DNA from: Herbiconiux moechotypicola
Lineage (GTDB): Bacteria > Actinomycetota > Actinomycetes > Actinomycetales > Microbacteriaceae
Length of the DNA stretch: 64,000 nucleotides
Assembly: GCF_024979255.1 (NCBI RefSeq)
Contig: NZ_JANLCN010000003.1
Span: 248,001 to 312,000 of the forward strand
Direction of reading: 5' to 3'
The notes under the pieces: model-generated
Seen by the model: the letters and a program-made list of their open reading frames with translations, nothing else
What the model was told of the DNA's origin: nothing
Database searches by the model: none
Program-made: the position numbers and the translations under genes
Shown: positions 1-64,000 of the stretch, in pieces
Position numbering within the stretch: the stretch's first letter is position 1
Layout of the letters: each line of letters begins with the position of its first letter

Positions 1-389
1 ACCTCGCCGACGCCCACCGGCACGTGTCTCTGTTCGTGCAGATCGAGACGGCCGGCGGCGTCGACGACGCCGCCGGGATCGCCGCCGTGGAGGGCGTCGA
101 CGGCGTCTTCTTCGGCCCCTCCGACCTCGCCGCCTCGATGGGCCTGCTCGGCCGGCAGACGCATCCGGAGGTCGTCGCCGCGGTCCTGCGCGGTTTCGAC
201 GCGGTGATCGCCGCGGGCAAGCCCGCGGGCGTCAACGCCTTCGATCCCGCGGCCGCGCGCGCCTACCTCGAGTCAGGTGCGCGCTTCGTGCTGGTCGGAG
301 CCGACGTCGCGATCCTCGCCAGGGCGACCGAGGCCCTGGCCGCCGAGTTCGGCGACGTCACGCTCCCTGGAGACCGGCCGTCCTACTGA
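1..389 (+). CDS. HpcH/HpaI family aldolase, C-terminal part
   Basis: The 5' end lies outside the window and only about 129 residues are present. The segment VQIETAGGVDDAAGI followed by GVFFGPSDLAASMG is the usual metal-binding Glu and the GPxDLxxSxG stretch of class II 4-hydroxy-2-oxo-acid aldolases (HpaI, GarL, macrophomate-synthase fold). The family cleaves products of aromatic ring meta-cleavage or sugar acids to pyruvate or oxaloacetate plus an aldehyde. It is convergent with folC and the two stop codons overlap. Next to an aromatic O-demethylation module a role in lower aromatic catabolism is attractive, but that is inference and the substrate is unknown. Confidence 0.85.
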   Translation, partial: LADAHRHVSLFVQIETAGGVDDAAGIAAVEGVDGVFFGPSDLAASMGLLGRQTHPEVVAAVLRGFDAVIAAGKPAGVNAFDPAAARAYLESGARFVLVGADVAILARATEALAAEFGDVTLPGDRPSY

Positions 390-1714
390 CCGCCCGGCTC
401 GTCCGCATCGCCCGCGAACTCACCGATCAGCGTGATCGACCCCGTCACAGCCACACCGCGGCTCCCGCTGCCGCTCGCCCACGCCGTCGCCGCGTCGACG
501 GCCGCCCGGGGCCGTTCATAGGCACGCACGCCGATACCGGGCGCCTCCTCGGCCACCAGCCGGGCGAGCTCCTCCGCCGCGATCGCCCGCTCCGAAGCCG
601 ACGCGGTGGCGAAGAACGCCCCCGCGACGCCGGCCAGCGCCCGCACGATTCCCCGTGCATCCTTGTCGTCGAGCACCGAGAGCACGAAGCCGAACCGCTT
701 TCCCGTGAAACACTCGGCGAGGGCGGCGGCGAGACTCTGCGCGCCGGCGGGATTGTGCGCGGCGTCGAGCACCACGAGCGGGGTGCGTGACACGATCTGC
801 AGCCTCCCGGGCGAGTCGGCGGCGGCGAGAGCCGCACGCACGGCGTCGGGGTCGAGCCGGCCAGTGCCGAGGAAGGCGTCGACCGCCGTCACGGCGACCG
901 CGGCGTTCATCGCCTGATGCCGCCCTGCGAGGCCGAGCCGCGCATCCGTCACCGCCCCGAACGGCCCGGTCAGGTCGATCGTGAGGGTGCTGTCGGTGGT
1001 CGCGTGGCTGGTCACGGTGAAGTCGCGCCCCGCCCGCCGCAACGGAACTCCCCGGGCGCGGGCTGCGCGTCGCAGCTCGCGCATCGCCTCCTCGGGCTGC
1101 GGTGCGGTCACCGCGACGGCCTCCCGTTTGATGATGCCCGCCTTGGTCGCAGCGATCTCTCCCACGGTCGACCCCAGCTGCGCGACGTGGTCGAGCGCGA
1201 TCGGGGTGAACACCGCCACGCTGCCGTCGGCGACGTTCGTGGAGTCCCAGCTGCCCCCCATGCCCACCTCGACGACGGCCGTGTCGAGTCCGTCTCTCGC
1301 GAATGCGGTGTAGGCCACCGCGGTGAGCGCCTCGAAGAACGTCACCCGGCGCCGGCCGTCCCCGAGCAGCTCGGCGTCGACCACGGCGAGCGCCCCTGCC
1401 ACCTCGTCGTAGACCCGCTCCAGCACGGCGTCGTCGATCGGCCGCCCGCCGAGATCGATGCGCTCGGCGAACCGCACCAGGTGAGGACTCGTGAACAGTC
1501 CTGTGCGCTGCCCGTGCGCGCGGAGCAATGCGGCCGACATCCGGCTGGTGCTGGTCTTGCCGTTGGTACCCGTGACGTGGATGAAGCGGAAGGCGTCGTC
1601 GGGCCGGCCGAGCAGGTCGAGCACCCGCCTGGTCGCATCGAGCCGGGGCTCGGGCGCCGCCTCACCCGTGCGGTCGTAGAGGGCTTCCGCCACGGTGTCA
1701 GCGGTGGTGCGCAT
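383..1714 (-). CDS. folC: Bifunctional dihydrofolate/folylpolyglutamate synthase
   Basis: A protein of 443 residues that adds glutamate to dihydropteroate and to folates in the cytoplasm. The Mur-ligase P-loop GTNGKTS is at residues 49-55 and a TSPHLVRFAERI stretch follows, as in FolC. I chose the ATG at 1714 because the longer upstream reading has no family-like sequence and this ATG overlaps the end of pabB by 17 bases, which suggests translational coupling. Polyglutamylation retains folates in the cell and raises their affinity for THF enzymes, so its place beside three THF-dependent demethylases fits a folate-supply role. Confidence 0.93.
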   Translation of the reverse strand: MRTTADTVAEALYDRTGEAAPEPRLDATRRVLDLLGRPDDAFRFIHVTGTNGKTSTSRMSAALLRAHGQRTGLFTSPHLVRFAERIDLGGRPIDDAVLERVYDEVAGALAVVDAELLGDGRRRVTFFEALTAVAYTAFARDGLDTAVVEVGMGGSWDSTNVADGSVAVFTPIALDHVAQLGSTVGEIAATKAGIIKREAVAVTAPQPEEAMRELRRAARARGVPLRRAGRDFTVTSHATTDSTLTIDLTGPFGAVTDARLGLAGRHQAMNAAVAVTAVDAFLGTGRLDPDAVRAALAAADSPGRLQIVSRTPLVVLDAAHNPAGAQSLAAALAECFTGKRFGFVLSVLDDKDARGIVRALAGVAGAFFATASASERAIAAEELARLVAEEAPGIGVRAYERPRAAVDAATAWASGSGSRGVAVTGSITLIGEFAGDADEPGGQ

Positions 1715-3101
1715 CAGCGTCTCCGATCGTGGTGCCGAGTGCCGCCAGCAGCGGCGCGATCTTGGTATGGGTCTCGTCGATCTCGGCATCGGGCCTGGAC
1801 AGTGCGGTGATGCCGCCGCCGCTCCCGATGCTCGCTCGGTCGCCGCGCATCACGATGCTCCTGATCGTCATGGCGAGTTGGGCGGTTCCGTCGGCCGAGA
1901 TCGATCCGAAGGCGCCCGCGTAGGCCCCACGCGGCCCTCCCTCGAGCTCGTGCAGAATCGACATGGCCGCGCGCTTGGGCGCACCGGTCATCGAGCCGGC
2001 GGGAAAGGCCGCGGTCAGCAGCTCCCCCAGTCCGCAGTCCTCCCGCAGTCTCCCGGTCACCGTGCTCACGAGCTGGAACACGTTCGGATGCGCCTCCACG
2101 TCGAAGAGCGAGGTCACCGCCACCGAGCCCAGCTCGCACACCCGCGAGAGGTCGTTGCGCATGAGATCGACGATCATGAGGTTCTCGGCACGCTCCTTCG
2201 GGTCGTCCTTCACCTCACGGGCGAGGCGGTCGTCTTCGTCCGCGGTCCGCCCTCGTGGACGCGTGCCCTTGATCGGCCGGGTCGTCACGAGCCGGTCCCG
2301 GTCGAGCTCGAGAAAAGTCTCCGGTGAACTGCTGAGCAGCGCGTGCTCGCCGGCTCTGATGAACCCGCCGAGCGACGAGGGGTTGAGCCTCCTCAACCGC
2401 CGGTACACCGCGAGTGGAGCCTCGTCGGTGGTGGTCTCGAAGCGGTTGGTGAGGCAGAGCTGGTAGGCGTCACCCGCGGTGATCGAGGCCTGACAGCGTT
2501 CGATCAGCCGCCGGTACTGCTCGACGGTGTGCCGGGGCTCGACCGGTCGCCTCCTCGGCGCGGGCGCCGGCTCGTCCGGAGCCCTGCCCACCAGGGCCCG
2601 CAACTCCTCCTCGGTGCGGCGCATCCACGCCTCCGCCTCGGGGCCGGCTCGGGCGGAGAGCCGGACGGTGCGCGCGCTATGGTCGAAGTCGACGCGCCGC
2701 GCGACCGGCAGCATCGCCGAATCGGCCCGCTGCGACTCGGCGAGAGGGGCCCCCATGTGTCGGGCCGCGGTCTCGTAGCCGAACCACCCCACCCAGCCGA
2801 GGGCGGGAGGGTCGTCCGCCCTCGAGACCACGTCGATCGGCGACTCCCCGAGCGGCGTCTCCCGCCCCGGCTCCGGATGCACGAGTACACTGCCGCCACC
2901 GGGCACCGAGAGGACCGCGACCACTCTCTCCTCGCCTCCCGCGTCGCCGAGCGAGGAGGTGCCGCGGTCGGTTCCCGGTCCGGCATCGAGCCAGAAGGCG
3001 TGCTCCGACGCCCCGAAGAGGCGCACGAACGCCACCTCCGGGTCGACCCAGAGCGTCAGTTCCCGCTCGCATGTCGGCGTCGAAATCACAGATGTCTGCA
3101 A
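1698..3101 (-). CDS. pabB: Aminodeoxychorismate synthase component I
   Basis: A chorismate-binding enzyme of 467 residues making 4-amino-4-deoxychorismate, the p-aminobenzoate precursor for folate. PIKGT is at residues 276-280. Lysine at the third position is typical of PabB, whereas anthranilate synthase TrpE has PIAGT. The C-terminal motifs FPAGSMTGAPK and IGSGGGIT are intact. The start is uncertain: TTG at 3101 gives the longest frame and GTG at 3089 is an alternative. Neither has a Shine-Dalgarno, and a minus-strand TATAGA at 3107-3102 could give a nearly leaderless mRNA. It is divergent from the MarR gene and shares its operator region. Confidence 0.9.
   Translation of the reverse strand: MQTSVISTPTCERELTLWVDPEVAFVRLFGASEHAFWLDAGPGTDRGTSSLGDAGGEERVVAVLSVPGGGSVLVHPEPGRETPLGESPIDVVSRADDPPALGWVGWFGYETAARHMGAPLAESQRADSAMLPVARRVDFDHSARTVRLSARAGPEAEAWMRRTEEELRALVGRAPDEPAPAPRRRPVEPRHTVEQYRRLIERCQASITAGDAYQLCLTNRFETTTDEAPLAVYRRLRRLNPSSLGGFIRAGEHALLSSSPETFLELDRDRLVTTRPIKGTRPRGRTADEDDRLAREVKDDPKERAENLMIVDLMRNDLSRVCELGSVAVTSLFDVEAHPNVFQLVSTVTGRLREDCGLGELLTAAFPAGSMTGAPKRAAMSILHELEGGPRGAYAGAFGSISADGTAQLAMTIRSIVMRGDRASIGSGGGITALSRPDAEIDETHTKIAPLLAALGTTIGDADAHHR
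3086..3101. promoter_or_regulatory. Candidate MarR operator, site 1
   Basis: The top strand reads TCACAGATGTCTGCAA, whose complement TTGCAGACATCTGTGA contains the arms CAGA and TCTG. It lies just upstream of a plus-strand TATAAT at 3104-3109, where repressor binding would block marR transcription, and it overlaps the 5' end of pabB. Close relatives occur at 5107, 5161 and 6610. Assignment to the adjacent MarR protein is inference. Confidence 0.6.
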
Positions 3102-3175
3102 TCTATAATCATGTCTACTATTGTCATCAACTCACCGCGGAGGACGACCGTGGTGGCGGACCGACCGGAGGACCT

Positions 3176-3670
3176 GTGGCGACGACACCCCGCGACCCGG
3201 AGGGATTCTCCTGGGAGGAGAGCCTTCCCTACACCCTCTGGCGCACGCAGAACGCCGTGCACCGCTACATCCAGGGCGCCATCGAGGGCCTCGGGGTGAC
3301 CGTCACCCAGCTGGGGCTCGCCGTCCACCTCGACAAGCTCGGGCCGCTGTCGGCCTCCGACATGTCGCGGGGGTTCCGCATCACTCCGCAGAGCGTGGCG
3401 ACCGCGCTCGCCCGGCTCGACAAGATCGGCTGGGTGGAGCGCCGGCCCCACCCGGTGCACGGCCGGGTGATCCTGTACGAGCTCTCGCCGGCGGGCCTCG
3501 AGGGGGTGCGGGTCGGCTCGCAGCGCATGGCCGAGGTCACCGAGCGGGTGAACGCGGTGCTCTCCCCCGAGGGCTCGCGGAGCGTGGTGCTCGAACTCCG
3601 CAAGATCCTGCTCGAGCTCGAGGGGAGCGACCGGCCGATGGAACTGCTCTGGCCGATCCGCACCGCGTGA
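3176..3670 (+). CDS. MarR-family transcriptional regulator
   Basis: A winged-helix regulator of about 164 residues. The recognition region contains ITPQSVATALARLDKIGWVE followed by a wing with HGRVILYELSPAG, as in MarR proteins that respond to aromatic ligands. The start is uncertain: GTG at 3176 follows GGAGGA at 3167-3172 with only three bases between, and a longer frame from 3071 would read through the promoter and operator. A TATAAT at 3104-3109 gives a plausible promoter. Divergent from pabB and beside the O-demethylases, it is the likely repressor of the module; in Sphingobium SYK-6 the MarR protein DesR plays this role. Confidence 0.85.
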   Translation: MATTPRDPEGFSWEESLPYTLWRTQNAVHRYIQGAIEGLGVTVTQLGLAVHLDKLGPLSASDMSRGFRITPQSVATALARLDKIGWVERRPHPVHGRVILYELSPAGLEGVRVGSQRMAEVTERVNAVLSPEGSRSVVLELRKILLELEGSDRPMELLWPIRTA

Positions 3671-3688
3671 GCCACGCACGGCACCGGG

Positions 3689-5053
3689 CTAGCGGTTGCC
3701 CGAACCCTCTGTGCTCTCGCTGAACGGCCGGGCGATGATGGTGGCACCCACCTTCGTCTGCGTGTGCCGTTCGACGAACGGTGTGTCCCGCCCACCGTCG
3801 GGCTCGCCCCACACCATCTCGACGCGGTCGCCGATCACGTGCGCATCCTCGTCGATCATGCCGAGCGAGATCCACCCGCGCACGTTCGAGGAGTAGTTCG
3901 GCAGGTTCATCACGCCGACGAGCTCGCCGTCCTTCTCCACCCGGTCCCATTGCGAGGCCGTGTAGAACGCGGCGGGCGTCTCGATGTACTTGAAGCGCTT
4001 GTCCCCCTCCTCGTACATGCTCGAGAAGATCCGAGCCACGTCGTCGCGATCCCACCGGATCCAGGCCTTCACCCGTCGCTTCTCGCCCGCCCGCCGCTCG
4101 AGGGCCTCACGGCCGATGAAGTCGTGGTCGAACTTGGCGATGTGGGTGTATCCGAGGTCCCACGGGGTGACGTAGTAGTCCTCGATGCGGTCGGAGACGA
4201 AGCTGCCCCCGAGCGCCAGGTTCGCCTCGAAGGAGCGCGCCGGCAACCACTCCCGGAAGGGCTTCATCTCGTCGCTGGAGTAGATCGCCGGAACGGTGTT
4301 GGCGATCCAGCCCGATTCGCCCGCGACGGAGGCGTAGGCCCGCCCGCCGATCTGCGTGATGCCGAACTCGGCGCCGGCGGCCAGGAGCGTGGAACGCACC
4401 CCGTCGAGATCGGCCCAGGGCCCGAAGAACTCCAGACCGGGGAAGCCCGACATGCGGTGGTTGAGCGCCGTGGTCTGGTAGTCGCCGATGTGGAAGGTGC
4501 CCATGTGGAAGAACTTGATCTCGGGCAGCGGACCGCCGTTGACCTTCTCGAAGATCTTCGTGGCGTTCGGCCCCTGCAGTTGCAGGCGGTAGAACTCCCG
4601 GGTCGGCTTGTCGCTCTGCACGCTGCGCTCGTCGCGGCTGAGCTCCACGTCGTAGTCACCCGTCTCGGCGTTGAACTGCACCCAGTTCGACACCGGGGGC
4701 CGGCCCACGATGCGCACATGGTCCTCACCCAGGCAGAACAGGATGGCGTCGCCGATCATGTTGCCGTCGTGCCCCACGGCGATGAGCTGCTTCGCCTTCA
4801 TCGGGCCGAACCCCCTGAAGCTGTTGGCACCCAGATCGGAGAGCAGCCGATAGGTGTCCGGCCCCTTCACGGTGAGGTCGTTCATGTGCAACGACAGGTC
4901 CATCAGTGCGGCGCTGGTGCGCCACGACTCCTGCTCGTCGCGCCAATTGCTGAACTCGGGCTTGACCGGGAACTGGTAGGCGCCGGACCGGCCGCTCTGC
5001 AAGAGCTGCAACGGCCCACCGGCGGAACGGATCTCGTCTTCGAGACTGGCCAT
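3689..5053 (-). CDS. THF-dependent aromatic O-demethylase, LigM/DesA family (paralog A)
   Basis: A GcvT-fold protein of 454 residues. The length and conserved blocks match LigM/DesA, which move the O-methyl group of vanillate, 3-O-methylgallate or syringate to tetrahydrofolate: KAKQLIAVGHDGNMIGD, LQGPNA, ESGWIANTVPAIYS, GGSFVSDRIEDYYVTPWDLGY and KFDHDFIGREALE. It is more divergent from the two other copies than they are from each other, and by eye closest to LigM itself. It is divergent from paralog B; a TTTGAT/TATAGT promoter with a palindrome in its spacer lies upstream. The real substrate cannot be read from sequence. A glycine-cleavage role is unlikely, as no gcvH or gcvP is near. Confidence 0.85.
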   Translation of the reverse strand: MASLEDEIRSAGGPLQLLQSGRSGAYQFPVKPEFSNWRDEQESWRTSAALMDLSLHMNDLTVKGPDTYRLLSDLGANSFRGFGPMKAKQLIAVGHDGNMIGDAILFCLGEDHVRIVGRPPVSNWVQFNAETGDYDVELSRDERSVQSDKPTREFYRLQLQGPNATKIFEKVNGGPLPEIKFFHMGTFHIGDYQTTALNHRMSGFPGLEFFGPWADLDGVRSTLLAAGAEFGITQIGGRAYASVAGESGWIANTVPAIYSSDEMKPFREWLPARSFEANLALGGSFVSDRIEDYYVTPWDLGYTHIAKFDHDFIGREALERRAGEKRRVKAWIRWDRDDVARIFSSMYEEGDKRFKYIETPAAFYTASQWDRVEKDGELVGVMNLPNYSSNVRGWISLGMIDEDAHVIGDRVEMVWGEPDGGRDTPFVERHTQTKVGATIIARPFSESTEGSGNR

Positions 5054-5102
5054 GGGTCTTCCTCTCGGAATGGTGCCCGCGTCGATGCGGGATCGGGTTC
5101 AG

Positions 5103-5130
5103 ACTATATCAGTCAACTGTCATCATCAAA
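5103..5130 (-). promoter_or_regulatory. Promoter of demethylase A with operator site 4
   Basis: On the minus strand TTTGAT (5130-5125) and TATAGT (5108-5103) are separated by 16 bases. The palindrome CAGTCAACTG at 5110-5119 lies inside this spacer, a classic position for repression. The 16-mer at 5107-5122 resembles the other three module sites, though less closely in its flanks. Confidence 0.55.
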
Positions 5131-5160
5131 GTCATCTTCAACACTCGACGGCACCAATGT

Positions 5161-5176
5161 TTGCAGACTCCTGTTA
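5161..5176 (+). promoter_or_regulatory. Candidate MarR operator, site 3
   Basis: TTGCAGACTCCTGTTA lies 58 bases upstream of the demethylase B start. It matches the complement of site 1 (TTGCAGACATCTGTGA) at 13 of 16 positions and keeps the CAGA-N2-YCTG core. A clear -10 box for the gene was not identified. Confidence 0.55.
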
Positions 5177-5233
5177 TCAATTCTGATGACTGCTACGGTG
5201 GTGGCCACGACTCGATGGAGAGGAACGGCCACC

Positions 5234-6568
5234 ATGAACGCACCCAGCCTTCAGGACGGGATCGACCGAGCGGGATCGCCCGTGCGACTGCTCTGGAAAC
5301 CGGGGAGCGCTCCCTGGTCACCGCCGGTCGTGAGACCCGAGTACGCCGGGTGGGCCACGGAACAGGAGGCGTGGAGGTCCACGGTCGTCCTCTCCGACCT
5401 CTCCTTCCACATGTCGGACATGTTCCTCGAAGGCACGGGCGCGCTGGCGCTGCTGCACGCGGTCAGCGCCAACAGCTATCGCTCGTTCGCCATCGGCCAG
5501 GCCAAGCAGTTCATCCCGGTGGCCGCCGACGGCCAGCTCGTCACCGACGGCATCCTGCTGCGCACCGGGGAGGAGTCGTTCACCCTGAGCGGGGTGCCGG
5601 CCGCCCAGAACTGGGTCGCCCACCACGCGACGGCAGGCGGCTACGACGTCGCGTTCGAGATCGATCCCGATCGGGCCTACCGCCCCGACGATCCACGTCT
5701 CTTCCGGCTCCAGGTGCAGGGCCCCCTGGCGCTCGACCTCGTGCAGAGGGCCTTCGGAGCACCCCTGCCCGAGACGAAGTTCTTCCACTCCACCGAGGTG
5801 ACCCTCGACGGCCGCCGCTTCCGCGCCCTGCGGCACGGAATGGCAGGCCAGGCCGGCTACGAGTTCATCGGCGACTACACCGACCACGACGCCGTGCTCG
5901 AAGCGCTTCAGCGTGCGGGTGAGCCCCTCGGTGCAACCTCGCTGGGAGGGCTCGCCTATGCCACCAACGGGATCGAGAGCGGGTGGATCCCCACCCCCAC
6001 ACCGGCGATCTACTCCGACCCCGCGCTCGAGGACTACCGGCGATCGCTGAGCCTGTTCTCGTTCGAAGGGCAGAACCCCCTCTACGGCAGTTTCTACTCC
6101 GACGACATCGACGACTTCACCACGTCGCCCTGGGAGCTGGGCTACGGCCGGTCTCTCAGCTTCGATCATGACTTCATCGGCCGAGACTCCCTCGAGGCCG
6201 CGCGAGAGTCGACGTCGCGCACCAAGGTGACACTCGAGTTCGACGCCCACGACGCTCGCGCGGTCCTCGGCGCCGATGACGAGTACGCCCTCAGCTACGG
6301 GCGCTACCGCGTGGAGAACCACACCGGGCTCGTAGGCACCGCGTTCTACACGGCGCGCATCGCCCCGGTCGGCACGGTGCTCTCGCTCGCGCTCGTCGAC
6401 CGCGCCGTGGACGAGCCGGGCACGGAGGTCGAGGTGGTCTGGGGCGACCATCCCGGCCACGGCACCCCGGCGGAGGTCGAACTCGGTCTGCCGCGCGTCC
6501 GGGCCGTCGTGCGGCCCTCACCCTACGATGCCTATGCCAGAACCGCCTACCGTGCAGCCCGTCTCTGA
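5234..6568 (+). CDS. THF-dependent aromatic O-demethylase, LigM/DesA family (paralog B)
   Basis: A protein of 444 residues, started at ATG 5234 behind GGAGAGGAA. It carries the family blocks AIGQAKQFIPVAADGQ, LQVQGPLALDLV, ESGWIPTPTPAIYSDP, SPWELGYGRSLSFDHDFIGR and a C-terminal VVWGDHPG segment. By eye roughly two thirds of residues match paralog C, including the identical N-terminus MNAPSLQDGIDRAGS. Its product, 5-methyl-THF, is the substrate of MetF encoded next. Expected substrates are methoxylated aromatic acids derived from lignin; which one is unknown. Confidence 0.85.
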   Translation: MNAPSLQDGIDRAGSPVRLLWKPGSAPWSPPVVRPEYAGWATEQEAWRSTVVLSDLSFHMSDMFLEGTGALALLHAVSANSYRSFAIGQAKQFIPVAADGQLVTDGILLRTGEESFTLSGVPAAQNWVAHHATAGGYDVAFEIDPDRAYRPDDPRLFRLQVQGPLALDLVQRAFGAPLPETKFFHSTEVTLDGRRFRALRHGMAGQAGYEFIGDYTDHDAVLEALQRAGEPLGATSLGGLAYATNGIESGWIPTPTPAIYSDPALEDYRRSLSLFSFEGQNPLYGSFYSDDIDDFTTSPWELGYGRSLSFDHDFIGRDSLEAARESTSRTKVTLEFDAHDARAVLGADDEYALSYGRYRVENHTGLVGTAFYTARIAPVGTVLSLALVDRAVDEPGTEVEVVWGDHPGHGTPAEVELGLPRVRAVVRPSPYDAYARTAYRAARL

Positions 6569-6609
6569 TCGTGCTTGCATCCCGAAATGTTTTAAGGTTA
6601 CAGTGATGT

Positions 6610-6625
6610 TCACAGACGCCTGCAA
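6610..6625. promoter_or_regulatory. Candidate MarR operator, site 2
   Basis: TCACAGACGCCTGCAA differs from site 1 (TCACAGATGTCTGCAA) at only two positions. It lies about 60 bases upstream of metF, in the gap after demethylase B, so metF-purU-folD and demethylase C could be transcribed from a regulated internal promoter. I did not find a convincing -10/-35 pair here. Confidence 0.55.
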
Positions 6626-6685
6626 TACCTGTTCCAAGGGTAGGCCCGGCGCTGCTGCAGCCACGACGAAGTGCGGAGGAACCCG

Positions 6686-7540
6686 ATGCCCACCACCCTG
6701 ACCCCCTCGGCCCTGCTCGAGAGGTTCTCTCTGGAGATGACCGGCAAAGACGTGCCCGGACTGCACGAGGCCGCCGCACTCATCCCGCCGTCGACGCGCA
6801 TCAACGTGACGTTCCTGGGCAACGAAGACCTGCCCGCCCGCCTCACCGCTTCGCGCGCCGTGCAGCACGCCGGCTTCGTTCCCGTGCCGCACGTGTCGGC
6901 GCGTCGCCTCGCCGGGCAGGCCGAGCTCGAGGAGTTCCTCGGGCTCCTGCGCGACCAGGGAACCATAGAGGACGTGTTCGTCGTAGGAGGCGACCCGCAC
7001 ACGCCTGTCGGGCCCTACGACGATTCGCTCCAGGTCATCCAGACCGGCCTGCTGCAGCGGTACGGGGTGGCCGAAGTGGGCATCGGCGGCTACCCCGAGG
7101 GCCACCCCGACATCAGCGACGATCGTCTCTGGGGCGCTCTGACCGACAAGGCCGCCGCGCTCCGCGACCAGCAGCTGCGGGGTACCGTCATCACGCAGTT
7201 CGGGTTCGACGTCGCGCCCGTGTTCACCTGGATCGAACGCGTGCGCGAACGCGGCATCGACCTCCCCGTGCGGGTGGGCGTGCCCGGCCCGGCGGGAATC
7301 AAGCGGCTGCTCGCTTTCGCCGGCCGTTTCGGCATCTCCTCGAGCGCGGGCATCGCGAAGAAGTACGGGTTCTCTCTCACCAACCTGCTCGGAACAGCCG
7401 GCCCCGACCGCTTCATCACCCAGCTCGCGCAGGGATACGACGCCGAGCGGCACGGTGAGGTGCGGCTGCACTTCTACACCTTCGGCGGGCTGAAGGCCAC
7501 GGCCGAGTGGATCACCGCGTTCGAGGCGGCCCAGGCATGA
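6686..7540 (+). CDS. metF: Methylenetetrahydrofolate reductase
   Basis: A TIM-barrel FAD enzyme of 284 residues; ATG 6686 follows GGAGGA. INVTFLGNEDLPARL, VPVPHVSARRL, the VVGGDPHTPVGPY segment and GGYPEGHP are the usual MetF flavin- and folate-binding stretches. Here it probably runs in reverse of the biosynthetic direction, oxidising 5-methyl-THF from the demethylases to 5,10-methylene-THF. Its stop overlaps the purU start (ATGA), so the two are coupled. It may also serve methionine synthesis, but position argues for a catabolic copy. Confidence 0.9.
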   Translation: MPTTLTPSALLERFSLEMTGKDVPGLHEAAALIPPSTRINVTFLGNEDLPARLTASRAVQHAGFVPVPHVSARRLAGQAELEEFLGLLRDQGTIEDVFVVGGDPHTPVGPYDDSLQVIQTGLLQRYGVAEVGIGGYPEGHPDISDDRLWGALTDKAAALRDQQLRGTVITQFGFDVAPVFTWIERVRERGIDLPVRVGVPGPAGIKRLLAFAGRFGISSSAGIAKKYGFSLTNLLGTAGPDRFITQLAQGYDAERHGEVRLHFYTFGGLKATAEWITAFEAAQA

Positions 7541-8442
7541 CCATCACGGATGCGCCACCCGCGGTCGCCCCACTGCGCGGCTCGGTCACGAACCAGGCCT
7601 GCCTCATGGTGCACGGTCTCGATCGGCCTGGCATCGTCGCCGCCATCTCCTCGACGCTGGCCAGGCACGGCGCGAACATCGTCTCGCTCGACCAGCACAC
7701 CGACGACCCCGCCGGCGGGCACTTCTACCAGCGCACCGTCTTCTCCCTCGACGACCTGGTGGTCGCCCGCGAGTCGCTCGAGAAGGACCTCACCGCCGAG
7801 CTCTCCGACCGCTTCGACCTGGAATGGTCGCTCACCAGCCGTTCGACGCCGAAGCGGGTCATCATCCTCGCCTCCAAGTCCGACCACTGCCTCCTCGATC
7901 TCCTCTGGCGGCATCGCAGAGGGGAGATCCCCATGACGGTGCCGATGGTCGTCTCCAATCACACCGACCTGGCCGAGGAGGTGCGCGCCTTCGGCATCCC
8001 GTTCTTCCACGTCCCGTCGGTCCCCGGCCCCGACAAGTCGGCGGCCGAGGCCCGGATCGTGGAACTCATCCGGGGCAACGCCGACCTCGTGGTGCTGGCG
8101 AGGTACATGCAGATCCTCTCCCCCGGCTTTCTCGAGGGCGTCGGAGTGCCGGTCATCAACATCCACCACTCCTTCCTGCCGGCGTTCATCGGGGCGGCGC
8201 CCTATCGCAAGGCGAAGGAGCGTGGTGTGAAACTCATCGGCGCCACCGCGCACTACGTCACGGAGGAGCTCGACGAGGGCCCCATCATCGAGCAGGACGT
8301 GGTGCGCGTCTCGCACGCCGACTCCGCCGCCGACCTGCAGCGCAGGGGTGCCGACGTCGAGCGCGCCGTGCTGTCGCGGGCCGTGTCGTGGCACTGCGAC
8401 GACCGGGTCATCCGCACGGGCTCCGAGACGATCGTCTTCTGA
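7537..8442 (+). CDS. purU: Formyltetrahydrofolate deformylase
   Basis: A protein of 301 residues with an N-terminal ACT domain ([20 protein letters not shown], about residues 24-100) and a C-terminal formyl-transferase/hydrolase domain with [17 protein letters not shown] and [17 protein letters not shown]. PurU hydrolyses 10-formyl-THF to formate and THF. In this operon it closes the cycle by releasing the demethylation carbon as formate and returning free THF to the demethylases. The start overlaps the metF stop; one base separates it from folD. Confidence 0.94.
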
Positions 8443-8443
8443 G

Positions 8444-9319
8444 ATGACGGCTCGACGACTCGACGGCCTCGCCACCGCGGCCGCCATCAAGGCCGAGCTC
8501 GCGGACCGTGTGGCGACGCTGCGTGGGAGAAGGGTCGTCCCCGGCCTCGCCACCGTGCTCGTGGGAGACGACCCCGGCTCGCGGTGGTACGTCGCGGGGA
8601 AGCACCGCGACTGCGCAGAGGTCGGCATCTCGTCGATCAGGCGGGACCTGCCGGCGGACACCGACCAGGCAGAGCTCGACGAGGTCATCCGCGAACTCAA
8701 CGCCGACCCGGCCTGCACGGGTTACATCGTGCAACTCCCACTCCCCGCCCATCTCGACACCGACCGTGCGCTCGAACTCATCGATCCCGCGAAAGACGCC
8801 GACGGGCTGCACCCCACCAACCTCGGTCGGCTCGTGCTCAACGTCGACCGCCCGATCGGGTCGCCACTGCCCTGCACTCCGCGCGGCGTGATCGAGCTCG
8901 TCGAGCGTCACGGTCTGTCGTGGGACGGCGCCGACGTGGTGGTGATCGGCCGGGGTGTGACCGTCGGCCGATCGATCGGGGCACTGCTCACCCGGCGTGA
9001 GTACAACGCCACCGTCACACTCACCCACACGGGCACCCGCGATCTCCCGGCGAGGCTCCGCGAGGCCGACGTGATCGTGGCCGCGGCGGGATCCGCCGGT
9101 CTCGTGCGGCCCGAGCACGTCAAGCCTGGCGCGATCGTGCTCGACGTGGGGGTGTCGCGGTCCGTCGACCCGATGACCGGCCGCTCCCTCGTGGTCGGCG
9201 ACGTCGACCCTCGGGTCGACGACAGGGCCTCCTGGCTCTCCCCCAACCCGGGAGGTGTCGGGCCGATGACCCGGGCCCTCCTGCTCGCCAACGTCGTGGA
9301 GATGGCCGAGCGCACCTGA
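8444..9319 (+). CDS. folD: Methylenetetrahydrofolate dehydrogenase/cyclohydrolase
   Basis: A protein of 291 residues. The active-site segment [17 protein letters not shown], the QLPLPAHLD loop, [13 protein letters not shown], a Rossmann segment [14 protein letters not shown] and [16 protein letters not shown] are all present. FolD interconverts 5,10-methylene-THF, methenyl-THF and 10-formyl-THF, linking MetF to PurU. ATG 8444 was chosen because it directly follows the purU stop; the longer frame upstream is a shadow of purU. Confidence 0.94.
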
Positions 9320-9330
9320 GCGCCCGCCCT

Positions 9331-9360
9331 GCTCCACGCACACTCGCTCCACGCACACTC
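9331..9360. repeat. Perfect 15-bp tandem duplication
   Basis: GCTCCACGCACACTC occurs twice head to tail (9331-9345 and 9346-9360) in the 63-base gap between folD and demethylase C. It looks like a recent slippage duplication and may vary between strains. No function is evident. Confidence 0.8.
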
Positions 9361-9382
9361 GACGATGAGAGGAACCACCAGC

Positions 9383-10720
9383 ATGAACGCACCGAGCCTG
9401 CAAGACGGGATCGACAGGGCCGGATCGGCCATCAACCTGCTCTGGAAGCCCGGAGTGGCACCCTGGACCGTGCCGGTGGTGCAGCCGGAGTACGTGGGGT
9501 GGAGCGAGGAGCAGAACGCGTGGCGCAGCACCGTCGCCCTCTCCGACCTCTCGTATCACATGTCCGACACCGTCATCGAGGGTCCGGATGCGACCAAGCT
9601 GCTCTCGGCGGTGAGCGCGAACAATTACGAGAACTTCGCCATCGGCCAGGCCAAGCAGTTCGTTCCGGTCTCCTACGACGGCAACATCATCGTCGACGGC
9701 ATTCTGCTGCGCGAGAGCGAGAACCGCTACACGCTCACCGGAGTGCCGGCCGCGCAGAACTGGGTGAAGTACCACGGCACCACCGGGGGCTACGACGTGG
9801 AGTTCTCCACCGACCCCGACTCCTCGGTGCGCAAGGACGGCGACCCGAAGCTGTTCCGCTATCAGATCCAGGGTCCGCTCGCCCTCGAGCTAGTGGAGCG
9901 CGCCTTCGGCGGTCCGCTCCCCGAGACGAAGTTCTTCCACTCGATCGTCACCGAGCTCGCGGGCAAGCCGGTGCGCGCGCTGCGGCACGGCATGGCGGGG
10001 CAGGCAGGCTACGAGTTCATCGGCGACTACGCCGACCACGCCGAGGTGAAGGCGGCCCTCATGGCGGCCGGCGAACCGCTGGGCCTCGTGCTCGTGGGCG
10101 GGCTGGCGTACTTCACCAACGGCGTCGAGAGCGGCTGGGTGCCCACGCCCACACCGGCCATCTACACCGATCCGCGACTGGAGGACTACCGGCGATCCCT
10201 CGGCCTGTTCTCCTACGAGGGCCAGAAGCCGCTGAACGGCAGCTTCTTCTCCGAAGACATCGAGGACTACTACCTCTCCCCCTACGACCTCGGGTACGGG
10301 CGTTCGATCTCGTTCAACCACGACTTCATCGGCCGCGAAGCCCTCCTGGCCGCCAAAGACGCGCCGCGCCGCACCAAGGTGACACTGGAGTTCGACGTCG
10401 ACGACGTGCACCGCGTGCTCGGCGACGACCCGGGTCACACGCTCACCTACGCCCGCCATCGCGTCGAGAGCGAGGGCGAGCTCGTCGGCGTGACCTACTA
10501 CACCGCACTCATCGGACCGGTCGGTACGGTGCTGTCGCTGGCACTGGTCGACGCCGAGCACGCGACCCCGGGCACGCGGGTCGAGGTCGTGTGGGGTGAG
10601 CACCCGGGCGCGGGCACGGCTCCGGATGCAGACCTCGGCTTCCCGCGCATCCGGGCCACGGTGCAGACCTCCCCCTACGACGAGTTCGCCCGAACCCAGT
10701 ACCGACTCAACCGGGTGTGA
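9383..10720 (+). CDS. THF-dependent aromatic O-demethylase, LigM/DesA family (paralog C)
   Basis: A protein of 445 residues, ATG 9383 behind GAGAGGA. It shares with paralog B the family blocks AIGQAKQFVPVSYDGN, QIQGPLALELV, ESGWVPTPTPAIYTDP, SPYDLGYGRSISFNHDFIGR and VVWGEHPG. The ribosome-binding region (GAGAGGAAC followed by CCA...ATGAACGCACC) is also shared, so the duplication included the leader. A third copy suggests a different preferred methoxy position or substrate, for example syringate versus 3-O-methylgallate versus vanillate in SYK-6. This division of labour is inferred. Confidence 0.85.
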   Translation: MNAPSLQDGIDRAGSAINLLWKPGVAPWTVPVVQPEYVGWSEEQNAWRSTVALSDLSYHMSDTVIEGPDATKLLSAVSANNYENFAIGQAKQFVPVSYDGNIIVDGILLRESENRYTLTGVPAAQNWVKYHGTTGGYDVEFSTDPDSSVRKDGDPKLFRYQIQGPLALELVERAFGGPLPETKFFHSIVTELAGKPVRALRHGMAGQAGYEFIGDYADHAEVKAALMAAGEPLGLVLVGGLAYFTNGVESGWVPTPTPAIYTDPRLEDYRRSLGLFSYEGQKPLNGSFFSEDIEDYYLSPYDLGYGRSISFNHDFIGREALLAAKDAPRRTKVTLEFDVDDVHRVLGDDPGHTLTYARHRVESEGELVGVTYYTALIGPVGTVLSLALVDAEHATPGTRVEVVWGEHPGAGTAPDADLGFPRIRATVQTSPYDEFARTQYRLNRV

Positions 10721-10806
10721 GCGCACCCGCCGGCGATCGGGAGCCGCCCCGCGGGGGATGCCTGCCGATGAGGCCACCATGACCGCACCCGATGCGGCGA
10801 AAGACG

Positions 10807-10825
10807 TCAGGTGAGGCTAACCTAA
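10807..10825. promoter_or_regulatory. DtxR/IdeR iron box
   Basis: TCAGGTGAGGCTAACCTAA matches the DtxR/IdeR consensus TTAGGTTAGGCTAACCTAA at 17 of 19 positions. It includes a TANNNT-type -10 (TAACCT, 10818-10823) whose start site would fall at or just before the ATG at 10833. No Shine-Dalgarno exists, so a leaderless, iron-repressed transcript is likely. Confidence 0.8.
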
Positions 10826-10832
10826 ATCACTG

Positions 10833-11840
10833 ATGCCTCCCCGACTCACCGCCCGCCGCACGCTCGCCTTCGTGAGCGTCGTCGTCGTGCTCGTGATCGC
10901 GGTGGTGCTGAGCCTCATGGTGGGGCGCCAGGCGCTCTCCCCCGTCGAGGTGGTGCGTGCGCTGATCGAGGGCGGCACCGGCAACACCGTCGACATCGTG
11001 CGCGGCCTCCGGCTCGAGCGCACGCTGGTGGCGCTCGCGGTGGGGGCGGCCCTCGGCGCCGCGGGCGCGCTCATGCAGGCGCTCACCCGCAACCCGCTCG
11101 CCGACCCCGGCCTCCTCGGCGTGAACGCGGGCGCCGCGGCGGCGGTGGTCACCGGGTTCACCTTCTTCGGCATCACCAGCGCGCTCCCACAGATGTGGCT
11201 CGGCCTGGTCGGCGCGGCCGTCGCTTCGGTCGTGGTGTACCTCGTCGGCTCGGGCGGGCGCGCCTCCGCCGGCCCCGCCCGGCTCGCCCTGGCCGGTGCC
11301 GCCCTCACGGCGGTGCTGTTCAGCTACATCAACGCCCTCGCGATGAGCGACCAGGCCACCTACAACGAGGTGCGCTTCTGGGTTGTCGGCTCGGTGGTCA
11401 ACCGGGGCCTCGACACGCTCGTCATCGCGCTGCCGTTCCTCGTGCTCGGGGTCGTGCTCGCCCTGATCGTCGGCCCCGGCCTCAACGCCCTCGCGCTCGG
11501 TGAGGACAGCTCGCGCTCGCTCGGCCTCGGCGTGGGGCGCATCCGCGTGCTCACCGCCGTCTCCATCACCCTGCTCTGCGGAGCGGCGACCGCGGTGGCC
11601 GGTCCGATCGGCTTCCTCGGGCTCACCGTGCCGCACGTCGCGCGGGCCGTCGTGGGCGCCGATCAGCGGCGCATCATCCCGTTCGGCATGCTGCTCTCGG
11701 CGGCGTTCCTCGTGCTCGCCGACACCCTCGGCCGGGTCGTCTCCGGCGGGGCCGAGATCGAGGCGGGCCTCATGACCGCGATCCTCGGCGGCCCGGTGTT
11801 CATCGCGCTCGTGCGCCGGCGACGGATGGTGCCCGCATGA
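10833..11840 (+). CDS. Iron-siderophore ABC transporter permease (FecCD family)
   Basis: A protein of 335 residues with about nine hydrophobic segments. ALGAAGALMQALTRNPLADPGLLGVNAGA is summarised by its FecCD signature ALMQALTRNPLADP at about residues 80-93, and GLTVPHVAR near residue 265 is the second hallmark. It forms the membrane channel with the following permease. The ATG directly follows the iron box. The next gene overlaps by ATGA, marking an operon of four transporter genes. Confidence 0.93.
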   Translation: MPPRLTARRTLAFVSVVVVLVIAVVLSLMVGRQALSPVEVVRALIEGGTGNTVDIVRGLRLERTLVALAVGAALGAAGALMQALTRNPLADPGLLGVNAGAAAAVVTGFTFFGITSALPQMWLGLVGAAVASVVVYLVGSGGRASAGPARLALAGAALTAVLFSYINALAMSDQATYNEVRFWVVGSVVNRGLDTLVIALPFLVLGVVLALIVGPGLNALALGEDSSRSLGLGVGRIRVLTAVSITLLCGAATAVAGPIGFLGLTVPHVARAVVGADQRRIIPFGMLLSAAFLVLADTLGRVVSGGAEIEAGLMTAILGGPVFIALVRRRRMVPA

Positions 11841-12871
11841 CCCGCCGCTGGAACGTGGTCGCCGGGCCACTCGCCCTCCGCTTCCACGTGCGCTCCGTGG
11901 TGGTGGCGGGGCTCCTCGTGCTCGCCCTCGTGGGCGCGATCCTCGCCTCGCTCACCCTCGGTGCGCATCCGGTCGGCCTCGTGCCGGCCCTGCAGGCCGT
12001 CTTCGGCGAGGGGAGTGTGGCCGACGAACTGATCGTGGGTCAGCTGAGGCTGCCGCGAGTGCTCACCGGAGCGCTCGTGGGTGCCGCGCTCGGCATGGCC
12101 GGCTCGCTGTTCCAGTCGGTCACGCGCAACCCGCTGGGCAGCCCCGACGTGATCGGCTTCACCTCGGGAGCCTCGACCGGCGCGCTGGTGGCCATCCTGG
12201 TGCTCGGGATGGGCGCGGGCGGCACCGCGATCGGTGCGGTCCTCGGCGGCGCGGCGACCGCCGCGATCGTGTTCGCCCTCGCCACCCGCCACGGCGTCGC
12301 CCCGCTGCGGCTCGTGCTCGTGGGCATCGGAGCGGGTGCCATCCTGCTCGCCGTCAATCAGCTCATGATCGTACGATCCCAGCTCTACGACGCGCAGAGC
12401 GCCGCGGTGTGGCTGGTGGGCAGCCTGGCCGGTCGCGGCTGGCCCGACGTGATGTTCCTGCTCCCTGTCGTGATCATCGGAGGCGTGCTGGCGGCGGCGC
12501 TGGCGTCGGCGCTCACGCTCGGCGAGTTCTCCGACGACCGGTCGGCAAGTCTCGGCCTCCGCCCCGGGCGGGTGCGCCTCGGGGCTGTGACCGTGGGGGT
12601 GCTGCTGGCTTCGGCCGCGGTCGCCGCCGCCGGCCCCATTCAGTTCGTCGCCCTCGCCGCACCGCAGATCTCGCGCCGCCTCACCGGCGCCACCGGCCCG
12701 AACGCCCTCACCGCGGCGCTGACCGGCTCGGTGCTCCTGGTCCTCTCCGATCTCGCCGCACGCGAGGCCTTCCAGCCCCGGCAGCTGCCGGTCGGCGTGG
12801 TCACCGGCCTCGTCGGAGGCCTCTATCTGATCTGGCTGCTCGGTCACGAGTGGCGGAAGGGACGCGGATGA
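11837..12871 (+). CDS. Iron-siderophore ABC transporter permease (FecCD family)
   Basis: A polytopic protein of 344 residues, partner of the preceding permease. It carries SLFQSVTRNPLGSPDVIGF (the FecCD coupling motif) and a C-terminal QFVALAAPQISRRLTG segment corresponding to the P-H-xAR hallmark, and ends in a WLLGHEWRKG tail as in FepG-type subunits. Both its ends overlap neighbouring genes by ATGA, so stoichiometric expression of the heterodimeric permease is likely. Located in the cytoplasmic membrane. Confidence 0.93.
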   Translation: MTRRWNVVAGPLALRFHVRSVVVAGLLVLALVGAILASLTLGAHPVGLVPALQAVFGEGSVADELIVGQLRLPRVLTGALVGAALGMAGSLFQSVTRNPLGSPDVIGFTSGASTGALVAILVLGMGAGGTAIGAVLGGAATAAIVFALATRHGVAPLRLVLVGIGAGAILLAVNQLMIVRSQLYDAQSAAVWLVGSLAGRGWPDVMFLLPVVIIGGVLAAALASALTLGEFSDDRSASLGLRPGRVRLGAVTVGVLLASAAVAAAGPIQFVALAAPQISRRLTGATGPNALTAALTGSVLLVLSDLAAREAFQPRQLPVGVVTGLVGGLYLIWLLGHEWRKGRG

Positions 12872-13704
12872 CCGGCACAGAACGCCTTCGCGCCGAGAAC
12901 GTGGTGCTCGGCTACGGCGACGCCCCCATCGTCGACGGACTCAGCATCGAGGTGCCCGACGGCTCGTTCACGGTGATCGTCGGAGCGAACGGCAGCGGCA
13001 AGTCCACCCTTCTGCGCGGCCTCGCCAGGCTGCTGCGCCCGAGCCAGGGAGAGGTGGTGCTCGACGAACGCCCCCTGCGCGCCTACGGGTCGAAGGAGCT
13101 CGCCCGCCTGCTCGGCCTGCTGCCGCAGTCGCAGGCCGCACCCGAGTCGATCGGCGTGGCCGACCTGGTGGCGCGCGGACGGTACCCGCACCAGACCCTG
13201 CTGCGCCAGTGGTCGCCTTCCGACGCCGCGGCCGTCGAGCGGGCGCTCGAGCGCACGGGCACGGCCGAACTCGCCGACCGCACCTTCGACGAGCTCTCCG
13301 GCGGGCAGCGGCAGCGGGTATGGGTGGCCATGGCGCTGGCGCAGGAGACGAGCATCCTGCTGCTCGACGAGCCCACCACCTTCCTCGACATCGCCCACCA
13401 GGTCGACCTGCTCGACCTCTGCTCGCAACTGCAGCAGGAGAACGGCTACACGATGGTGCTCGTGCTGCACGACCTCAACCTCGCCACGCGGTACGCCACC
13501 CACCTCGTCGCGATGAAGGACGGGTCGATCGTGGCCCAGGGCGAGCCCTCGGCGATCATCACCCCCGCACTCGTCGAGGAGGTGTTCGGCCTCCCCTGCA
13601 CCGTCATCCCCGACCCGGAGACCGGCACGCCCCTCGTCATCCCGCGGCGTTCGCCGCACATGCCCCCGAATCCCCTGCCAGAACAACAAGGAGAATCACA
13701 GTGA
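12868..13704 (+). CDS. Iron-siderophore ABC transporter ATP-binding protein
   Basis: An ATPase of 278 residues. Walker A GANGSGKS is at residues 39-46, the signature LSGGQRQR and Walker B ILLLDEPTT follow, and VLVLHDLNLATRYATHLV is the switch region. FepC-type length and order. ATG 12868 overlaps the permease stop; the longer upstream frame is a shadow. It energises import through the two preceding permeases. Confidence 0.94.
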   Translation: MTGTERLRAENVVLGYGDAPIVDGLSIEVPDGSFTVIVGANGSGKSTLLRGLARLLRPSQGEVVLDERPLRAYGSKELARLLGLLPQSQAAPESIGVADLVARGRYPHQTLLRQWSPSDAAAVERALERTGTAELADRTFDELSGGQRQRVWVAMALAQETSILLLDEPTTFLDIAHQVDLLDLCSQLQQENGYTMVLVLHDLNLATRYATHLVAMKDGSIVAQGEPSAIITPALVEEVFGLPCTVIPDPETGTPLVIPRRSPHMPPNPLPEQQGESQ

Positions 13705-14714
13705 ACCGACGACACATCCGCCTCGCCGGCGTCGCCCTCGCGATGGGCACCGCCCTCGCCCTCACCGCGTGCAGCGGCGGCACGACCGACAGCGGCACGG
13801 CGGGCGAGACCTCCGCCGCCACCACCGGCGCCTTCGAGTACACGGATGCGCGCGGCGAGACCGTCGCGCTCGACTCGGTGCCCACCACCGTCGTCGCCCA
13901 GGCCACCGTGGCCGCCGCGCTCTACGACGCGGGCTTCACCGTCGCCGGCGCCTATGGCGAGCTCGTGCCCGACGCCGACGGCGCCTACAGCTACCAGGTC
14001 GGCGACCTGCCGGTCGACGAGATCGAGGTGATCGGCAGCACCTACGGCGAGTTCGACATCGAGGACTTCGCGCTGCTCGAGCCGCAGCTGATCGTCGACT
14101 ACACCTTCGACGGCGAGACGCTCTGGTACGTGCCCGCCGAGCAGGCCGAGCAGATCTACGCGCTCGCCCCCGGCATCGCGCTGAACGGCTCTCCGGCCAC
14201 CACCGACGAGGCGATCGAGAGCTTCGTCGAGCTGGCCGGCCTCCTCGGCGCCGACACCGAGAGCGACGAGCTCGCCGCCGACAAGGCCGCCTACGACGCC
14301 GCGCTGGCCACCATCGCCGAGGTCGCGTCCGCATCCGGCCTCACCGTCGCCGTCATGTCGCCCGGCACCGACAGCCTGTACGTCGCCGACCCCGCGTTCC
14401 TGCCCGAGTTCTCCACGCTCACCGCGCAGGGTCTCGACGTGATGACCCCGGTCGACCCCGACGGCCAGGTGTTCAAGCAGGTCAGCTGGGAGCAGGCCTC
14501 CGACTACTCCGATGCCGACGTCATCCTCGTCGACGCCCGCGGCTACGACGCCGTCGCCGACGACCTGATGGGCGTGCCCACCTGGGCCAGCCTCCCCGCC
14601 GTGCAGGCGGGCCAGGTCTACAACTGGTACGCGGCTGCGCCCTACTCCTACAAGCAGTACGCGCAGATCTACCAGGAGCTGGCCGACGAGCTGGCGAACG
14701 CGTCGAAGCTGTAA
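13701..14714 (+). CDS. Iron-siderophore substrate-binding lipoprotein
   Basis: A protein of 337 residues starting at GTG 13701 behind AAGGAGA. The N-terminus is a lipoprotein signal with lipobox LTAC, so it is anchored outside the membrane. The body has the TroA/FepB-type two-lobe pattern, with VPTTVVAQATVAAALYDAG near residue 55 and a C-terminal LPAVQAGQVYNW segment. It captures the ferric siderophore, or possibly haem, for the preceding permease. No siderophore biosynthesis genes are in the window, so it may take up xenosiderophores. Confidence 0.9.
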   Translation: MNRRHIRLAGVALAMGTALALTACSGGTTDSGTAGETSAATTGAFEYTDARGETVALDSVPTTVVAQATVAAALYDAGFTVAGAYGELVPDADGAYSYQVGDLPVDEIEVIGSTYGEFDIEDFALLEPQLIVDYTFDGETLWYVPAEQAEQIYALAPGIALNGSPATTDEAIESFVELAGLLGADTESDELAADKAAYDAALATIAEVASASGLTVAVMSPGTDSLYVADPAFLPEFSTLTAQGLDVMTPVDPDGQVFKQVSWEQASDYSDADVILVDARGYDAVADDLMGVPTWASLPAVQAGQVYNWYAAAPYSYKQYAQIYQELADELANASKL

Positions 14715-14721
14715 GGACCGG

Positions 14722-15534
14722 ATGAGCCGCGCCCGTCGCTTCGGCGACTCCGCCGCGCAGCCCGGCGCCCGTCACCGCGAGGTGGCGGGCGCCGGGTCGC
14801 CGACGGTCGTGTTCGAGGCGGGGCTCGGCATGTCGGGCGTCGTGTGGGCGCTCGTGCACCCGCGCGTCGCCGAACACACCCGCGCCGTGGTGAGCGACCG
14901 CCGGGGCATCGGGCGCAGCGCCGACGCCGTAGGCCCCCGCACCCTCGACGCCCTCGCCGCCGAACTCGGTACGCTGCTCGACGAGCTCGGCGGACCGTTC
15001 GTGCTCGTCGGCCACAGCTGGGGCGGCCCCATCGCCCGCGTCGCCGCCGCCGGTCGCGACGACGTGCGCGCCCTCGTGCTCGTCGACCCCTCCGACGAGC
15101 ACCTCGACGAGTACTTCACCCCCGCCACCCGGCGCCGCATGGCCATCGCGGGCCCGGTCACCCGCGCCGCCGCCGCTCTGGGGCTCTACCGCCGTGCGTC
15201 GTCCATGGGCGACGTGCTGTCGCCGGATGCACGCCGCCGCTTCCGCGACGAGAACTTCGGCCGCCGCGCGGCCCGGCAGCTCGACGCCGAGGTCGCCCAC
15301 TTCCTCCCCGGTCTCGCCGCGCTGCGCGCGCATCCGCCCGCCGTCGACGCCGCCCTCACGATCGTCTCGGGCTCGGGCGGGGCCATCGAGGAGGCCCACG
15401 CCCGCTCGGTCGCGCTCGCCGGAGGCCGCCTCGTCGTCGCCGAGGGCGCCGGTCACAACGTGATGCTCACCGACCCCGACACCGTCGTCGACGCCGTCGT
15501 CGCCGCCGTTCTCGCGGCGCCGCCCGCCGGCTGA
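14722..15534 (+). CDS. Alpha/beta hydrolase
   Basis: A cytoplasmic protein of 270 residues. The nucleophile elbow is GHSWGG, an acidic residue lies in VLVDPSDEH, and a C-terminal GAGHNVMLTDP supplies the catalytic His. It begins eight bases after the siderophore-binding protein with AAGGA upstream, so it may be co-transcribed and could hydrolyse an imported ester-containing siderophore. That role is only suggested by position; the fold is shared by many esterases and haloperoxidases. Confidence 0.8.
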   Translation: MSRARRFGDSAAQPGARHREVAGAGSPTVVFEAGLGMSGVVWALVHPRVAEHTRAVVSDRRGIGRSADAVGPRTLDALAAELGTLLDELGGPFVLVGHSWGGPIARVAAAGRDDVRALVLVDPSDEHLDEYFTPATRRRMAIAGPVTRAAAALGLYRRASSMGDVLSPDARRRFRDENFGRRAARQLDAEVAHFLPGLAALRAHPPAVDAALTIVSGSGGAIEEAHARSVALAGGRLVVAEGAGHNVMLTDPDTVVDAVVAAVLAAPPAG

Positions 15535-15558
15535 ACCGGCCCCGCCACCGCCCGCTGC

Positions 15559-16962
15559 CTACCGCGGGTCGGCGAACCTCGCGAGCCAGTCGCCGAGGGT
15601 GGTCTCCAGCACCGACGAGAACGGGTACGCGATCTGGTCGGCGGGCTGGGGCACGTCGGCCGAGCCGACGTCGCGCAGGATGTGCACCATGTCGGGGATC
15701 TCGGTGAACTCGGCGACACCGGGCGCGAACTGCCCCGCGACCGCGACCACGCCCGAGTCCGGTGTCCCGTCTCCGCACGGGGTGTTGAAGTCCTTCGTGC
15801 CACACGTGACGAGCGTCGGCACGCTCACGAGGGGCGGCAGCTCGTACGGGTCGACCGCGTCGTACTGCTTGCCGTACAGGGTGCGGTAGGCGTGGGTCAC
15901 CACCATCTGCGCGGGGTCCGACCCATAGATGTTCGACTCGATCGTGCTCTGGAAGACCGCGGTCATGTCGACGGCGTCGGGCAGCGGCACGGGGCCGGGC
16001 GCGGGATAGGGCGGGGTGCCGGTGCGGATCTCCGCCACGCCGGCGGCCATCCAGTCGGCCAGTGTCTGCTCGTCGTCGGCGGTCATGGCACCCGCGGCCA
16101 CGGCGGCCTCCATCTGCACGCTGAACTGGGAGGACACGACGTCGAGGATGTGCGTGTAGGCCGGCTCGATGAGCAGCAGCCCCGCCAGCGCGGGCGCGTC
16201 GCCGAGCTCGGTCGCCACGATGAGTGAGTCGGCGCCGCCCTCGCTGTGCCCGAGCAGCAGGATGCGGTCGGAGTCGACCCCCGGCTGCTCCGCCACGAAC
16301 GAGAGGGCGTCGCGGATGGGCTGCACCCGCAGCTGGTCGTAGCCCAGCGCGAGCATCTCGTCGGGGTCGGCCGCATAGGGGCCGAGCCCCGTCGCACCCG
16401 TGCCGAGCTTGTCGTAGCGCAGCGACGCGACGCCGTTCGCGCTCATCACGTCGGCCAGCCATTCGTAGGCCTCGGTGTCGAGGGTGGGCGCGTTGCCGTT
16501 GCGGTCGACACCGCCGGTGCCGACGACGATCACGACCGCCGGAACCGGCTGCGAGGTGTCGGTCGGGCCGCGGAAGCTGCCGTGGAAGGTGACGCCGCCG
16601 CTGTCGAAGGCGACCTCCTGATCGGCGCCGATCACGGGCTGCACCGGAGTGGTCGTCGGCGTGGGGGTCGGAGCGGGCGTCGGCTCCGAGGTGGGGCCGG
16701 CAGAGGGGCAGGCCGAAGCTTCGGCCGACGACACGGATGCGGTCGCAGGCGCCGCGGCTCCTCCCAGCTGGAGGGCCCCGGATGCGGCGAGCACGGCCAG
16801 TACGATGGCGAGCGTCGTCGTCGCAGCACCCCGGCCGCCGCCCGAACCGCGCCGGCGACGCAGCAGCACGAGCACCACCGCGCCCGCCGTGAGCACGAGC
16901 ACACCTACCAGCAAGAGGGGCAGCGACCCCGCGGCCCCCGTGTCGGCCAGACAATCCGTCAT
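15559..16962 (-). CDS. Membrane-anchored alpha/beta hydrolase
   Basis: A protein of 467 residues; ATG 16962 was chosen because GGAGGGA lies just upstream and the longer frame is antisense to the regulator gene. Two hydrophobic segments (about residues 14-34 and 48-65) are followed by a Pro/Thr-rich linker (about 95-107) and a hydrolase domain with elbow GHSEGG and C-terminal DMVHIL. The catalytic domain is probably outside the cell. Divergent from the TrmB-like regulator across a region rich in inverted repeats, so it is a likely target of that regulator. Substrate unknown. Confidence 0.8.
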   Translation of the reverse strand: MTDCLADTGAAGSLPLLLVGVLVLTAGAVVLVLLRRRRGSGGGRGAATTTLAIVLAVLAASGALQLGGAAAPATASVSSAEASACPSAGPTSEPTPAPTPTPTTTPVQPVIGADQEVAFDSGGVTFHGSFRGPTDTSQPVPAVVIVVGTGGVDRNGNAPTLDTEAYEWLADVMSANGVASLRYDKLGTGATGLGPYAADPDEMLALGYDQLRVQPIRDALSFVAEQPGVDSDRILLLGHSEGGADSLIVATELGDAPALAGLLLIEPAYTHILDVVSSQFSVQMEAAVAAGAMTADDEQTLADWMAAGVAEIRTGTPPYPAPGPVPLPDAVDMTAVFQSTIESNIYGSDPAQMVVTHAYRTLYGKQYDAVDPYELPPLVSVPTLVTCGTKDFNTPCGDGTPDSGVVAVAGQFAPGVAEFTEIPDMVHILRDVGSADVPQPADQIAYPFSSVLETTLGDWLARFADPR

Positions 16963-16984
16963 CGCACATCCCTCCGATGACTCA

Positions 16985-17046
16985 GTGTCCTGAACCGTCC
17001 ACCCCGCCGACAAGACCCGCTTGCGGACATGTCCGCTACAGGACAC
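16985..17046. promoter_or_regulatory. Nested inverted repeats in a divergent promoter
   Basis: GTGTCCTG at 16985-16992 is inverted exactly as CAGGACAC at 17039-17046, and between them GCGGACATGTCCGC at 17023-17036 is a perfect 14-bp palindrome. They sit between the hydrolase (minus) and the regulator (plus), and are good candidates for autoregulatory operators. If translation began at ATG 17029 the palindrome would be coding, which argues for the later start. Confidence 0.6.
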
Positions 17047-17055
17047 GCTGAGACG

Positions 17056-18018
17056 ATGAACGACGAGTCCCTGCTGTCCATGGCCTATCGCGGCCGCCCG
17101 TCGACCGTGGCCGAGCTCGCGACGCTCTCGCACCTCCCGCTCGACGAGGTGGAGGCGATCGTCGCCAGACTCCGAGACCGCGGCAGACTCGGTGGCCACG
17201 GCGCCGACCTCACCTACACCGCGCCCGCCGACTGGGCGGCCGAAACCGTCGCGGCGCACGCCGCCGAGCTCCGCCACAGCGCGCGCGACCTGCTGGGCGA
17301 GATCGAGCGGATCGTGGCCGAGCTGCCCGGGATGATCGGGCACTGGTCGATCGGCGAGACCTCCGCCGATCCGATGCCCGTCGTCACCCGCCACGGGCCG
17401 CGGGCCGCCGAAGACGTCTGGTACGAGCTCGGGCAGCGCGACACGGGAACCTTGGAGGCCGTGCTCCCCGACATCACCCGCTTCCTCTCGAGCCCCGCCG
17501 AGCGGGTGGAGCGTTTCTCGACCGCGTTCCGCCGCAAGGACGCGGTGCGCGTCGTGCTCTCCACCCCCGCGGCGGCCGATCCCGCCCTGCAGCAGCTCCT
17601 CACCGCCTTCACGGCGGCCGGGATGGAGTACCGCTTTCTCGACGATCCCCCGAGCTGGTTCTGGGTCGACGGCGACCAGCTCGCCGTGCCGTACGAGTGG
17701 GGCGAGGGCCGCCCCACGAGCGTGGTGAGCGTGCGCAACACGGCCCTGGCCACACTGGCCTCCGCGTACTTCGCCACGCTGTGGCATTCAGCGGCCCCAG
17801 CAGTGCCGGCCTCCGCATCCGCGCAGCCCTGGACACCGCTGCTCACCCTGATGCGCAAGGGCATCACCCTCGAGACCGCGTCCCGGATGATCGGGGTGAA
17901 CCCCCGCACCGGTCGCCGCCGGATCGCCCAGGCGATGACGCACTACGGCGTCTCCACCCTGTTCGCGCTCGGAGTGGCCTGGGCCGCGGACGCCGACGCC
18001 GCCGCAGACCCCGAATGA
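17056..18018 (+). CDS. TrmB/LuxR-like transcriptional regulator
   Basis: A protein of 320 residues. The N-terminal winged helix (RPSTVAELATLSHLPLDEVE...LRDRGRL) resembles TrmB. The middle (about 160-245) has the alternating pattern of a phospholipase-D-like sensor fold. A second HTH lies at the C-terminus (GITLETASRMIGVNPRTGRR) in LuxR style. ATG 17056 was preferred over ATG 17029 because the latter lies in the palindrome. No Shine-Dalgarno is clear for either. It probably regulates itself and the divergent hydrolase. Confidence 0.7.
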   Translation: MNDESLLSMAYRGRPSTVAELATLSHLPLDEVEAIVARLRDRGRLGGHGADLTYTAPADWAAETVAAHAAELRHSARDLLGEIERIVAELPGMIGHWSIGETSADPMPVVTRHGPRAAEDVWYELGQRDTGTLEAVLPDITRFLSSPAERVERFSTAFRRKDAVRVVLSTPAAADPALQQLLTAFTAAGMEYRFLDDPPSWFWVDGDQLAVPYEWGEGRPTSVVSVRNTALATLASAYFATLWHSAAPAVPASASAQPWTPLLTLMRKGITLETASRMIGVNPRTGRRRIAQAMTHYGVSTLFALGVAWAADADAAADPE

Positions 18019-18033
18019 CCACGATGCGCCGGG

Positions 18034-18906
18034 CTACCGGCCTGCCAGGTGTGGAGACACGACCGTGTCGAACGCCTCGGCGGTGCGCCGCACCGCCTCG
18101 ACAGGGTCGGCCGACCACACCTCGGCGTTGAAGATCTCGACTTCGATGTCCCGGTCGTAGCCCGTCGCCTCGACGGCGCGGGTGAGCAGCGCGAAATCGA
18201 TCACGCCGTCGCCGGGCTGGTGACGGCTGAGCAGCACGTCGGCGGGGAGCGGGGTCTTCCAGTCGCACACCTGATAGCTCGCGATGCGGCCCTCCTGCCC
18301 CGCCGCGGCGATCGACGTCAGCACGTCGGGGTCCCAGAACACGTGGAAGGTGTCCACCACGACCCCGACCGCGGAGGGATCGAAGTCGGCGGCGATGCCG
18401 AGCGCCTGGGCGAGGGTCGAGACGACACAGCGATCGGTCGCGAACATCGGATGCAGCGGCTCGATGGCCAGCGTCACACCGGCCACGGCCGCATCCGGCA
18501 CCAGCTCACCGATCGCGTCGCGCACCCGTTCGCGCGCACCCGCCAGGTCCTGCGACCCCTCGGGCAGTCCGCCCGCCACGAGCACGAGTACCGCCGTGGA
18601 GCCCGGTGCTCCGGCGGCCGCGAGAGTCGCGGTCTCCTCGATCGCGACGCGGTTGTCGTCGAGGGAGGCTCGGCGCTCCGGGCCCTCGGGCATCGTGAAG
18701 AACCCCGACCGGCAGTGGGTGGTGACGCGCAGGCCCGAGTCGGTGAGCATCCGTGCCGCGGTGTCGAGGCCGACTTCCTGCACGGGCTCGCGCCACAGCC
18801 CGATCGCCTCGAGCCCCGCATCCGCCGTGACGCGCAGGGCCGTTGCGAGGTCGGCGTGCTTGATGGTGGCCTGGTTGAGGGAGAGTCGCGGGTGGGGTGT
18901 GGTCAC
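18034..18906 (-). CDS. Sugar phosphate isomerase/epimerase-like TIM-barrel protein
   Basis: A protein of 290 residues with xylose-isomerase-like TIM barrel features: TLAIEPLHPMF, VVVDTFHVFWDP and VEVEIFNAEVW contain the Glu, Asp/His and Glu metal ligands of this fold. GTG 18906 overlaps the stop of the DUF993 gene (GTGA), so it is the last gene of the polysaccharide operon. Together with the oxidoreductase and DUF993 protein it probably isomerises or epimerises an oxidised sugar; the exact reaction is unknown. Confidence 0.78.
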   Translation of the reverse strand: MTTPHPRLSLNQATIKHADLATALRVTADAGLEAIGLWREPVQEVGLDTAARMLTDSGLRVTTHCRSGFFTMPEGPERRASLDDNRVAIEETATLAAAGAPGSTAVLVLVAGGLPEGSQDLAGARERVRDAIGELVPDAAVAGVTLAIEPLHPMFATDRCVVSTLAQALGIAADFDPSAVGVVVDTFHVFWDPDVLTSIAAAGQEGRIASYQVCDWKTPLPADVLLSRHQPGDGVIDFALLTRAVEATGYDRDIEVEIFNAEVWSADPVEAVRRTAEAFDTVVSPHLAGR

Positions 18907-20102
18907 GAGCGGGCCCCCGCCAGTGGCCGCAGGCCGTTCAGGGCGAGCATCCCGTGCCATCTCTCGGCGGCGAGTTCGGGCTGCTCGAGAGCGTGCGCCG
19001 TGTTCGCGAGTTCGATGATGCGGCTCAGGTGGGGCAGGTCTCGGGCGGAGTGCAGTCCGCCGACCATCTGGAACGCGGGTTGGTGGCCGTTGAGCCAGGC
19101 CAGGAAGGCGACGCCGGTCTTGTAGTAGAAGGTCGGTGCCGCGAACACCTGGCGTGAGAGCGCCTCGGTGGGGCCGAGGATGCGGGCGTAGCCCTCGGGG
19201 TCGCCGGCGTCGAGCGCCTGGATGGCTGCGGAGGCGACCGGGGTGATGGCCGCGAAGGCGCCGAGGAGCGCATCCGAGTGCCCGGGGCCGGATCCGGTGC
19301 CGGTTCCGAGGGAGTCGCCGCCGATGAGGTCGACGTAGTTGAAGTCGTCACCGGTGAACATGCGCACACCGTTGGGGAGGCGTTCGCGCACCCAGATCTC
19401 GGCATCGGCGTCGAGGAGGCTCATCTTGACGCCCGCGACGGCGTCGACGTTCTCGGCGATGATCTGCAGCAGCACGGTGGCAGCCTCACGCCAGTCGGCC
19501 GAGCCGAAGTAGCCGGCCAGCGACGGGTCGAACGCGGTGCCGAGCCAGTGCAGCACGACCGGGGTCGATGCGGAGCCGAGCACGCGGCGATAGACGCGAT
19601 GGTAGTCGTCTGCGGTCGTGGCCGTGCGAGCGAGATGACGGCTGGCCATCAGCACCGGCCCCGCGCCCTGCTCTTCGGTGAAGTGCAGCTGCTCGAGGTA
19701 GGCGTTCTCGATGACGCTGAGCGACACCGAGACCTCCTCGAGGTGGTCGGTGTTGACGCCCACCACGACCGAGCCGCCCTCCTCGCGAGCGAGCTGCGCC
19801 GACCGGGTGATGAGTTCGCGAGTGGCGGCCGCATCCAGGCCCATGTTTCGTTGGGCGGTGTCCATCGCGTCGGCGACGCCGAGACCCCAGGAGTACACCT
19901 GACGGCGGAACGCGAGGGTCGCGTCCCAGTCGATCTCGGCGGGGGAACCGGGGGTGTTGTCCGCCCAGGTGACCGGCACCACATGAGCCGCAGCGTACGC
20001 CACGCGCGATCGCAGCGGGCCGGCCGGTTTCGCGTAGTCCGGCGCCTCGAGCAGCTCCGCGGTCGTGAGGGCGCCGTCGGCGCCGAGAAGAGTGAGTGTC
20101 AT
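18903..20102 (-). CDS. DUF993 family protein (dihydrodipicolinate synthase-like)
   Basis: A protein of 399 residues. Length and segments such as SRVAYAAAHVVP, NTPGSPAEIDWDATLAFRR, WLGTAFDPSLAGYFGS and FYYKTGVAFLAWLNGHQP are characteristic of DUF993, which is annotated as distantly related to DHDPS/NAL aldolases. It lies three bases after the oxidoreductase gene and overlaps the isomerase. The trio is often found together in Actinobacteria. An aldol or retro-aldol step on a keto-sugar acid is a reasonable guess, not shown. Confidence 0.8.
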   Translation of the reverse strand: MTLTLLGADGALTTAELLEAPDYAKPAGPLRSRVAYAAAHVVPVTWADNTPGSPAEIDWDATLAFRRQVYSWGLGVADAMDTAQRNMGLDAAATRELITRSAQLAREEGGSVVVGVNTDHLEEVSVSLSVIENAYLEQLHFTEEQGAGPVLMASRHLARTATTADDYHRVYRRVLGSASTPVVLHWLGTAFDPSLAGYFGSADWREAATVLLQIIAENVDAVAGVKMSLLDADAEIWVRERLPNGVRMFTGDDFNYVDLIGGDSLGTGTGSGPGHSDALLGAFAAITPVASAAIQALDAGDPEGYARILGPTEALSRQVFAAPTFYYKTGVAFLAWLNGHQPAFQMVGGLHSARDLPHLSRIIELANTAHALEQPELAAERWHGMLALNGLRPLAGARS

Positions 20103-20105
20103 GGC

Positions 20106-21260
20106 TCAGTCCAGGGCGAGGGGGTCGAGTGCGATCTTGCGGCCCTCGCGGCTGGACCGGAGCCCCGCCTCGGCGAGCAGCACCCCGCGCGCGCCGGCGA
20201 GCAGGTCGAACTCGTACGGGGTGCCGAGCACGTACGAGGTGAGGAACTCCTCCCACTGCTGCCGGAACCCGTTGACGAACACGTCGTTCGTGGGCACCCC
20301 GGCCCAGTCGGCGTCGTAGTCGTGCGCGTCTTCGAGGTCGGGGTTCCAGACCGGCTTCGGCGTGGCGTTGCGGTGCTGGATCTTCGCCCCGAACAACCCC
20401 ACCACCGCCGAACCGTGCGTGCCGTCGACCTGGAACTCGACCAGTTCGTCGCGATCCACCCGCACCGTCCACGACGAGTTGATCTGCGCCACGACCCCGC
20501 CCTCGAGCTCGAATACCCCGTACGCGGCGTCCTCCGCGGTCGCGGTGTAGTGCTCGCCCCGCTCGTCCCACCGGTCCTGGATGTGCACGGCGGCCTGGGC
20601 GTAGACGGTCCGCACCGCCCCGAACAGGTTCTCGAGCACGTAGTTCCAGTGCGGGAACATGTCCACGATGATGCCCCCGCCGTCCTCCGCCCGGTAATTC
20701 CAGCTGGGCCGCTGGGCAGGCTGCCAATCGCCCTCGAACACCCAGTACCCGAACTCGCCCCGCACCGACAGGATGCGGCCGAAGAACCCCGAGTCGATCA
20801 GCCTCTTCAGTTTCTGCAGACCCGGCAGGTAGAGCTTGTCGTGCACCACTCCGGTCTTCACCCGCGCCGCCGCCGCGAGCCGGGCGAGCTCGAGCGCCTC
20901 CTCGACCGACTCCGCTGTGGGCTTCTCGGTGTAGATCGTCTTGGCCGCCGCGATCGCCTTCCGCAGAGCGGATGCGCGGGCCTTCGTCACGAGGAAATCG
21001 GCATAGATCTCCCACCGCGGGTCCGCCAGCGCCGCATCCAGATCGGTCGTGAAGTCCTCGATCCCGTGCCGCTCAGCGAGCTCGGCGAGCTTCGCCTCAC
21101 TGCGACCCACGAGCAGCGGCCGCACCGTGACCCTCGAACCGTCACCCAGCTCGATACCGCCCTCGTCGCGGATCGCGAGAATCGACCGCACCAGATGCTG
21201 GCGATACCCCATCCGCCCCGAAACACCGTTCATGATGATGCCGATCTCCCGCGCGCTCAC
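20106..21260 (-). CDS. Gfo/Idh/MocA family oxidoreductase
   Basis: A protein of 384 residues with an N-terminal Rossmann domain (IIMNGVSGRMGYRQHL), the family EKP motif (IYTEKPTAESVEEALEL) near residue 112 and the C-terminal substrate domain with GGGIIVDMFPHWNYVLENLFG. The family oxidises or reduces sugar hydroxyls with NAD(P). GTG 21260 overlaps the PL8 lyase stop (GTGA). Its position after the lyase suggests that it works on a sugar released from the polysaccharide. Confidence 0.88.
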   Translation of the reverse strand: MSAREIGIIMNGVSGRMGYRQHLVRSILAIRDEGGIELGDGSRVTVRPLLVGRSEAKLAELAERHGIEDFTTDLDAALADPRWEIYADFLVTKARASALRKAIAAAKTIYTEKPTAESVEEALELARLAAAARVKTGVVHDKLYLPGLQKLKRLIDSGFFGRILSVRGEFGYWVFEGDWQPAQRPSWNYRAEDGGGIIVDMFPHWNYVLENLFGAVRTVYAQAAVHIQDRWDERGEHYTATAEDAAYGVFELEGGVVAQINSSWTVRVDRDELVEFQVDGTHGSAVVGLFGAKIQHRNATPKPVWNPDLEDAHDYDADWAGVPTNDVFVNGFRQQWEEFLTSYVLGTPYEFDLLAGARGVLLAEAGLRSSREGRKIALDPLALD

Positions 21261-24200
21261 GGCTCCACCACCGCATCCAGCTGCACGAAGTCGAGCGGCA
21301 GCTTGTAGCCGAGCGAGCTCGCGTTCTTCGCCGTGGCCGTGAACCTGAACTCGTGCGATCCCGCGCTCAGGGTCACCTCGCCGAGGTCGACGTCGACCAC
21401 CTTGCCCGAGGGGCGGTACAGATCGAGGGGTGTGCCGTGATCGACCCCGTCGATCTGCAGCTGGTACGCGCCGTTGTCGCTGAACCTCATGCTGCGGAGC
21501 GTCAGCTGATACGTGCCCGCTGTCGCGACCGGCACCGTGTACTCGATGTGCTCTCCGGTGCCGTAGGCGTTGAAGATGCGATACGAACCGCCGCTGGCGT
21601 CGACGTTGGTCTTGACGACTCCCGTACTCGCCGTCAAGGACTCGGCTTCGAAACGGGTGCTCGTGCCGGCGGTCGTCGCGCTCGCCGGCGCGCTGGGTGC
21701 GGAGAGCTGGGGAACGGCGTCGGATGCCCGCACCGTGTAGACGTAGCTCGTCGACGGGGTCAGACCGGTGTCGCTGAACGACGTCGTCGTCGAGGTGCCG
21801 ATCGCGGTGCCGTCGCGGTAGACGGTGTAGCCGGTCACGCCCACGTCGTCGGTCGAGGCCGTCCAGCTCAGGTCGATCTGCGTGGTCGAGACCGCGGTGG
21901 CCGCGAGACCGGTCGGCGCCGTCGGCGGCTCGGTGTCACCTCCTCCCCCGGTCGCCTCGATCAGGCTGAGGGAGTCGAGCATCAGCTTGTAGCCCGAGGC
22001 GCTCGCGTTCTTGCCCGTCACCGTCAGCCGCACGAGGTGGCTCCCCGGGGTGGTGAAGGTGTGGGAGCCCAGGGTGACGTCTCGTCGCGACTCGGAGGTG
22101 CTCCAGAAGAGATCCTGTGCCGCGCCGGCGGTCACCCCGTCGACCGACAGCTGGTAGCTGCCGTTGTTGCCCGCCTTGAGCACGCGGGCCACGACGTCAT
22201 AGCTGCCGGGCTGTGTCACGTCGAGACTGAACTCCACGTAGTCCCCCACCGCGTTGTGGTTGAGTCCGGCCTTCTTGCCGCCGCTCGCCGTCGCGTCGGT
22301 GTACACCGACACCGAGTCGGTCTGGAGGTTGATCGGCAGGGTCTCGGCCTCGTAGGGGTTCGGGATCGCGATCGGGGCCGGGTTCGGCGCCGCGGTGCCG
22401 GTGAGGGAGAACTTCACGCCGAAGGTCTTTCCGCGCGCACCGTTCACGTCGACCTTGAGCTTCACGGTCGGGTGGTACTGGATGACCGTGACTCCCGGGT
22501 CCTTCGAGATCAGTCCGGTCGCGCTCGTGTCGACCGTGAGGTAGATCGTGCCGACGTTCTTCTGGGTGGGGTCCGACACCGAGAGCTCGAGCTCACCGGC
22601 GGTCTCCTTCATCATGACCGCCGCCTTCCTGTCCGACGTGACCGGACCGGCCGTGGTCGGCTCGTCCTTCCAGAAGGTCATCCCGGTCACGTTCAGGGCG
22701 TTGTCCTTCACCGCCTGCACGGAGTCGGAGTTCTCCAGGATGCTGATGTCGGGCGCCGCCGCGTAGGCGTCCACCTGCGAGCTGGTCTTGTTCGGCAGCA
22801 GCACGTAGGAGTACGACTCTCCGGCGGGGTTCGTCCCGTGATCGAGCGCGAGACTCAGGTAGTTCCTCGTGCGCGGAGTCGTGTCGTCCCAGGCCGAGGA
22901 GGAGTTCAACTGCTTCCAGGTGCCCGTGCGGGCCTCGCGCAGTCCCTTCACGGTCGCGCCTTCCGGAAAGTAGTAGCCGATGTCCGAGCCCGGCACCGAG
23001 CCCGCCAGGTGCAGGGAGCTCGCGCCGGTGATCGTGTCCGACCATCCGAGGGTGGTCGGCGCAGCCGTGCCGTCGACGGTGAGCACGTTGTCACCCGCGG
23101 CGTCGAGCTTGCGGTTCTCGACGACCGTCTCCACGGCGATGCCGTCGGTGCTCGTGATGCCGGCGCCGAGGGCCACGACCTCGTCGTCGAACAGGAACCA
23201 CGACTTCTTGGCCTCGAGACTCCGCCCCACCGGGTGGAGATCCATACCGGTGACGCCGTACTGGCCGAGCAGTTCCGCACCGCCGACCCACGACCGGTCG
23301 GAGCGGGCGTTCGCCGCCTGGGTCGTGTTCTTCAGCACGGTCGTCCCCGGCAGCCGGTAGCTGTCGACGGTCGGCCAGAAGTCGTCGTTGAACTGGCTGA
23401 GATCGTCGTTGTACAGGTACGTCATGCCCTCGCCCGTGTGCCAGCCCTTGTTGTTCTCGGCGTTGATCGCCTCGTAGTTGCCGATGCGGCTCGACGACAT
23501 GCTGATGCCGAAGCCGAATCCGGGCCGGAGGTGCACCGCACGGTCCATCGCCGCGAACTGCCGGTAGCCGGTCAGCTCAGCGCGCGGCGTGACCGAGGGG
23601 TCGTCGAGGATCTCCTGCGCCGCGATGATCTGGGAGATCGGCACCTGGGTGAGGAAGGTCTTGTCGGCGTCGAGCTGCAACCAGTACAGGATCATCGCCC
23701 GGAACGCCTCCGCGTCGGCGGACGGCGCCACCTCGGCCAACCGGATGATGGCGCCCATCACGTGCACGGCGACGTCGAGGTCCTGCGCTCCGAACCGGCT
23801 GATCTCCCGGCCCCGCACCATGTCCATGAGATTCCCCTTGTAGAGCAGGGGCTCGAAGGAGTCGTAGACCCATGAGAACACGTTGGCCACGTCCGGATCG
23901 GTCACGTCCCAGGTGGAGCCGTGCAGGAGGAAGAGCAGATCGGCGATCCCCTCGAGCAGCGAGACGCCGTAGCCGCCGTTGTAGGCGTAGAAGGAGTGCT
24001 GCACGAAGGAGCCATCGACCGAGAAACCGTCCCCCGCGGTCACGTAAGGGAACAGGTCGCCGGTCCCGTCCCGCCCGGCGGCGATCCGGACGGAGTCCTT
24101 GGCGTTGATGCCCGAGAGCACGATCACCTGGCTCTCCCAGAGCCGGTTGGCTCCGCTCATCGTCACACTCGGCTGGGCGTAGGCGACGGCGGCCATGTAG

Positions 24201-24793
24201 GCCGCGACCTGGGTGGGCGTGAGCTCGTCGTAGATCAGGGCGACGATGTCGTTCAGGGCCAGTGGGGCGCCGATCTGCCAGTGCCACCAGTTCTGGTACA
24301 TCGTGACGCCGTCGTAGAACCGGGTGCTGTTCATCCAGTCGAGCGCGTCGATCAGATCGGTCCTCAGCTGCACGTCGCCTTCGAGGTCCGACCCGTGCGT
24401 GGCGTAGGCGAGCGCCATCTCCTTCAGGTGCTCGTAGGTGCGCGTCACGCTCGCGGAGTCGTTGCCGAACGGGGAATCGGCCCACAGTCGCACGCGTCCC
24501 GCGGTCTTGTCCATGGTGTCCCACGAGAGCTGCGCGGCGTCGGTGATCTCCGTGATCCTCGCCGCGATGTCGGGATCGGTCGGGTCGTAAGCCGCGCCCC
24601 CGGTCAGCATCGTCGCGTATCTCTCCCTGAGCTCGTCGAACTCGTCCGGGGTTTCGACCACCCGCACCCCACCGGTGGGCGTGCCCGGTGCGGCATCGGC
24701 TCGCGCCCCGAGGGGAGCGAGAAGCAGTGCGGTCGTGAGCATCGCCACGGCGGCCGCGCCGCCGGCGGCTCGTGTCATCGAGATCCTGAACAT
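21257..24793 (-). CDS. Secreted polysaccharide lyase family 8, probable xanthan lyase
   Basis: A protein of 1178 residues with a Sec signal (cleavage near residue 34). The PL8 catalytic set is visible: Asn216 in SGANR, His266 in FVQH and Tyr275 in GGYG. The spacings of 50 and 9 equal those of pneumococcal hyaluronate lyase. NWW at 168-170 is the aromatic patch. After the lyase body come a CBM6/35-like module (about 815-950), a fibronectin type III domain (about 955-1043) and a second CBM-like module (about 1048-1178). ATG 24793 follows AAGGACG. PL8 covers hyaluronate, chondroitin and xanthan lyases; neighbouring GH9, GH38 and GH3 favour xanthan. Confidence 0.85.
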   Translation of the reverse strand: MFRISMTRAAGGAAAVAMLTTALLLAPLGARADAAPGTPTGGVRVVETPDEFDELRERYATMLTGGAAYDPTDPDIAARITEITDAAQLSWDTMDKTAGRVRLWADSPFGNDSASVTRTYEHLKEMALAYATHGSDLEGDVQLRTDLIDALDWMNSTRFYDGVTMYQNWWHWQIGAPLALNDIVALIYDELTPTQVAAYMAAVAYAQPSVTMSGANRLWESQVIVLSGINAKDSVRIAAGRDGTGDLFPYVTAGDGFSVDGSFVQHSFYAYNGGYGVSLLEGIADLLFLLHGSTWDVTDPDVANVFSWVYDSFEPLLYKGNLMDMVRGREISRFGAQDLDVAVHVMGAIIRLAEVAPSADAEAFRAMILYWLQLDADKTFLTQVPISQIIAAQEILDDPSVTPRAELTGYRQFAAMDRAVHLRPGFGFGISMSSSRIGNYEAINAENNKGWHTGEGMTYLYNDDLSQFNDDFWPTVDSYRLPGTTVLKNTTQAANARSDRSWVGGAELLGQYGVTGMDLHPVGRSLEAKKSWFLFDDEVVALGAGITSTDGIAVETVVENRKLDAAGDNVLTVDGTAAPTTLGWSDTITGASSLHLAGSVPGSDIGYYFPEGATVKGLREARTGTWKQLNSSSAWDDTTPRTRNYLSLALDHGTNPAGESYSYVLLPNKTSSQVDAYAAAPDISILENSDSVQAVKDNALNVTGMTFWKDEPTTAGPVTSDRKAAVMMKETAGELELSVSDPTQKNVGTIYLTVDTSATGLISKDPGVTVIQYHPTVKLKVDVNGARGKTFGVKFSLTGTAAPNPAPIAIPNPYEAETLPINLQTDSVSVYTDATASGGKKAGLNHNAVGDYVEFSLDVTQPGSYDVVARVLKAGNNGSYQLSVDGVTAGAAQDLFWSTSESRRDVTLGSHTFTTPGSHLVRLTVTGKNASASGYKLMLDSLSLIEATGGGGDTEPPTAPTGLAATAVSTTQIDLSWTASTDDVGVTGYTVYRDGTAIGTSTTTSFSDTGLTPSTSYVYTVRASDAVPQLSAPSAPASATTAGTSTRFEAESLTASTGVVKTNVDASGGSYRIFNAYGTGEHIEYTVPVATAGTYQLTLRSMRFSDNGAYQLQIDGVDHGTPLDLYRPSGKVVDVDLGEVTLSAGSHEFRFTATAKNASSLGYKLPLDFVQLDAVVEP

Positions 24794-24801
24794 CGTCGTC
24801 C

Positions 24802-26013
24802 TTACCGTGTCGGTGTGTGGTGCTGAAGGGTGGATGGGGAGGCCGCCCCGTCGAGCACGGCTTCCCGGAGCGCCTGCACGACGACCCGCGAGCGATCGTC
24901 GTCGGCGAGCCGCAACCCGTTGCTGATGAAGGCGAAGCCGACTCGCGACGCGGGGTCGGCGAAGGCGAGTTGCCCTCCCAGGCCGTCGTGCCCGAACGAG
25001 CTCGCCGAGAGCATCGGGCGCCGCTCGGAGGAGAGCATGAAGCCGGCACCCCAGCGATGCCAGGGTCCGGGGGCCGGCACCGCGGGCGGCCCCTCGCTGA
25101 CCGGGCGGCACAGCTCGGCGACCACCTCGTCGCTCAGCAGACGGATGCGCTCGCCGTCGCAGACGGTCGCGCTCCACATCGTGGCGAGCGCCCTCGCGGT
25201 GCCGATGGCTCCGGCGCCCGGGATCGCCGCGTGCTGCACGACGGGGTCGTTGAAGCCCTCCCCGGGGTCCGCGAAGCGGCGGGGCAGACCGTGTCCGAGC
25301 GTCAGGGCGCGATCGGCCAAGCGTTCGAGGTCGGAGGCGCCGGAGTTGGGCGGAGTGTCGGTCCAGTAGTCGTCGAGCACGACGCTCTCCGCCACCGTGG
25401 GGAGAACGCCGGCGGGAGCGCCGAAGAACAGCGGAATCTCGAGCGGCCGCGTGATCCGGTCGGCGAGCAGCTCGCCGATGGAGCGGCCGGATGCGCGCAC
25501 GAGCACCTCCCCGACGATCCAGCCCAGGGTGAGCGCGTGGTACTGGTGGGTCGCGCCGGGCGGGAACAGAGGAGTCTCGGCCGCCAGGAGCCGTGTCATC
25601 CGGCTCCAGTCGACGACGTCGCTGCGGCGCAGTTCGGCCCGGAGCACCGGAAGCCCCGCACGATGGGCGAGCAGATCCCTCACGGTGAGACCGTCCTTGC
25701 CGGCGGCTCCGAACTCGGGCCAGTAGTGGCACGCCTTCTCGTCGAGGTCGAGCAGCCCGTCCCGCACGAGGGTGCCGGCGAGCACGGCGAGCACACCCTT
25801 GCTGCAGGAGAACAGCACGGCGAGGGATTCCCCTGTCCAGGGCCGGCCCCCTCGGGCGGTGCCGCCCCAGCGATCGATCACCGGGCATCCGTCGACCCGC
25901 ACGTGGAGTGCGGCCCCGCCCGGAGAGCTCTGCGCCACGGCATCGTCGAAGGCCGCGGCGACCCGCTCGAATCCGGGAGCGACCGTCCCGATACCTGGCG
26001 ACGGACTGGTCAT
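24802..26013 (-). CDS. Serine hydrolase, class C beta-lactamase/esterase family
   Basis: A protein of 403 residues without a signal peptide. SCSK gives the SxxK nucleophile near residue 70, HQYHALTLGW holds the Tyr of the YxN position, and FGHDGLGG replaces the KTG triad, as in family VIII carboxylesterases and EstB-like enzymes. It overlaps the GH38 stop (ATGA) and lies eight bases before the lyase start. In a xanthan-type locus an intracellular deacetylase for O-acetyl-mannose would fit; antibiotic resistance is unlikely. Substrate inferred. Confidence 0.85.
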   Translation of the reverse strand: MTSPSPGIGTVAPGFERVAAAFDDAVAQSSPGGAALHVRVDGCPVIDRWGGTARGGRPWTGESLAVLFSCSKGVLAVLAGTLVRDGLLDLDEKACHYWPEFGAAGKDGLTVRDLLAHRAGLPVLRAELRRSDVVDWSRMTRLLAAETPLFPPGATHQYHALTLGWIVGEVLVRASGRSIGELLADRITRPLEIPLFFGAPAGVLPTVAESVVLDDYWTDTPPNSGASDLERLADRALTLGHGLPRRFADPGEGFNDPVVQHAAIPGAGAIGTARALATMWSATVCDGERIRLLSDEVVAELCRPVSEGPPAVPAPGPWHRWGAGFMLSSERRPMLSASSFGHDGLGGQLAFADPASRVGFAFISNGLRLADDDRSRVVVQALREAVLDGAASPSTLQHHTPTR

Positions 26014-29000
26014 GACAGGCCGTACCGGAGGGTGATGATCTGGAAGGGACGGAGCTGCAGGTTGACCCGGTTCAGCCCACCGTCGAGCGGCTGCGCATCC
26101 AGCGGACGCTCGAGCAGATCGACGACCTGCACCCGCTGTACTGCGGCATCGGTCTCGACGACGGTCGACCGCCGGCCACCGCTCGATTCGAACAGTCGCA
26201 CGATCAGGTCGCCGCTGCGGTCCTCGGCCGGTTTCACCGTCTCGATGCGCACGGCCGGATCGCTCGACCGCACCAGTGGGGCGATCTCGCGCCCACCGGC
26301 GACCTCGCGAAGGGCACGGTCGAGGCGGTGGCCCTCCTCCGCCGCGTCGGCGAGGGAGGCGCCCGGCCGGAGCGCGAACCGGAGCGTGTGCCGTCCCTGA
26401 TCGGACTCGGGGTCGGGGAAGGTGGGGGCCCGCAGCACCGACAGTCCGACCGAGGTCGTGGTTCCGCCGTCGGCTCGCGTGTCGCGGGTGACCGAGTGTC
26501 CGAAGGTCGAGTCGTTCGCGATCGCGATCGCGTAGCCCTCTTCGCCGAGCCGGATCCAGCGGTGGGCGACGAACTCGAACCGGGCCTCGTCCCAGGAGGT
26601 GTTCGTGTGGGTCGGGCGGTCGAGGTGCCCGAACTGGATCTCGGAGGTCGAGCGGTCGGCGTGCACGTCGAGGGGGATGACGAGCTTCAGCAGCTTGTGC
26701 CGCTCGTGCCAGTCCACGTCGAGCGTGATGTCGACGGCGTCGCGCCCCGGCCCCAGTGAGATCGTCTGCACGATGGTCGTCGCACCGACGCGGCGCGTGG
26801 CCTCGACGACGGCGACGCCGTCGCGGACCGACGCCGAGACCTCCTCCGCCGTGTCGAGGTCGACCGCGGAGGTGCGGTAGTGCCGATCGAGGTCCCAGGC
26901 GTCCCACTTGTCGGGCACGTCGCGATGGAGCCGCAGGAGGGCCACGCGTTCCCCCGGAGCCACGGCCTCGCGGCCTGACGCGTCGCACACCGAGCGCACG
27001 AGGCCGTCGGCGTCGACCGCCACGCGCATCCGACCGTTCTCCAGGATCCATCCACCGGGCCCGCCGCTCTCGCCCGGCCAGGGGCGGATCGTCACCCCCG
27101 GCGACGCGGGCGACGACGACGGCGACGACCACGACGCGATCGCACCCGCCGCGACCCCCTCCAGCGCGACCGACGCCGAATTCGCGACGAGACGCTGCTC
27201 GCCCTCGCCGGCGAGGGCGCCGAGCGCCGCCCGCACGATCTCCTCGAGTTCCCCCGCGAGCCGCGCGTGATCCGCCTCCGCCTCGCGGTGCACCCACGCG
27301 ATCGAGCTCCCCGGCAGGATGTCGTGGAACTGCAGCAGCAGCGTCCTCCGCCAGATCCGCTCGAGCTCGTCGTAGGGGTACGGCCGCCCGAGCGTGACCG
27401 AAGCGGTGGTCGACCACAGCTCGGCCTCGCGCAGGAGCCGCTCGAGCCGGCGGTTCCCCTGCTTCGTGCGCAGCTGGCTGGTGAGCGTTCCCCGATGGAG
27501 TTCGAGGTACATCTCCCCCGACCACACGGGCAGCTCGTCGCGCTCGGCCCTGGCCGCCTCGAAGAACTCGCGCGGGGTTCCCAGCCGCACCCTCGGCGAA
27601 CCGTCGAGGTCGGCCTGCCGGTGCGCCGACGCCACCATCTCGCGGGTCGGGCCGCCTCCGCCGTCGCCCCAGCCGAACGGCGCGAGCGAGACCGAACCCG
27701 CACCGTGGTCGCGGTAGGTGCGCTGCGCGTGGGCGAGCTCGGCGGGCGAGAGCTCGGCGTTGTAGGTGTCGATGGGCGGGAAGTGGGTGAACACCCGGGT
27801 GCCGTCGATGCCCTCCCACCAGAAGGTGTGGTGCGGCATGGCGTTGGACTGGTTCCACGAGATCTTCTGCGTCATGAACCAGTCCGAGCCCGACAACCGG
27901 ATGATCTGCGGCAGCGACGCGGTGTAGCCGAAGGTGTCGGGGAGCCACACCTCGGTCGTCTCCACCCCGAACTCCTCGAGGAAGAACCGCTTCCCGTGCA
28001 CGAGCTGCCGCACGGTCGACTCGCCTCCGGGCAGGTTGGTGTCGGGTTCGACCCACTGCCCACCGACGAGCACGAACTGCCCGGTGGCGACCTTCTCGCG
28101 GATGCGCGCGAAGAGCTCGGGGTAGCTCTCCTTCACCCACGCGAGCTGCTGCGCCGACGAGCACGAGAAACGGAAGTCGGGATGCTCGTCCATCAACGCC
28201 ACGACGTTCGAGAAGGTGCGGGCGCACTTGCGCACCGTCTCCCGCACCGGCCAGAGCCACGCGCTGTCGATGTGCGCGTGGCCCGTCGCCACGACGGTGT
28301 GCGCGCTCGCGGCGGCGGGTGCGGCGAGCGCCGGCGCCAGTGCTGCGCGGGCGGCGGTGACGGTGGCGCCGACTGAATCGGGGTCGACGACGTCGAGCAT
28401 CCGGTCCAGCGCCGTCCACAGCTGGGCCGAGCGGGGGTCCTCGGCGGAGAGCTGTTCGGCGAGGCCGCGGGCGACGCCGATGTCCTGCAGCAGGTTCCAG
28501 ACCTCTCGGTCGACGAGAGCGAGCTCCAGCCGTCGGAGGCGGTAGAGCGGCTCGGATCCGGCCGTCGCCTTGTCGCCGAGGGGCGTCGTGCGCCAGTGCG
28601 ACTCGGGCGGGATGCCGGGGTTCGCGGCGAGCTCGAGGAAGAGATCCACGACGCCGCCGGAGTCGACGGGCAGGTGGGAGTTCCGGGGCGACACGCCTTT
28701 GACGATCGTGCCGTCGGGCCGGAAGGCGAGTCCCTCCGCCTGGAACCCCGGCGCGAGCCCGTCGAAGCCGAGATCGATGCTCACCTCGGCACTATGGCGC
28801 TCGTCGATCGCCCAGTCGCCCGGCACGGTGCCCTGCACCCGCAACCACAGCGTGCTCCAGGGTCTGCCCCACGGCGAGCCGACCGCGAACGGCTCGAAGC
28901 GCTGCCGCTGCGCCACGCCGAAGGGCACCGGCTCGTCGGGCACCTCCCAGCTCGCGAGCGCGAGGGGTGCGGTGCGCGTGTGCAGGGATGCGCGCAGGCT

Positions 29001-29054
29001 CTCGTCGACGAAGCGCGTGAGGCGGTCGCCGGTACGGCGGGGGTCGGAATGCAC
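26010..29054 (-). CDS. Alpha-mannosidase, glycoside hydrolase family 38
   Basis: A cytoplasmic protein of 1014 residues, the usual GH38 length. The zinc motif GHAHID is at 258-263, the catalytic nucleophile lies in LPDTFGY (Asp373), and a GWGDGGGGP segment follows. The C-terminal beta-rich domains are complete. GTG 29054 was chosen because upstream codons lie in the GH3 gene; 16 bases separate the genes. It would remove alpha-linked mannose from imported oligosaccharides, such as the inner side-chain mannose of xanthan. Confidence 0.93.
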   Translation of the reverse strand: MHSDPRRTGDRLTRFVDESLRASLHTRTAPLALASWEVPDEPVPFGVAQRQRFEPFAVGSPWGRPWSTLWLRVQGTVPGDWAIDERHSAEVSIDLGFDGLAPGFQAEGLAFRPDGTIVKGVSPRNSHLPVDSGGVVDLFLELAANPGIPPESHWRTTPLGDKATAGSEPLYRLRRLELALVDREVWNLLQDIGVARGLAEQLSAEDPRSAQLWTALDRMLDVVDPDSVGATVTAARAALAPALAAPAAASAHTVVATGHAHIDSAWLWPVRETVRKCARTFSNVVALMDEHPDFRFSCSSAQQLAWVKESYPELFARIREKVATGQFVLVGGQWVEPDTNLPGGESTVRQLVHGKRFFLEEFGVETTEVWLPDTFGYTASLPQIIRLSGSDWFMTQKISWNQSNAMPHHTFWWEGIDGTRVFTHFPPIDTYNAELSPAELAHAQRTYRDHGAGSVSLAPFGWGDGGGGPTREMVASAHRQADLDGSPRVRLGTPREFFEAARAERDELPVWSGEMYLELHRGTLTSQLRTKQGNRRLERLLREAELWSTTASVTLGRPYPYDELERIWRRTLLLQFHDILPGSSIAWVHREAEADHARLAGELEEIVRAALGALAGEGEQRLVANSASVALEGVAAGAIASWSSPSSSPASPGVTIRPWPGESGGPGGWILENGRMRVAVDADGLVRSVCDASGREAVAPGERVALLRLHRDVPDKWDAWDLDRHYRTSAVDLDTAEEVSASVRDGVAVVEATRRVGATTIVQTISLGPGRDAVDITLDVDWHERHKLLKLVIPLDVHADRSTSEIQFGHLDRPTHTNTSWDEARFEFVAHRWIRLGEEGYAIAIANDSTFGHSVTRDTRADGGTTTSVGLSVLRAPTFPDPESDQGRHTLRFALRPGASLADAAEEGHRLDRALREVAGGREIAPLVRSSDPAVRIETVKPAEDRSGDLIVRLFESSGGRRSTVVETDAAVQRVQVVDLLERPLDAQPLDGGLNRVNLQLRPFQIITLRYGLS

Positions 29055-29070
29055 GGTGGGGCCTCGATGG

Positions 29071-30957
29071 TCAGTGTGCGGCGGCGGCCGGTCGGGCCGG
29101 TTCGACGGCGACGGGATGCGCGAATCCGACCGGGAAGACCGGATCGGCGGTGTCGTTGGGCACGTCCTCGTGGGAGCGGCGCACCGCATCCATCGAGCGG
29201 GGGATCTCGAACGGAAGCCGGCCCCGCGCGACGACTCCCCCGGTGAGGGTCTCGATCAGCGCCGCATCGCTCGTGCCGAAAGTGGCCACCACGACCGACG
29301 AGAACGGGAGGAGCGGGGTGAGTATCGCCGGCCGGTCGAGCGCGACGTCGAGCACGAGCGGAACCCGCGCGGCGATGCTCGAGAGCCTGGCCACGAGACC
29401 GGGCCGGAACTCGAGCGATCCCTGGCGGAACCTCGATTCGAACAGCAGGTCGTCGCGCGGGTCGAAGGGCGCCGCGATGCGCACGACGGCGAGGTCGGCC
29501 TCCTCCGGCCGGTCCACGACGACGCCCAGGGCGCCGGACACGACCGGGTCGATCCCCTCGACGTAGACGCGCCGGTCGTCCGACCGGGCGATCGGGAGCA
29601 GCGGGTCGCCGTCGGGCCCGGAGTCCTTGAGGATCGTGACCGCCTGCGCCTGAGCCCGGAAACCGGCCGCGCGGTGCTCCGGGCGGCCCACCACGTCCTC
29701 CGCGGCGTCCTCGTCGACGAAGGGGTCGTCGAACAGTCCCAGCCGGAACTTGAGTTCGAGCACGCGCCTCGCCGACTCGTCGATCCGCGCCTCGCTCACA
29801 CGTCCCGCGCGCACGAGGACGATCAGCAGGTCGACGCACTCCTCTCCGCCGAACTGGTCGCATCCCGCATCCAGCACCGCGACCAGCCGTTCCGCCGGGT
29901 CGAGGTGCTCGACCCCCCACGCCTTCGCGGGGAGCACCTGCCCCTGCGCGACGTTGTCGTTCACGAGCTCCCAGTCCGTGACGACCACGCCGTCGAACCC
30001 GAGCTCCTCCCGCAGCAGCCCGGTCACGATCTGCCGGTTGTAGCCGAACCCCACCTCCTCGATCGGAAGGCCGTCGCGCTCGAGCCCGATGGGCATCCCG
30101 TAGTACGGCATCATGCCGGCGACGCCCGCCGTGATCGCCGCCCGGAACGGCTCGAGGTGCAGCTCGAACGCCCCGCCCGGGTAGACCTGCTCACGTCCGT
30201 AGGGGAAGTGCGCATCCTCGCCGTCTTCCTGCGGCCCGGCCCCCGGGAAGTGCTTCGCCACGCACGCGACCGAACCGCTGCCGAGCGAGGCGCCTTGGAA
30301 TCCCTCGAGATAGGCGATGAGCGCGCGCGAGGTGCGCTCGGGATCGGAACCGAAGGTGTGCAGCTGGCGGCCCCAACGCGGTTCGGTCGCCAGGTCGATC
30401 TGGGGATGCAGCGCCATGCGGATGCCGACGGCCAGGTACTCCCGGCGAGCGATGTCGGCGAACTCGCGGATGTCGTCGTCGCTCAATGCAGCCAGCCCCA
30501 GGGGCTCCGGCCACTGCGAGAACGATCCCGCGGCGAAGGAGGTGCCCTCGTTCTCGAAGAAGCCGTGACGCGGGTCGGTGCTGATCGTCACCGGAATGCC
30601 GTGCGGCGTCTGCGCGGCGAGACGCTGCAGGGCGTTGGCCCATCGTGCGGCGTCGCGCGCCCGGCCGAGGGCGTGCACGTTGAAGTGGTTCAGGTGTTTG
30701 CCGAGCACCACGGTGCTCGTCGGCGATTTGCTCAGCGCGCCAGGTGTCTCCAGCAGCGTCCCGTCCGGTCCGGCCTCGATCACCGTATGGAAGAGGAGTC
30801 CCGCCTTCTCCTCGAGGCTCAGCCTCGTGAGGAGGTCGGCGGTGCGTTCCTCGGGGGTCAGGCGAGGGTCCTCGTAGGGGTCGAGCCGCCCGTTGCCGTT
30901 GAGGTCGCGCCAGACGAGGTCGACGGATGCGGGTGGAGCGGTGGGATGTGCGGGCAC
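29071..30957 (-). CDS. Glycoside hydrolase family 3 (probable beta-glucosidase)
   Basis: A protein of 628 residues beginning with GTG. There is no signal peptide, so it is probably cytoplasmic. KHFPG is at 235-239 and the nucleophile is Asp328 in GVVVTDWE. The N-terminus has a calcium-loop-like DLNGNGRLDPYED at 18-30, common in this GH3 branch. The C-terminal domain is shorter than in large secreted beta-glucosidases. Beside GH38 and the importer it should split beta-glucosides from the backbone after side-chain removal. Confidence 0.9.
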   Translation of the reverse strand: MPAHPTAPPASVDLVWRDLNGNGRLDPYEDPRLTPEERTADLLTRLSLEEKAGLLFHTVIEAGPDGTLLETPGALSKSPTSTVVLGKHLNHFNVHALGRARDAARWANALQRLAAQTPHGIPVTISTDPRHGFFENEGTSFAAGSFSQWPEPLGLAALSDDDIREFADIARREYLAVGIRMALHPQIDLATEPRWGRQLHTFGSDPERTSRALIAYLEGFQGASLGSGSVACVAKHFPGAGPQEDGEDAHFPYGREQVYPGGAFELHLEPFRAAITAGVAGMMPYYGMPIGLERDGLPIEEVGFGYNRQIVTGLLREELGFDGVVVTDWELVNDNVAQGQVLPAKAWGVEHLDPAERLVAVLDAGCDQFGGEECVDLLIVLVRAGRVSEARIDESARRVLELKFRLGLFDDPFVDEDAAEDVVGRPEHRAAGFRAQAQAVTILKDSGPDGDPLLPIARSDDRRVYVEGIDPVVSGALGVVVDRPEEADLAVVRIAAPFDPRDDLLFESRFRQGSLEFRPGLVARLSSIAARVPLVLDVALDRPAILTPLLPFSSVVVATFGTSDAALIETLTGGVVARGRLPFEIPRSMDAVRRSHEDVPNDTADPVFPVGFAHPVAVEPARPAAAAH

Positions 30958-30988
30958 GGCGGAGCGGTCCTTTCGAGGTCGAGCGAGG

Positions 30989-31912
30989 TCAGCCCTTGAG
31001 GCCGGTGAATCCGATCCCGCGCACGATCGAGCGCTGGAACACGAGGAAGATGAGGATGGGTGGGATGCTCGCGATCAGCATCCCGGCGATCAGATAGGCG
31101 GGATCGGTCGCCTGGGCGAGACGCGGAAGCGCCACGGCGAGCGGCTGCGTGGTCGGGTCGGTCAGCACGATCAGCGGCCAGAGGAACTCCTTCCAGGCCG
31201 TCATGATCGACAGCAGCGACACCACGGCGAGGATGGGACGCGACATCGGGAGAACGATGCGCCAGAAGATCGTCCACCACCCGGCTCCGTCGAGCTGGGC
31301 GGCCTCGAACAGCTCGCGCGGGATCTCCTCGAAGAACTGCTTGACCAGCAGGATCGTGAAGGCGTTCGCGCCGGCGGGCAACCACACCGCCCACGGGGTG
31401 TCGGTGAGACCGATCCCGAGCAACGGCAGGTCGAGCACGGTCAGGTAGAGGGCGATGAGCGTCACCGTCGCGGGCACGAACAGGGTCACGAGGATGGCGC
31501 CGTAGACGATCCTCCCGTACCAGGGTCGGATGACCGCCAGCGCGTATCCGGCGGTGGCGGAGACCAGCAGCTGCACCGCCCACGAACCCCCTACGAGCAC
31601 CACGGTGTTGCCGAGGTAGTGGCCGATGTCGAGCAGGTTCCACGCGGTCGGGATGTTCTCCCAGCGTGCGGGCTCGGGAATCAGGCTGAGGGGCCGTTGC
31701 ACGAGGTCGGTCGTGGTCGAGATCGCGGCGCGGATCATCCACACCACCGGGATGGCTCCGAAGGCGATGAGGCCGGCGAACAGGGCGACATGCATCGCAC
31801 GCCAGCCGACGAAGATGCGCGGCCGGCGCCAGTCGAACGAGGAGAGCAGTCCGCGCTCGCGGACCGGAGACGACCGGCGGCGGGTGCGGCGGGCTGAGGC
31901 GGTGGCGGTCAT
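30989..31912 (-). CDS. Carbohydrate ABC transporter permease (MalG type)
   Basis: A protein of 307 residues with six hydrophobic segments. The cytoplasmic EAA loop is ELFEAAQLDGAGWWTIFWRIVLP, shown here by its core EAAQLDGAGWW. The N-terminus is Arg-rich. It overlaps the upstream permease by ATGA, and a 31-base gap leads to GH3. With the MalF-type partner it forms the channel for oligosaccharide import (CUT1 family). No ATPase gene is in the locus, so a shared MsmK/UgpC-type ATPase encoded elsewhere must be used. Confidence 0.92.
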   Translation of the reverse strand: MTATASARRTRRRSSPVRERGLLSSFDWRRPRIFVGWRAMHVALFAGLIAFGAIPVVWMIRAAISTTTDLVQRPLSLIPEPARWENIPTAWNLLDIGHYLGNTVVLVGGSWAVQLLVSATAGYALAVIRPWYGRIVYGAILVTLFVPATVTLIALYLTVLDLPLLGIGLTDTPWAVWLPAGANAFTILLVKQFFEEIPRELFEAAQLDGAGWWTIFWRIVLPMSRPILAVVSLLSIMTAWKEFLWPLIVLTDPTTQPLAVALPRLAQATDPAYLIAGMLIASIPPILIFLVFQRSIVRGIGFTGLKG

Positions 31913-32904
31913 CGCGAGCTCCACGATCTGGTGAGCCTCAGATAGATCGCCGAGACGATGATGAGCACGACCGCGAGCAGCACGCTGAGCGCCGTCGCGA
32001 CCCCGTAGTCGCCGAACAGGAAGGCGTAGCGGTAGATCATCAGCAGGATGGTGACCGTGGCGTTGGCAGGGCCGCCATCGGTCATGACATAGGGCTCGGT
32101 GAACACCTGGATGGCTCCGATGATCTGGAGCAGCAGCAGAACCAGGATGACGCCGCGCAGCTGGGGCAGGGTGACGTAGCGCACCCGCTGCCAGACCGAG
32201 GCGCCGTCGAGCTCGGCGGCCTCGTACAGCTCGGTGCTCACCCCGGCGAGGGCGGCCAGGTAGATGAGGATGGCGGTGCCGGCGCCCGACCAGGTGGCCA
32301 CGATGACGAGGCTCGGCATGGCCAGCTCGGGCGACTGGAGCCACGGGAGCGGACCGATGCCGACCAGCGCGAGGAGCGAGTTCACGACCCCGGTCTCGCC
32401 GGGGCTGTAGAACACCTTCCACAGCAGCACCGCGACCACGGGTGGAATGACCACCGGCAGGTAGGCGAGCACCCGGGCCAGCGTGCCGCCGCGCCGGAGC
32501 TCGGAGAGGAGCACGGCGCACAGCAGCGGCACCGGTAGCCCGATGGCCAGGGAGAGCACCGTGAACCACAGCGTGTTGAGGGCGGCCTTGGGCAGCAGCG
32601 GGTCGGCGAAGAGCACCTCGAAGTTGCGCAGCCCTACCCACTCGGCGGGGTCGACCAGGTTCGTCTGCTGGAACGCGAGCACGGTGCTCTGCAGGATCGG
32701 CCACCAGGCGAAATAGCCGAAGGTCACGAGGGCCGGGAGGAGGAACAGCAGCGCGGCGATCGCGGCGCGGCGGCGTTGAGGGCTGCGGCGTCCGCGCCGG
32801 CGCCGCTGCCGCTGCCGCTCGCGCTCGGCCGCGGTCTCGGCGGCCGCCGCCTGGGCGGTGCGGTCCAGGTCCGCACCGCCCAGGCGTTCGGGGGCGATCG
32901 TCAT
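31909..32904 (-). CDS. Carbohydrate ABC transporter permease (MalF type)
   Basis: A protein of 331 residues with a long charged cytoplasmic N-terminus (Arg/Gln-rich, about residues 25-48) followed by six membrane segments. The EAA loop core ELYEAAELDGASVWQ is present, and TEPYVMTDGGPANAT is the conserved CUT1 stretch. ATGA overlaps at both ends tie it to the binding protein and second permease. ATG 32904 is supported by this coupling. Confidence 0.92.
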   Translation of the reverse strand: MTIAPERLGGADLDRTAQAAAAETAAERERQRQRRRRGRRSPQRRRAAIAALLFLLPALVTFGYFAWWPILQSTVLAFQQTNLVDPAEWVGLRNFEVLFADPLLPKAALNTLWFTVLSLAIGLPVPLLCAVLLSELRRGGTLARVLAYLPVVIPPVVAVLLWKVFYSPGETGVVNSLLALVGIGPLPWLQSPELAMPSLVIVATWSGAGTAILIYLAALAGVSTELYEAAELDGASVWQRVRYVTLPQLRGVILVLLLLQIIGAIQVFTEPYVMTDGGPANATVTILLMIYRYAFLFGDYGVATALSVLLAVVLIIVSAIYLRLTRSWSSR

Positions 32905-34283
32905 GACGCGTGCTGCGCCAGGATCGCGTTGACGCGGGACTCCGCGTCGGCGAGGAGGGCGTCGATGTCCGCGTTCGGATCGGTGAGGACCGCCTGCACC
33001 AGCGGGTCGAGCGCCGCGTAGATCTCCTGAGAGGCGACCTCGGGCTCCGGCACGTACTCGAAGGCTCCGAGCGAGGCGACGTAGGGGGCGAAGTTGTCGA
33101 CCGGCACGTTCACGAACTCGTCGATCGCGTCGCGGTAGGCCGCGTACGCCTCGTCGCTGAAGATCGGGGCGACCGGAACACCGACCGGCAGGCCGTCGGC
33201 GGCCGACGCCTCCGCCGTCTCGGCCGCGACCTCGAGGTCGTAGTTCGGCCGCAGCGCACGCCAGTCGATCCACTTCACGGCGGCCTCCTTCTCGGCCTCC
33301 GTCGCCTGGGCGTTCACCATCAGCACCGTGGCGCCGGCGAGCGTGGAATCCGCGCCGCCCTGCGGCATGGGGCCGGCACCGAAGGCGTCGGGGTCGCCGC
33401 CCGCGGCGATGTAGTTCGGGTAGACGTCCGGCGGAGCGGAGACCCACATGCCCACGTTGCCCGCGGTGAACTCGGCCACCAGGTCCTCCTGCTTGCCGAG
33501 CACGTTGTCGCCCAGCGAGTCGTCCTCCCAGCGCATCGCCTTCCACAGCTCGAGCACCTCGCGGGCGTCGTCGTCGTTGAACGCCGCCGTCCAGTTCCCG
33601 CTCGCGTCCTGCTCGATGATGCGGCCGCCGTGCGTGTAGTCGTACCCCGTGAGGTGCCAGCCGCCGCTGTTGTTCGTCGTGATCTCGCCGAAGCCGGTCT
33701 TGCCGGTGGTCTCGGCGATCTGTGCGGCGTACTCGCGCACCTCGTCCCACGTCTCCGGCGGGCTGTCGGGATCGAGACCCGCCTGCTCGAAGAGATCGCG
33801 GTTGTAGACGAGACCGAAGGCGTAGCTCTTCTCGGGGATGCCGTAGACGGCGCCGTCGCGCTCCAGGAACTGCATCACTCGCGGGTTGAGGTCGTCGAAG
33901 CTCTCGAGCTCGGCCGCCACGTCGGAGATGTCGGCCACCTGACCGCGCTCGATGAGCGCCGGGGGCTCGGTGAGCGGCACCCGCAGGAGCGTGGGCGCGT
34001 TCCCGCCCGCGAGCCGGGTGGCGAAGGTCTTGGCGTCCCACGGCACGTCGGACGCCTCGATGGTGATGTTCGGGTTCGCCTCCTCGAACTCCGCGACCTG
34101 GCGCTCGAAGAGCTCCACCGCTGCGGTGTTGGTGGCCGCGGGCTTGCCCATGATCGTGATGGTGACCGGCTCGTCGCCGGCCTCGGTCGGCGCGTCGCTC
34201 GAACCGCTGGTGCAGGCGACGGTGCCTGCGAGCAGCGGGAGCACGACGAGCGCGGCGAGGGCGCTCCGGGTGCGTCGATGCAT
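32901..34283 (-). CDS. Extracellular oligosaccharide-binding lipoprotein
   Basis: A protein of 460 residues, first gene of the operon. The signal ends in TVAC at about residue 24, a slightly weak lipobox. The two-lobe COG1653 pattern is clear, with FEEANPNITIEASDVPWD, VYGIPEKSYAFGLVYNRDLFEQAGL and FTAGNVGMWVSAPPDVYP. It delivers oligosaccharides made by the secreted lyase and GH9 enzyme to the permeases. A GTTTGCAAGCTT element lies about 120 bases upstream, so the locus regulator may control it. Confidence 0.92.
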   Translation of the reverse strand: MHRRTRSALAALVVLPLLAGTVACTSGSSDAPTEAGDEPVTITIMGKPAATNTAAVELFERQVAEFEEANPNITIEASDVPWDAKTFATRLAGGNAPTLLRVPLTEPPALIERGQVADISDVAAELESFDDLNPRVMQFLERDGAVYGIPEKSYAFGLVYNRDLFEQAGLDPDSPPETWDEVREYAAQIAETTGKTGFGEITTNNSGGWHLTGYDYTHGGRIIEQDASGNWTAAFNDDDAREVLELWKAMRWEDDSLGDNVLGKQEDLVAEFTAGNVGMWVSAPPDVYPNYIAAGGDPDAFGAGPMPQGGADSTLAGATVLMVNAQATEAEKEAAVKWIDWRALRPNYDLEVAAETAEASAADGLPVGVPVAPIFSDEAYAAYRDAIDEFVNVPVDNFAPYVASLGAFEYVPEPEVASQEIYAALDPLVQAVLTDPNADIDALLADAESRVNAILAQHAS

Positions 34284-34404
34284 GATTCCTCCGTTCGGCG
34301 CGGTGGCCTGCTGCTACCGCGATGGTCGCCGACGAGGCCGGATTCCGGAGGTTCCGGTCAACACCGCGTCGTGCGTCTCGCCCAGTATGCAGACCCTCTG
34401 AACA

Positions 34405-34423
34405 GTTTGCAAGCTTTGCGATC
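34405..34423. promoter_or_regulatory. Candidate operator shared with the GH9/regulator promoter
   Basis: GTTTGCAAGCTTTGCGATC matches GTTTGTAAACTTAATGAGC at 38515-38533 at 13 of 19 positions. It lies in the AT-rich divergent region between the binding-protein gene and the dehydrogenase gene. Further TTTGCAA and AAGTTTG fragments lie nearby. Control by the DeoR/LacI-type regulator is inferred from this sharing. Confidence 0.45.
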
Positions 34424-34485
34424 ATTTCTTTGCAATCTGGTTTCTAACTTGTGAAGTTTGTGCGGACTGTGCTCTCATTGCTGAC

Positions 34486-35526
34486 ATGGCACAGCTCAGC
34501 GCAGACCGTGTGGATGCGGATCGCCCGTCCGCCCTGCTCCTGATGAATGCGCGGGCGTTCGGCGATCTCTTCGACCCCGACCGCCTCAGCCGGCTGCACG
34601 GCCTGGTCGCGCTCGGCGATCCCGTGCGCCTCGACGACCTGCGAGGCCCCGACGCCGTCGCGCGCCTCGCGAGCACCGAGATCCTGGTCACGGGATGGGG
34701 TTCGCCGGTGCTGGGCCCCGACGTGCTGGCCGCAGCCCCCGGGCTGCGCGCGGTCATCCACACCGGAGGATCGGTGAAGCAGCACGTCTCCCCCGCGTTC
34801 TGGGATCGCGGCATCCTGGTCACCAGCGCCGCCGACGCCAACGCGATCCCCGTCGCCGAGTTCACGCTCGCCACGATCCTCCTCGAAGGAAAGCGCGTGG
34901 CCAGCTACGTGGAGGGCTACCGGCGTCATCGCGAGGTCGGCGGGGTGTGGCGCGACGCCATCCCCTCGGCCGTCAACTTCGGCGGCACCGTGGGCATCAT
35001 CGGACTGTCCCGCGTGGGCCGGCGGGTCGCGGAGCTCCTGCGCCCGTTCGGGCTCGAGGTGCTGGTGGCCGACCCGCACGCCCGCCACGCCGACGCCTCT
35101 GCCGTGGGCGCACGCCTCGTCGAGCTCGATTCGATGCTCGCGGCGAGCGACATCGTCAGCATCCACGCCCCCGAGCTGCCCGACACCCGGCACCTGCTCG
35201 ACGCCCGGCGGATCGCGCTCCTGCGCCCGCACGCGGTGCTCATCAACACGGCGCGAGGCTCGCTCGTCGACACCGAGGCCCTCATCCGGCGCTGCCGTCT
35301 CGGCACCCTCCGGGCGATCCTCGACGTGACCGACCCGGAGCCCCTCCCGGCCGACTCGGTGCTGTTCGACACACCGGGGATCGTGCTCAGCCCGCACATC
35401 GCCGGCGCGATGCACGCGGAGACCGGCCGGCTGGCCGACTCCGCGCTCGACGAGATCGAGCGGCTGTGCCGGGGACTCCCGCCGGTGCACCGCGTCGAGG
35501 GCGAGTCGCTCGGCATCATCGCCTGA
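34486..35526 (+). CDS. D-2-hydroxyacid dehydrogenase
   Basis: A protein of 346 residues of the phosphoglycerate dehydrogenase superfamily. Catalytic Arg (NTARGSLVD), Glu (DVTDPEPL) and His (SPHIAGA) are present. The nucleotide loop is GLSRVG at 173-178, with Ser in place of the usual second Gly (GLGRIG). Divergent from the importer operon and apparently under the same AT-rich control region, it probably reduces or oxidises a keto acid from the polysaccharide pathway, such as one derived from uronate. The substrate is unknown. Confidence 0.85.
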   Translation: MAQLSADRVDADRPSALLLMNARAFGDLFDPDRLSRLHGLVALGDPVRLDDLRGPDAVARLASTEILVTGWGSPVLGPDVLAAAPGLRAVIHTGGSVKQHVSPAFWDRGILVTSAADANAIPVAEFTLATILLEGKRVASYVEGYRRHREVGGVWRDAIPSAVNFGGTVGIIGLSRVGRRVAELLRPFGLEVLVADPHARHADASAVGARLVELDSMLAASDIVSIHAPELPDTRHLLDARRIALLRPHAVLINTARGSLVDTEALIRRCRLGTLRAILDVTDPEPLPADSVLFDTPGIVLSPHIAGAMHAETGRLADSALDEIERLCRGLPPVHRVEGESLGIIA

Positions 35527-35533
35527 CGAACGG

Positions 35534-35572
35534 ATGCGGTGGGGAGCGGCTCGCCGTCGCTCCCCACCGCAT
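35534..35572. terminator. Strong bidirectional hairpin terminator
   Basis: ATGCGGTGGGGAGCG (35534-35548) and CGCTCCCCACCGCAT (35558-35572) form a perfect 15-bp stem with a 9-base loop. It lies between the stops of the convergent dehydrogenase and GH9 genes. There is no clear U-tract, as is common in high-G+C bacteria. Confidence 0.75.
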
Positions 35573-35582
35573 GCCGCCCGGG

Positions 35583-38438
35583 TCAGCCCACCGTCACCCC
35601 GGTCACCAGGGGCGACTGCACCACGGCCGAGGTCGTGTCGGTGGTGCGCACGTAGTAGCTGTGCACCCCCTTCACGAGGGAGACCGTGCCGGCGTACCGG
35701 GCCCCGTCGGTGTAGTCGGTGTCACCGGGGTCGACCGGCGACATGGCGTGGATAACGCCGTCGATCACGAGTTCGACGGCGTGCGGAGCCGTTCCGTCGG
35801 CGTCGGTGTACTCGGCCTCGACCGTCACCGGCGTCGACGGCGTGAGGGTTCCCGCCGTGTGGCTCACGTCGGAGAGTACGGGAGCGGTGCCGCCGGCATC
35901 GTTGGTGAACTGGACCGAGTCGACGAACAGCTCGCCGTCGGTGTCGGCGGTCTGCTGCAGCCAGAACACGAGCTTGGCCTGCGAGCGATCGAGCCCCGGG
36001 AACGCCGCGAGATCGAAGTCGTACGTCGTCCAGGTGTTGGCGATCGCGATGGGCGCGGTCCCCGTCACGCGATGGTTCGAATCGGCGTCCGACACCTCGA
36101 TGCGCAGGCGGAGGTTGGGTGAGGGGCTCCGCATCGTGACCGAGAGGTAGCGGTAGCCGTCGGCGTCCACCGAGTGGTGCCAGGGCTGGAACTTCGCCTG
36201 CGACATGGCGGTGGCGGGATTCTGGAAGAACCGCCCCACGGTTCGGTCGTCGACGGTCGTGTTGGTGACCTGCCCCACGCCGGCGTGGTTGTTGTACCAG
36301 TTCACCCAGGTGTACCCCTGCACCCCGAACAGGCCGTCGCGACCGAATCCGTCGTAGAGCAGCGGCGTCTCGGGCGTGGGCAGCGGAGGCGCGACCGTGT
36401 AGTGGGCGGAGCTGTAGCTGTAGGCCCCGCTCGCCTGGGTGCCCCGCACGTCGATGCGCGCGTTGGTGTAGGGCGCCTGGCCACTCACGTCGACGTGCCC
36501 GGTCGACACGCCGCCGGATGCGGTCATCGGCGTCCAGTCCGGGCCGAGCGCGTGTCCCGTGAGCGACGTGCCGCTCTGGGCGAAGACCGTCACGTCGCCG
36601 GTCACGTAGTCGCCGATGCGCGGGGATCCGACGGTGAGCGCGGTCGGTGGCGTCCCCGTCGACCAGGGAGCGTCGCCGGCGGCGGTGAGGCCGAAGAGGG
36701 CCGAGAAGAGACCGGCTTGGATGCTCACGCTGTACTCGTTGTAGCGCCACTGCTGACCGACGTCCTGCGCGCCCGGGCGGTCTTGGTACCAAGGGCTCGC
36801 GCTGGTCATGTCGAGCGGGTCTTTCACGTTCGGACCCGACACGAGCGCCCCGGGCAGGACGATGCCCGTGCCACCGGCGGTCTGGCCCTGCTCGTCGAGC
36901 CTCGTGTGCAGGAAGGTCGTGAACGTCTCCCCCACGCCCGAGACCCAGCTCGTGCCCCACGGGTTGTTGCCGAACACCCAGTACAGCCCCTTCTGCACCG
37001 CGCGGAGGGCGCGCTGGTCGCCGAACAGCTCCCAGTAGCGCAGCGCATCCGCCATGTACGACACGTGCGGCTCGTTCACCCCGAAGTTCTTGAACTGGTC
37101 GATCACGCCGTACGGGGTGTCGTCGGTGGAGGAGAGCACGTAGTCCAGCTGCTTCTTGAGGTAGCGCTGGATGTCGAGCTTGCCCGCCGCGGTGGCCACG
37201 GGGTAGAGCTCGGCCATCGACAGCGGCCCCATGTCCCAGTAGTTCGTGCTCGACAGGATCGTGAACGGCGTCGCCGCGATCGTCGCCTCGGCCGAGGTGC
37301 GATACGCCGCGTCCCCCGTCAGCAGGTGCAGCTGCACCTCGGCGAACAGCAGCGAGTTCGCGATGCCGCCCCGCGTGGTCGAGTAGCCGCCGAGGGGATC
37401 GCCGCGGTGCGAGTCGGCGTAGTCGTAGAACTCGACCGCTCCCTCCTCGGCCTCGACGGCCAGGGCCTCCCACGCGGCGGCGTCGGCCACGGCGATGTCG
37501 CCGCTGTCGATGGCGGCGCGGATCGCCCGGGCGGTGGCGGCGAGCGACCCCGACGCCTTCGCGGAGCCGCCCACGCCCATCCCCGAGATGCGGCGGTCGT
37601 CGGCCGTGCCGACCACGCCGTCGGTGTGGAACTCCGGGTGCTGGAACCCGCCGCTGCCCTTCACGTCCCAGAACGGACCGCCGAAGGCGTCGAGCATCCG
37701 GAGCAGGTACTCGCTGCCGAACCAGGCCTCGTCGACGAGGTCGGGCACGCCGTTCGCGTCGTTGTCGAAGGCGACCTCCGGGGTGTCGCCGTAGCGCAGG
37801 TACGAGATGGCGATGTTGCCCGCGACCCACTGGTTGCCGCCGTAGATGCCGTAGTCGCCGGCGTCGTACCAGCCGCCCGTGAGGTCGTAGTGCACGGTGC
37901 CGTCCTCCGAGGCGGCGTCGTCGAGGTGCCCGGCGGCGTGGTAGACCTTCTCCGACGGGGCGATGCTGCTGTAGCCGTCGGGGTAGGCGTCCTCGGTCGC
38001 GACGCCGGAGCGCTGCAGCCGGTAGAACGCGGTCATCTCGTCCAGGTAGCCCGCCCACATGTTCTCGTCGATGGCGAAGCGCGGTGACCGTACGCCTCCG
38101 ATCTCGAGCGCGTAGTCGTCGCCGACGGTCGTGAAGGCGCTGAAGTCGACCTGGTAGACGCGGTCGCCCCAGGTCGTGCCGCGGTCCAGCAGTGTGCACG
38201 AGGGCAGCACGACGGTCTCGCCCTGGAGCACGCGGCAGCTCGTGGCGCCCGGCAGCGCTCCGTCGGCCACGGCGAAGCCCACCTTGTAGCCGGCGGCGCT
38301 GTAGCCGCCCTGGCTCACGGTGACCCGGTCGATGGTGGCGGCGGATGCGGGTGGGGCCGTGATCATCGACCCTCCCAGCGCGACGGCCGTCGCGAGCGCC
38401 GCGCCTCCCCACATCGCATGAATTCGTCGTCGTGACAT
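35583..38438 (-). CDS. Secreted glycoside hydrolase family 9, probable endo-xanthanase
   Basis: A protein of 951 residues with a Sec signal (about 1-34). A CelD-type N-terminal Ig domain (about 38-125) precedes the GH9 barrel: catalytic DAGD at 192-195, NGVPDLVDEA at 229-238, FGNNPWGTSW near 489-498 and the C-terminal NE pair at 567-568. The downstream modules include a CBM-like beta-sandwich (about 705-850) and Ig-like domains. GH9 members include cellulases and the endo-xanthanases of Microbacterium XT11 and Paenibacillus nanensis; context favours the latter. The gene is monocistronic, divergent from the regulator. Confidence 0.88.
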   Translation of the reverse strand: MSRRRIHAMWGGAALATAVALGGSMITAPPASAATIDRVTVSQGGYSAAGYKVGFAVADGALPGATSCRVLQGETVVLPSCTLLDRGTTWGDRVYQVDFSAFTTVGDDYALEIGGVRSPRFAIDENMWAGYLDEMTAFYRLQRSGVATEDAYPDGYSSIAPSEKVYHAAGHLDDAASEDGTVHYDLTGGWYDAGDYGIYGGNQWVAGNIAISYLRYGDTPEVAFDNDANGVPDLVDEAWFGSEYLLRMLDAFGGPFWDVKGSGGFQHPEFHTDGVVGTADDRRISGMGVGGSAKASGSLAATARAIRAAIDSGDIAVADAAAWEALAVEAEEGAVEFYDYADSHRGDPLGGYSTTRGGIANSLLFAEVQLHLLTGDAAYRTSAEATIAATPFTILSSTNYWDMGPLSMAELYPVATAAGKLDIQRYLKKQLDYVLSSTDDTPYGVIDQFKNFGVNEPHVSYMADALRYWELFGDQRALRAVQKGLYWVFGNNPWGTSWVSGVGETFTTFLHTRLDEQGQTAGGTGIVLPGALVSGPNVKDPLDMTSASPWYQDRPGAQDVGQQWRYNEYSVSIQAGLFSALFGLTAAGDAPWSTGTPPTALTVGSPRIGDYVTGDVTVFAQSGTSLTGHALGPDWTPMTASGGVSTGHVDVSGQAPYTNARIDVRGTQASGAYSYSSAHYTVAPPLPTPETPLLYDGFGRDGLFGVQGYTWVNWYNNHAGVGQVTNTTVDDRTVGRFFQNPATAMSQAKFQPWHHSVDADGYRYLSVTMRSPSPNLRLRIEVSDADSNHRVTGTAPIAIANTWTTYDFDLAAFPGLDRSQAKLVFWLQQTADTDGELFVDSVQFTNDAGGTAPVLSDVSHTAGTLTPSTPVTVEAEYTDADGTAPHAVELVIDGVIHAMSPVDPGDTDYTDGARYAGTVSLVKGVHSYYVRTTDTTSAVVQSPLVTGVTVG

Positions 38439-38495
38439 GGACCTCTCCTTCGAAGTACGTGTCGGCGGCCTCGCCGGCGCCTCAGTATCGACACA

Positions 38496-38569
38496 TTTCG
38501 AAACTTAAAGCAAGGTTTGTAAACTTAATGAGCGATTCCGGCGAGTGACCCTCCAGTCATGTTCGAAAC
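38496..38569. promoter_or_regulatory. Tandem operator-like repeats between GH9 and regulator genes
   Basis: TTTCGAAACTTAA at 38496-38508 and TTTGTAAACTTAA at 38516-38528 match at 11 of 13 positions with a 20-base period, so they lie on roughly the same DNA face. TTCGAAAC recurs at 38562-38569. The region is AT-rich against its surroundings and divergent. These are candidate binding sites for the DeoR/LacI-type regulator. Confidence 0.55.
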
Positions 38570-38632
38570 CGTTCATTGCGTTATGATGGGCGCACGTCAG
38601 CCTCACGAGTCAGCCTCACGAAGGGGGGAGAC

Positions 38633-39697
38633 ATGCTCGCAGCCGAGCGGCGCGCCCTGATCCTCGACCGCGCCCAGCACGACGGTGCCGTGCGGATCGC
38701 CTCTCTCGTCGACGACATCGGCGTCTCGCACGTCACGATCCGGCGCGACCTCGACGCCCTGGTGGCGGAGCGCATCCTCGACAAGGTGCGCGGCGGAGCG
38801 GTGCTGCGCGGCGATCACACGCCGCACCAGTCCCCGGAGACGTTCACCGGCACGATCGGCGTCGTCGTCCCCACCTCCTACTACTACCGCTACGTCGTCG
38901 AGGGCATCGACGACGCGCTGGCCCCCGGCGGCGAGATGAAGCTCGTCATCTCGGAGTACGACCTCGAGGAGGAGTACCGCCTCATCGACGAACTCGTGCG
39001 CGAGGGCGTCGACGGTCTGCTCTGGGTGCCGACGGTCTCCGAGCACGCCGCTCCCGCCGGGTTCCGCGAGGCGGTCGAGCGCCTTCAGGTTCCGGTGGTG
39101 TTCGTCGAGCGCGAGATGCCGGGGGGCGGCCTGGGTTCGGTCTCGTCGGTGCGTTCGGCGCACGAGCGGGGCGCCCACAGCGCCCTGAAGCACCTCTCCG
39201 ATCTCGGCCATCGCCGGCTCGTCATGGTGAGCCGGGGCAGCTCGCAGAGCTCGGAGTTCGTGCGCATCGGGTCGAGGGATGCGATCGGCCGGCTCGGGAT
39301 GGACGAGCAGAGCGTCATCCTCGGCCCGGGAGAACTCGGTTCCGGCCCCCGCTGGGAGCGTGGCAGTGCCGACGTCGTGCTCGACACCGTCGAGCGCATC
39401 GGGGCCACCGCCGTGTTCTGCCACGGTGACGAGAACTCGCTCTTCGGCCTCCTGCAGAACGCCCGGGCGCGCGGACTCTCCGTTCCCGACCGGCTCTCGA
39501 TCGTGGCCTACGACGACGATGTCTCGGCGCGCGCCGATCCGCCCATCTCCGCCGTGGCCCCCGATCGTCGCCGTGTGGGCGCTCTGGCGACGCGACTGCT
39601 CATCGACCTCATCCGGGAGCCGAGCGCCGAGCCGCCGCTCCAGATCCAGGTCGAGCCCCGCCTCGTGCTGCGCGCCTCCACCGCTCCCGCGCCGTGA
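38633..39697 (+). CDS. Regulator with DeoR-type HTH and LacI-type sensor domain
   Basis: A protein of 354 residues, ATG 38633 directly behind GGGGGGAGAC. The N-terminus (RRALILDRAQHDGAVRI, then VSHVTIRRDLDALVAE and VRGGAVL) is a DeoR-type winged helix. From about residue 75 it has a periplasmic-binding-like sensor of the LacI/GalR type (IGVVVPTSYYYRYVVEGIDDAL, YDDDVSARADPPISAV). This mixed build is known in Actinobacteria. It is divergent from GH9 and probably represses the polysaccharide locus until a sugar binds. Confidence 0.85.
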   Translation: MLAAERRALILDRAQHDGAVRIASLVDDIGVSHVTIRRDLDALVAERILDKVRGGAVLRGDHTPHQSPETFTGTIGVVVPTSYYYRYVVEGIDDALAPGGEMKLVISEYDLEEEYRLIDELVREGVDGLLWVPTVSEHAAPAGFREAVERLQVPVVFVEREMPGGGLGSVSSVRSAHERGAHSALKHLSDLGHRRLVMVSRGSSQSSEFVRIGSRDAIGRLGMDEQSVILGPGELGSGPRWERGSADVVLDTVERIGATAVFCHGDENSLFGLLQNARARGLSVPDRLSIVAYDDDVSARADPPISAVAPDRRRVGALATRLLIDLIREPSAEPPLQIQVEPRLVLRASTAPAP

Positions 39698-40341
39698 GCC
39701 GCATCCTGCTGTTCTCGGGGGGCGGCGACTACGCCGATCCCTGGCACCCGTTCGCCGAGACCAGCGCCCTCGTGGCCGGGACCCTCCGGGCCTCCCACCA
39801 CGACGTGACAGTCGTCGACACCCTCGACGCGCTGCAGGAATCGCTCGACGACGGCGACCTGCTCGTCGTCAACGCCGGCGGCGGCCCCACCGCGCATCCG
39901 CTCGACGATCGACTCGCGACGATCGTATCCGGTCACCGAGGGCCTCTCCTCGCCCTGCACGTCGCGGCGACCCTGCTGCCCGGTCACGACGAGTGGGAGG
40001 AGTCGCTCGGCGGCCGGTGGGTGCGCGGGGTCTCGATGCACCCCGAGCGGGGTGCTCTCCGACTGCGGGCGGTCTCCGACTCCGCGGTGGTGAGCGGGCT
40101 GGAGCCCCTCGACACGATCGACGAGGCCTACTCCTGGCTGCGGGTCTCCCCCGCCGCCGAGGTGCTGCTCGTGCACGACTACGACGACACCGAGCATCCC
40201 GCGGCCTGGACCCTCGACCGCGACGGCCGCCGAGCGGCCTACACGTCCCTGGGTCACGACCCCGCCGCCTACGAGTCTCCCCTCGCCGGCGCCCTCCTGC
40301 GCCGCCTGACGGCATGGCTCACGGCCGACGTCCCGGCCTGA
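39694..40341 (+). CDS. ThuA-like glutamine-amidotransferase-fold protein
   Basis: A protein of 215 residues starting at a GTG that overlaps the regulator stop (GTGA). The opening ILLFSGGGDYADPWHPFAET, the GDLLVVNAGGG and LLALHVAATLL segments and a C-terminal YTSLGHDPAAYESP are typical of ThuA. ThuA in Sinorhizobium works with a Gfo/Idh-type partner (ThuB) in trehalose oxidation to a 3-keto sugar. A similar step on a sugar of this locus is possible because a Gfo/Idh protein is encoded in the operon. Confidence 0.75.
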   Translation: MSRILLFSGGGDYADPWHPFAETSALVAGTLRASHHDVTVVDTLDALQESLDDGDLLVVNAGGGPTAHPLDDRLATIVSGHRGPLLALHVAATLLPGHDEWEESLGGRWVRGVSMHPERGALRLRAVSDSAVVSGLEPLDTIDEAYSWLRVSPAAEVLLVHDYDDTEHPAAWTLDRDGRRAAYTSLGHDPAAYESPLAGALLRRLTAWLTADVPA

Positions 40342-40372
40342 CCGCGCAGGGCGGCCGCTCGCGCGATGGTCG

Positions 40373-40816
40373 TCAGCGAACCAGCGAAAGCGCCCCCGGC
40401 ACCGGCACGAGGGTGCGGGCGAGGGGCAGTCGCTCCCAGTCGAGGCTTCCGGCCGGGAAGAGGTCCGCGATCGGAAACAGCGTGACCGCCTCGATGGGTG
40501 CGGCGTAGACGACCGAGTCGATGCCGGCCCAGACGGCCGCGGCCGCACACATCAGGCAGGGCTCGCACGAACTGTAGAGCACCGCACCGGCGAGCGAGGT
40601 GCGGCCCAGCGACCGGCAGGCCTCGCGGATGGCGCACACCTCCGCATGCGCCGTGGGGTCGCCGGAGCTCACGACCGCATTGGACTCGAGGCTCACCACC
40701 ACCCCGTCGAGCACCACCACCGCACCGAACGGGGCGTCACCACGCGCCCGCGCCCCCTCCGCTGCGCTCACGGCGCTCTGCAGTGCGGCGACTCCCGCCG
40801 GCGTGATCGGGGTCAC
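40373..40816 (-). CDS. Nucleoside/nucleobase deaminase (CDA-fold)
   Basis: A protein of 147 residues. The zinc site HAE is at 57-59 and PCLMC at 86-90, the guanine/adenosine-deaminase-type pattern. GTG 40816 overlaps the stop of the oxygenase gene, so it is the last gene of a three-gene minus-strand unit. It probably deaminates a purine, pyrimidine or related amino heterocycle taken up by the binding protein. The exact base cannot be read from the sequence. Confidence 0.88.
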   Translation of the reverse strand: MTPITPAGVAALQSAVSAAEGARARGDAPFGAVVVLDGVVVSLESNAVVSSGDPTAHAEVCAIREACRSLGRTSLAGAVLYSSCEPCLMCAAAAVWAGIDSVVYAAPIEAVTLFPIADLFPAGSLDWERLPLARTLVPVPGALSLVR

Positions 40817-41742
40817 GCCGTGACCTTCATGGCCTCGATCTTCGCGACGAAGTGCTGGCCGGAGGTGATGGTCTCGTACTTCGGGGCCGAGCTTTCGTCG
40901 AGCGAGGCGATGACGGCGTCCTTGTTGGGCTGGTGGAAGAACGCGAACGAAAGTCGGTCACTGTCCCAGGCGCCGTCGGCGGGATTCGTCACCCGGTGAA
41001 GGGTGGAGTTCCACACGTCGTTGGTCCAGCGCTGCATGAGGTCGCCGAGGTTGATCACGAATGTTCCGGCGATCACCGGCACGGGCTGCCACTCCTCCCC
41101 GTCCCACACCTCGAGGCCCTCCACGGAGGGAGCGGCGTAGAGCACGGTCACGCCACCGAAGTCGGTGTGCGCGCCGCCGCGCAGCTGCCCGGGCAGCGGC
41201 TGCTCCTGCATCGGCGGGTAGTGGAACACACCGAGGTTGCTGTCGTGGCGGAAGGTGAACTGCTCGAAGTAGTCGCGCTCCCGTCCGAGGGCGACCGCGA
41301 AGATCTCCATCAGCGTGTCGGCGACAGCGTTCATGGCGAAGTAGTAGTCGGTGAGCGCCAATCGGAGCCCCCGGGTGGACTCCTCATCTCCCCACACCGG
41401 GGAGGACGGGTCGAGGATGTCGTGCCGCTTCGCCGCGAAGCCCTCACGAAGGTCGGCCGGGGCCTCGGCGCCCAGCGACTGCCCGAGCGACATGTTCGCG
41501 AACTCGCTGTAGCCGCCGTGGTAGCCGTCGCGGTAGTGCTGAAGCTTCGTGTCGACCGGCGCGGCGAAGAAGCGGCTCATGGCCTCGACCCCGCGGTCGA
41601 GGATGGGCTGCGGCACGCCGTGTCCGGTGATCACGAGGAAGCCGAGATCGCGGCAGGCCCGATCGATCTCGGCGACCACGGCCTCCGGTGCGGTGCCGTC
41701 GGTGAAGGGGCTGATGTCGATGACGGGGACGGTGAGGGTCAT
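40813..41742 (-). CDS. Isopenicillin N synthase-like Fe(II)/2OG dioxygenase
   Basis: A protein of 309 residues with the DIOX_N start VPVIDISPFTDG and the iron ligands His192-x-Asp194 and His249; Arg263-x-Ser265 is the 2-oxoglutarate-binding motif. The family hydroxylates or demethylates small molecules, including nucleobases. In an operon with a deaminase and a binding lipoprotein it is likely catabolic or salvage-related rather than antibiotic biosynthesis. A 44-base gap separates it from the upstream lipoprotein gene. Confidence 0.88.
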   Translation of the reverse strand: MTLTVPVIDISPFTDGTAPEAVVAEIDRACRDLGFLVITGHGVPQPILDRGVEAMSRFFAAPVDTKLQHYRDGYHGGYSEFANMSLGQSLGAEAPADLREGFAAKRHDILDPSSPVWGDEESTRGLRLALTDYYFAMNAVADTLMEIFAVALGRERDYFEQFTFRHDSNLGVFHYPPMQEQPLPGQLRGGAHTDFGGVTVLYAAPSVEGLEVWDGEEWQPVPVIAGTFVINLGDLMQRWTNDVWNSTLHRVTNPADGAWDSDRLSFAFFHQPNKDAVIASLDESSAPKYETITSGQHFVAKIEAMKVTA

Positions 41743-41786
41743 GGGTCCTGGCCTTTCTCGAGAGGGATGACGGAACGGATGCCGGC

Positions 41787-42962
41787 TCAGTCGGCCGGCA
41801 GACCGATCGACGGGTCGATGTAGTCGTTCGTGTAGAGCTGCTCGGCGGTGAGGCCTTCGGCAGGTGCGGAACCGGCTGCGAGGGCGATGGGGCCGACGAT
41901 GTCGAGCATCCGCTGCACCCGTTCCGGGTCGAAGTCGCCGATGGCGCCGTCGTCGCCGTTGGAGACGAGTCCGTCGGCCAGGGCGCTCGAGACACCGAAC
42001 TCCGCCGCGCCGCGGGTGTAGACGATTCCGGTGTCGTAGGCCTCCACCGCCTCGAGGATGAGGTCGATCACGGGCTCCGGATCGGCATAGAAGTCCACCT
42101 CGGCCTGCTGCATCACCGGCACGAGCTTCGCGAGACATCCGTCGAGTTCGTCGAGGGCGTCGGCGCGCACGGACATGGTGGCGGTGTAGTTCGGGTAGCC
42201 CGCGTCGGCCACGAGCTGGTAGGCCACCGGCTTGTCCCACGCCTCGATCTCGTTCTCGTAGAGGTAGGGCTCGCTGCTCGCGAAGCCCTGCTGCGCATCC
42301 TTGCCGCCGCTCGCGATGAACGCGGCCGGGGTGCCGTCGTAGCCTCCGTCGGCGTTCTCTGCAGCGATGAGGCCCGACTGGATGAGGTACTCCATGTACG
42401 GCGCGCCGCCGTAGTAGCGCACCACCGCATCCGTCTTGCCGATGTCGGCGATGGTGGTGGCGTCGGGGTAGGTTGCCGGGTCCCACATGATGATCTGCGG
42501 GCTGACCTCCAAGGGGGCCATCACCGACACCGTGGGCTGCTCAGCCGACGCGATGATCTGACCGTCCGTCTGCACGTAGCCGAGAGTGATCGAGGGGTCG
42601 GCGTACATCTGGCTCGACACCGTCTGGAACCCGATCGCCGGGCCCCCTGCCCGAATCTCGAGCTGGACGCCGGTGTATTCGCCTCCCGAGTAGAGCGGCC
42701 CCGAGACCGATTTGCCGGAGGAGTCGATGACGGGGTCGGGTCCGAGCAGCTCGTAGAGGTGGCCGTGCTCGGAGCTGGGGTTCCAGTCGGTCTGCACCAC
42801 GACCGTGGCGGGGCAGTCGGCCGAGAGATCGACGGCGCCGATGGCGGCGGAGGAGGACGAGGCGCCCGGTGACGCCGGAGCGGCGGACGAGCAGCCGGAG
42901 GCCGCCAGGGCGAGGCCGGCCGCGGCGGCGGTACCGAGAAGGAGACGAGGTGCTGTTCGCAT
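41787..42962 (-). CDS. NitT/TauT-type ABC substrate-binding lipoprotein
   Basis: A protein of 391 residues; ATG 42962 gives a clean lipoprotein signal with lipobox AASGC, so I preferred it to the ATG at 42980. CPATVVVQTDWNPSSEHG near residue 50 and VVRYYGGAPYMEYLI are typical of NMT1/ThiY-like proteins that bind small nitrogenous or heterocyclic ligands. No permease or ATPase gene is adjacent, so it is an orphan in this window. It is divergent from the XRE-cupin regulator. Confidence 0.85.
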   Translation of the reverse strand: MRTAPRLLLGTAAAAGLALAASGCSSAAPASPGASSSSAAIGAVDLSADCPATVVVQTDWNPSSEHGHLYELLGPDPVIDSSGKSVSGPLYSGGEYTGVQLEIRAGGPAIGFQTVSSQMYADPSITLGYVQTDGQIIASAEQPTVSVMAPLEVSPQIIMWDPATYPDATTIADIGKTDAVVRYYGGAPYMEYLIQSGLIAAENADGGYDGTPAAFIASGGKDAQQGFASSEPYLYENEIEAWDKPVAYQLVADAGYPNYTATMSVRADALDELDGCLAKLVPVMQQAEVDFYADPEPVIDLILEAVEAYDTGIVYTRGAAEFGVSSALADGLVSNGDDGAIGDFDPERVQRMLDIVGPIALAAGSAPAEGLTAEQLYTNDYIDPSIGLPAD

Positions 42963-43127
42963 GGTGATCCTTATCCGCAAGGGTGCGCGAGAATAGTCGA
43001 GAAGAATATGATGAAGAACGAAAGCAGCCTTCCGGCAGCTCTAGTGGAGCGAAATATAACCTGTGGGAATATCTAACGCCCTCGCGATTTCCGCTCCGTT
43101 TCCGCCGTATTACCGGGACGTGTCGAA

Positions 43128-43715
43128 ATGAACGACCCGGCGGGCAGCGAGACCGCGCCCGAGTCGGCTCTCAGCCGTCAGGTGGGCGAGCGCATCCGCG
43201 GCGCCCGCAAGAAGGCATCGCTCTCCATGGTGGAGCTCGCCGCCGAGGCGGACATCAGCCAGCCCTTCCTGAGCAAGGTGGAGCGCGGCGAGGCCACCCC
43301 CTCGCTGCACACGCTCTACAAACTGGGCAACGCGCTCGGTCTGCATCCCTCCGACCTCATGCCCGCCCCCGACCCCGCCAACGTCACGGTCATCCGCGCG
43401 TCCGAGGGCTCTCTGGTGTCCGCTGCCAATGACGACCAGTCACCGCTCGGGCGTCTCCTCCGGGCCGGAGAGGGAAGCCGCATCGAGATCTTCGACTACT
43501 CCGTCGACGAGGCACGCAACGTCGGCGACTGGTTCGAACACGACGGCGAGTCCGCCCTGGTGCTCCTCAGCGGGCTACTGCGGGTGGATGTGCGTGGCCA
43601 GGGCGAATGGGAGCTCGCCGGCCACGACGTCATGTTCTTCCGGGGGCCCGTCAGCACCCGCTGGACCGCCCGCGGGCCGGAACCGGCGGCACTCTTGCTG
43701 TTCACCGTGAAGTGA
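43128..43715 (+). CDS. XRE-family regulator with C-terminal cupin domain
   Basis: A protein of 195 residues. The HTH lies at about 20-75 (IRGARKKASLSMVELAAEA, ISQPFLSKVERGEATPS). A cupin domain occupies about 110-195, with GDWFEHDGESALVLLSG and a closing WTARGPEPAALLLF. Such regulators sense small ligands and control adjacent uptake and catabolic genes. It is divergent from the lipoprotein-oxygenase-deaminase unit across 165 bases and is its likely regulator. Confidence 0.88.
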   Translation: MNDPAGSETAPESALSRQVGERIRGARKKASLSMVELAAEADISQPFLSKVERGEATPSLHTLYKLGNALGLHPSDLMPAPDPANVTVIRASEGSLVSAANDDQSPLGRLLRAGEGSRIEIFDYSVDEARNVGDWFEHDGESALVLLSGLLRVDVRGQGEWELAGHDVMFFRGPVSTRWTARGPEPAALLLFTVK

Positions 43716-43735
43716 CCTGCGGGTGATACGAAAAG

Positions 43736-43767
43736 CGGGAGCCTCAGCCACGTGGCCGAGACTCCCG
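43736..43767. terminator. Bidirectional terminator after the XRE-cupin gene
   Basis: CGGGAGCCTCAGCCA pairs with TGGCCGAGACTCCCG with two mismatches that would be G-U in one strand. The minus-strand side is followed by GCTTTT, the plus side by TTCATCCTCTTCT. It separates the regulator from the tRNA fragment. Confidence 0.7.
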
Positions 43768-43781
43768 TTCATCCTCTTCTG

Positions 43782-43823
43782 TCGGGCTGACAGGATTTGA
43801 ACCTGCGACCCCTTGACCCCCAG
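43782..43823 (-). tRNA. 3' half of tRNA-Pro(GGG): element attachment site
   Basis: Read on the minus strand, the segment runs from the anticodon loop CTGGGGG (anticodon GGG) through stem TCAAG and T-arm GCAGGTTCAAATCCTGT to the acceptor strand CAGCCCG plus discriminator A. The expected 5' half (acceptor CGGGCTG, D-arm and anticodon 5' strand) is absent; unrelated sequence follows immediately at 43824. Because the missing half faces higher coordinates, the inserted element extends to the right and the intact tRNA should mark its other end. Confidence 0.85.
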
Positions 43824-43874
43824 GCGTCCAGACACATCTATCGCGGCCGAAATCCGCGTGCTTCCGGGCCTCAG

Positions 43875-43935
43875 ATCATGCAGAGCACGTCACGAGATGC
43901 ATGGTTTGCATGATTCTGGTCCCCTTCTGGTCCCC
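43875..43935. repeat. Repeats beside the attachment site
   Basis: ATCATGCA (43875-43882) is inverted exactly as TGCATGAT (43907-43914), and TTCTGGTCCCC occurs twice in tandem (43914-43924 and 43925-43935). They lie about 50-110 bases inside the element from the tRNA fragment. This is where recombinase arm-type or excisionase sites of tyrosine-integrase elements are expected. Confidence 0.6.
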
Positions 43936-43943
43936 CTCATCAA

Positions 43944-46900
43944 TCACGACGCCCCTGAACGAGGTTGCTCCGCGGCACCAACCGCAGACCGAGCGCCGGG
44001 ATCGCCAGTGTTGCCTGAAAGCACCTGCCACAAGTCCCTCAAGTCAGAACCCGCGAGGTCTGACCCCCGCGGTACGTGACGAGCCCAATCAACGTCAGAC
44101 AGCTGTGAAAGGAACTCACGCGCCTCTGACGGACGGAGAGACCCTGGTTCGTGACCCTGCGCGAACTCCGCACCGAGCGACTTGGCTGCCGTTCTCGGAA
44201 CTGAACTCATTCGCATCACCACGCCTGCCTCGGTGTCGACCCCGTGATAGAGCATCGCACCGAGCAAGTTGACGCTTCGCAGGTCGCTCTCGCTGACGTT
44301 CTCAAAATCGATACCGCTTGTGGGCAACTTGGAGAGGGCTGTAATCCCCCACGTACCCGCCGTCGCAAGGTTTCGGTAGATGGCCTTTGTTGCCTCCGTA
44401 AGCGCGGCAGTCGGGGTTGCCGCATCGCCGAAGTATCGCTCGGCGATGGACTTGATGGAGACGCCAGCAACCCAGTCAGCAGCAATCTTCGCTGCCCTGT
44501 CGCCGATCCCAGCGCCGACGCCACTCAGCTCGTCGATGCTGTCTCTGATCTGCGGTAGTTGAAGCATGACCCGCATGAGGTCAGGCAGAGCGCTCGACGT
44601 GACATCACCAAACAAGCTGCCCGGTTGCCAATCACTCACATCGAGAGACTTGTCCATCCGACGCATCTCGCCCATCGCAGAACGGATGCCCTCGGGAGTG
44701 AATCCAGTGCTATCGGCGAGCGTCGCCGTCTCAACGCTCTGTGCAAGCTCAGCAGCATAAGCCCGCGTCGCCTCCAAGAGCCTAAGACCCTTCTGCCGTT
44801 CAGCGGGACTCGCCTCGGCTAGCGACGAGTATCCGAACGTGTTGCGTAGCAGCAGCTCGGTTTCAGACAGAACAGCGTCAAGGTTCTTCTTCTGAGCGAA
44901 TAGGTGCGCGACGTAACTACGGAAGTCCGCCCATTGATCGTTGTATAGCGATCGCTCCAGGTTGAGCAGTCGGCCAGCATCTTCAAGTTCATCCAGGAGG
45001 ACGACAAGCCTAGAAACAAGCGCTCCCGCTTGTTCTGACAAGAACTGGGCCAGCGACTCACGATCGCCCTCTTTGCTGGAGATCCCGACGACGCCGATGC
45101 TGTCCTGATCCACACGGCCTGCTCTGCCCGCGAGGTTCCAGAACTCGCGGGGCGTCATAGGACGGTTGAACTTTCCGCTGGGCAGATTCCGACTTGCGAG
45201 GAAGATGGACGAGACCGGGAAGTTCAGGCCTTGAGAGAGTCCCGTCGTGGCGACCAGAATCCGCAACTTTCCCTGCTCGGCGAGCCATTCCATCAGTGCG
45301 CGCGTTTCGTCGGAGAGTCCTGCGTGATGTACCCCGATCCGACGAGCGAGCATGCCAATGAGCGCGTAATCTTCGCTGATTTCTGCTGCCAGATAGCGTT
45401 GCACCAAGGCAATGTCGGGATCATCCACTTCCGGAAGTTCTCCTGACAACTCCTCGGCAATTGTCCAAACGGTCGGGATAGTGGGGCAGATCACGATCGC
45501 AGTCCCCCGCTCAGACAGCGTCAGCGCCGATGCGCCAGCGATCTTGCTGAGACTGTTCTTGATACTGGAAAACGTGCGATCAAGTTGAGGTGCGTCACCA
45601 ATCTGGTAGAGGCCCGAGACATTCATTGATGAGCCGCTTGTCAGCATGGGCTCGAAAGACAGTCGCCAGTCCCTACCCCGCCCGGAGGGCGGAGCTACTG
45701 CCGACACAAGACCGATCAGCCGATCGTTGGGCTGCCAAGGGGTCGTTGCAAGACTGATGCTCTTTCCAGTTCTCGGAGCCAGCCATCGGGCGAGGTCATC
45801 GCCGTTCGGCACATAAGGCATGAGCAACAAGAAGTTCGCCTGGGTGCAGTCTCGTTTGACGGTAGCCAGCAATAGTTCGATGCGGATACCGCGGTCGGAA
45901 TCTTCAATGTTGTGCGCCTCATCGAGCACCAACAACGCGAGCGGGCGAGCGATTGCCGCATTGCGGATTGCCAGGTGGAGCTTCTCCGGAGTGGCCACCA
46001 GCACGTCAAAGGGAGACTCGTTGAGCATGCCAGCTTCGATGTCATCTATCTCCACAGCGGAGGTAAGTTCCTCAACTCGAATGCCGCTCGGCCCGAGGTC
46101 ACGCCTTAGCCGTCGAGTGATCTGCGAGACGAGCGCCCGTGTTGGCGCCACATACGCGACCCAGCCTTTGTCCTGCTTGAACTGGCTAATAGCTTGAACG
46201 ATCTTGAACTCGGCGAGGATGGTCTTCCCAGCGCTCGTCGGCAGGTCGACAACGACTGCCGCGCTCGCCGGGTCCAAGAGCCCCTGTTCCTGAATCGCGA
46301 TGCGCTGCGGAGGCAGCATCTCAAACATGGAACGGTGTCGGGTCGCAGTTTCGACGATGCTCCGAATCTCAGGACCGATTCGTGTGACAGACCACAGGGC
46401 ACCCGCCACCATGCGCTGGGCCATCGCGCGCTGCCATTGGAGAACCACTACGAACGCTGGATCAGCAGACTGCTGTGCCGCGGAGATCGCTCGGTCGAAG
46501 TGGAAGTCGAGTTGCGTCGCGATGTCGGCTGGCTCCCCTTGCATGAGGTAGGTAGCGACCATTTCCGAGAGTCTGGCCCAGTGGTACAGGGCTACGAGGC
46601 GCCACCCAGCGACCTGCAGGTCTTCGGGCCGTGATTGCGCGTTGAAGAGAAGCTCCTCGTTCTCTTTCTGTTCGGCTCGCAGCCGCGCCACAGTCTCTGC
46701 GACGCCTTCCAGGTCTTGCCATCCGTCTTTGCGAAGAAGCCGAGTCCAAATCTGACCTAGGTCACTGAGAACACGTGTGTCCCATGAGCCGTTGGATCGG
46801 AAGAGCTCGGGGTTGACTTCCCGCTCGCGCATCCAGGCCCGATACTCCGCCCAGCGGTCCGAACAGTATGCGAGTGCACCGAGCTGAAGGACTTGATGTA

Positions 46901-47249
46901 CCAGCGCCTCCAACGAGTCGAGCTCCAACGGAAGCGCCCGAAGAAGAGCGAACGCCTCGTGGGCCGCGGCCTCCGCCACCGCGGCGTCTGATGCGCCCGA
47001 GTGCAGCGATACCTGCGCGAGGGCCTCGATCCCTTCGCTGGCGACGATCTCGTATGCGAAGGCGACGTCTTGGATGAGAGCCTCGGTCGCGGCGTCGTGA
47101 GGGCCTTCGCGGTGAAGCTGGCGACCAAGGTTCGAGTCGACGTACATGGAGGCAGCCGCGTCGTGGGCCGCCTTCACCCGGTCGGCGCCGAGGGCTTCGA
47201 TTGCCCAGTGTGATCTGAGGCGACTGATTGCTTCGCGGGAGATGGTCAT
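43944..47249 (-). CDS. DEAD/DEAH-box superfamily 2 helicase, HamB-like
   Basis: A protein of 1101 residues. A helical N-terminal region of about 330 residues precedes the helicase core: motif I TSAGKT at 338-343, DEAH at 443-446, GVHHAGL, a TGLSQGLNFP segment and motif VI GRAGR. This is a Ski2-like build with a long C-terminal region. Its ATG overlaps the stop of the nuclease gene (ATGA), so the two are coupled. The order and domain types match Hachiman hamA-hamB and the related AbpAB. Helicase activity is secure; the defence assignment is inference. Confidence 0.8.
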   Translation of the reverse strand: MTISREAISRLRSHWAIEALGADRVKAAHDAAASMYVDSNLGRQLHREGPHDAATEALIQDVAFAYEIVASEGIEALAQVSLHSGASDAAVAEAAAHEAFALLRALPLELDSLEALVHQVLQLGALAYCSDRWAEYRAWMREREVNPELFRSNGSWDTRVLSDLGQIWTRLLRKDGWQDLEGVAETVARLRAEQKENEELLFNAQSRPEDLQVAGWRLVALYHWARLSEMVATYLMQGEPADIATQLDFHFDRAISAAQQSADPAFVVVLQWQRAMAQRMVAGALWSVTRIGPEIRSIVETATRHRSMFEMLPPQRIAIQEQGLLDPASAAVVVDLPTSAGKTILAEFKIVQAISQFKQDKGWVAYVAPTRALVSQITRRLRRDLGPSGIRVEELTSAVEIDDIEAGMLNESPFDVLVATPEKLHLAIRNAAIARPLALLVLDEAHNIEDSDRGIRIELLLATVKRDCTQANFLLLMPYVPNGDDLARWLAPRTGKSISLATTPWQPNDRLIGLVSAVAPPSGRGRDWRLSFEPMLTSGSSMNVSGLYQIGDAPQLDRTFSSIKNSLSKIAGASALTLSERGTAIVICPTIPTVWTIAEELSGELPEVDDPDIALVQRYLAAEISEDYALIGMLARRIGVHHAGLSDETRALMEWLAEQGKLRILVATTGLSQGLNFPVSSIFLASRNLPSGKFNRPMTPREFWNLAGRAGRVDQDSIGVVGISSKEGDRESLAQFLSEQAGALVSRLVVLLDELEDAGRLLNLERSLYNDQWADFRSYVAHLFAQKKNLDAVLSETELLLRNTFGYSSLAEASPAERQKGLRLLEATRAYAAELAQSVETATLADSTGFTPEGIRSAMGEMRRMDKSLDVSDWQPGSLFGDVTSSALPDLMRVMLQLPQIRDSIDELSGVGAGIGDRAAKIAADWVAGVSIKSIAERYFGDAATPTAALTEATKAIYRNLATAGTWGITALSKLPTSGIDFENVSESDLRSVNLLGAMLYHGVDTEAGVVMRMSSVPRTAAKSLGAEFAQGHEPGSLRPSEAREFLSQLSDVDWARHVPRGSDLAGSDLRDLWQVLSGNTGDPGARSAVGAAEQPRSGAS

Positions 47250-48025
47250 GCCGCGGTCTCCAATACGACCGAAGCGTCTGCGACCTGCGCCAGTAATTCG
47301 GCGGTTAGGTAGATCGCGACGAGCGCCATGCTGGTTGGTTCTTTCACGGATTGGGCAAGACTGGAGGCTCTGGCCCGAAGGTCTGCCTGGTTCGGTTCGG
47401 TCGCGTGGATGAGAACGCCGTAAATGATGACATCCAGGCTGTCTGCTAGGTAGGTCGCAAGCGCCTGACGGAAACTATCCAGCCATGATTTACCTACCGA
47501 GTTCATCGTGAGGTATCGAATCGCCCATCTGCTACGGTCGTCGCCCGCGTTGAGCCCGGATAACTGACTATGAAGCCCGTGACTTCGGCTCGTCAGCAAG
47601 CCGGGGGGCCATGCCTGCTGGTGGCTGGTCTTCACCTCGGCAAAGACGAACCGAACTCGATCGCTCGCGTGGAATCCAATAAGGTCCACGCCCCCTCCGC
47701 TGCTGTTGGGGTTTCGCGTCGAGCGACTATCCGGCCAGGGGAACTCGCATCCAACTTCCGTGATCAGATGATGTTCGGCGAGCGCCTCCCCTACTCGCCA
47801 CTCATCGAACGAGTCAGGGGCGGTGAGGATGCTCTCCAAACGCTCGTTCTCGAAGTCGGTCTTTGCCAGGTCGGCGAGGGCCTCGCGCGCCTCCTGGACG
47901 CCAGTGTCATCTCGCAGAATCGCTTGCACATCAGACGCGATGTGGGCGACATCCGACTCTTCGAGGAGGTGACCGGTCGCGGAGACTGCGCCGTGGTCGA
48001 CGGTGTAAGCGAGCGATCCGACCAC
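47246..48025 (-). CDS. PD-(D/E)xK nuclease-like protein, HamA/DUF1837-like
   Basis: A protein of 259 residues starting at GTG 48025 behind GGGAGAGG. A restriction-endonuclease-fold active site is visible: Glu80 in WRVGE, Asp114 in GGGVDLIGF and Glu130-x-Lys132 in FAEVKTS. The remainder is mixed alpha/beta without membrane segments. Length and partner agree with HamA, the DUF1837 effector of Hachiman, which degrades DNA when its helicase is activated. I cannot confirm the family without a profile search; another nuclease-helicase system is possible. Confidence 0.6.
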   Translation of the reverse strand: MVGSLAYTVDHGAVSATGHLLEESDVAHIASDVQAILRDDTGVQEAREALADLAKTDFENERLESILTAPDSFDEWRVGEALAEHHLITEVGCEFPWPDSRSTRNPNSSGGGVDLIGFHASDRVRFVFAEVKTSHQQAWPPGLLTSRSHGLHSQLSGLNAGDDRSRWAIRYLTMNSVGKSWLDSFRQALATYLADSLDVIIYGVLIHATEPNQADLRARASSLAQSVKEPTSMALVAIYLTAELLAQVADASVVLETAA

Positions 48026-48385
48026 TACACCACCTCTCCCGTGCTCCCGACGCGGAAGGGGCAGACTCCGCTGGCATCAGCCTACTTGGCACCCTCCGAC
48101 AGCCCGTCTTGCCGCCACCCGCGAGTCCTCGATCTGATCAGTAGGAGCCGGTGGAAGATTGCGGGCCTTTCTTCCTCGTCATAGCGCGACGGTGTTCCGT
48201 CATCGAAGCGGCCATGAACCGACTGCGCGCAGAGGAGCTCTGCGCGCATCGTCGGCTCCGTGATTCCGCATAGGCGGAGATTGCTCGTCCTGAGATCGCG
48301 GAGCGCTCGTCGGCTTACAGGTGCGGACGGCTGGACCGACGTGTAGATCCGGGCAGGCGAATCGCGGATCGCTGGTCCGTTCGCG
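48026..48385. other. Non-coding gap with an 11-bp perfect hairpin
   Basis: No supported gene is seen between the nuclease gene and the DUF4062 gene. The gap holds TGCGCGCAGAG (48224-48234), a GAG loop and CTCTGCGCGCA (48238-48248), a perfect hairpin without a T-tract. It could terminate the DUF4062 transcript or act as a regulator or binding site. The promoter of the nuclease-helicase pair should lie between it and 48025, but I cannot identify boxes. Confidence 0.6.
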
Positions 48386-49231
48386 TCAGATGTCGAATAC
48401 TCGCTCGTGCAGCTCGCCGTCTTCTGCCCATTTCACTTCGACGCTCGTCGGGATGCCGTCAGCGAATGAGAGATCGTAGCGAAAACGCTGGAGTTGGCCA
48501 GCATGCACGGTACGGGGCCGATCGCCTTCGTACAGGATGTTCGCAGGCCGATCCCCGGCTCGTGCGGTGAGCTCGTCAGCATCGACGTCGCCTTCGTTTC
48601 TCACGTCAATGAACCGACGCACGCGGTTCCTCAGACGACCGCGGCTGTCCTGCTCGGAGATGTTATCGCTGCCGCTCTGCACGACCAGCTTCACTCCGCT
48701 GCGGGTCGGTACCGGCTCAGGAGTACCGAGTCCGAGCGCGGCGATGTCGCCTTCGATGGCCGCCCAGACCTTGGCGATCAGCTCATCGGCGTTCGCGTAG
48801 GTGCCGTAGAGGCTCCTCTGGGCCAGGTCGTCCCTGAACTTGCGCAGCGCCGCAAGCTGCTCGACATCGACGTCGTTGGGATGGGGCGCCGTCGAGAACC
48901 AAAGGTGCACGCGCTTGCCGTCTGCGATGGCGTGGTCAATCTCCTCGACCGTTCCGGAGATGGCTGTCGGCGTGGCCGTGCCAATCCTGCTGCCGAAGAT
49001 GCCAACGAGGGCGTCCGCGTTTTCGAGCAAGGCGGCGTTGATGATCGCTTGCGGGTGGTCCCCCGCCTGCGGCACGACCGACTCCCAGCGCAGCGGCACC
49101 ACTACGACGCCGCGGGTTCGAGTGTTCGACTCGTTCCAGCTCGAGATCGCGTGCAACGCGGCCTGACGGCCGTCGTTCACGTCACCCGGGGACGCGATCA
49201 TCATGAAGAGCACCGTGGCGGCAGATGTCAT
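48386..49231 (-). CDS. DUF4062-domain protein
   Basis: A protein of 281 residues; ATG 49231 places the domain at the N-terminus. MMIASPGDVNDGRQAALHAI, the WESVVPQAGDHPQAIIN stretch, ENADALVGIFGSRIGT and GTVEEIDHAI are the DUF4062 pattern, a TIR-like fold often fused to STAND NTPases in defence genes. Here it has only a C-terminal beta-rich tail of about 90 residues and no NTPase. It lies upstream of, and on the same strand as, the nuclease-helicase pair. A sensing or effector role is possible but unproven. Confidence 0.7.
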   Translation of the reverse strand: MTSAATVLFMMIASPGDVNDGRQAALHAISSWNESNTRTRGVVVVPLRWESVVPQAGDHPQAIINAALLENADALVGIFGSRIGTATPTAISGTVEEIDHAIADGKRVHLWFSTAPHPNDVDVEQLAALRKFRDDLAQRSLYGTYANADELIAKVWAAIEGDIAALGLGTPEPVPTRSGVKLVVQSGSDNISEQDSRGRLRNRVRRFIDVRNEGDVDADELTARAGDRPANILYEGDRPRTVHAGQLQRFRYDLSFADGIPTSVEVKWAEDGELHERVFDI

Positions 49232-49361
49232 ACCCCGAGCATACGAAGCGGCGGCGCAGCCTTGTCGACAGGTCCGACGCACCGCGAGCTCGACCCGTGA
49301 ACTGACCATGCCCGCGCGCGAAAACTCACCACGGCAGGTGTCGTGCAGACAGGCGCTTCTG

Positions 49362-49736
49362 TCAGTTCGTGCTGACCCTGGCTCCGCCGGCGATCTGATC
49401 CGCTTCCGCTGCGAGGCGCACGCGCCGGCGCGCGACCGTCTCTTGGATACGGGCGCGCATCAACATGACGACGCTCACCGGACCGATAAGTAGGAACTTC
49501 AGGGTATTCCAGACCAACAGCGGCACGAGCAGGTTGAGCCAGCCCGGACCGCCGTCTGTGATCAGGTTGACGCAGATGCTCGCCGCGAGCAGGTACGGCG
49601 CGGCGAGGAGCATCGCGGGGATGCCCCACTTGAGTCCGCGACGGGTGCGGATCAGGTCGAGCAGGATGTTGGTGGGCATGTAGCGCCGCACGAAGTAGCG
49701 GGTGCGGACGCTCACTGCCCAGAGCAGTCGAAGCAT
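49362..49736 (-). CDS. Small membrane protein of the element
   Basis: A protein of 124 residues if started at ATG 49736; an in-frame ATG at 49751 adds five residues. A basic N-terminus (RTRYFVRRYMP, LIRTRRGLKWG) precedes two hydrophobic segments (IPAMLLAAPYLLAASICVNL and LLVPLLVWNTLKFLLIGPVS) and a basic Arg-rich tail. I do not recognise a function. Proteins of this look occur near relaxase genes in actinobacterial elements and are often misnamed sulfate permease. Confidence 0.6.
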   Translation of the reverse strand: MLRLLWAVSVRTRYFVRRYMPTNILLDLIRTRRGLKWGIPAMLLAAPYLLAASICVNLITDGGPGWLNLLVPLLVWNTLKFLLIGPVSVVMLMRARIQETVARRRVRLAAEADQIAGGARVSTN

Positions 49737-49926
49737 GGTCAGGCCTCTCATCAGACGTGTCTCTCCGTCGAGGAGGCAGATCATGATGAGTGGCCCCGAA
49801 GGGACTGTCCCGAAGGACCTGCGCGATGAGGAACGCTGCCTCGGGTTCAGGGTACGCCGCGCCAGCGACATCCGTAAGGGCCGCACTCTCCCGGGATTCG
49901 GTGCGCGCAGGCCAAGATCGCGGCGC

Positions 49927-50568
49927 TCAGGCCTTCTTGGCGAGTTCGAGGAGCTTGCGAATGGCGGTGTTGCTGTGGCGTCCGATCATGTATCCGGCGA
50001 GGTCGTTCGGGTCGAGCTCGCCGATCTCGCGGAGTCTGCGGAGGTCGCGGAGCGCGTCGCGCTTGCCGTAGTCGTCATGCCAGCCGTTGTTGCCGTTCCA
50101 GTCAATCCGTTCGTAGAGCGTGATCGCGTCGTCCGAGAGCGCGGAGGCGAGTTCTTCCTTGGTGTCGAAGTGGACGGCGTGGTTATGCCGGGCCCACCCG
50201 CTGAGGTCGTCCGAGCCCCATTCAAGGACGAACGCGTGCAAGGCGCGTTTCGGGCTCATGGAGGCGAGGTCGTCGATCGACGGCCAGAAGTGGACTTCGA
50301 CCGCAGGAGCAGGAACGGCGTTGGCTGAGGACTTGCGAGTTCGGTACGGGAGCTTTCTCCAGTCGTCCGGCAGCTGGTCCTTGGTGCTCGCGATGCCGAT
50401 GATCGGGCGCTTGGTCTGCGCCGCGAGGGCACGGGCCAGCCTCACCGCCTGGTCTGCGCGGATCGCGTGCGGCTCGGTGTCCGACCAGGGAATGTAGATG
50501 AAACGCGGAAAGGTGCTGCTGCTGTCAGGATCGGCCACACAGCCAAGGCTATGCGCGACCTCCGACAC
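49927..50568 (-). CDS. Conserved-looking unknown protein downstream of relaxase
   Basis: A protein of 213 residues that starts with GTG immediately after the relaxase stop (TGA then GTG), so it is in the relaxase operon; GTG 50538 is an alternative. It is soluble, with FIYIPWSDTEPHAIRADQAV near the start, an acidic/aromatic middle (WNGNNGWHDDYGKRDALRDL) and a helical end (NTAIRKLLELAKKA). I do not recognise the family. Translational coupling suggests a role in conjugation or element maintenance. Confidence 0.65.
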   Translation of the reverse strand: MSEVAHSLGCVADPDSSSTFPRFIYIPWSDTEPHAIRADQAVRLARALAAQTKRPIIGIASTKDQLPDDWRKLPYRTRKSSANAVPAPAVEVHFWPSIDDLASMSPKRALHAFVLEWGSDDLSGWARHNHAVHFDTKEELASALSDDAITLYERIDWNGNNGWHDDYGKRDALRDLRRLREIGELDPNDLAGYMIGRHSNTAIRKLLELAKKA

Positions 50569-53500
50569 TCACAGTGGCGGGATGGCCCGGGAAGGAGCCG
50601 AAGGACGGGATGGCTCGTGCCGGTCATCTTCGCTACGAGCCAGGCTCCGGGCCCGGTCGAGTGCGACGCGGGCTCGGGCGGCGTCGATCTTCTGTGCCTC
50701 GTCGTCGGGCGGCGTGCCGAGCGGGCCGGGTTCGGTGATGCCGTAGCGGTCCCGGTAGGCCGCGACGACGACAGCGAGCCGCCGCCAGGCTGCCGCCCGC
50801 TTCGCGTCCTTGGGCTCTGCCCCGAGCGCGGTCGTCCACGGCTGACGGTCGTTGAGTGCGGTATCGAACAGGGTGGTGGCGCGGGCTTCGATGAGGTCGC
50901 GGCGTTCGGTGAGCGCCTGCCGCATCTCGGGCGGCATGGTGCCGGTGGCTTCGGGGATGAGGCCGGCGATGAGCCGCGGGGCCTTGCGGGTGCGGCCGGC
51001 CCCTGCGGGTCTCGTGGTGGCGCGGGCGACGCGGTAGTGCAGGACGGCGGCGATGTCGTCGGCATCCCCGAACCCGCGTGCCTTGATGAGGCGCGGCAGC
51101 AGGGTCTCGACGTCGTGCTGGTTGGCCTCAGCCCGGCGCAGCTCGGCGGTGAGTGCTCCGAGCGCGGGTGAGGCGAGTGCGTCGTCTGCTTCGTCGTCGG
51201 TGAGGCCGGAGGCTCGGATGAGCGCCGTCCAGCGGTCGTGCTGGGCTGCCGCGGCCAGCGTCTCGTATTCGGCGGCGAGCTGGGCGATCGAGCCCCAGGC
51301 GTCCTGCTCGGCGGTGATCGTCTCGTGGGCGGAGAGCTCGGCGCCGACGTGCTGCAGAACCCCGAACAGCACCGACCTGGCGGTGGCCTCGGTGTTGTCG
51401 CCGGGGTGGGGGCGGTCGTGGGCGGGGTCGGGCTTGTCGATGGCGACGTAGGCGATGTTCTGCTCGCTGCCGCGGGTCATGGCGACGTAGAACGTCTCCC
51501 TGGTCATCGAGGCGTCGGCCAGGACGTGCGAGGAGTCGACCGTGACGCCCTGGGCCCGGTAGGACGTCACCGCGTAGCCGAGGTCGACGTGCTCGGCCGC
51601 GTACTCGGCCGGGAGCACTACCGAGGTGCCTCGCTTGCGGCCTGCGCGGCGGATGGTGAGGGAGCCGTCGTCGCGGACCTCGGTGACCGTCCACCTGTCG
51701 CCGTTGCGGACCCAAGCACGGCCGGCGCGCAGGCGGCGGTCGTTGTGGCGGGTGATGACGGTATCGCCTGCCGCGGCTCTCGTGCCGTCGTGCAGCTCGA
51801 CCTCGCGGCGGGCGTTCACCGTGCCGTCGAGGATCAGGTCGGCCCGCGCCCGCTGGTTCAGGGCGAGGACGGATTCGTTGGAGTCGGTGACCAGGATGCT
51901 CGCGCGTCCGGCGAGGGTGTCGACGCGCCAGGCGGTGTAGGCGGCGTCGATCATCTCCTCGGTCTCGCCGCCGCGGATGCGGTCGTGCTCGGCGTAGGTG
52001 TCGATGGCCTCGGTGCGGCCGTGCCGCAGACCGAGGGAGGCGGTCCTCTCCCAGGCCTGGGTGAAGCGGTGCAGGGTCACCAGCTTGGGCGCGTCGTCGC
52101 GGTCGTTGACGAGGAGTGCGAACGCGCCGCCGGCGGTGACTGATTGGAGCTGGGCGTGATCCCCGACGAGCAGCACCTTCGCCCCGGCCTCGGCCGCAAG
52201 TGCGGTGATGCGGTCGAGGGAGAGCGTGCCTGCCAGGGACGCCTCGTCGACGATGACGAGCTGCCCTTCACGGAACGTGGCTCCGGTGCGCTCGTGGGTG
52301 TCCAGCCATTTCGCCGTGTTTTCGGTCTGGATGCCGAGGTCGTCGGCGAGGACCTGCGCCGCGACCGCGGATGGGGCGAGCCCGACGGCGGACCCGGCGC
52401 CGTGCTCGTGCTCCCACGCCCGCCGCAGCGCTGACATGGCGGTGGTCTTGCCTGCCCCGGCCGGCCCCACGAGCACGTCGACCAACCGGCCGGAGAGCGC
52501 GATCTTGGTCAGCGCGCCGGCCTGGTCGGGACCGAGCATCCGGCCTTTGCGATCGGGCCTGCTCGTGATCCGCTCGACCGTGGCGAGCGGGACGGTTGGG
52601 GCGGTCGTGGTGCGGGCGCGCTCGAGGAGGCGGTCTTCGGCTGCCAGCAGCATCTCGGAGGAGAGCAGTGCCGAGTGCTTCGGGCGGAACACCGAGGTGC
52701 CGTCCGGGCGGCGGAACGCGGCTGGGCTGGAGGCGAGCTCGGGCGGGGTCAGGCGCAGGGAGGCGGCTTCGGCCGCGTCGACCACGAGCCCGACGATCGC
52801 CTCGCGGTCTTCGACGGTGGCGAACCTGTAGCCCATCGTCTGCCTTGCGGCCTCGGCGGTGAGGTTCCAGCGGTGCCAGGTGGAGCGCTTCTCACCGACT
52901 GTTGTCACGACGTCCTGCCCGAGGGAGGCGATCACGTCCAGCGGCACGTCGTCCGCTCGCAGCAGCAGCGGCTCCTCGTTCGCCGTCACGCTCCGCGCCC
53001 ACCCGGTCGCGTCCGCGCCGAGCACCTGCCCGGCGCGGTGCCGCCAGGAGGCGGTCAGGTCGGCGAGCGAGTGGACCTCCTTCTCCGAGCGGGTGGAGAG
53101 TGTCGCCTGGGCGCGGAGCTTCATGATCGTCGCCGGCGACGGCCGCCGCCCATGCTCGGAGACGTAGCTGTCGATGAGGCGATCGGTCTCGGCGTCGATG
53201 TGGCGGGCGCGGGTCGAGAACTCCTTGACCAGCCCCTCCGGCACGGCGGCGATCGCCCACGCGGGGTTGCGGTCACGGCCCATGTCGCGGGCCTCCCACT
53301 CGACGCCGAACGTGCGGGTCAGGTGGTCGGCGAACACGGCCTCGTGCAGTTCGGAGAGGGCGACGACCGCGGCGTGCATCGGCCGCCCGTCCAGCGACCG
53401 CCACTTGCCGTCGAGGACGGTCTGCACCTTGTTGCTGATGACGACGTGCGTGTGCAGGTGCGGGTCGCCCGCCCGGGAGTCGTAGTGGTCGAACGCGGTA

Positions 53501-54126
53501 GCGATCAGGCCGCGGACGTCGACCTGTGCGACCGCGCCGTCGCGGCCGGTTGCGCCCGTGCGCGTGGCTGCAACCTCCCGCTCCATGAACGCAACCACCT
53601 CCGCAACCGCCGCATGATGGGCGTCCGCGATGAGCGCCTGCGTGCCCGCGTCCGCAACCGCCCACAGCACGCTCGCGGACTTCGGGATCGAGAACGTGAA
53701 ATCGAACCCAGCGACCGCCCGCCGCGACCCCCGCTCGTTCTCCTCCACCTCGATCAAGGCGACCGCCTCCGCACGCGAGGCAGGCCCGAGACCCGGATCG
53801 AGCGCGGCGCTACGAGCCTCGATCCGCTCCGCCACCGTGAGGTACTCCGGGTAGGCGCGGCCGAGCGGTACCCCGATGATCGGGTCACGGCCCATACCGA
53901 CGAGGAGCTGGAGCTGGGCCTCGGAGACCTGATCGCCCACCGCGAGCTGCCCGCCGCCAAGCCCGGCGACACCTGCCCCGAGCCACCGGCCCGGCGGGGT
54001 GCCCTCGGCGGCGTAGTACCTCGTCAACGGGGTCGAGAGAGACCTATCGCCATCACCGGCCGCGACCGTGCGCAGCAGGTACTTGTAGCCATCACCGGCC
54101 GACATCACGCGCATTGATACGGTCAT
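50569..54126 (-). CDS. MobF-family relaxase/helicase (TraA/TrwC type)
   Basis: A protein of 1185 residues. The relaxase domain has HLHTH at 223-227 (the three-His metal motif) in FDHYDSRAGDPHLHTHVV, and candidate catalytic Tyr residues near the N-terminus. A RecD-like helicase follows, with GPAGAGKTTAM at about 610 and LVIVDEASLAG. ATG 54126 begins the relaxase fold; the longer upstream frame has no supporting sequence. It nicks the element's oriT and unwinds the transferred strand. An oriT is likely nearby, for example in the short divergent gap 54127-54200, but was not identified. Confidence 0.92.
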   Translation of the reverse strand: MTVSMRVMSAGDGYKYLLRTVAAGDGDRSLSTPLTRYYAAEGTPPGRWLGAGVAGLGGGQLAVGDQVSEAQLQLLVGMGRDPIIGVPLGRAYPEYLTVAERIEARSAALDPGLGPASRAEAVALIEVEENERGSRRAVAGFDFTFSIPKSASVLWAVADAGTQALIADAHHAAVAEVVAFMEREVAATRTGATGRDGAVAQVDVRGLIATAFDHYDSRAGDPHLHTHVVISNKVQTVLDGKWRSLDGRPMHAAVVALSELHEAVFADHLTRTFGVEWEARDMGRDRNPAWAIAAVPEGLVKEFSTRARHIDAETDRLIDSYVSEHGRRPSPATIMKLRAQATLSTRSEKEVHSLADLTASWRHRAGQVLGADATGWARSVTANEEPLLLRADDVPLDVIASLGQDVVTTVGEKRSTWHRWNLTAEAARQTMGYRFATVEDREAIVGLVVDAAEAASLRLTPPELASSPAAFRRPDGTSVFRPKHSALLSSEMLLAAEDRLLERARTTTAPTVPLATVERITSRPDRKGRMLGPDQAGALTKIALSGRLVDVLVGPAGAGKTTAMSALRRAWEHEHGAGSAVGLAPSAVAAQVLADDLGIQTENTAKWLDTHERTGATFREGQLVIVDEASLAGTLSLDRITALAAEAGAKVLLVGDHAQLQSVTAGGAFALLVNDRDDAPKLVTLHRFTQAWERTASLGLRHGRTEAIDTYAEHDRIRGGETEEMIDAAYTAWRVDTLAGRASILVTDSNESVLALNQRARADLILDGTVNARREVELHDGTRAAAGDTVITRHNDRRLRAGRAWVRNGDRWTVTEVRDDGSLTIRRAGRKRGTSVVLPAEYAAEHVDLGYAVTSYRAQGVTVDSSHVLADASMTRETFYVAMTRGSEQNIAYVAIDKPDPAHDRPHPGDNTEATARSVLFGVLQHVGAELSAHETITAEQDAWGSIAQLAAEYETLAAAAQHDRWTALIRASGLTDDEADDALASPALGALTAELRRAEANQHDVETLLPRLIKARGFGDADDIAAVLHYRVARATTRPAGAGRTRKAPRLIAGLIPEATGTMPPEMRQALTERRDLIEARATTLFDTALNDRQPWTTALGAEPKDAKRAAAWRRLAVVVAAYRDRYGITEPGPLGTPPDDEAQKIDAARARVALDRARSLARSEDDRHEPSRPSAPSRAIPPL

Positions 54127-54200
54127 GTTCCTAGGTGTCCTCGGGGTGGCTCTCGCTGGTGTCGCCGTGGACGACAGAGCGTCGCCAATACGATCGGAAT

Positions 54201-55082
54201 GTGAAAACTCCGGCCGTGCGCATCGTCCCGACAGTTCTCGCTGTCGTGGCCGTCGCCTTCGGACTGTTCTCGGCCAGCGTCGCGATCTGGGGCTCGTGGT
54301 GGCGGTTCTCCGGCATGCCGACCGCCGAAGAATGGTCGGCTTTCTTCGGGGCATCCGCTCTCATTGCACTCGGGTTCGCGTGGTACCAGATTCGTCAGGT
54401 AGACCAGTCGAACAAGGCGCTAATCGCGTCGAACGAGTTGGCTCGCCGGGTCAACATCGAAGCAGTTAGGCCCAGGGTTCAGGTTTCGCTGGAGCCCACG
54501 CGATTCGTCCAAAAGAACCGCGGTGCACCAGTAGAGGGCACCCTTCACATCGCGGTACGAAACATCGGGGTGAGCCCGGCGCATGAGGTACGTCTGAGTG
54601 TGAGCCCACCGTTCACATCGCTGGCGACGTTCTTCAAACCCGGCATGATGCGGGCGCACTTCGCGGAAGTCAATGAGGCCTTCGACGGAAAGGTGCGCTT
54701 TCGGACACTCAATCCGGGCAACACATACATCTGGTTTCTCGGGCGAGTCCCGGAATTATTCGCCGACGAGTCAGGAGTCCCTCGTCGTTGGGAAGTCGAA
54801 GCCGAGTACATGGGGACGGCATCCTCCGAGCCGTTCCGCGAAACGTTCATCCTTGACCTGGATGTCGAGAAGCGCATCGAACTGCCGGTCGACCCACTCG
54901 TGCGGATCGGCAAGGACATTGAAGTCGTCGGAAGCAAGCTCGAAGCCATCAAGCGCGTTGTGCCGCAGAAACTTACACTTGACGATGGTTCTGCACCGGA
55001 ATCTCGTCAGCGCAACCTCGGATCACGACCGTCAGTAGTCCGCACTCGGCGAGCGCCTACGTGGTTGCGAAGACGGCGTTGA
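54201..55082 (+). CDS. Unknown membrane protein
   Basis: A protein of 293 residues from GTG 54201 (CGGAA just upstream), divergent from the relaxase. Two hydrophobic segments lie at about residues 10-30 and 48-66. A short linker then leads to a soluble domain with QVSLEPTRFVQ, IAVRNIGVSPAHEVRLSV and an Ig-like beta pattern. The C-terminus is Arg-rich. I do not recognise a family. The topology suggests a membrane-anchored cytoplasmic domain. Confidence 0.6.
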   Translation: MKTPAVRIVPTVLAVVAVAFGLFSASVAIWGSWWRFSGMPTAEEWSAFFGASALIALGFAWYQIRQVDQSNKALIASNELARRVNIEAVRPRVQVSLEPTRFVQKNRGAPVEGTLHIAVRNIGVSPAHEVRLSVSPPFTSLATFFKPGMMRAHFAEVNEAFDGKVRFRTLNPGNTYIWFLGRVPELFADESGVPRRWEVEAEYMGTASSEPFRETFILDLDVEKRIELPVDPLVRIGKDIEVVGSKLEAIKRVVPQKLTLDDGSAPESRQRNLGSRPSVVRTRRAPTWLRRRR

Positions 55083-55277
55083 CCCCGGAATAGGCCAATG
55101 CGCGCGAATCCACCAGCGGCCTGCTCGGGTTGCAGATGTCCCGCGTTCCCGCTTGCACCGACATGACCTTCGATTGCGGCTGCAACCCCGCAGACCTGCT
55201 GGCGCACCAAGCCGCAAGTCTCATAGGCCGAAACGAAACGCACTCCTGCCCCTTCCGCGGCCGGATGACAATGACAT

Positions 55278-56126
55278 TCAGCTACGAATGTGCGACACAC
55301 TCCGAAGGTCATACAGCCGGAATGCTTCGCTCAGAGTCATGGTTGCCGCTGCGATCGCAGGGCCGACATCGTTGTCGAGGTCACCGCGTAGACGCACGAT
55401 CGAGCCGCCCGGCTCTTCGCGCACGACCTCGTTACGGTCAAGTCGCATGACTCCAAAGTGATACTGCGCATGAGCAGCTGCGCTGCCTGATCGCCAAATC
55501 GCTTGCGTTGCACCGATCAATAGGTCGTCATCGACGCCGTGCATCTGCTGCGCCACCCAGTCGATCGCTCCGGTCTGATGGAACCGCATCTTCTTCACGT
55601 CCTCTTGCACGCCGAGGGCAGCTGCAACCTTCTGCAAGCTAGCTTGCCGCTCCTGCAATTGCTCCAGGAGGCCGGTGCGAGCCTCCTCTGGCTTACCCTC
55701 CGGGACCAGCATGTCCCGGAAAGATGTCACCTGAACACGAAGATCGTCGGCCCGGAGCCTGAGCGCGCGCTCGCGGCGTTCTTGGCGCGCAGGGGGCGCG
55801 AGAACCCACACCGCGTTCACTGCCGCGACGAAAGCGGTCCGCGCAACGGTCATATAGGCGGTCGGGTACATCGTGCTTGTTGCCCGCATGGCGTCGATCG
55901 CGAAGTCGAGGTGCTCGGACGAGATGCACATCGAGTACCAGACGGGGTTCTCGACACTCAATCCCTCGATTGAGTCGGCTGCGAGCGAACTTCCAGGCTC
56001 GGGCGACGTCGGATTCTCCGCACGCTTGCGCCAGGCATCGACCACTTCCGAGATACGGTCCAGCCGCCTCAACCACCCGTTGTCCCCGGCCGCTTGAGGC
56101 TGGCGTGTGGCTCGCCGCTTCGTCAT
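55278..56126 (-). CDS. Unknown soluble protein
   Basis: A protein of 282 residues from ATG 56126. It is mostly helical, with an amphipathic coiled-coil-like stretch around 140-165 (EARTGLLEQLQERQASLQKV), and contains SSEHLDFAIDAMRAT and WRSGSAAAHAQYHFGV. The last pattern resembles AbiV/RiboL-PSP-like or HEPN-type proteins, but no Rx4-6H motif is convincing. I do not assign a function. It is flanked by about 195- and 226-base gaps without supported genes. Confidence 0.55.
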   Translation of the reverse strand: MTKRRATRQPQAAGDNGWLRRLDRISEVVDAWRKRAENPTSPEPGSSLAADSIEGLSVENPVWYSMCISSEHLDFAIDAMRATSTMYPTAYMTVARTAFVAAVNAVWVLAPPARQERRERALRLRADDLRVQVTSFRDMLVPEGKPEEARTGLLEQLQERQASLQKVAAALGVQEDVKKMRFHQTGAIDWVAQQMHGVDDDLLIGATQAIWRSGSAAAHAQYHFGVMRLDRNEVVREEPGGSIVRLRGDLDNDVGPAIAAATMTLSEAFRLYDLRSVSHIRS

Positions 56127-56352
56127 AGCCGCACCTTATCCCCGTTCGCAGGCCGGCCCTCGCCACGCACCCGCACGACCTTTACCTCGATCTGCAAGAG
56201 GCGTGGTGGCTCTGGGGCGAGGTCGTGGACGACAGCCAAAGCGGTCCGCACGAGGCCGTGTGCAGGAGGCGGCGCGAGCACCTGACAGGTGGCCAGCCCG
56301 GTCAGCAGTCAGCGCGACGGCGACCGGGAGTCACTGATCCGCCGGAGTCCTC

Positions 56353-57444
56353 ATGCCGAAAACCAACGACCATAAAAGCGACCACCGCCTACGGGTTGGC
56401 TCGCTGTTCTCCGGGTATGGCGGACTCGACCTCGCAGTCGAGGAAGTCTTCGACGCCCGCACGATCTGGTTCTCCGAGATCAACGAGCCCGTCGCCCGCG
56501 TCTTCTCGCACCACTGGCCCGACGCCCCCAACCTCGGAGACATCACCACCATCGACTGGAACACCGTCGAGCCCGTCGATGTGCTCTGCGGCGGATTCCC
56601 CTGCCAGGACGTCTCGACCGTTGGGAAGATGGCCGGCCTCGCCCCCGGCACCCGCTCCGGCCTCTGGGCACACATGGCGACGGCAATCGAGAAGATGCAA
56701 CCCCAATGGGTGGTCATCGAAAACGTCCGCGGATTGCTCTCCGCACCCGCGATCCGCCCGGCACCCGAAGGAGACGAAGATGAGCGACGCAACCCCGAAC
56801 CCGCAACCCCCGGCGATGCAACCCTTCGCGGCGTGGAACCCGACCCGTGGGATCTGGGAGACCAGCCAGCCCGACCTCTACGGGCACTTGGCGCCGTACT
56901 CGGAGATCTGGCCGACCTCCGGTACGACGCGCAATGGATCGGCCTTCCGGCTTCCGCCGTCGGCGCACCACATCCCCGATTCCGCATCTTGATCCTCGCC
57001 AACCGCACTCTTCCGAACCCCCCTCGCCTCGGACGCCGCGCGCGGTGGGGAGAGCTTGGATCAAGTCAAAGCGCGGCGCGGGACAATCGCCTTGAGTCAC
57101 CAGATCATCGACCTCGTGACGGAGCAGAGGAGGCGGCATACGCCCGAGGAGACCTTCTCGCTGATCGCGAACTTCTTCAACGCTGGGGACGCCACGCTCC
57201 TGCTATCGCCCAATGGGAGCGCACAACCGGACGACTCGCCCCCGCGCCGGCAATCGTGAACGAGGGGAACAGCCCCCAGCCAGCGCCGGCCTTCGTGGAA
57301 TGGCTCATGGGGTTGGAACCCGGATGGGTCACGAGCCCGAGCCTCGGACTTACGCACGCGCAACAACTCACCGCTCTCGGCAACGGCGTGCTCCCAGCAC
57401 ACGCCGTCGCCGGCGTTCGCGCGCTGAGGTTGAGTGATGCGTGA
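56353..57444 (+). CDS. DNA C5-cytosine methyltransferase
   Basis: A protein of 363 residues. Motif I FSGYGGLDLA (19-28), motif IV GGFPCQDVS with catalytic Cys84, motif VI ENVRG (123-127), motif VIII GAPHPRFR (204-211) and motif X ALGNGVLP near the end are all present. The region between VIII and X (about 212-280) is Arg-rich and low in complexity. No restriction enzyme is adjacent, so it is an orphan methylase, perhaps protecting the element from host restriction. The middle of the gene also carries a conserved-looking second frame. Confidence 0.9.
   Translation: MPKTNDHKSDHRLRVGSLFSGYGGLDLAVEEVFDARTIWFSEINEPVARVFSHHWPDAPNLGDITTIDWNTVEPVDVLCGGFPCQDVSTVGKMAGLAPGTRSGLWAHMATAIEKMQPQWVVIENVRGLLSAPAIRPAPEGDEDERRNPEPATPGDATLRGVEPDPWDLGDQPARPLRALGAVLGDLADLRYDAQWIGLPASAVGAPHPRFRILILANRTLPNPPRLGRRARWGELGSSQSAARDNRLESPDHRPRDGAEEAAYARGDLLADRELLQRWGRHAPAIAQWERTTGRLAPAPAIVNEGNSPQPAPAFVEWLMGLEPGWVTSPSLGLTHAQQLTALGNGVLPAHAVAGVRALRLSDA
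56780..56992 (+). CDS. Nested overlapping ORF inside the methyltransferase gene
   Basis: Read one base out of frame from the methyltransferase, ATG 56780 follows AAGGAGA (56768-56774) at 5 bases and encodes 70 residues: MSDATPNPQ, then AAWNPTRGIWETSQPDLYG, PYSEIWPTSGTTRNGSAFRL. I recall this Trp-rich pattern from actinophage and actinobacterial methylase-linked proteins. The frame stops at TGA 56990-56992. The same frame then continues with LFRTPLASDAARGGESLDQV (from 57008) and ALSHQIIDLV, open to 57259, which also matches that family. It may be a real overlapping gene, or the remnant of a longer one. Confidence 0.5.
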   Translation: MSDATPNPQPPAMQPFAAWNPTRGIWETSQPDLYGHLAPYSEIWPTSGTTRNGSAFRLPPSAHHIPDSAS

Positions 57445-57818
57445 AGCTCATGCTGCTACCCAACGCAGACTGGGATATGGACATGTCGGGCCGCCATCTG
57501 GACGCGAAGCTGCTCTTCTCCTCCCAACCAATCGTCAACCCTGTGTAGTGAAAGGATGGTACGCACTCCGCTCACATGGCCCCGGGGCCTTTCGCGCGAT
57601 CGGGTCGCGAACGCAACCGGCGCGGAGCCGACTCGGGAATGTGAACGGCTCCGGAACTATCGGAGCTTCGAATTCGCACGAGCGGTGCATTTGGATCGTT
57701 GCTGCCGATCGCGAGCGGCCGCGACGCGCCTTCAAGCCGCACGCTTGCCTGGCTTCTCGCGGGCATGTGTTTCACGACGCAGTGCCTTTGCCTCCCCTCG
57801 CCAGCTTGGGATAGTCGC
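57445..57818. other. Intergenic region without supported gene
   Basis: About 370 bases between the methyltransferase and the lipoprotein gene. Short frames here lack family-like sequence or ribosome-binding sites. A small hairpin GCTCCG (57648-57653)/CGGAGC (57661-57666) is the only structure seen. The right boundary of the element could lie here, but no tRNA or repeat matching the left end is present. Confidence 0.5.
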
Positions 57819-58577
57819 GTGATCTTGTTCCGTCGTGGCTTCGTGGTCTTGTGCCTCATGGTGGCCTTTGGGTTGGCGGCATGCTCGGCGGGATCAGATG
57901 AACGCAGCGTTCCGTCGAGCAACCCCGAAGTCTCCGGCAGTGGCACAGTGCCGGACTTCGTCCTCGACACTGATCCCAGCGCCGTCTCGGGTTGCGTCGA
58001 GGCAGGCGACATCACGCTCGTGCTCGACTCCCCCGGAGTGCCCGCGGAAGCGCTGACGTTCGGGGAAGGTGATCGCGCGGTGATTCTCGGCCACCAAGCC
58101 GAGCAGGGGCCGTGCGCCTGGGCCGCGTTCGGACGCGAGCTGGCAGCTCAAGGCTGGAGGGTGTTCATTCCGGAGCTGAACCATGAGCCGCTCCCCCTGC
58201 TCCAGGCATCCGTCGACTGGCTCACCGGCAACGGGGTCACGAGCTTCGCGCTCGTCGGGGCATCCATGGGTGGCGCGTTCGCGCTGAGCGCAGCGCCCGA
58301 TCTCGCACCGGAGCCGTCCGAGGTGGTCGCGATCTCGTCTCCCGCAAGCTACGGCCCGGCCGATGCCCTCGGCAACATCGGCCGGATCGGGGTTCCCGTG
58401 ACGCTCATTGCGGCCGAGGACGACGACGACTTCGCCGAGCAGGCCCAGCTTATGAACGATCAGAACGCGGATGCCGAGCTGGTGATCGTTCCCGGGTCTG
58501 CTCACGGCACCGACCTGTTGGATGCGAACACCGATGTGCGCGGTGCAGTCCTGGCTTCGCTGGAGGCGGTCAGATGA
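57819..58577 (+). CDS. Alpha/beta-hydrolase-fold lipoprotein
   Basis: A protein of 252 residues from GTG 57819, which gives a lipoprotein signal with lipobox LAAC at about residue 22. The hydrolase part has the elbow GASMGG, an acidic strand (VTLIAAEDDDDF) and GSAHGTDLL for the catalytic His, similar to dienelactone-hydrolase-like proteins. It lies 126 bases before the DGPF gene. Its role is unknown. Confidence 0.75.
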   Translation: MILFRRGFVVLCLMVAFGLAACSAGSDERSVPSSNPEVSGSGTVPDFVLDTDPSAVSGCVEAGDITLVLDSPGVPAEALTFGEGDRAVILGHQAEQGPCAWAAFGRELAAQGWRVFIPELNHEPLPLLQASVDWLTGNGVTSFALVGASMGGAFALSAAPDLAPEPSEVVAISSPASYGPADALGNIGRIGVPVTLIAAEDDDDFAEQAQLMNDQNADAELVIVPGSAHGTDLLDANTDVRGAVLASLEAVR

Positions 58578-58602
58578 AATCCGAAACATTCTTGTCGAAC
58601 GG

Positions 58603-58628
58603 TGTCGATCCGGAGAGGCGACTGCGTC
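58603..58628 (+). promoter_or_regulatory. Candidate ECF42-dependent promoter
   Basis: TGTCGA (58603-58608), a 16-base spacer and CGTC (58625-58628) match the reported ECF42 promoter pattern of TGTCGA at -35 and CG(A/T)C at -10. It lies about 70 bases upstream of the DGPF gene that precedes the ECF42 sigma gene, so autoregulation is expected. Confidence 0.55.
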
Positions 58629-58703
58629 ATCCCAGTGAGAGGCACCGACAGGGCGCCGCTCACATCCGCTGACAAGACTCCCGACAAGAAGAGGAATCAC
58701 ACT

Positions 58704-59090
58704 ATGCAGTATCTGCTCACGATCATCGTCGACGAGACGATCCCCACCCCGCACCCCGGCCAGCCCGGCTTCGCTGAGATGGTCGAAGGGTGGGCGGCCT
58801 ACAACCATGCCTTGCACGCTGCCGGCGTGCTCGTCGATGCGAGCCAGCTCGCGCCCAGCCTTGCCGCCACCACGGTGCGGCTCGCAGTCGGTACGCCCGC
58901 CGCCGTGACCGACGGCCCCTTCACCGAGGCGAAGGAGCAGCTCGCAGGGTATTACCGCATCCGCGCCGCGAACCTCGATGATGCTCTGGAGTGGGCGAAG
59001 CGCATGCCGATGCCGTTCGGCTCGGTCGAGGTGCGTCCGATCGTGGTCGCGCCCGGCCCCGACGGCACACCGACCCCGGTGACCGACTGA
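58704..59090 (+). CDS. DGPF/YCII-domain protein
   Basis: A protein of 128 residues from ATG 58704 behind AGAGGAA. The hallmark DGPFTEAKEQLAGYY is at about residues 72-86, and the fold starts with the YCII-type strand MQYLLTIIVDE. DGPF proteins are the constant partners of ECF42 sigma factors; the biochemical role is not established. The stop overlaps the presumed CTG start of the sigma gene. Confidence 0.9.
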   Translation: MQYLLTIIVDETIPTPHPGQPGFAEMVEGWAAYNHALHAAGVLVDASQLAPSLAATTVRLAVGTPAAVTDGPFTEAKEQLAGYYRIRAANLDDALEWAKRMPMPFGSVEVRPIVVAPGPDGTPTPVTD

Positions 59091-60361
59091 ATGAGCAGGT
59101 CGCGGCCGCGATCACGCGGCTTTCTCGCGAGGAGGGCGGGCGTGTGCTCGCTCTCCTCGCGGCGCGCTTCGGTGCCGTCGACCTCGCAGATGATGCCGTC
59201 CAGGATGCGCTGCTGCAGGCGGTGAGCACCTGGGCGGAGCAGGGCGTTCCCGACAACCCCGCCGGATGGCTGCACACGGTCGCTCGGAACAAGATCGTCG
59301 ACGCCCTTCGCCGCCGGGAGGCGGCAGAGCGACGGCTTCGCGCCGCCACTGTCCACCTCGGCCAGGATCAGGTGGCCGGCCCGGACCTGGAATCCGACCC
59401 AGAACCGGAACTGATCCGCGAGGATCGGCTCATCGGGGACGAGCAGCTTCGACTCATGCTGCTGTGCTGCCATCCCTCGCTCGACCAGGACACCCAGGTG
59501 GCCCTGACACTCCGCTTGGTCGGCGGGCTCTCGACAGCCGAGATCGCCGCCGCGTTCCTCCTGCCGGAGGCGACACTCGCTCAACGGATCGTGCGCGCGA
59601 AGCGGAAGATTCGCGCCGCTCGTATCCCGCTCTCGGTGCCCGCGGATCTGCGCGTGCGCGTAGATGCGCTGCTCTCGGCGCTGTATCTCGTCTTCAATGA
59701 GGGCTACCTCTCGCAGAGCATGGTCGCGGACGGGCTGTGTCGCGTCGACCTCTCCGAGGAGGCGATCCGCCTCACCGCACTCGCGAGCCGGCTCCTGCCC
59801 CAGGATGGCGAGATTCTCGGCCTGCTCGCGTTGCAGCGATTCCAGCACGCTCGCCTCGCCGCCCGAGTCGATGCCGCGGGCGACCTGGTGACCCTCGCCG
59901 ATCAGGACCGACGTCTGTGGGATGCCGAAGGCATCTCCGCGGGCCGGGCCGCGCTCCAGGAGGCGGTCGGGTGCGAAGGGCTCGGTTCCTATCGCCTTCA
60001 GGCGCTCATCGCCGCCATCCATACGTCTGCTCCATCGTCCGCCGAGACCGACTGGCGCTCGATCGTCGTGCTCTACAGGATCCTCGAACGTGTCAGCCCC
60101 GGGCCGGTGGTCACGCTCAACCGCGCGATCGCGGTGGCCGAAGTGGACGGCGCGTCCTCGGTCATCGCCGAAGTCGAGGCGATCGAGGGCCTCGGCGACT
60201 ACTACCTCTGGCACGCCGCGCGCGGCGAGTTGCACCTGCGGTTGGGAGATCGCGTCGCCGCCCACGCCGCGTTCGCCACCGCCCGATCCCTGGCGAAGAA
60301 CCCCGCAGAGCGGCGACACCTTGACCGTCGAGTCACGTACACGGCCGGTAAGCATGTCTAG
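59087..60361 (+). CDS. ECF42 RNA polymerase sigma factor
   Basis: A protein of 424 residues. Sigma region 2 contains FGAVDLADDAVQDALLQAV and WLHTVARNKIVDALRRR, and region 4 contains LRLVGGLSTAEIAAAFLLPE. The remaining 240 residues are the TPR-like/DUF6596 C-terminal extension with LYLVFNEGYL and TLNRAIAVAEVDG, typical of ECF42. The family N-terminus (NEQV...LSREEGGRVLALL) begins right at the DGPF stop, where the only in-frame candidate is CTG 59087 in a CTGA overlap; GTG 58991 would add 32 residues of unrelated sequence. There is no adjacent anti-sigma gene. Confidence 0.9.
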   Translation: MNEQVAAAITRLSREEGGRVLALLAARFGAVDLADDAVQDALLQAVSTWAEQGVPDNPAGWLHTVARNKIVDALRRREAAERRLRAATVHLGQDQVAGPDLESDPEPELIREDRLIGDEQLRLMLLCCHPSLDQDTQVALTLRLVGGLSTAEIAAAFLLPEATLAQRIVRAKRKIRAARIPLSVPADLRVRVDALLSALYLVFNEGYLSQSMVADGLCRVDLSEEAIRLTALASRLLPQDGEILGLLALQRFQHARLAARVDAAGDLVTLADQDRRLWDAEGISAGRAALQEAVGCEGLGSYRLQALIAAIHTSAPSSAETDWRSIVVLYRILERVSPGPVVTLNRAIAVAEVDGASSVIAEVEAIEGLGDYYLWHAARGELHLRLGDRVAAHAAFATARSLAKNPAERRHLDRRVTYTAGKHV

Positions 60362-60427
60362 GCCGTCGTCGTGGCCGAGCACACGACACGGACACGGTCA
60401 GAGTTGAGCGGCATACTCTTGTCGAGT

Positions 60428-61135
60428 ATGGAGGAGCGTCGAGGGGCGACACGGCCGAGCCGGGTGCTGATCGTCGATGACGACGACGGGATCTGCCTCC
60501 TCCTTGAGTCAGTGCTCGCACTCCCCGTCTACGAGACGACGAGTGTCGGCACCGCCGCGGATGCGTTGAGCATCGCTCGTTCGAAGGAGTTCGATGCGGT
60601 CCTGCTCGACCGCTTCCTGCCCGAGACCGACGCCGTGCAGATCGTCGCTGCGCTACGTTCGGCACTTCCCTCGGCAGCGATCGTGATGCTCAGCGCCGTG
60701 GACGACGTCAAAGGACGCGTGGACGGTCTACGCGCGGGCGCCGACGACTTCTTGACGAAACCGTTCCATGTCTCGGAAGTGATTGCGCGCATCGAAGCGG
60801 TGCACCGCAGAGCACTCCTCTCGACGATCGATGCTGATCTCCTGAGCTACGCCGATATCGAGATGGATGTCGCCGGCCGTCGTGTGTGGCGTAACGGCAC
60901 TGCGTTATCCCTGACGCCCACGGAGTTTCGACTGCTGGAGTTTCTCGTCGAGAATGCGGAGCGAGTGCTCTCGCGCGGGCAGCTCCTCGAACGGGTGTGG
61001 GGGTACGACTTCGGCGGAGGAGAGGTCGTGGAGAAGGCTGTCTCCCTCTTGAGGAAGAAGGTGGATGCCGGTCGTGAGCCGCTGATCCAGACGGTTCGAG
61101 GATTCGGGTACTGTCTCCGATCGGAGAGCACGTGA
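60428..61135 (+). CDS. OmpR/PhoB-family response regulator
   Basis: A protein of 235 residues from ATG 60428. The receiver has an acidic cluster (VDDDDG at 17-21), phosphoacceptor Asp61 in VLLDRFLP and the Lys in LTKPF. A C-terminal winged helix follows (LTPTEFRLLEFLVENAERVLSR, VSLLRKKVD, VRGFGYCL). The stop overlaps the kinase start (GTGA). The pair probably controls the downstream DUF2993 and MMPL genes. Confidence 0.93.
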   Translation: MEERRGATRPSRVLIVDDDDGICLLLESVLALPVYETTSVGTAADALSIARSKEFDAVLLDRFLPETDAVQIVAALRSALPSAAIVMLSAVDDVKGRVDGLRAGADDFLTKPFHVSEVIARIEAVHRRALLSTIDADLLSYADIEMDVAGRRVWRNGTALSLTPTEFRLLEFLVENAERVLSRGQLLERVWGYDFGGGEVVEKAVSLLRKKVDAGREPLIQTVRGFGYCLRSEST

Positions 61136-62511
61136 GCGTGCCAACGACCCCCAGGTCCATGGTGCGGGCGCTGCGCCACCGGCTGCTGCTGGTCGTAGCT
61201 GTGGCCGTGGTCCTGGTGGGTGTCGCGAGTGTGTGGGGCTTGCGGATCGTGACCGACCGCAACGCAGAACGGCAGGTGCAGATCGCTGCGCAGTCGGTCA
61301 CCACCTGGGGCGCCGACAGCGACGGTATACGCGTCATCGACAGCGGGCACTTCTCCAGCGTCGACGCCGCGTCCACGGTTGTGGCCTTGCTGACCGAAGA
61401 CGACCGAGTGGTCGTGGCGACCTCTGACCTGCCGGTGACCGTCGCCGAGCTGGAGTCGATCGCAGGAGGGTTGGAGGACGGCGGGACAGTCCGTTCGGAT
61501 GCGGGATCGCAAACGATCCTGTTCGCTGAAGTCCCCCTGGCCGGGAACGTGGTGTTCGATGGCTCTCCCACGCCCGTCGACCGGGCTCTCGTCGGCATCG
61601 GTGTCGAAGGAGCGGACCGATTGGTGACCGCTCTGGCGCTCGCAGCGCTGGTACTGCTCGCTGTCGTCCTGACAGCGGTCGCTTTCGTCGTGACGGCCGT
61701 GGTCTCGAGGACGACGCATTCGTTGACCGATCTCGCCAGTCGGGTCGAGCGCGCCGATCTCGATGGTCTGGCCGAGTCCCCGGCTGCGGAGTTCGCGGAG
61801 ACCGGCGCGATAGCGGGCGCGATCGTTCGGCTGGATCGGCGACGAGATGCGACCGAGCGTCAGTTGCGGGACTTCGTCGCGGACGCGTCCCACGAACTGC
61901 GTACACCGCTCACGAAGATCCAGGGCTGGGCCGAGCTGCACTTCCAACACCCGACCGACGCTGCGACGACCGATCGCGCCTTCCAGAGCGTCGTCGACGA
62001 GTCCGAGCGAATGCGTCTGCTCGTCGACAAGCTCGCCCAACTCGCTCGCGCCGAGAGCGGGGCGCCGGTGCGTGAGCGTTTCGATCTCGCGGCGATCTGC
62101 CACGAAGCCGTCGGGGACGCCGCCCTCATCGAGTCGGAAGCGACGGTCGAACTGGTCACCCGCTCAGTGGTGATGCTCCTCGGCGACTCCGCGGCGTTGA
62201 CGCAGGTAGTGCGCAATCTCGTCGGCAACGCGCTCATCCACGGCGGACCGAAAGTGACCGTGGCCATCGGTGTCACGGAGATAGCAGGGCAGGTCGAGCT
62301 GACCGTTTCCGACAACGGCCAGGGCATGCCGCCCGCGATTCGCGATCGAGCCTTCGAGAGATTCGTGACCAGGGATCGCCGGACGGGTACAGGACTCGGC
62401 CTGTCCATCGTCCAGGCGATCGTCCGGTCCCACAGCGGGACGGTGGAGCTCGAATCCGAGCCGGGCGAGGGTACCAGGGTGACCGTGCGACTGCCGGGAG
62501 CTGCGGACTGA
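61132..62511 (+). CDS. Sensor histidine kinase
   Basis: A membrane protein of 459 residues starting at GTG 61132. Membrane segments lie at about 16-37 and 164-190 with an extracellular sensor domain between. A HAMP-like linker leads to His254 in DASHELRTPLTKIQGW, the N-box NLVGNALIHGG, the G1 box DNGQGMP and the G2 box GTGLGLSIV. It phosphorylates the co-encoded regulator. The signal is unknown; a neighbouring MMPL exporter would fit an envelope or lipid-stress signal. Confidence 0.93.
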   Translation: MSVPTTPRSMVRALRHRLLLVVAVAVVLVGVASVWGLRIVTDRNAERQVQIAAQSVTTWGADSDGIRVIDSGHFSSVDAASTVVALLTEDDRVVVATSDLPVTVAELESIAGGLEDGGTVRSDAGSQTILFAEVPLAGNVVFDGSPTPVDRALVGIGVEGADRLVTALALAALVLLAVVLTAVAFVVTAVVSRTTHSLTDLASRVERADLDGLAESPAAEFAETGAIAGAIVRLDRRRDATERQLRDFVADASHELRTPLTKIQGWAELHFQHPTDAATTDRAFQSVVDESERMRLLVDKLAQLARAESGAPVRERFDLAAICHEAVGDAALIESEATVELVTRSVVMLLGDSAALTQVVRNLVGNALIHGGPKVTVAIGVTEIAGQVELTVSDNGQGMPPAIRDRAFERFVTRDRRTGTGLGLSIVQAIVRSHSGTVELESEPGEGTRVTVRLPGAAD

Positions 62512-62580
62512 ACCCGCATCGTCAGGATTTCGTCAGCTCGATGTCCAGTTTTCGGCAGGACGAGACGCTGAAGTGGCTCC

Positions 62581-63240
62581 ATGGCTACTCGACGCAGGCG
62601 AACGTGGATCATTGCGGGCACGATCGCGCTCGCAGCCGTCGTGGCGATCGCGGTCGGTGGCGAGCTGATCGCTCGCAACCAGATCGAGAATCGAATCGCT
62701 GACGTCGGGGACGCCCTGCCGGGAGTGACGAGCACGCTCTCCGGTGGCCCCGCGCTGATGCAGCTTGCCAGCGGACGAATCGACGTCCAGCTGACCGTCT
62801 CAGACGAAGCCCTCAGCGCCTACGCGAACTGTCGAACGGACCAAGAACTCACCGTCCGCACCGCGGACGGTGGTCTGATCGTCGCGACGGAACGGACGGT
62901 GCGCGGCATGACCTTGCCCGTGGAGGTGTTCCTCGTCCCGAGGAAGGACGGCGATAGCTGGTCGCTCATCGCGGATTCGGTGAGCGCGGGGGGCATTTCT
63001 CTTCCCGCAGAACGGGCGCTGAAGATCCTCGCCGGAAAGGACGGCACTGGATCACGACTCGCCACGCGCCTGCTCGACGGCATCCCGCTGCCCAGTGACG
63101 AGCGACTCGACATCACCTCGGTGAGCTTCACCGACGGCGCGGCCCTCGTCACGGCACTCACCCCCCTGAACCGCACAGGCACCACAGAAGGAGGCGGGCT
63201 CGCGAGCCTGCGCTCATGCCTGGAAACCCCGGAAGGCTGA
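62581..63240 (+). CDS. DUF2993 (LmeA-like) lipid-binding protein
   Basis: A protein of 219 residues with one N-terminal membrane segment (about 9-28) followed by an extracytoplasmic domain. GGELIARNQIENRIAD is the typical start of DUF2993, and ALMQLASGRIDVQLTVSD follows. The mycobacterial LmeA of this family binds phospholipids in lipomannan maturation. It lies 70 bases after the kinase and three bases before the MMPL gene, suggesting cooperation in lipid handling. Confidence 0.82.
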   Translation: MATRRRRTWIIAGTIALAAVVAIAVGGELIARNQIENRIADVGDALPGVTSTLSGGPALMQLASGRIDVQLTVSDEALSAYANCRTDQELTVRTADGGLIVATERTVRGMTLPVEVFLVPRKDGDSWSLIADSVSAGGISLPAERALKILAGKDGTGSRLATRLLDGIPLPSDERLDITSVSFTDGAALVTALTPLNRTGTTEGGGLASLRSCLETPEG

Positions 63241-63243
63241 CCG

Positions 63244-64000
63244 ATGAAACGCATCGTCTCCACCATCGCCCGCGCCTGCGCCCGTCGACGCTGGCTCACG
63301 CTCGCAGTCTGGGTCGTGCTGGTCGGCGGTGTCTTTGGCACCGCGTTCGTGATCGGCCCGAACCTCCAGGACGACGTCGAGGTCGCAGGGAGCGACAGCC
63401 AGTCCGCCGCAGCGTTGCTCAGTGCCCGAACCGACACGGAGAGCGAGGAGACCACGCCATCGAGTCGAATCGTGATCGCGGGCAATGACATCACCACGGA
63501 AACCTCCGTCATCTCCGATGTCGTCGATGCGTTGACCGCAGCAACGGGAGAGACTGTCACCAACCCGCTCGACGATCCGGGAGCTTCCGCTCGCTCCGGA
63601 GCGATCGCCCCCGACGGTGACGCCCTGACCATCACCGTCACCGGCGATCCGAAAGAGGAGGGCAAGTCTTGGCAACGTGAGATCGACGAGGCCCTCGACC
63701 CCGCCAGGGACGCCGGGCTCGACGTCGCCATCGGTGCACCACTGGGCACCCAACTCGACCGCGCGGGCACGATCAACAGCGAGATCGTCGGAGTCGTGGC
63801 TGCCTTGATCGTCCTGCTCATCGCGCTCGGCTCCGCACTAGCCGCTATGGTCCCGATCGCAACGGGCATCATCGCCGTCGCGGGCGGGGTCGGCTCAGTG
63901 TGGCTGCTCAGCCACGGGTTCTCGATCCCGGAGAGCGCGGTGACCCTCGCGATCATGGTCGGACTTGGAGTCGGGATCGACTACGCACTCTTCCTGCTCT
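63244..64000 (+). CDS. MMPL/RND-family transporter, N-terminal part
   Basis: Cut by the window end after about 252 codons. A membrane segment (WLTLAVWVVLVGGVFGTAFV) leads to a large extracytoplasmic loop, then further segments with the MMPL hallmark GLGVGIDYALFLL, which holds the Asp-Tyr pair used in proton relay. The family exports lipids or drugs. Start ATG 63244 follows the DUF2993 stop by three bases. Confidence 0.9.
   Translation, partial: MKRIVSTIARACARRRWLTLAVWVVLVGGVFGTAFVIGPNLQDDVEVAGSDSQSAAALLSARTDTESEETTPSSRIVIAGNDITTETSVISDVVDALTAATGETVTNPLDDPGASARSGAIAPDGDALTITVTGDPKEEGKSWQREIDEALDPARDAGLDVAIGAPLGTQLDRAGTINSEIVGVVAALIVLLIALGSALAAMVPIATGIIAVAGGVGSVWLLSHGFSIPESAVTLAIMVGLGVGIDYALFLL

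Follow-up and report, generated by a model that had tools for sequence, protein, structure and literature searches.

A conserved second gene, probably encoding a recognition subunit, nested in the +1 frame of a C5-cytosine methyltransferase gene of Herbiconiux moechotypicola

The window analysed here is a 64,000-nucleotide stretch of a Herbiconiux moechotypicola genome (51 contigs, 4.28 Mb). It contains a C5-cytosine methyltransferase gene within which a second frame can be read, and this raises the question of whether that frame is a gene and what its product would do. The methyltransferase ORF, termed alpha, lies at 56353..57444 on the + strand and encodes an intact protein of 363 aa. It matches PF00145 and, by its conserved fold and catalytic PCQ motif, is a C5-cytosine DNA methyltransferase. 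On the same strand, the sequence contains what we take to be motif I (LFSGYGGLD, 56404..56430), the catalytic PCQ motif IV (GGFPCQDVS, 56590..56616), the motif VIII region (GAPHPRFRILILA, 56962..57000), a motif IX-like segment (FVEWLMGLEPGWVT, 57292-57333) and motif X (QLTALGNGVLPAHA, 57364-57405), with motifs I–VIII and IX–X sharing one frame. As an earlier note made from the sequence alone had claimed, this frame reads GDLADLRYDAQW and motif VIII across the overlap, and we found it unbroken through both and onwards through motifs IX–X.

The second frame, termed beta, is also on the + strand and is shifted by +1 relative to alpha. Its Shine-Dalgarno sequence AAGGAG (56768..56773) stands 6 bases before the ATG at 56780, or 5 bases when read as AAGGAGA, and 70 codons follow to a TGA at 56990-56992, all of which lie where the earlier note had placed them. 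This first part of beta (56780..56992, 70 aa plus the TGA) overlaps alpha motifs VII–VIII, so that the DNA of the motif VIII region is read in both frames; it carries a conserved W..W..WPTSG segment and matches the phage family phrog_1008 with E=1.4e-9. After the TGA the frame reopens for 88 codons up to the next TGA at 57257-57259. This remainder (56993..57259, +), the FRTPLASD / ARRGTIALSHQIIDL part, reads LFRTPLASDAARGGE and ALSHQIIDLV, as had been noticed before. In close relatives a sense codon occupies the place of the window TGA (the loci L003, L033 and L034 are open there), and a single unbroken beta frame of about 140–165 aa spans the site. Translation of both frames of L003 gave an uninterrupted beta nested within an uninterrupted alpha, and over nearly the whole of beta the window copy is 76% identical to L033 and 75% identical to L034. 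Two of the possibilities raised at the outset, a true overlapping gene and a longer partner that has decayed, are thus both borne out, the first by the conserved beta of the relatives and the second by its continuity across the window TGA site.

Run length was dropped as evidence for beta, since it was not significant when synonymous codons were shuffled within alpha (p=0.73 in the window, and p<0.05 in just 2 of 56 sequences). We therefore relied on conservation of the frame and of the protein. Among 96 sequence-unique genome loci with both an alpha N-part and beta (window included), beta was in +1 in 91, in frame in 4 and in +2 in 1, and it was in +1 in all 95 viral loci having both parts. 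With duplicates kept, the beta N-part profile was found beside alpha in 256 loci, 249 times in the +1 frame. Most loci of the main set had been retrieved using beta as the query, and the share was rechecked on loci fetched with alpha, which are the best matches of each alpha search. At N-part identity of at least 45%, beta was in +1 in 39 of 44 such loci, in frame in 2 and absent from 3, which were partial matches; below 45% identity, 34 of 53 had no beta, 18 had it in +1 and 1 in frame. All ten betas of close relatives that were compared matched phrog_1008. The exceptions to the +1 frame were few: in L012, L140 and the group L044/L060/L277, beta is in frame with the first half of alpha (motifs I–VI) and VII–VIII is out of frame, and these copies are probably frame-changed or decaying, while the +2 copy L144 is read as frame-changed or degenerate.

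Selection on the two frames was examined by comparing substitutions at the three codon positions. The test set comprised 63 nested loci (window included) with alpha intact, N-part identity of at least 65% and no beta stop except in the window. Removal of near-identical sequences left 56, and dropping a further 10 left 46 with the full N-part, which gave 23 pairs; no sequence is used in more than one pair, yet the sequences share ancestry and are not independent, so p-values are indicative. Mean differences at alpha positions 1, 2 and 3 were 0.080, 0.059 and 0.270 in the alpha-only N-part, 0.121, 0.064 and 0.146 in the VII–VIII overlap (56800-57000), 0.373, 0.093 and 0.076 in region C (57016-57140), 0.148, 0.115 and 0.314 in region D (57170-57259), and 0.218, 0.188 and 0.501 in region E, the alpha-only end. 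In 22 of 23 pairs, alpha position 3 differed less across the VII–VIII overlap than across the N-part, and every codon position of the first part of beta was constrained. Furthermore, across 57016-57140 alpha position 1, which is beta position 3, exceeded alpha position 3 in 23 of 23 pairs. The pattern indicates that selection acts first on alpha, then on both frames over VII–VIII, then on beta in the middle of the gene with little sign of alpha, and finally on alpha again at the end. The earlier suggestion that both frames are selected therefore holds over VII–VIII. Among 13 pairs of loci retrieved with alpha as the only query, all 13 showed the overlap effect and 12 showed the flip. In the viral set the overlap effect appeared in 20 of 21 pairs and the flip at 57016-57140 did not (10 of 21), the viral alignment of region C being judged unreliable across LPTP-type repeats and split forms. 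In the phage loci L191 and L213 it is the alpha frame that reads these recognition-region repeats, the WPTSG part still being in +1, and the repeats seem able to change frame.

The start signal of beta is conserved as well. For each locus we took the best start candidate, a choice that favours hits. A six-base match to AAGGAGGT lay 3–13 bases upstream of it in 65 of the 95 genome-group loci (four annotated records are counted among these 95); for the 95 viral loci the number was 4. Not even a four-base Shine-Dalgarno match was found in 7 of 95 genome-group and 32 of 95 viral loci, and one viral locus had no start candidate. In the 42 of 56 alphas in which the EG motif could be recognised, its Gly codon was GGA in 40 of 42, compared with 574 of 1903 across all Gly codons, and its Glu codon was GAA in 42 of 42, compared with 415 of 856 across all Glu codons. 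Because this choice goes beyond what the alpha protein needs, it suggests that the Shine-Dalgarno sequence is conserved as a ribosome-binding site. A pattern that would speak against beta, namely homologues that lack the frame or its Shine-Dalgarno sequence and in which synonymous changes break it freely, was looked for and was not found. A chance open frame in a GC-rich gene would agree with the run lengths under synonymous shuffling, but protein-level conservation and the codon-position flip speak otherwise, and we regard such an origin as vanishingly improbable. Judged by comparison of sequences, beta is a genuine conserved and selected overlapping gene.

We then considered how the two frames might be used. 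The passage of selection from the alpha to the beta and back to the alpha frame would also suit programmed frameshifting, in which alpha I–VIII would shift by +1 into beta and back again for IX–X to give one chain, and phages are known to use frameshifts. One phage example is presented in passages of PMC2884959. However, such a chain requires two shifts, and its VII–VIII part would come from the alpha frame, although beta is under selection there as well; in addition, both the Shine-Dalgarno sequence and the start of beta are conserved. Because beta is selected upstream of any point at which alpha could shift into it, and has a start signal of its own, frameshifting is unsupported and we consider it very unlikely. 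The other recoding event proposed in the earlier note, programmed readthrough at the TGA, was rejected: 182 of 190 loci have no stop within the aligned beta, and in the other 8 (window included) the stops are at scattered sites.

What the separate product would do is indicated by the part that alpha appears to lack. The predicted structure of alpha shows motifs I–VIII and IX–X without a recognition domain. Residues 201–220, in the motif VIII region, have a mean pLDDT of 92–93, while residues 226–230 and 232–267 fall below 50; this linker is not the sole low-confidence stretch of the model, as 88–94 and 138–172 are also below 50. From the codon-position peak and the low pLDDT, the DNA of the linker (57013..57165, +) is a coding stretch shaped by beta, whose alpha product is little constrained and predicted to be disordered, a passenger of the overlapping frame. 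It is followed by the alpha C-part (57166..57405, +), comprising a helix, the motif IX-like segment and motif X, as indicated by the model, the sequence and the alpha-frame substitutions of regions D and E. We propose, with good confidence, that the locus encodes a split C5 methyltransferase whose recognition subunit, beta, is nested in the other frame of alpha. Alpha, with I–VIII followed by IX–X, would hold the catalytic domain and the AdoMet site and is predicted to be without a target-recognition domain. Beta would start at its own internal Shine-Dalgarno sequence and ATG in +1, wholly inside alpha in the nested form, and would supply the part that one-chain enzymes carry between VIII and IX. 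We infer that it assembles with alpha as the recognition subunit, and that methylation is the work of an alpha–beta heterodimer.

Relatives in which the parts are arranged differently bear on this assignment. Of the 91 genome loci with a +1 beta, 80 have the C-part (IX–X) in the alpha frame, and alpha is open throughout in 77 of these; the beta frame holds it in 5 loci and the third frame in 2, and in 4 it was not found. The corresponding numbers for the 95 viral loci were 52, 31, 2 and 10. Beta is continuous with IX–X in L123, L139 and L011, which are near relatives of nested loci, and the beta of the nested locus L113 is 98% identical to that of L139 over the aligned part. The family phrog_1008, annotated as 'DNA methyltransferase', matches beta and also the alpha C-part, and appears to be the one-chain version in which beta continues into IX–X. 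In 30 of the 31 phages with IX–X in the beta frame, alpha ends 188–311 bases into the beta match.

Beta could instead regulate or inhibit alpha, or serve as an anti-restriction factor, since its recognition role is inferred and its structural model is poor. The betas of close relatives matched no Pfam family at E 0.01 and, within PHROGs, phrog_1008 alone; the only Pfam match of the window beta remainder (E 0.17) was below the cut-off and was taken as chance. A PDB sequence search with beta gave four matches at E up to 10, the best at 0.23, with unrelated names, as expected by chance. The model of beta with IX–X from L139 had a pLDDT of 47.6, too poor for a fold search, and it provided no fold tie to known recognition domains. 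Nevertheless, beta runs on into IX–X in the split relatives, it sits at the place of a recognition domain and the alpha model is without one, which makes a purely regulatory role improbable.

The recognition-subunit reading places the locus among the known two-chain methyltransferases. In M.EcoHK31I the gene for the small subunit reportedly lies within that for the large one, in a different frame, and the window likewise has a small ORF inside a large ORF and out of frame with it. In the passages of PMC3404938 on this enzyme, the larger polypeptide carries I–VIII and X, with a predicted recognition domain placed on it, and motif IX is on the smaller. The window and 80 of the 91 genome loci with a +1 beta differ in that the frame of alpha encodes IX–X; as for recognition, the pattern of selection speaks for beta and not for the larger subunit. 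Most likely, the window locus belongs to the M.EcoHK31I kind as a variant that has motif IX on alpha; its beta is interrupted here. In enzymes of the M.AquI type the large subunit carries I–VIII only. M.AquI is likewise described in passages of PMC3404938 as two polypeptides, the second of which holds the distal variable region with IX–X. A comparable arrangement, with IX–X read in the beta frame, occurs among the relatives (5 of 91 genome loci and 31 of 95 viral ones; examples are L139, L123 and L011), unlike the window, where IX–X is on alpha and beta is nested.

The M.EcoHK31I motif layout itself was seen in six phage loci with an annotated alpha (L300, L303, L304 and L307–L309), cyanophage and Methylorubrum megaplasmid matches having led to further phage loci. 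In these six the +1 ORF ends inside the annotated methyltransferase and carries a motif-IX-like end, together with an R/W.G.M..G segment (five have MRNG; that of L309 is diverged) and a TP- or SP-containing stretch; the annotated frame has I–VIII and an X-like end, which is weak in L309. A set of nine such betas, from phages and one megaplasmid and not including M.EcoHK31I itself, was homologous to the N-part of the window-family betas (hhalign probability 98.4%, 80 columns, mainly N-part). In a Vibrio and a Pseudomonas phage (L305 952-1650 and L306 949-1677), the beta frame is annotated as a hypothetical protein.

The out-of-frame HNH insertion of ShiLan is a comparable case, being likewise an ORF concealed in a second frame of a methylase gene, in an actinophage. 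That insertion is a mobile endonuclease of patchy occurrence, whereas almost every close relative examined has beta, and beta has no HNH match. Passages of PMC9957025, which deals with actinophage methylases and their insertions, do not describe beta, and no description of the nested alpha/beta family was found among the literature matches listed.

An ancestor with beta in line in one chain was sought among the loci searched, and the sole candidate, L018, is weak: a beta-like stretch follows motif VIII in the alpha frame (16.8 bits by profile, 36.6 bits by tblastn). The presence of the beta N-part in +1 in 249 of 256 loci, and after VIII in the alpha frame in L018 alone, suggests that the N-part arose by overprinting. 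With moderate confidence, we extend these observations to a wide and mostly unannotated class of C5 methyltransferases, in which the recognition subunit would be an ancient +1 gene over VII–VIII, its N-part having arisen by overprinting, and small frame-changing indels would shuttle IX and X between the subunits to give forms that are nested, M.EcoHK31I-like or M.AquI-like; in enzymes of the M.EcoHK31I type the recognition domain would then lie on beta and not on alpha. The alpha/beta overlap is found repeatedly in actinobacteria and in the phages that infect them, and related layouts occur in cyanophages, in phages of Vibrio and Sulfitobacter and on the Methylorubrum megaplasmid. Long same-strand overlaps in which both products are conserved have rarely been established and are easily missed in annotation. 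As the nested and split forms differ by frame changes, they provide a natural series for studying an enzyme divided between two frames. Should beta prove to be the recognition subunit, one specificity could be traded for another by replacing a small protein.

Gene calls in the phage records examined lose the conserved start of beta, or omit beta or alpha. Five examined phage records (L062, L063, L297, L298 and L299) list both alpha and a further gene read in the beta frame, and in all five that further gene starts 174–432 bases downstream of the start of the beta match. L297 is Mycobacterium phage Babsiella, where gp55, a 'DNA methylase domain protein' (1678-1986), is annotated inside gp54 (1140-2987). 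The L301 record has no annotation for alpha and places the start of a hypothetical gene 210 bases inside the beta match, and a Microbacterium plasmid entry, whose gene table is incomplete, gives beta as hypothetical and no alpha.

The window copy differs from its relatives in the TGA at 56990, a position shared by no other locus among the 190. With beta cut at 70 aa, the enzyme is probably impaired here or dependent on partial beta products. Changes on the branches were counted by parsimony with seven outgroups. Region C had 7 changes in the window against 7 in L033, and 4 against 9 in L034; region D had 8 against 0 and 8 against 1; the alpha-only region E had 9 against 2 and 6 against 5. There was thus no sign of relaxed selection on the window beta in region C, and the rise in region D was paralleled in region E relative to L033. 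Together with the unshared TGA, these counts suggest that the interruption may be recent decay, may be tolerated or may be a sequence error. A whole beta, with the TGA a sequencing error or read through, would fit the region C counts, which are no higher on the window branch than on those of the relatives, and the 88 open codons beyond it. The excess in region D, although alpha-only E is raised as well, and the failure of the stop to recur at this place in the other loci count against a whole beta, and we regard it as possible but the less probable reading.

Within the genus, 3 of 16 genomes, counting that of the window, contain a beta match. A TrwC relaxase with a helicase domain (50569-54354, − strand) adjoins the methyltransferase and suggests an integrated conjugative or mobilisable element around it; the sparse distribution and the relaxase nearby fit a mobile gene. 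Elsewhere in the window, the gene at 48386-49309 (− strand) encodes a protein that matches the N-part of the PADLOC candidate PDC-S60 and has weak, below-cut-off similarity to DUF4062. A candidate two-gene defence system lies at 43944-48025 (− strand), with strong PADLOC matches to PDC-M23B, a 1101 aa DEAD-box helicase that is also HamB-like, and to PDC-M23A, a protein of 259 aa, the two genes overlapping by 4 bases.
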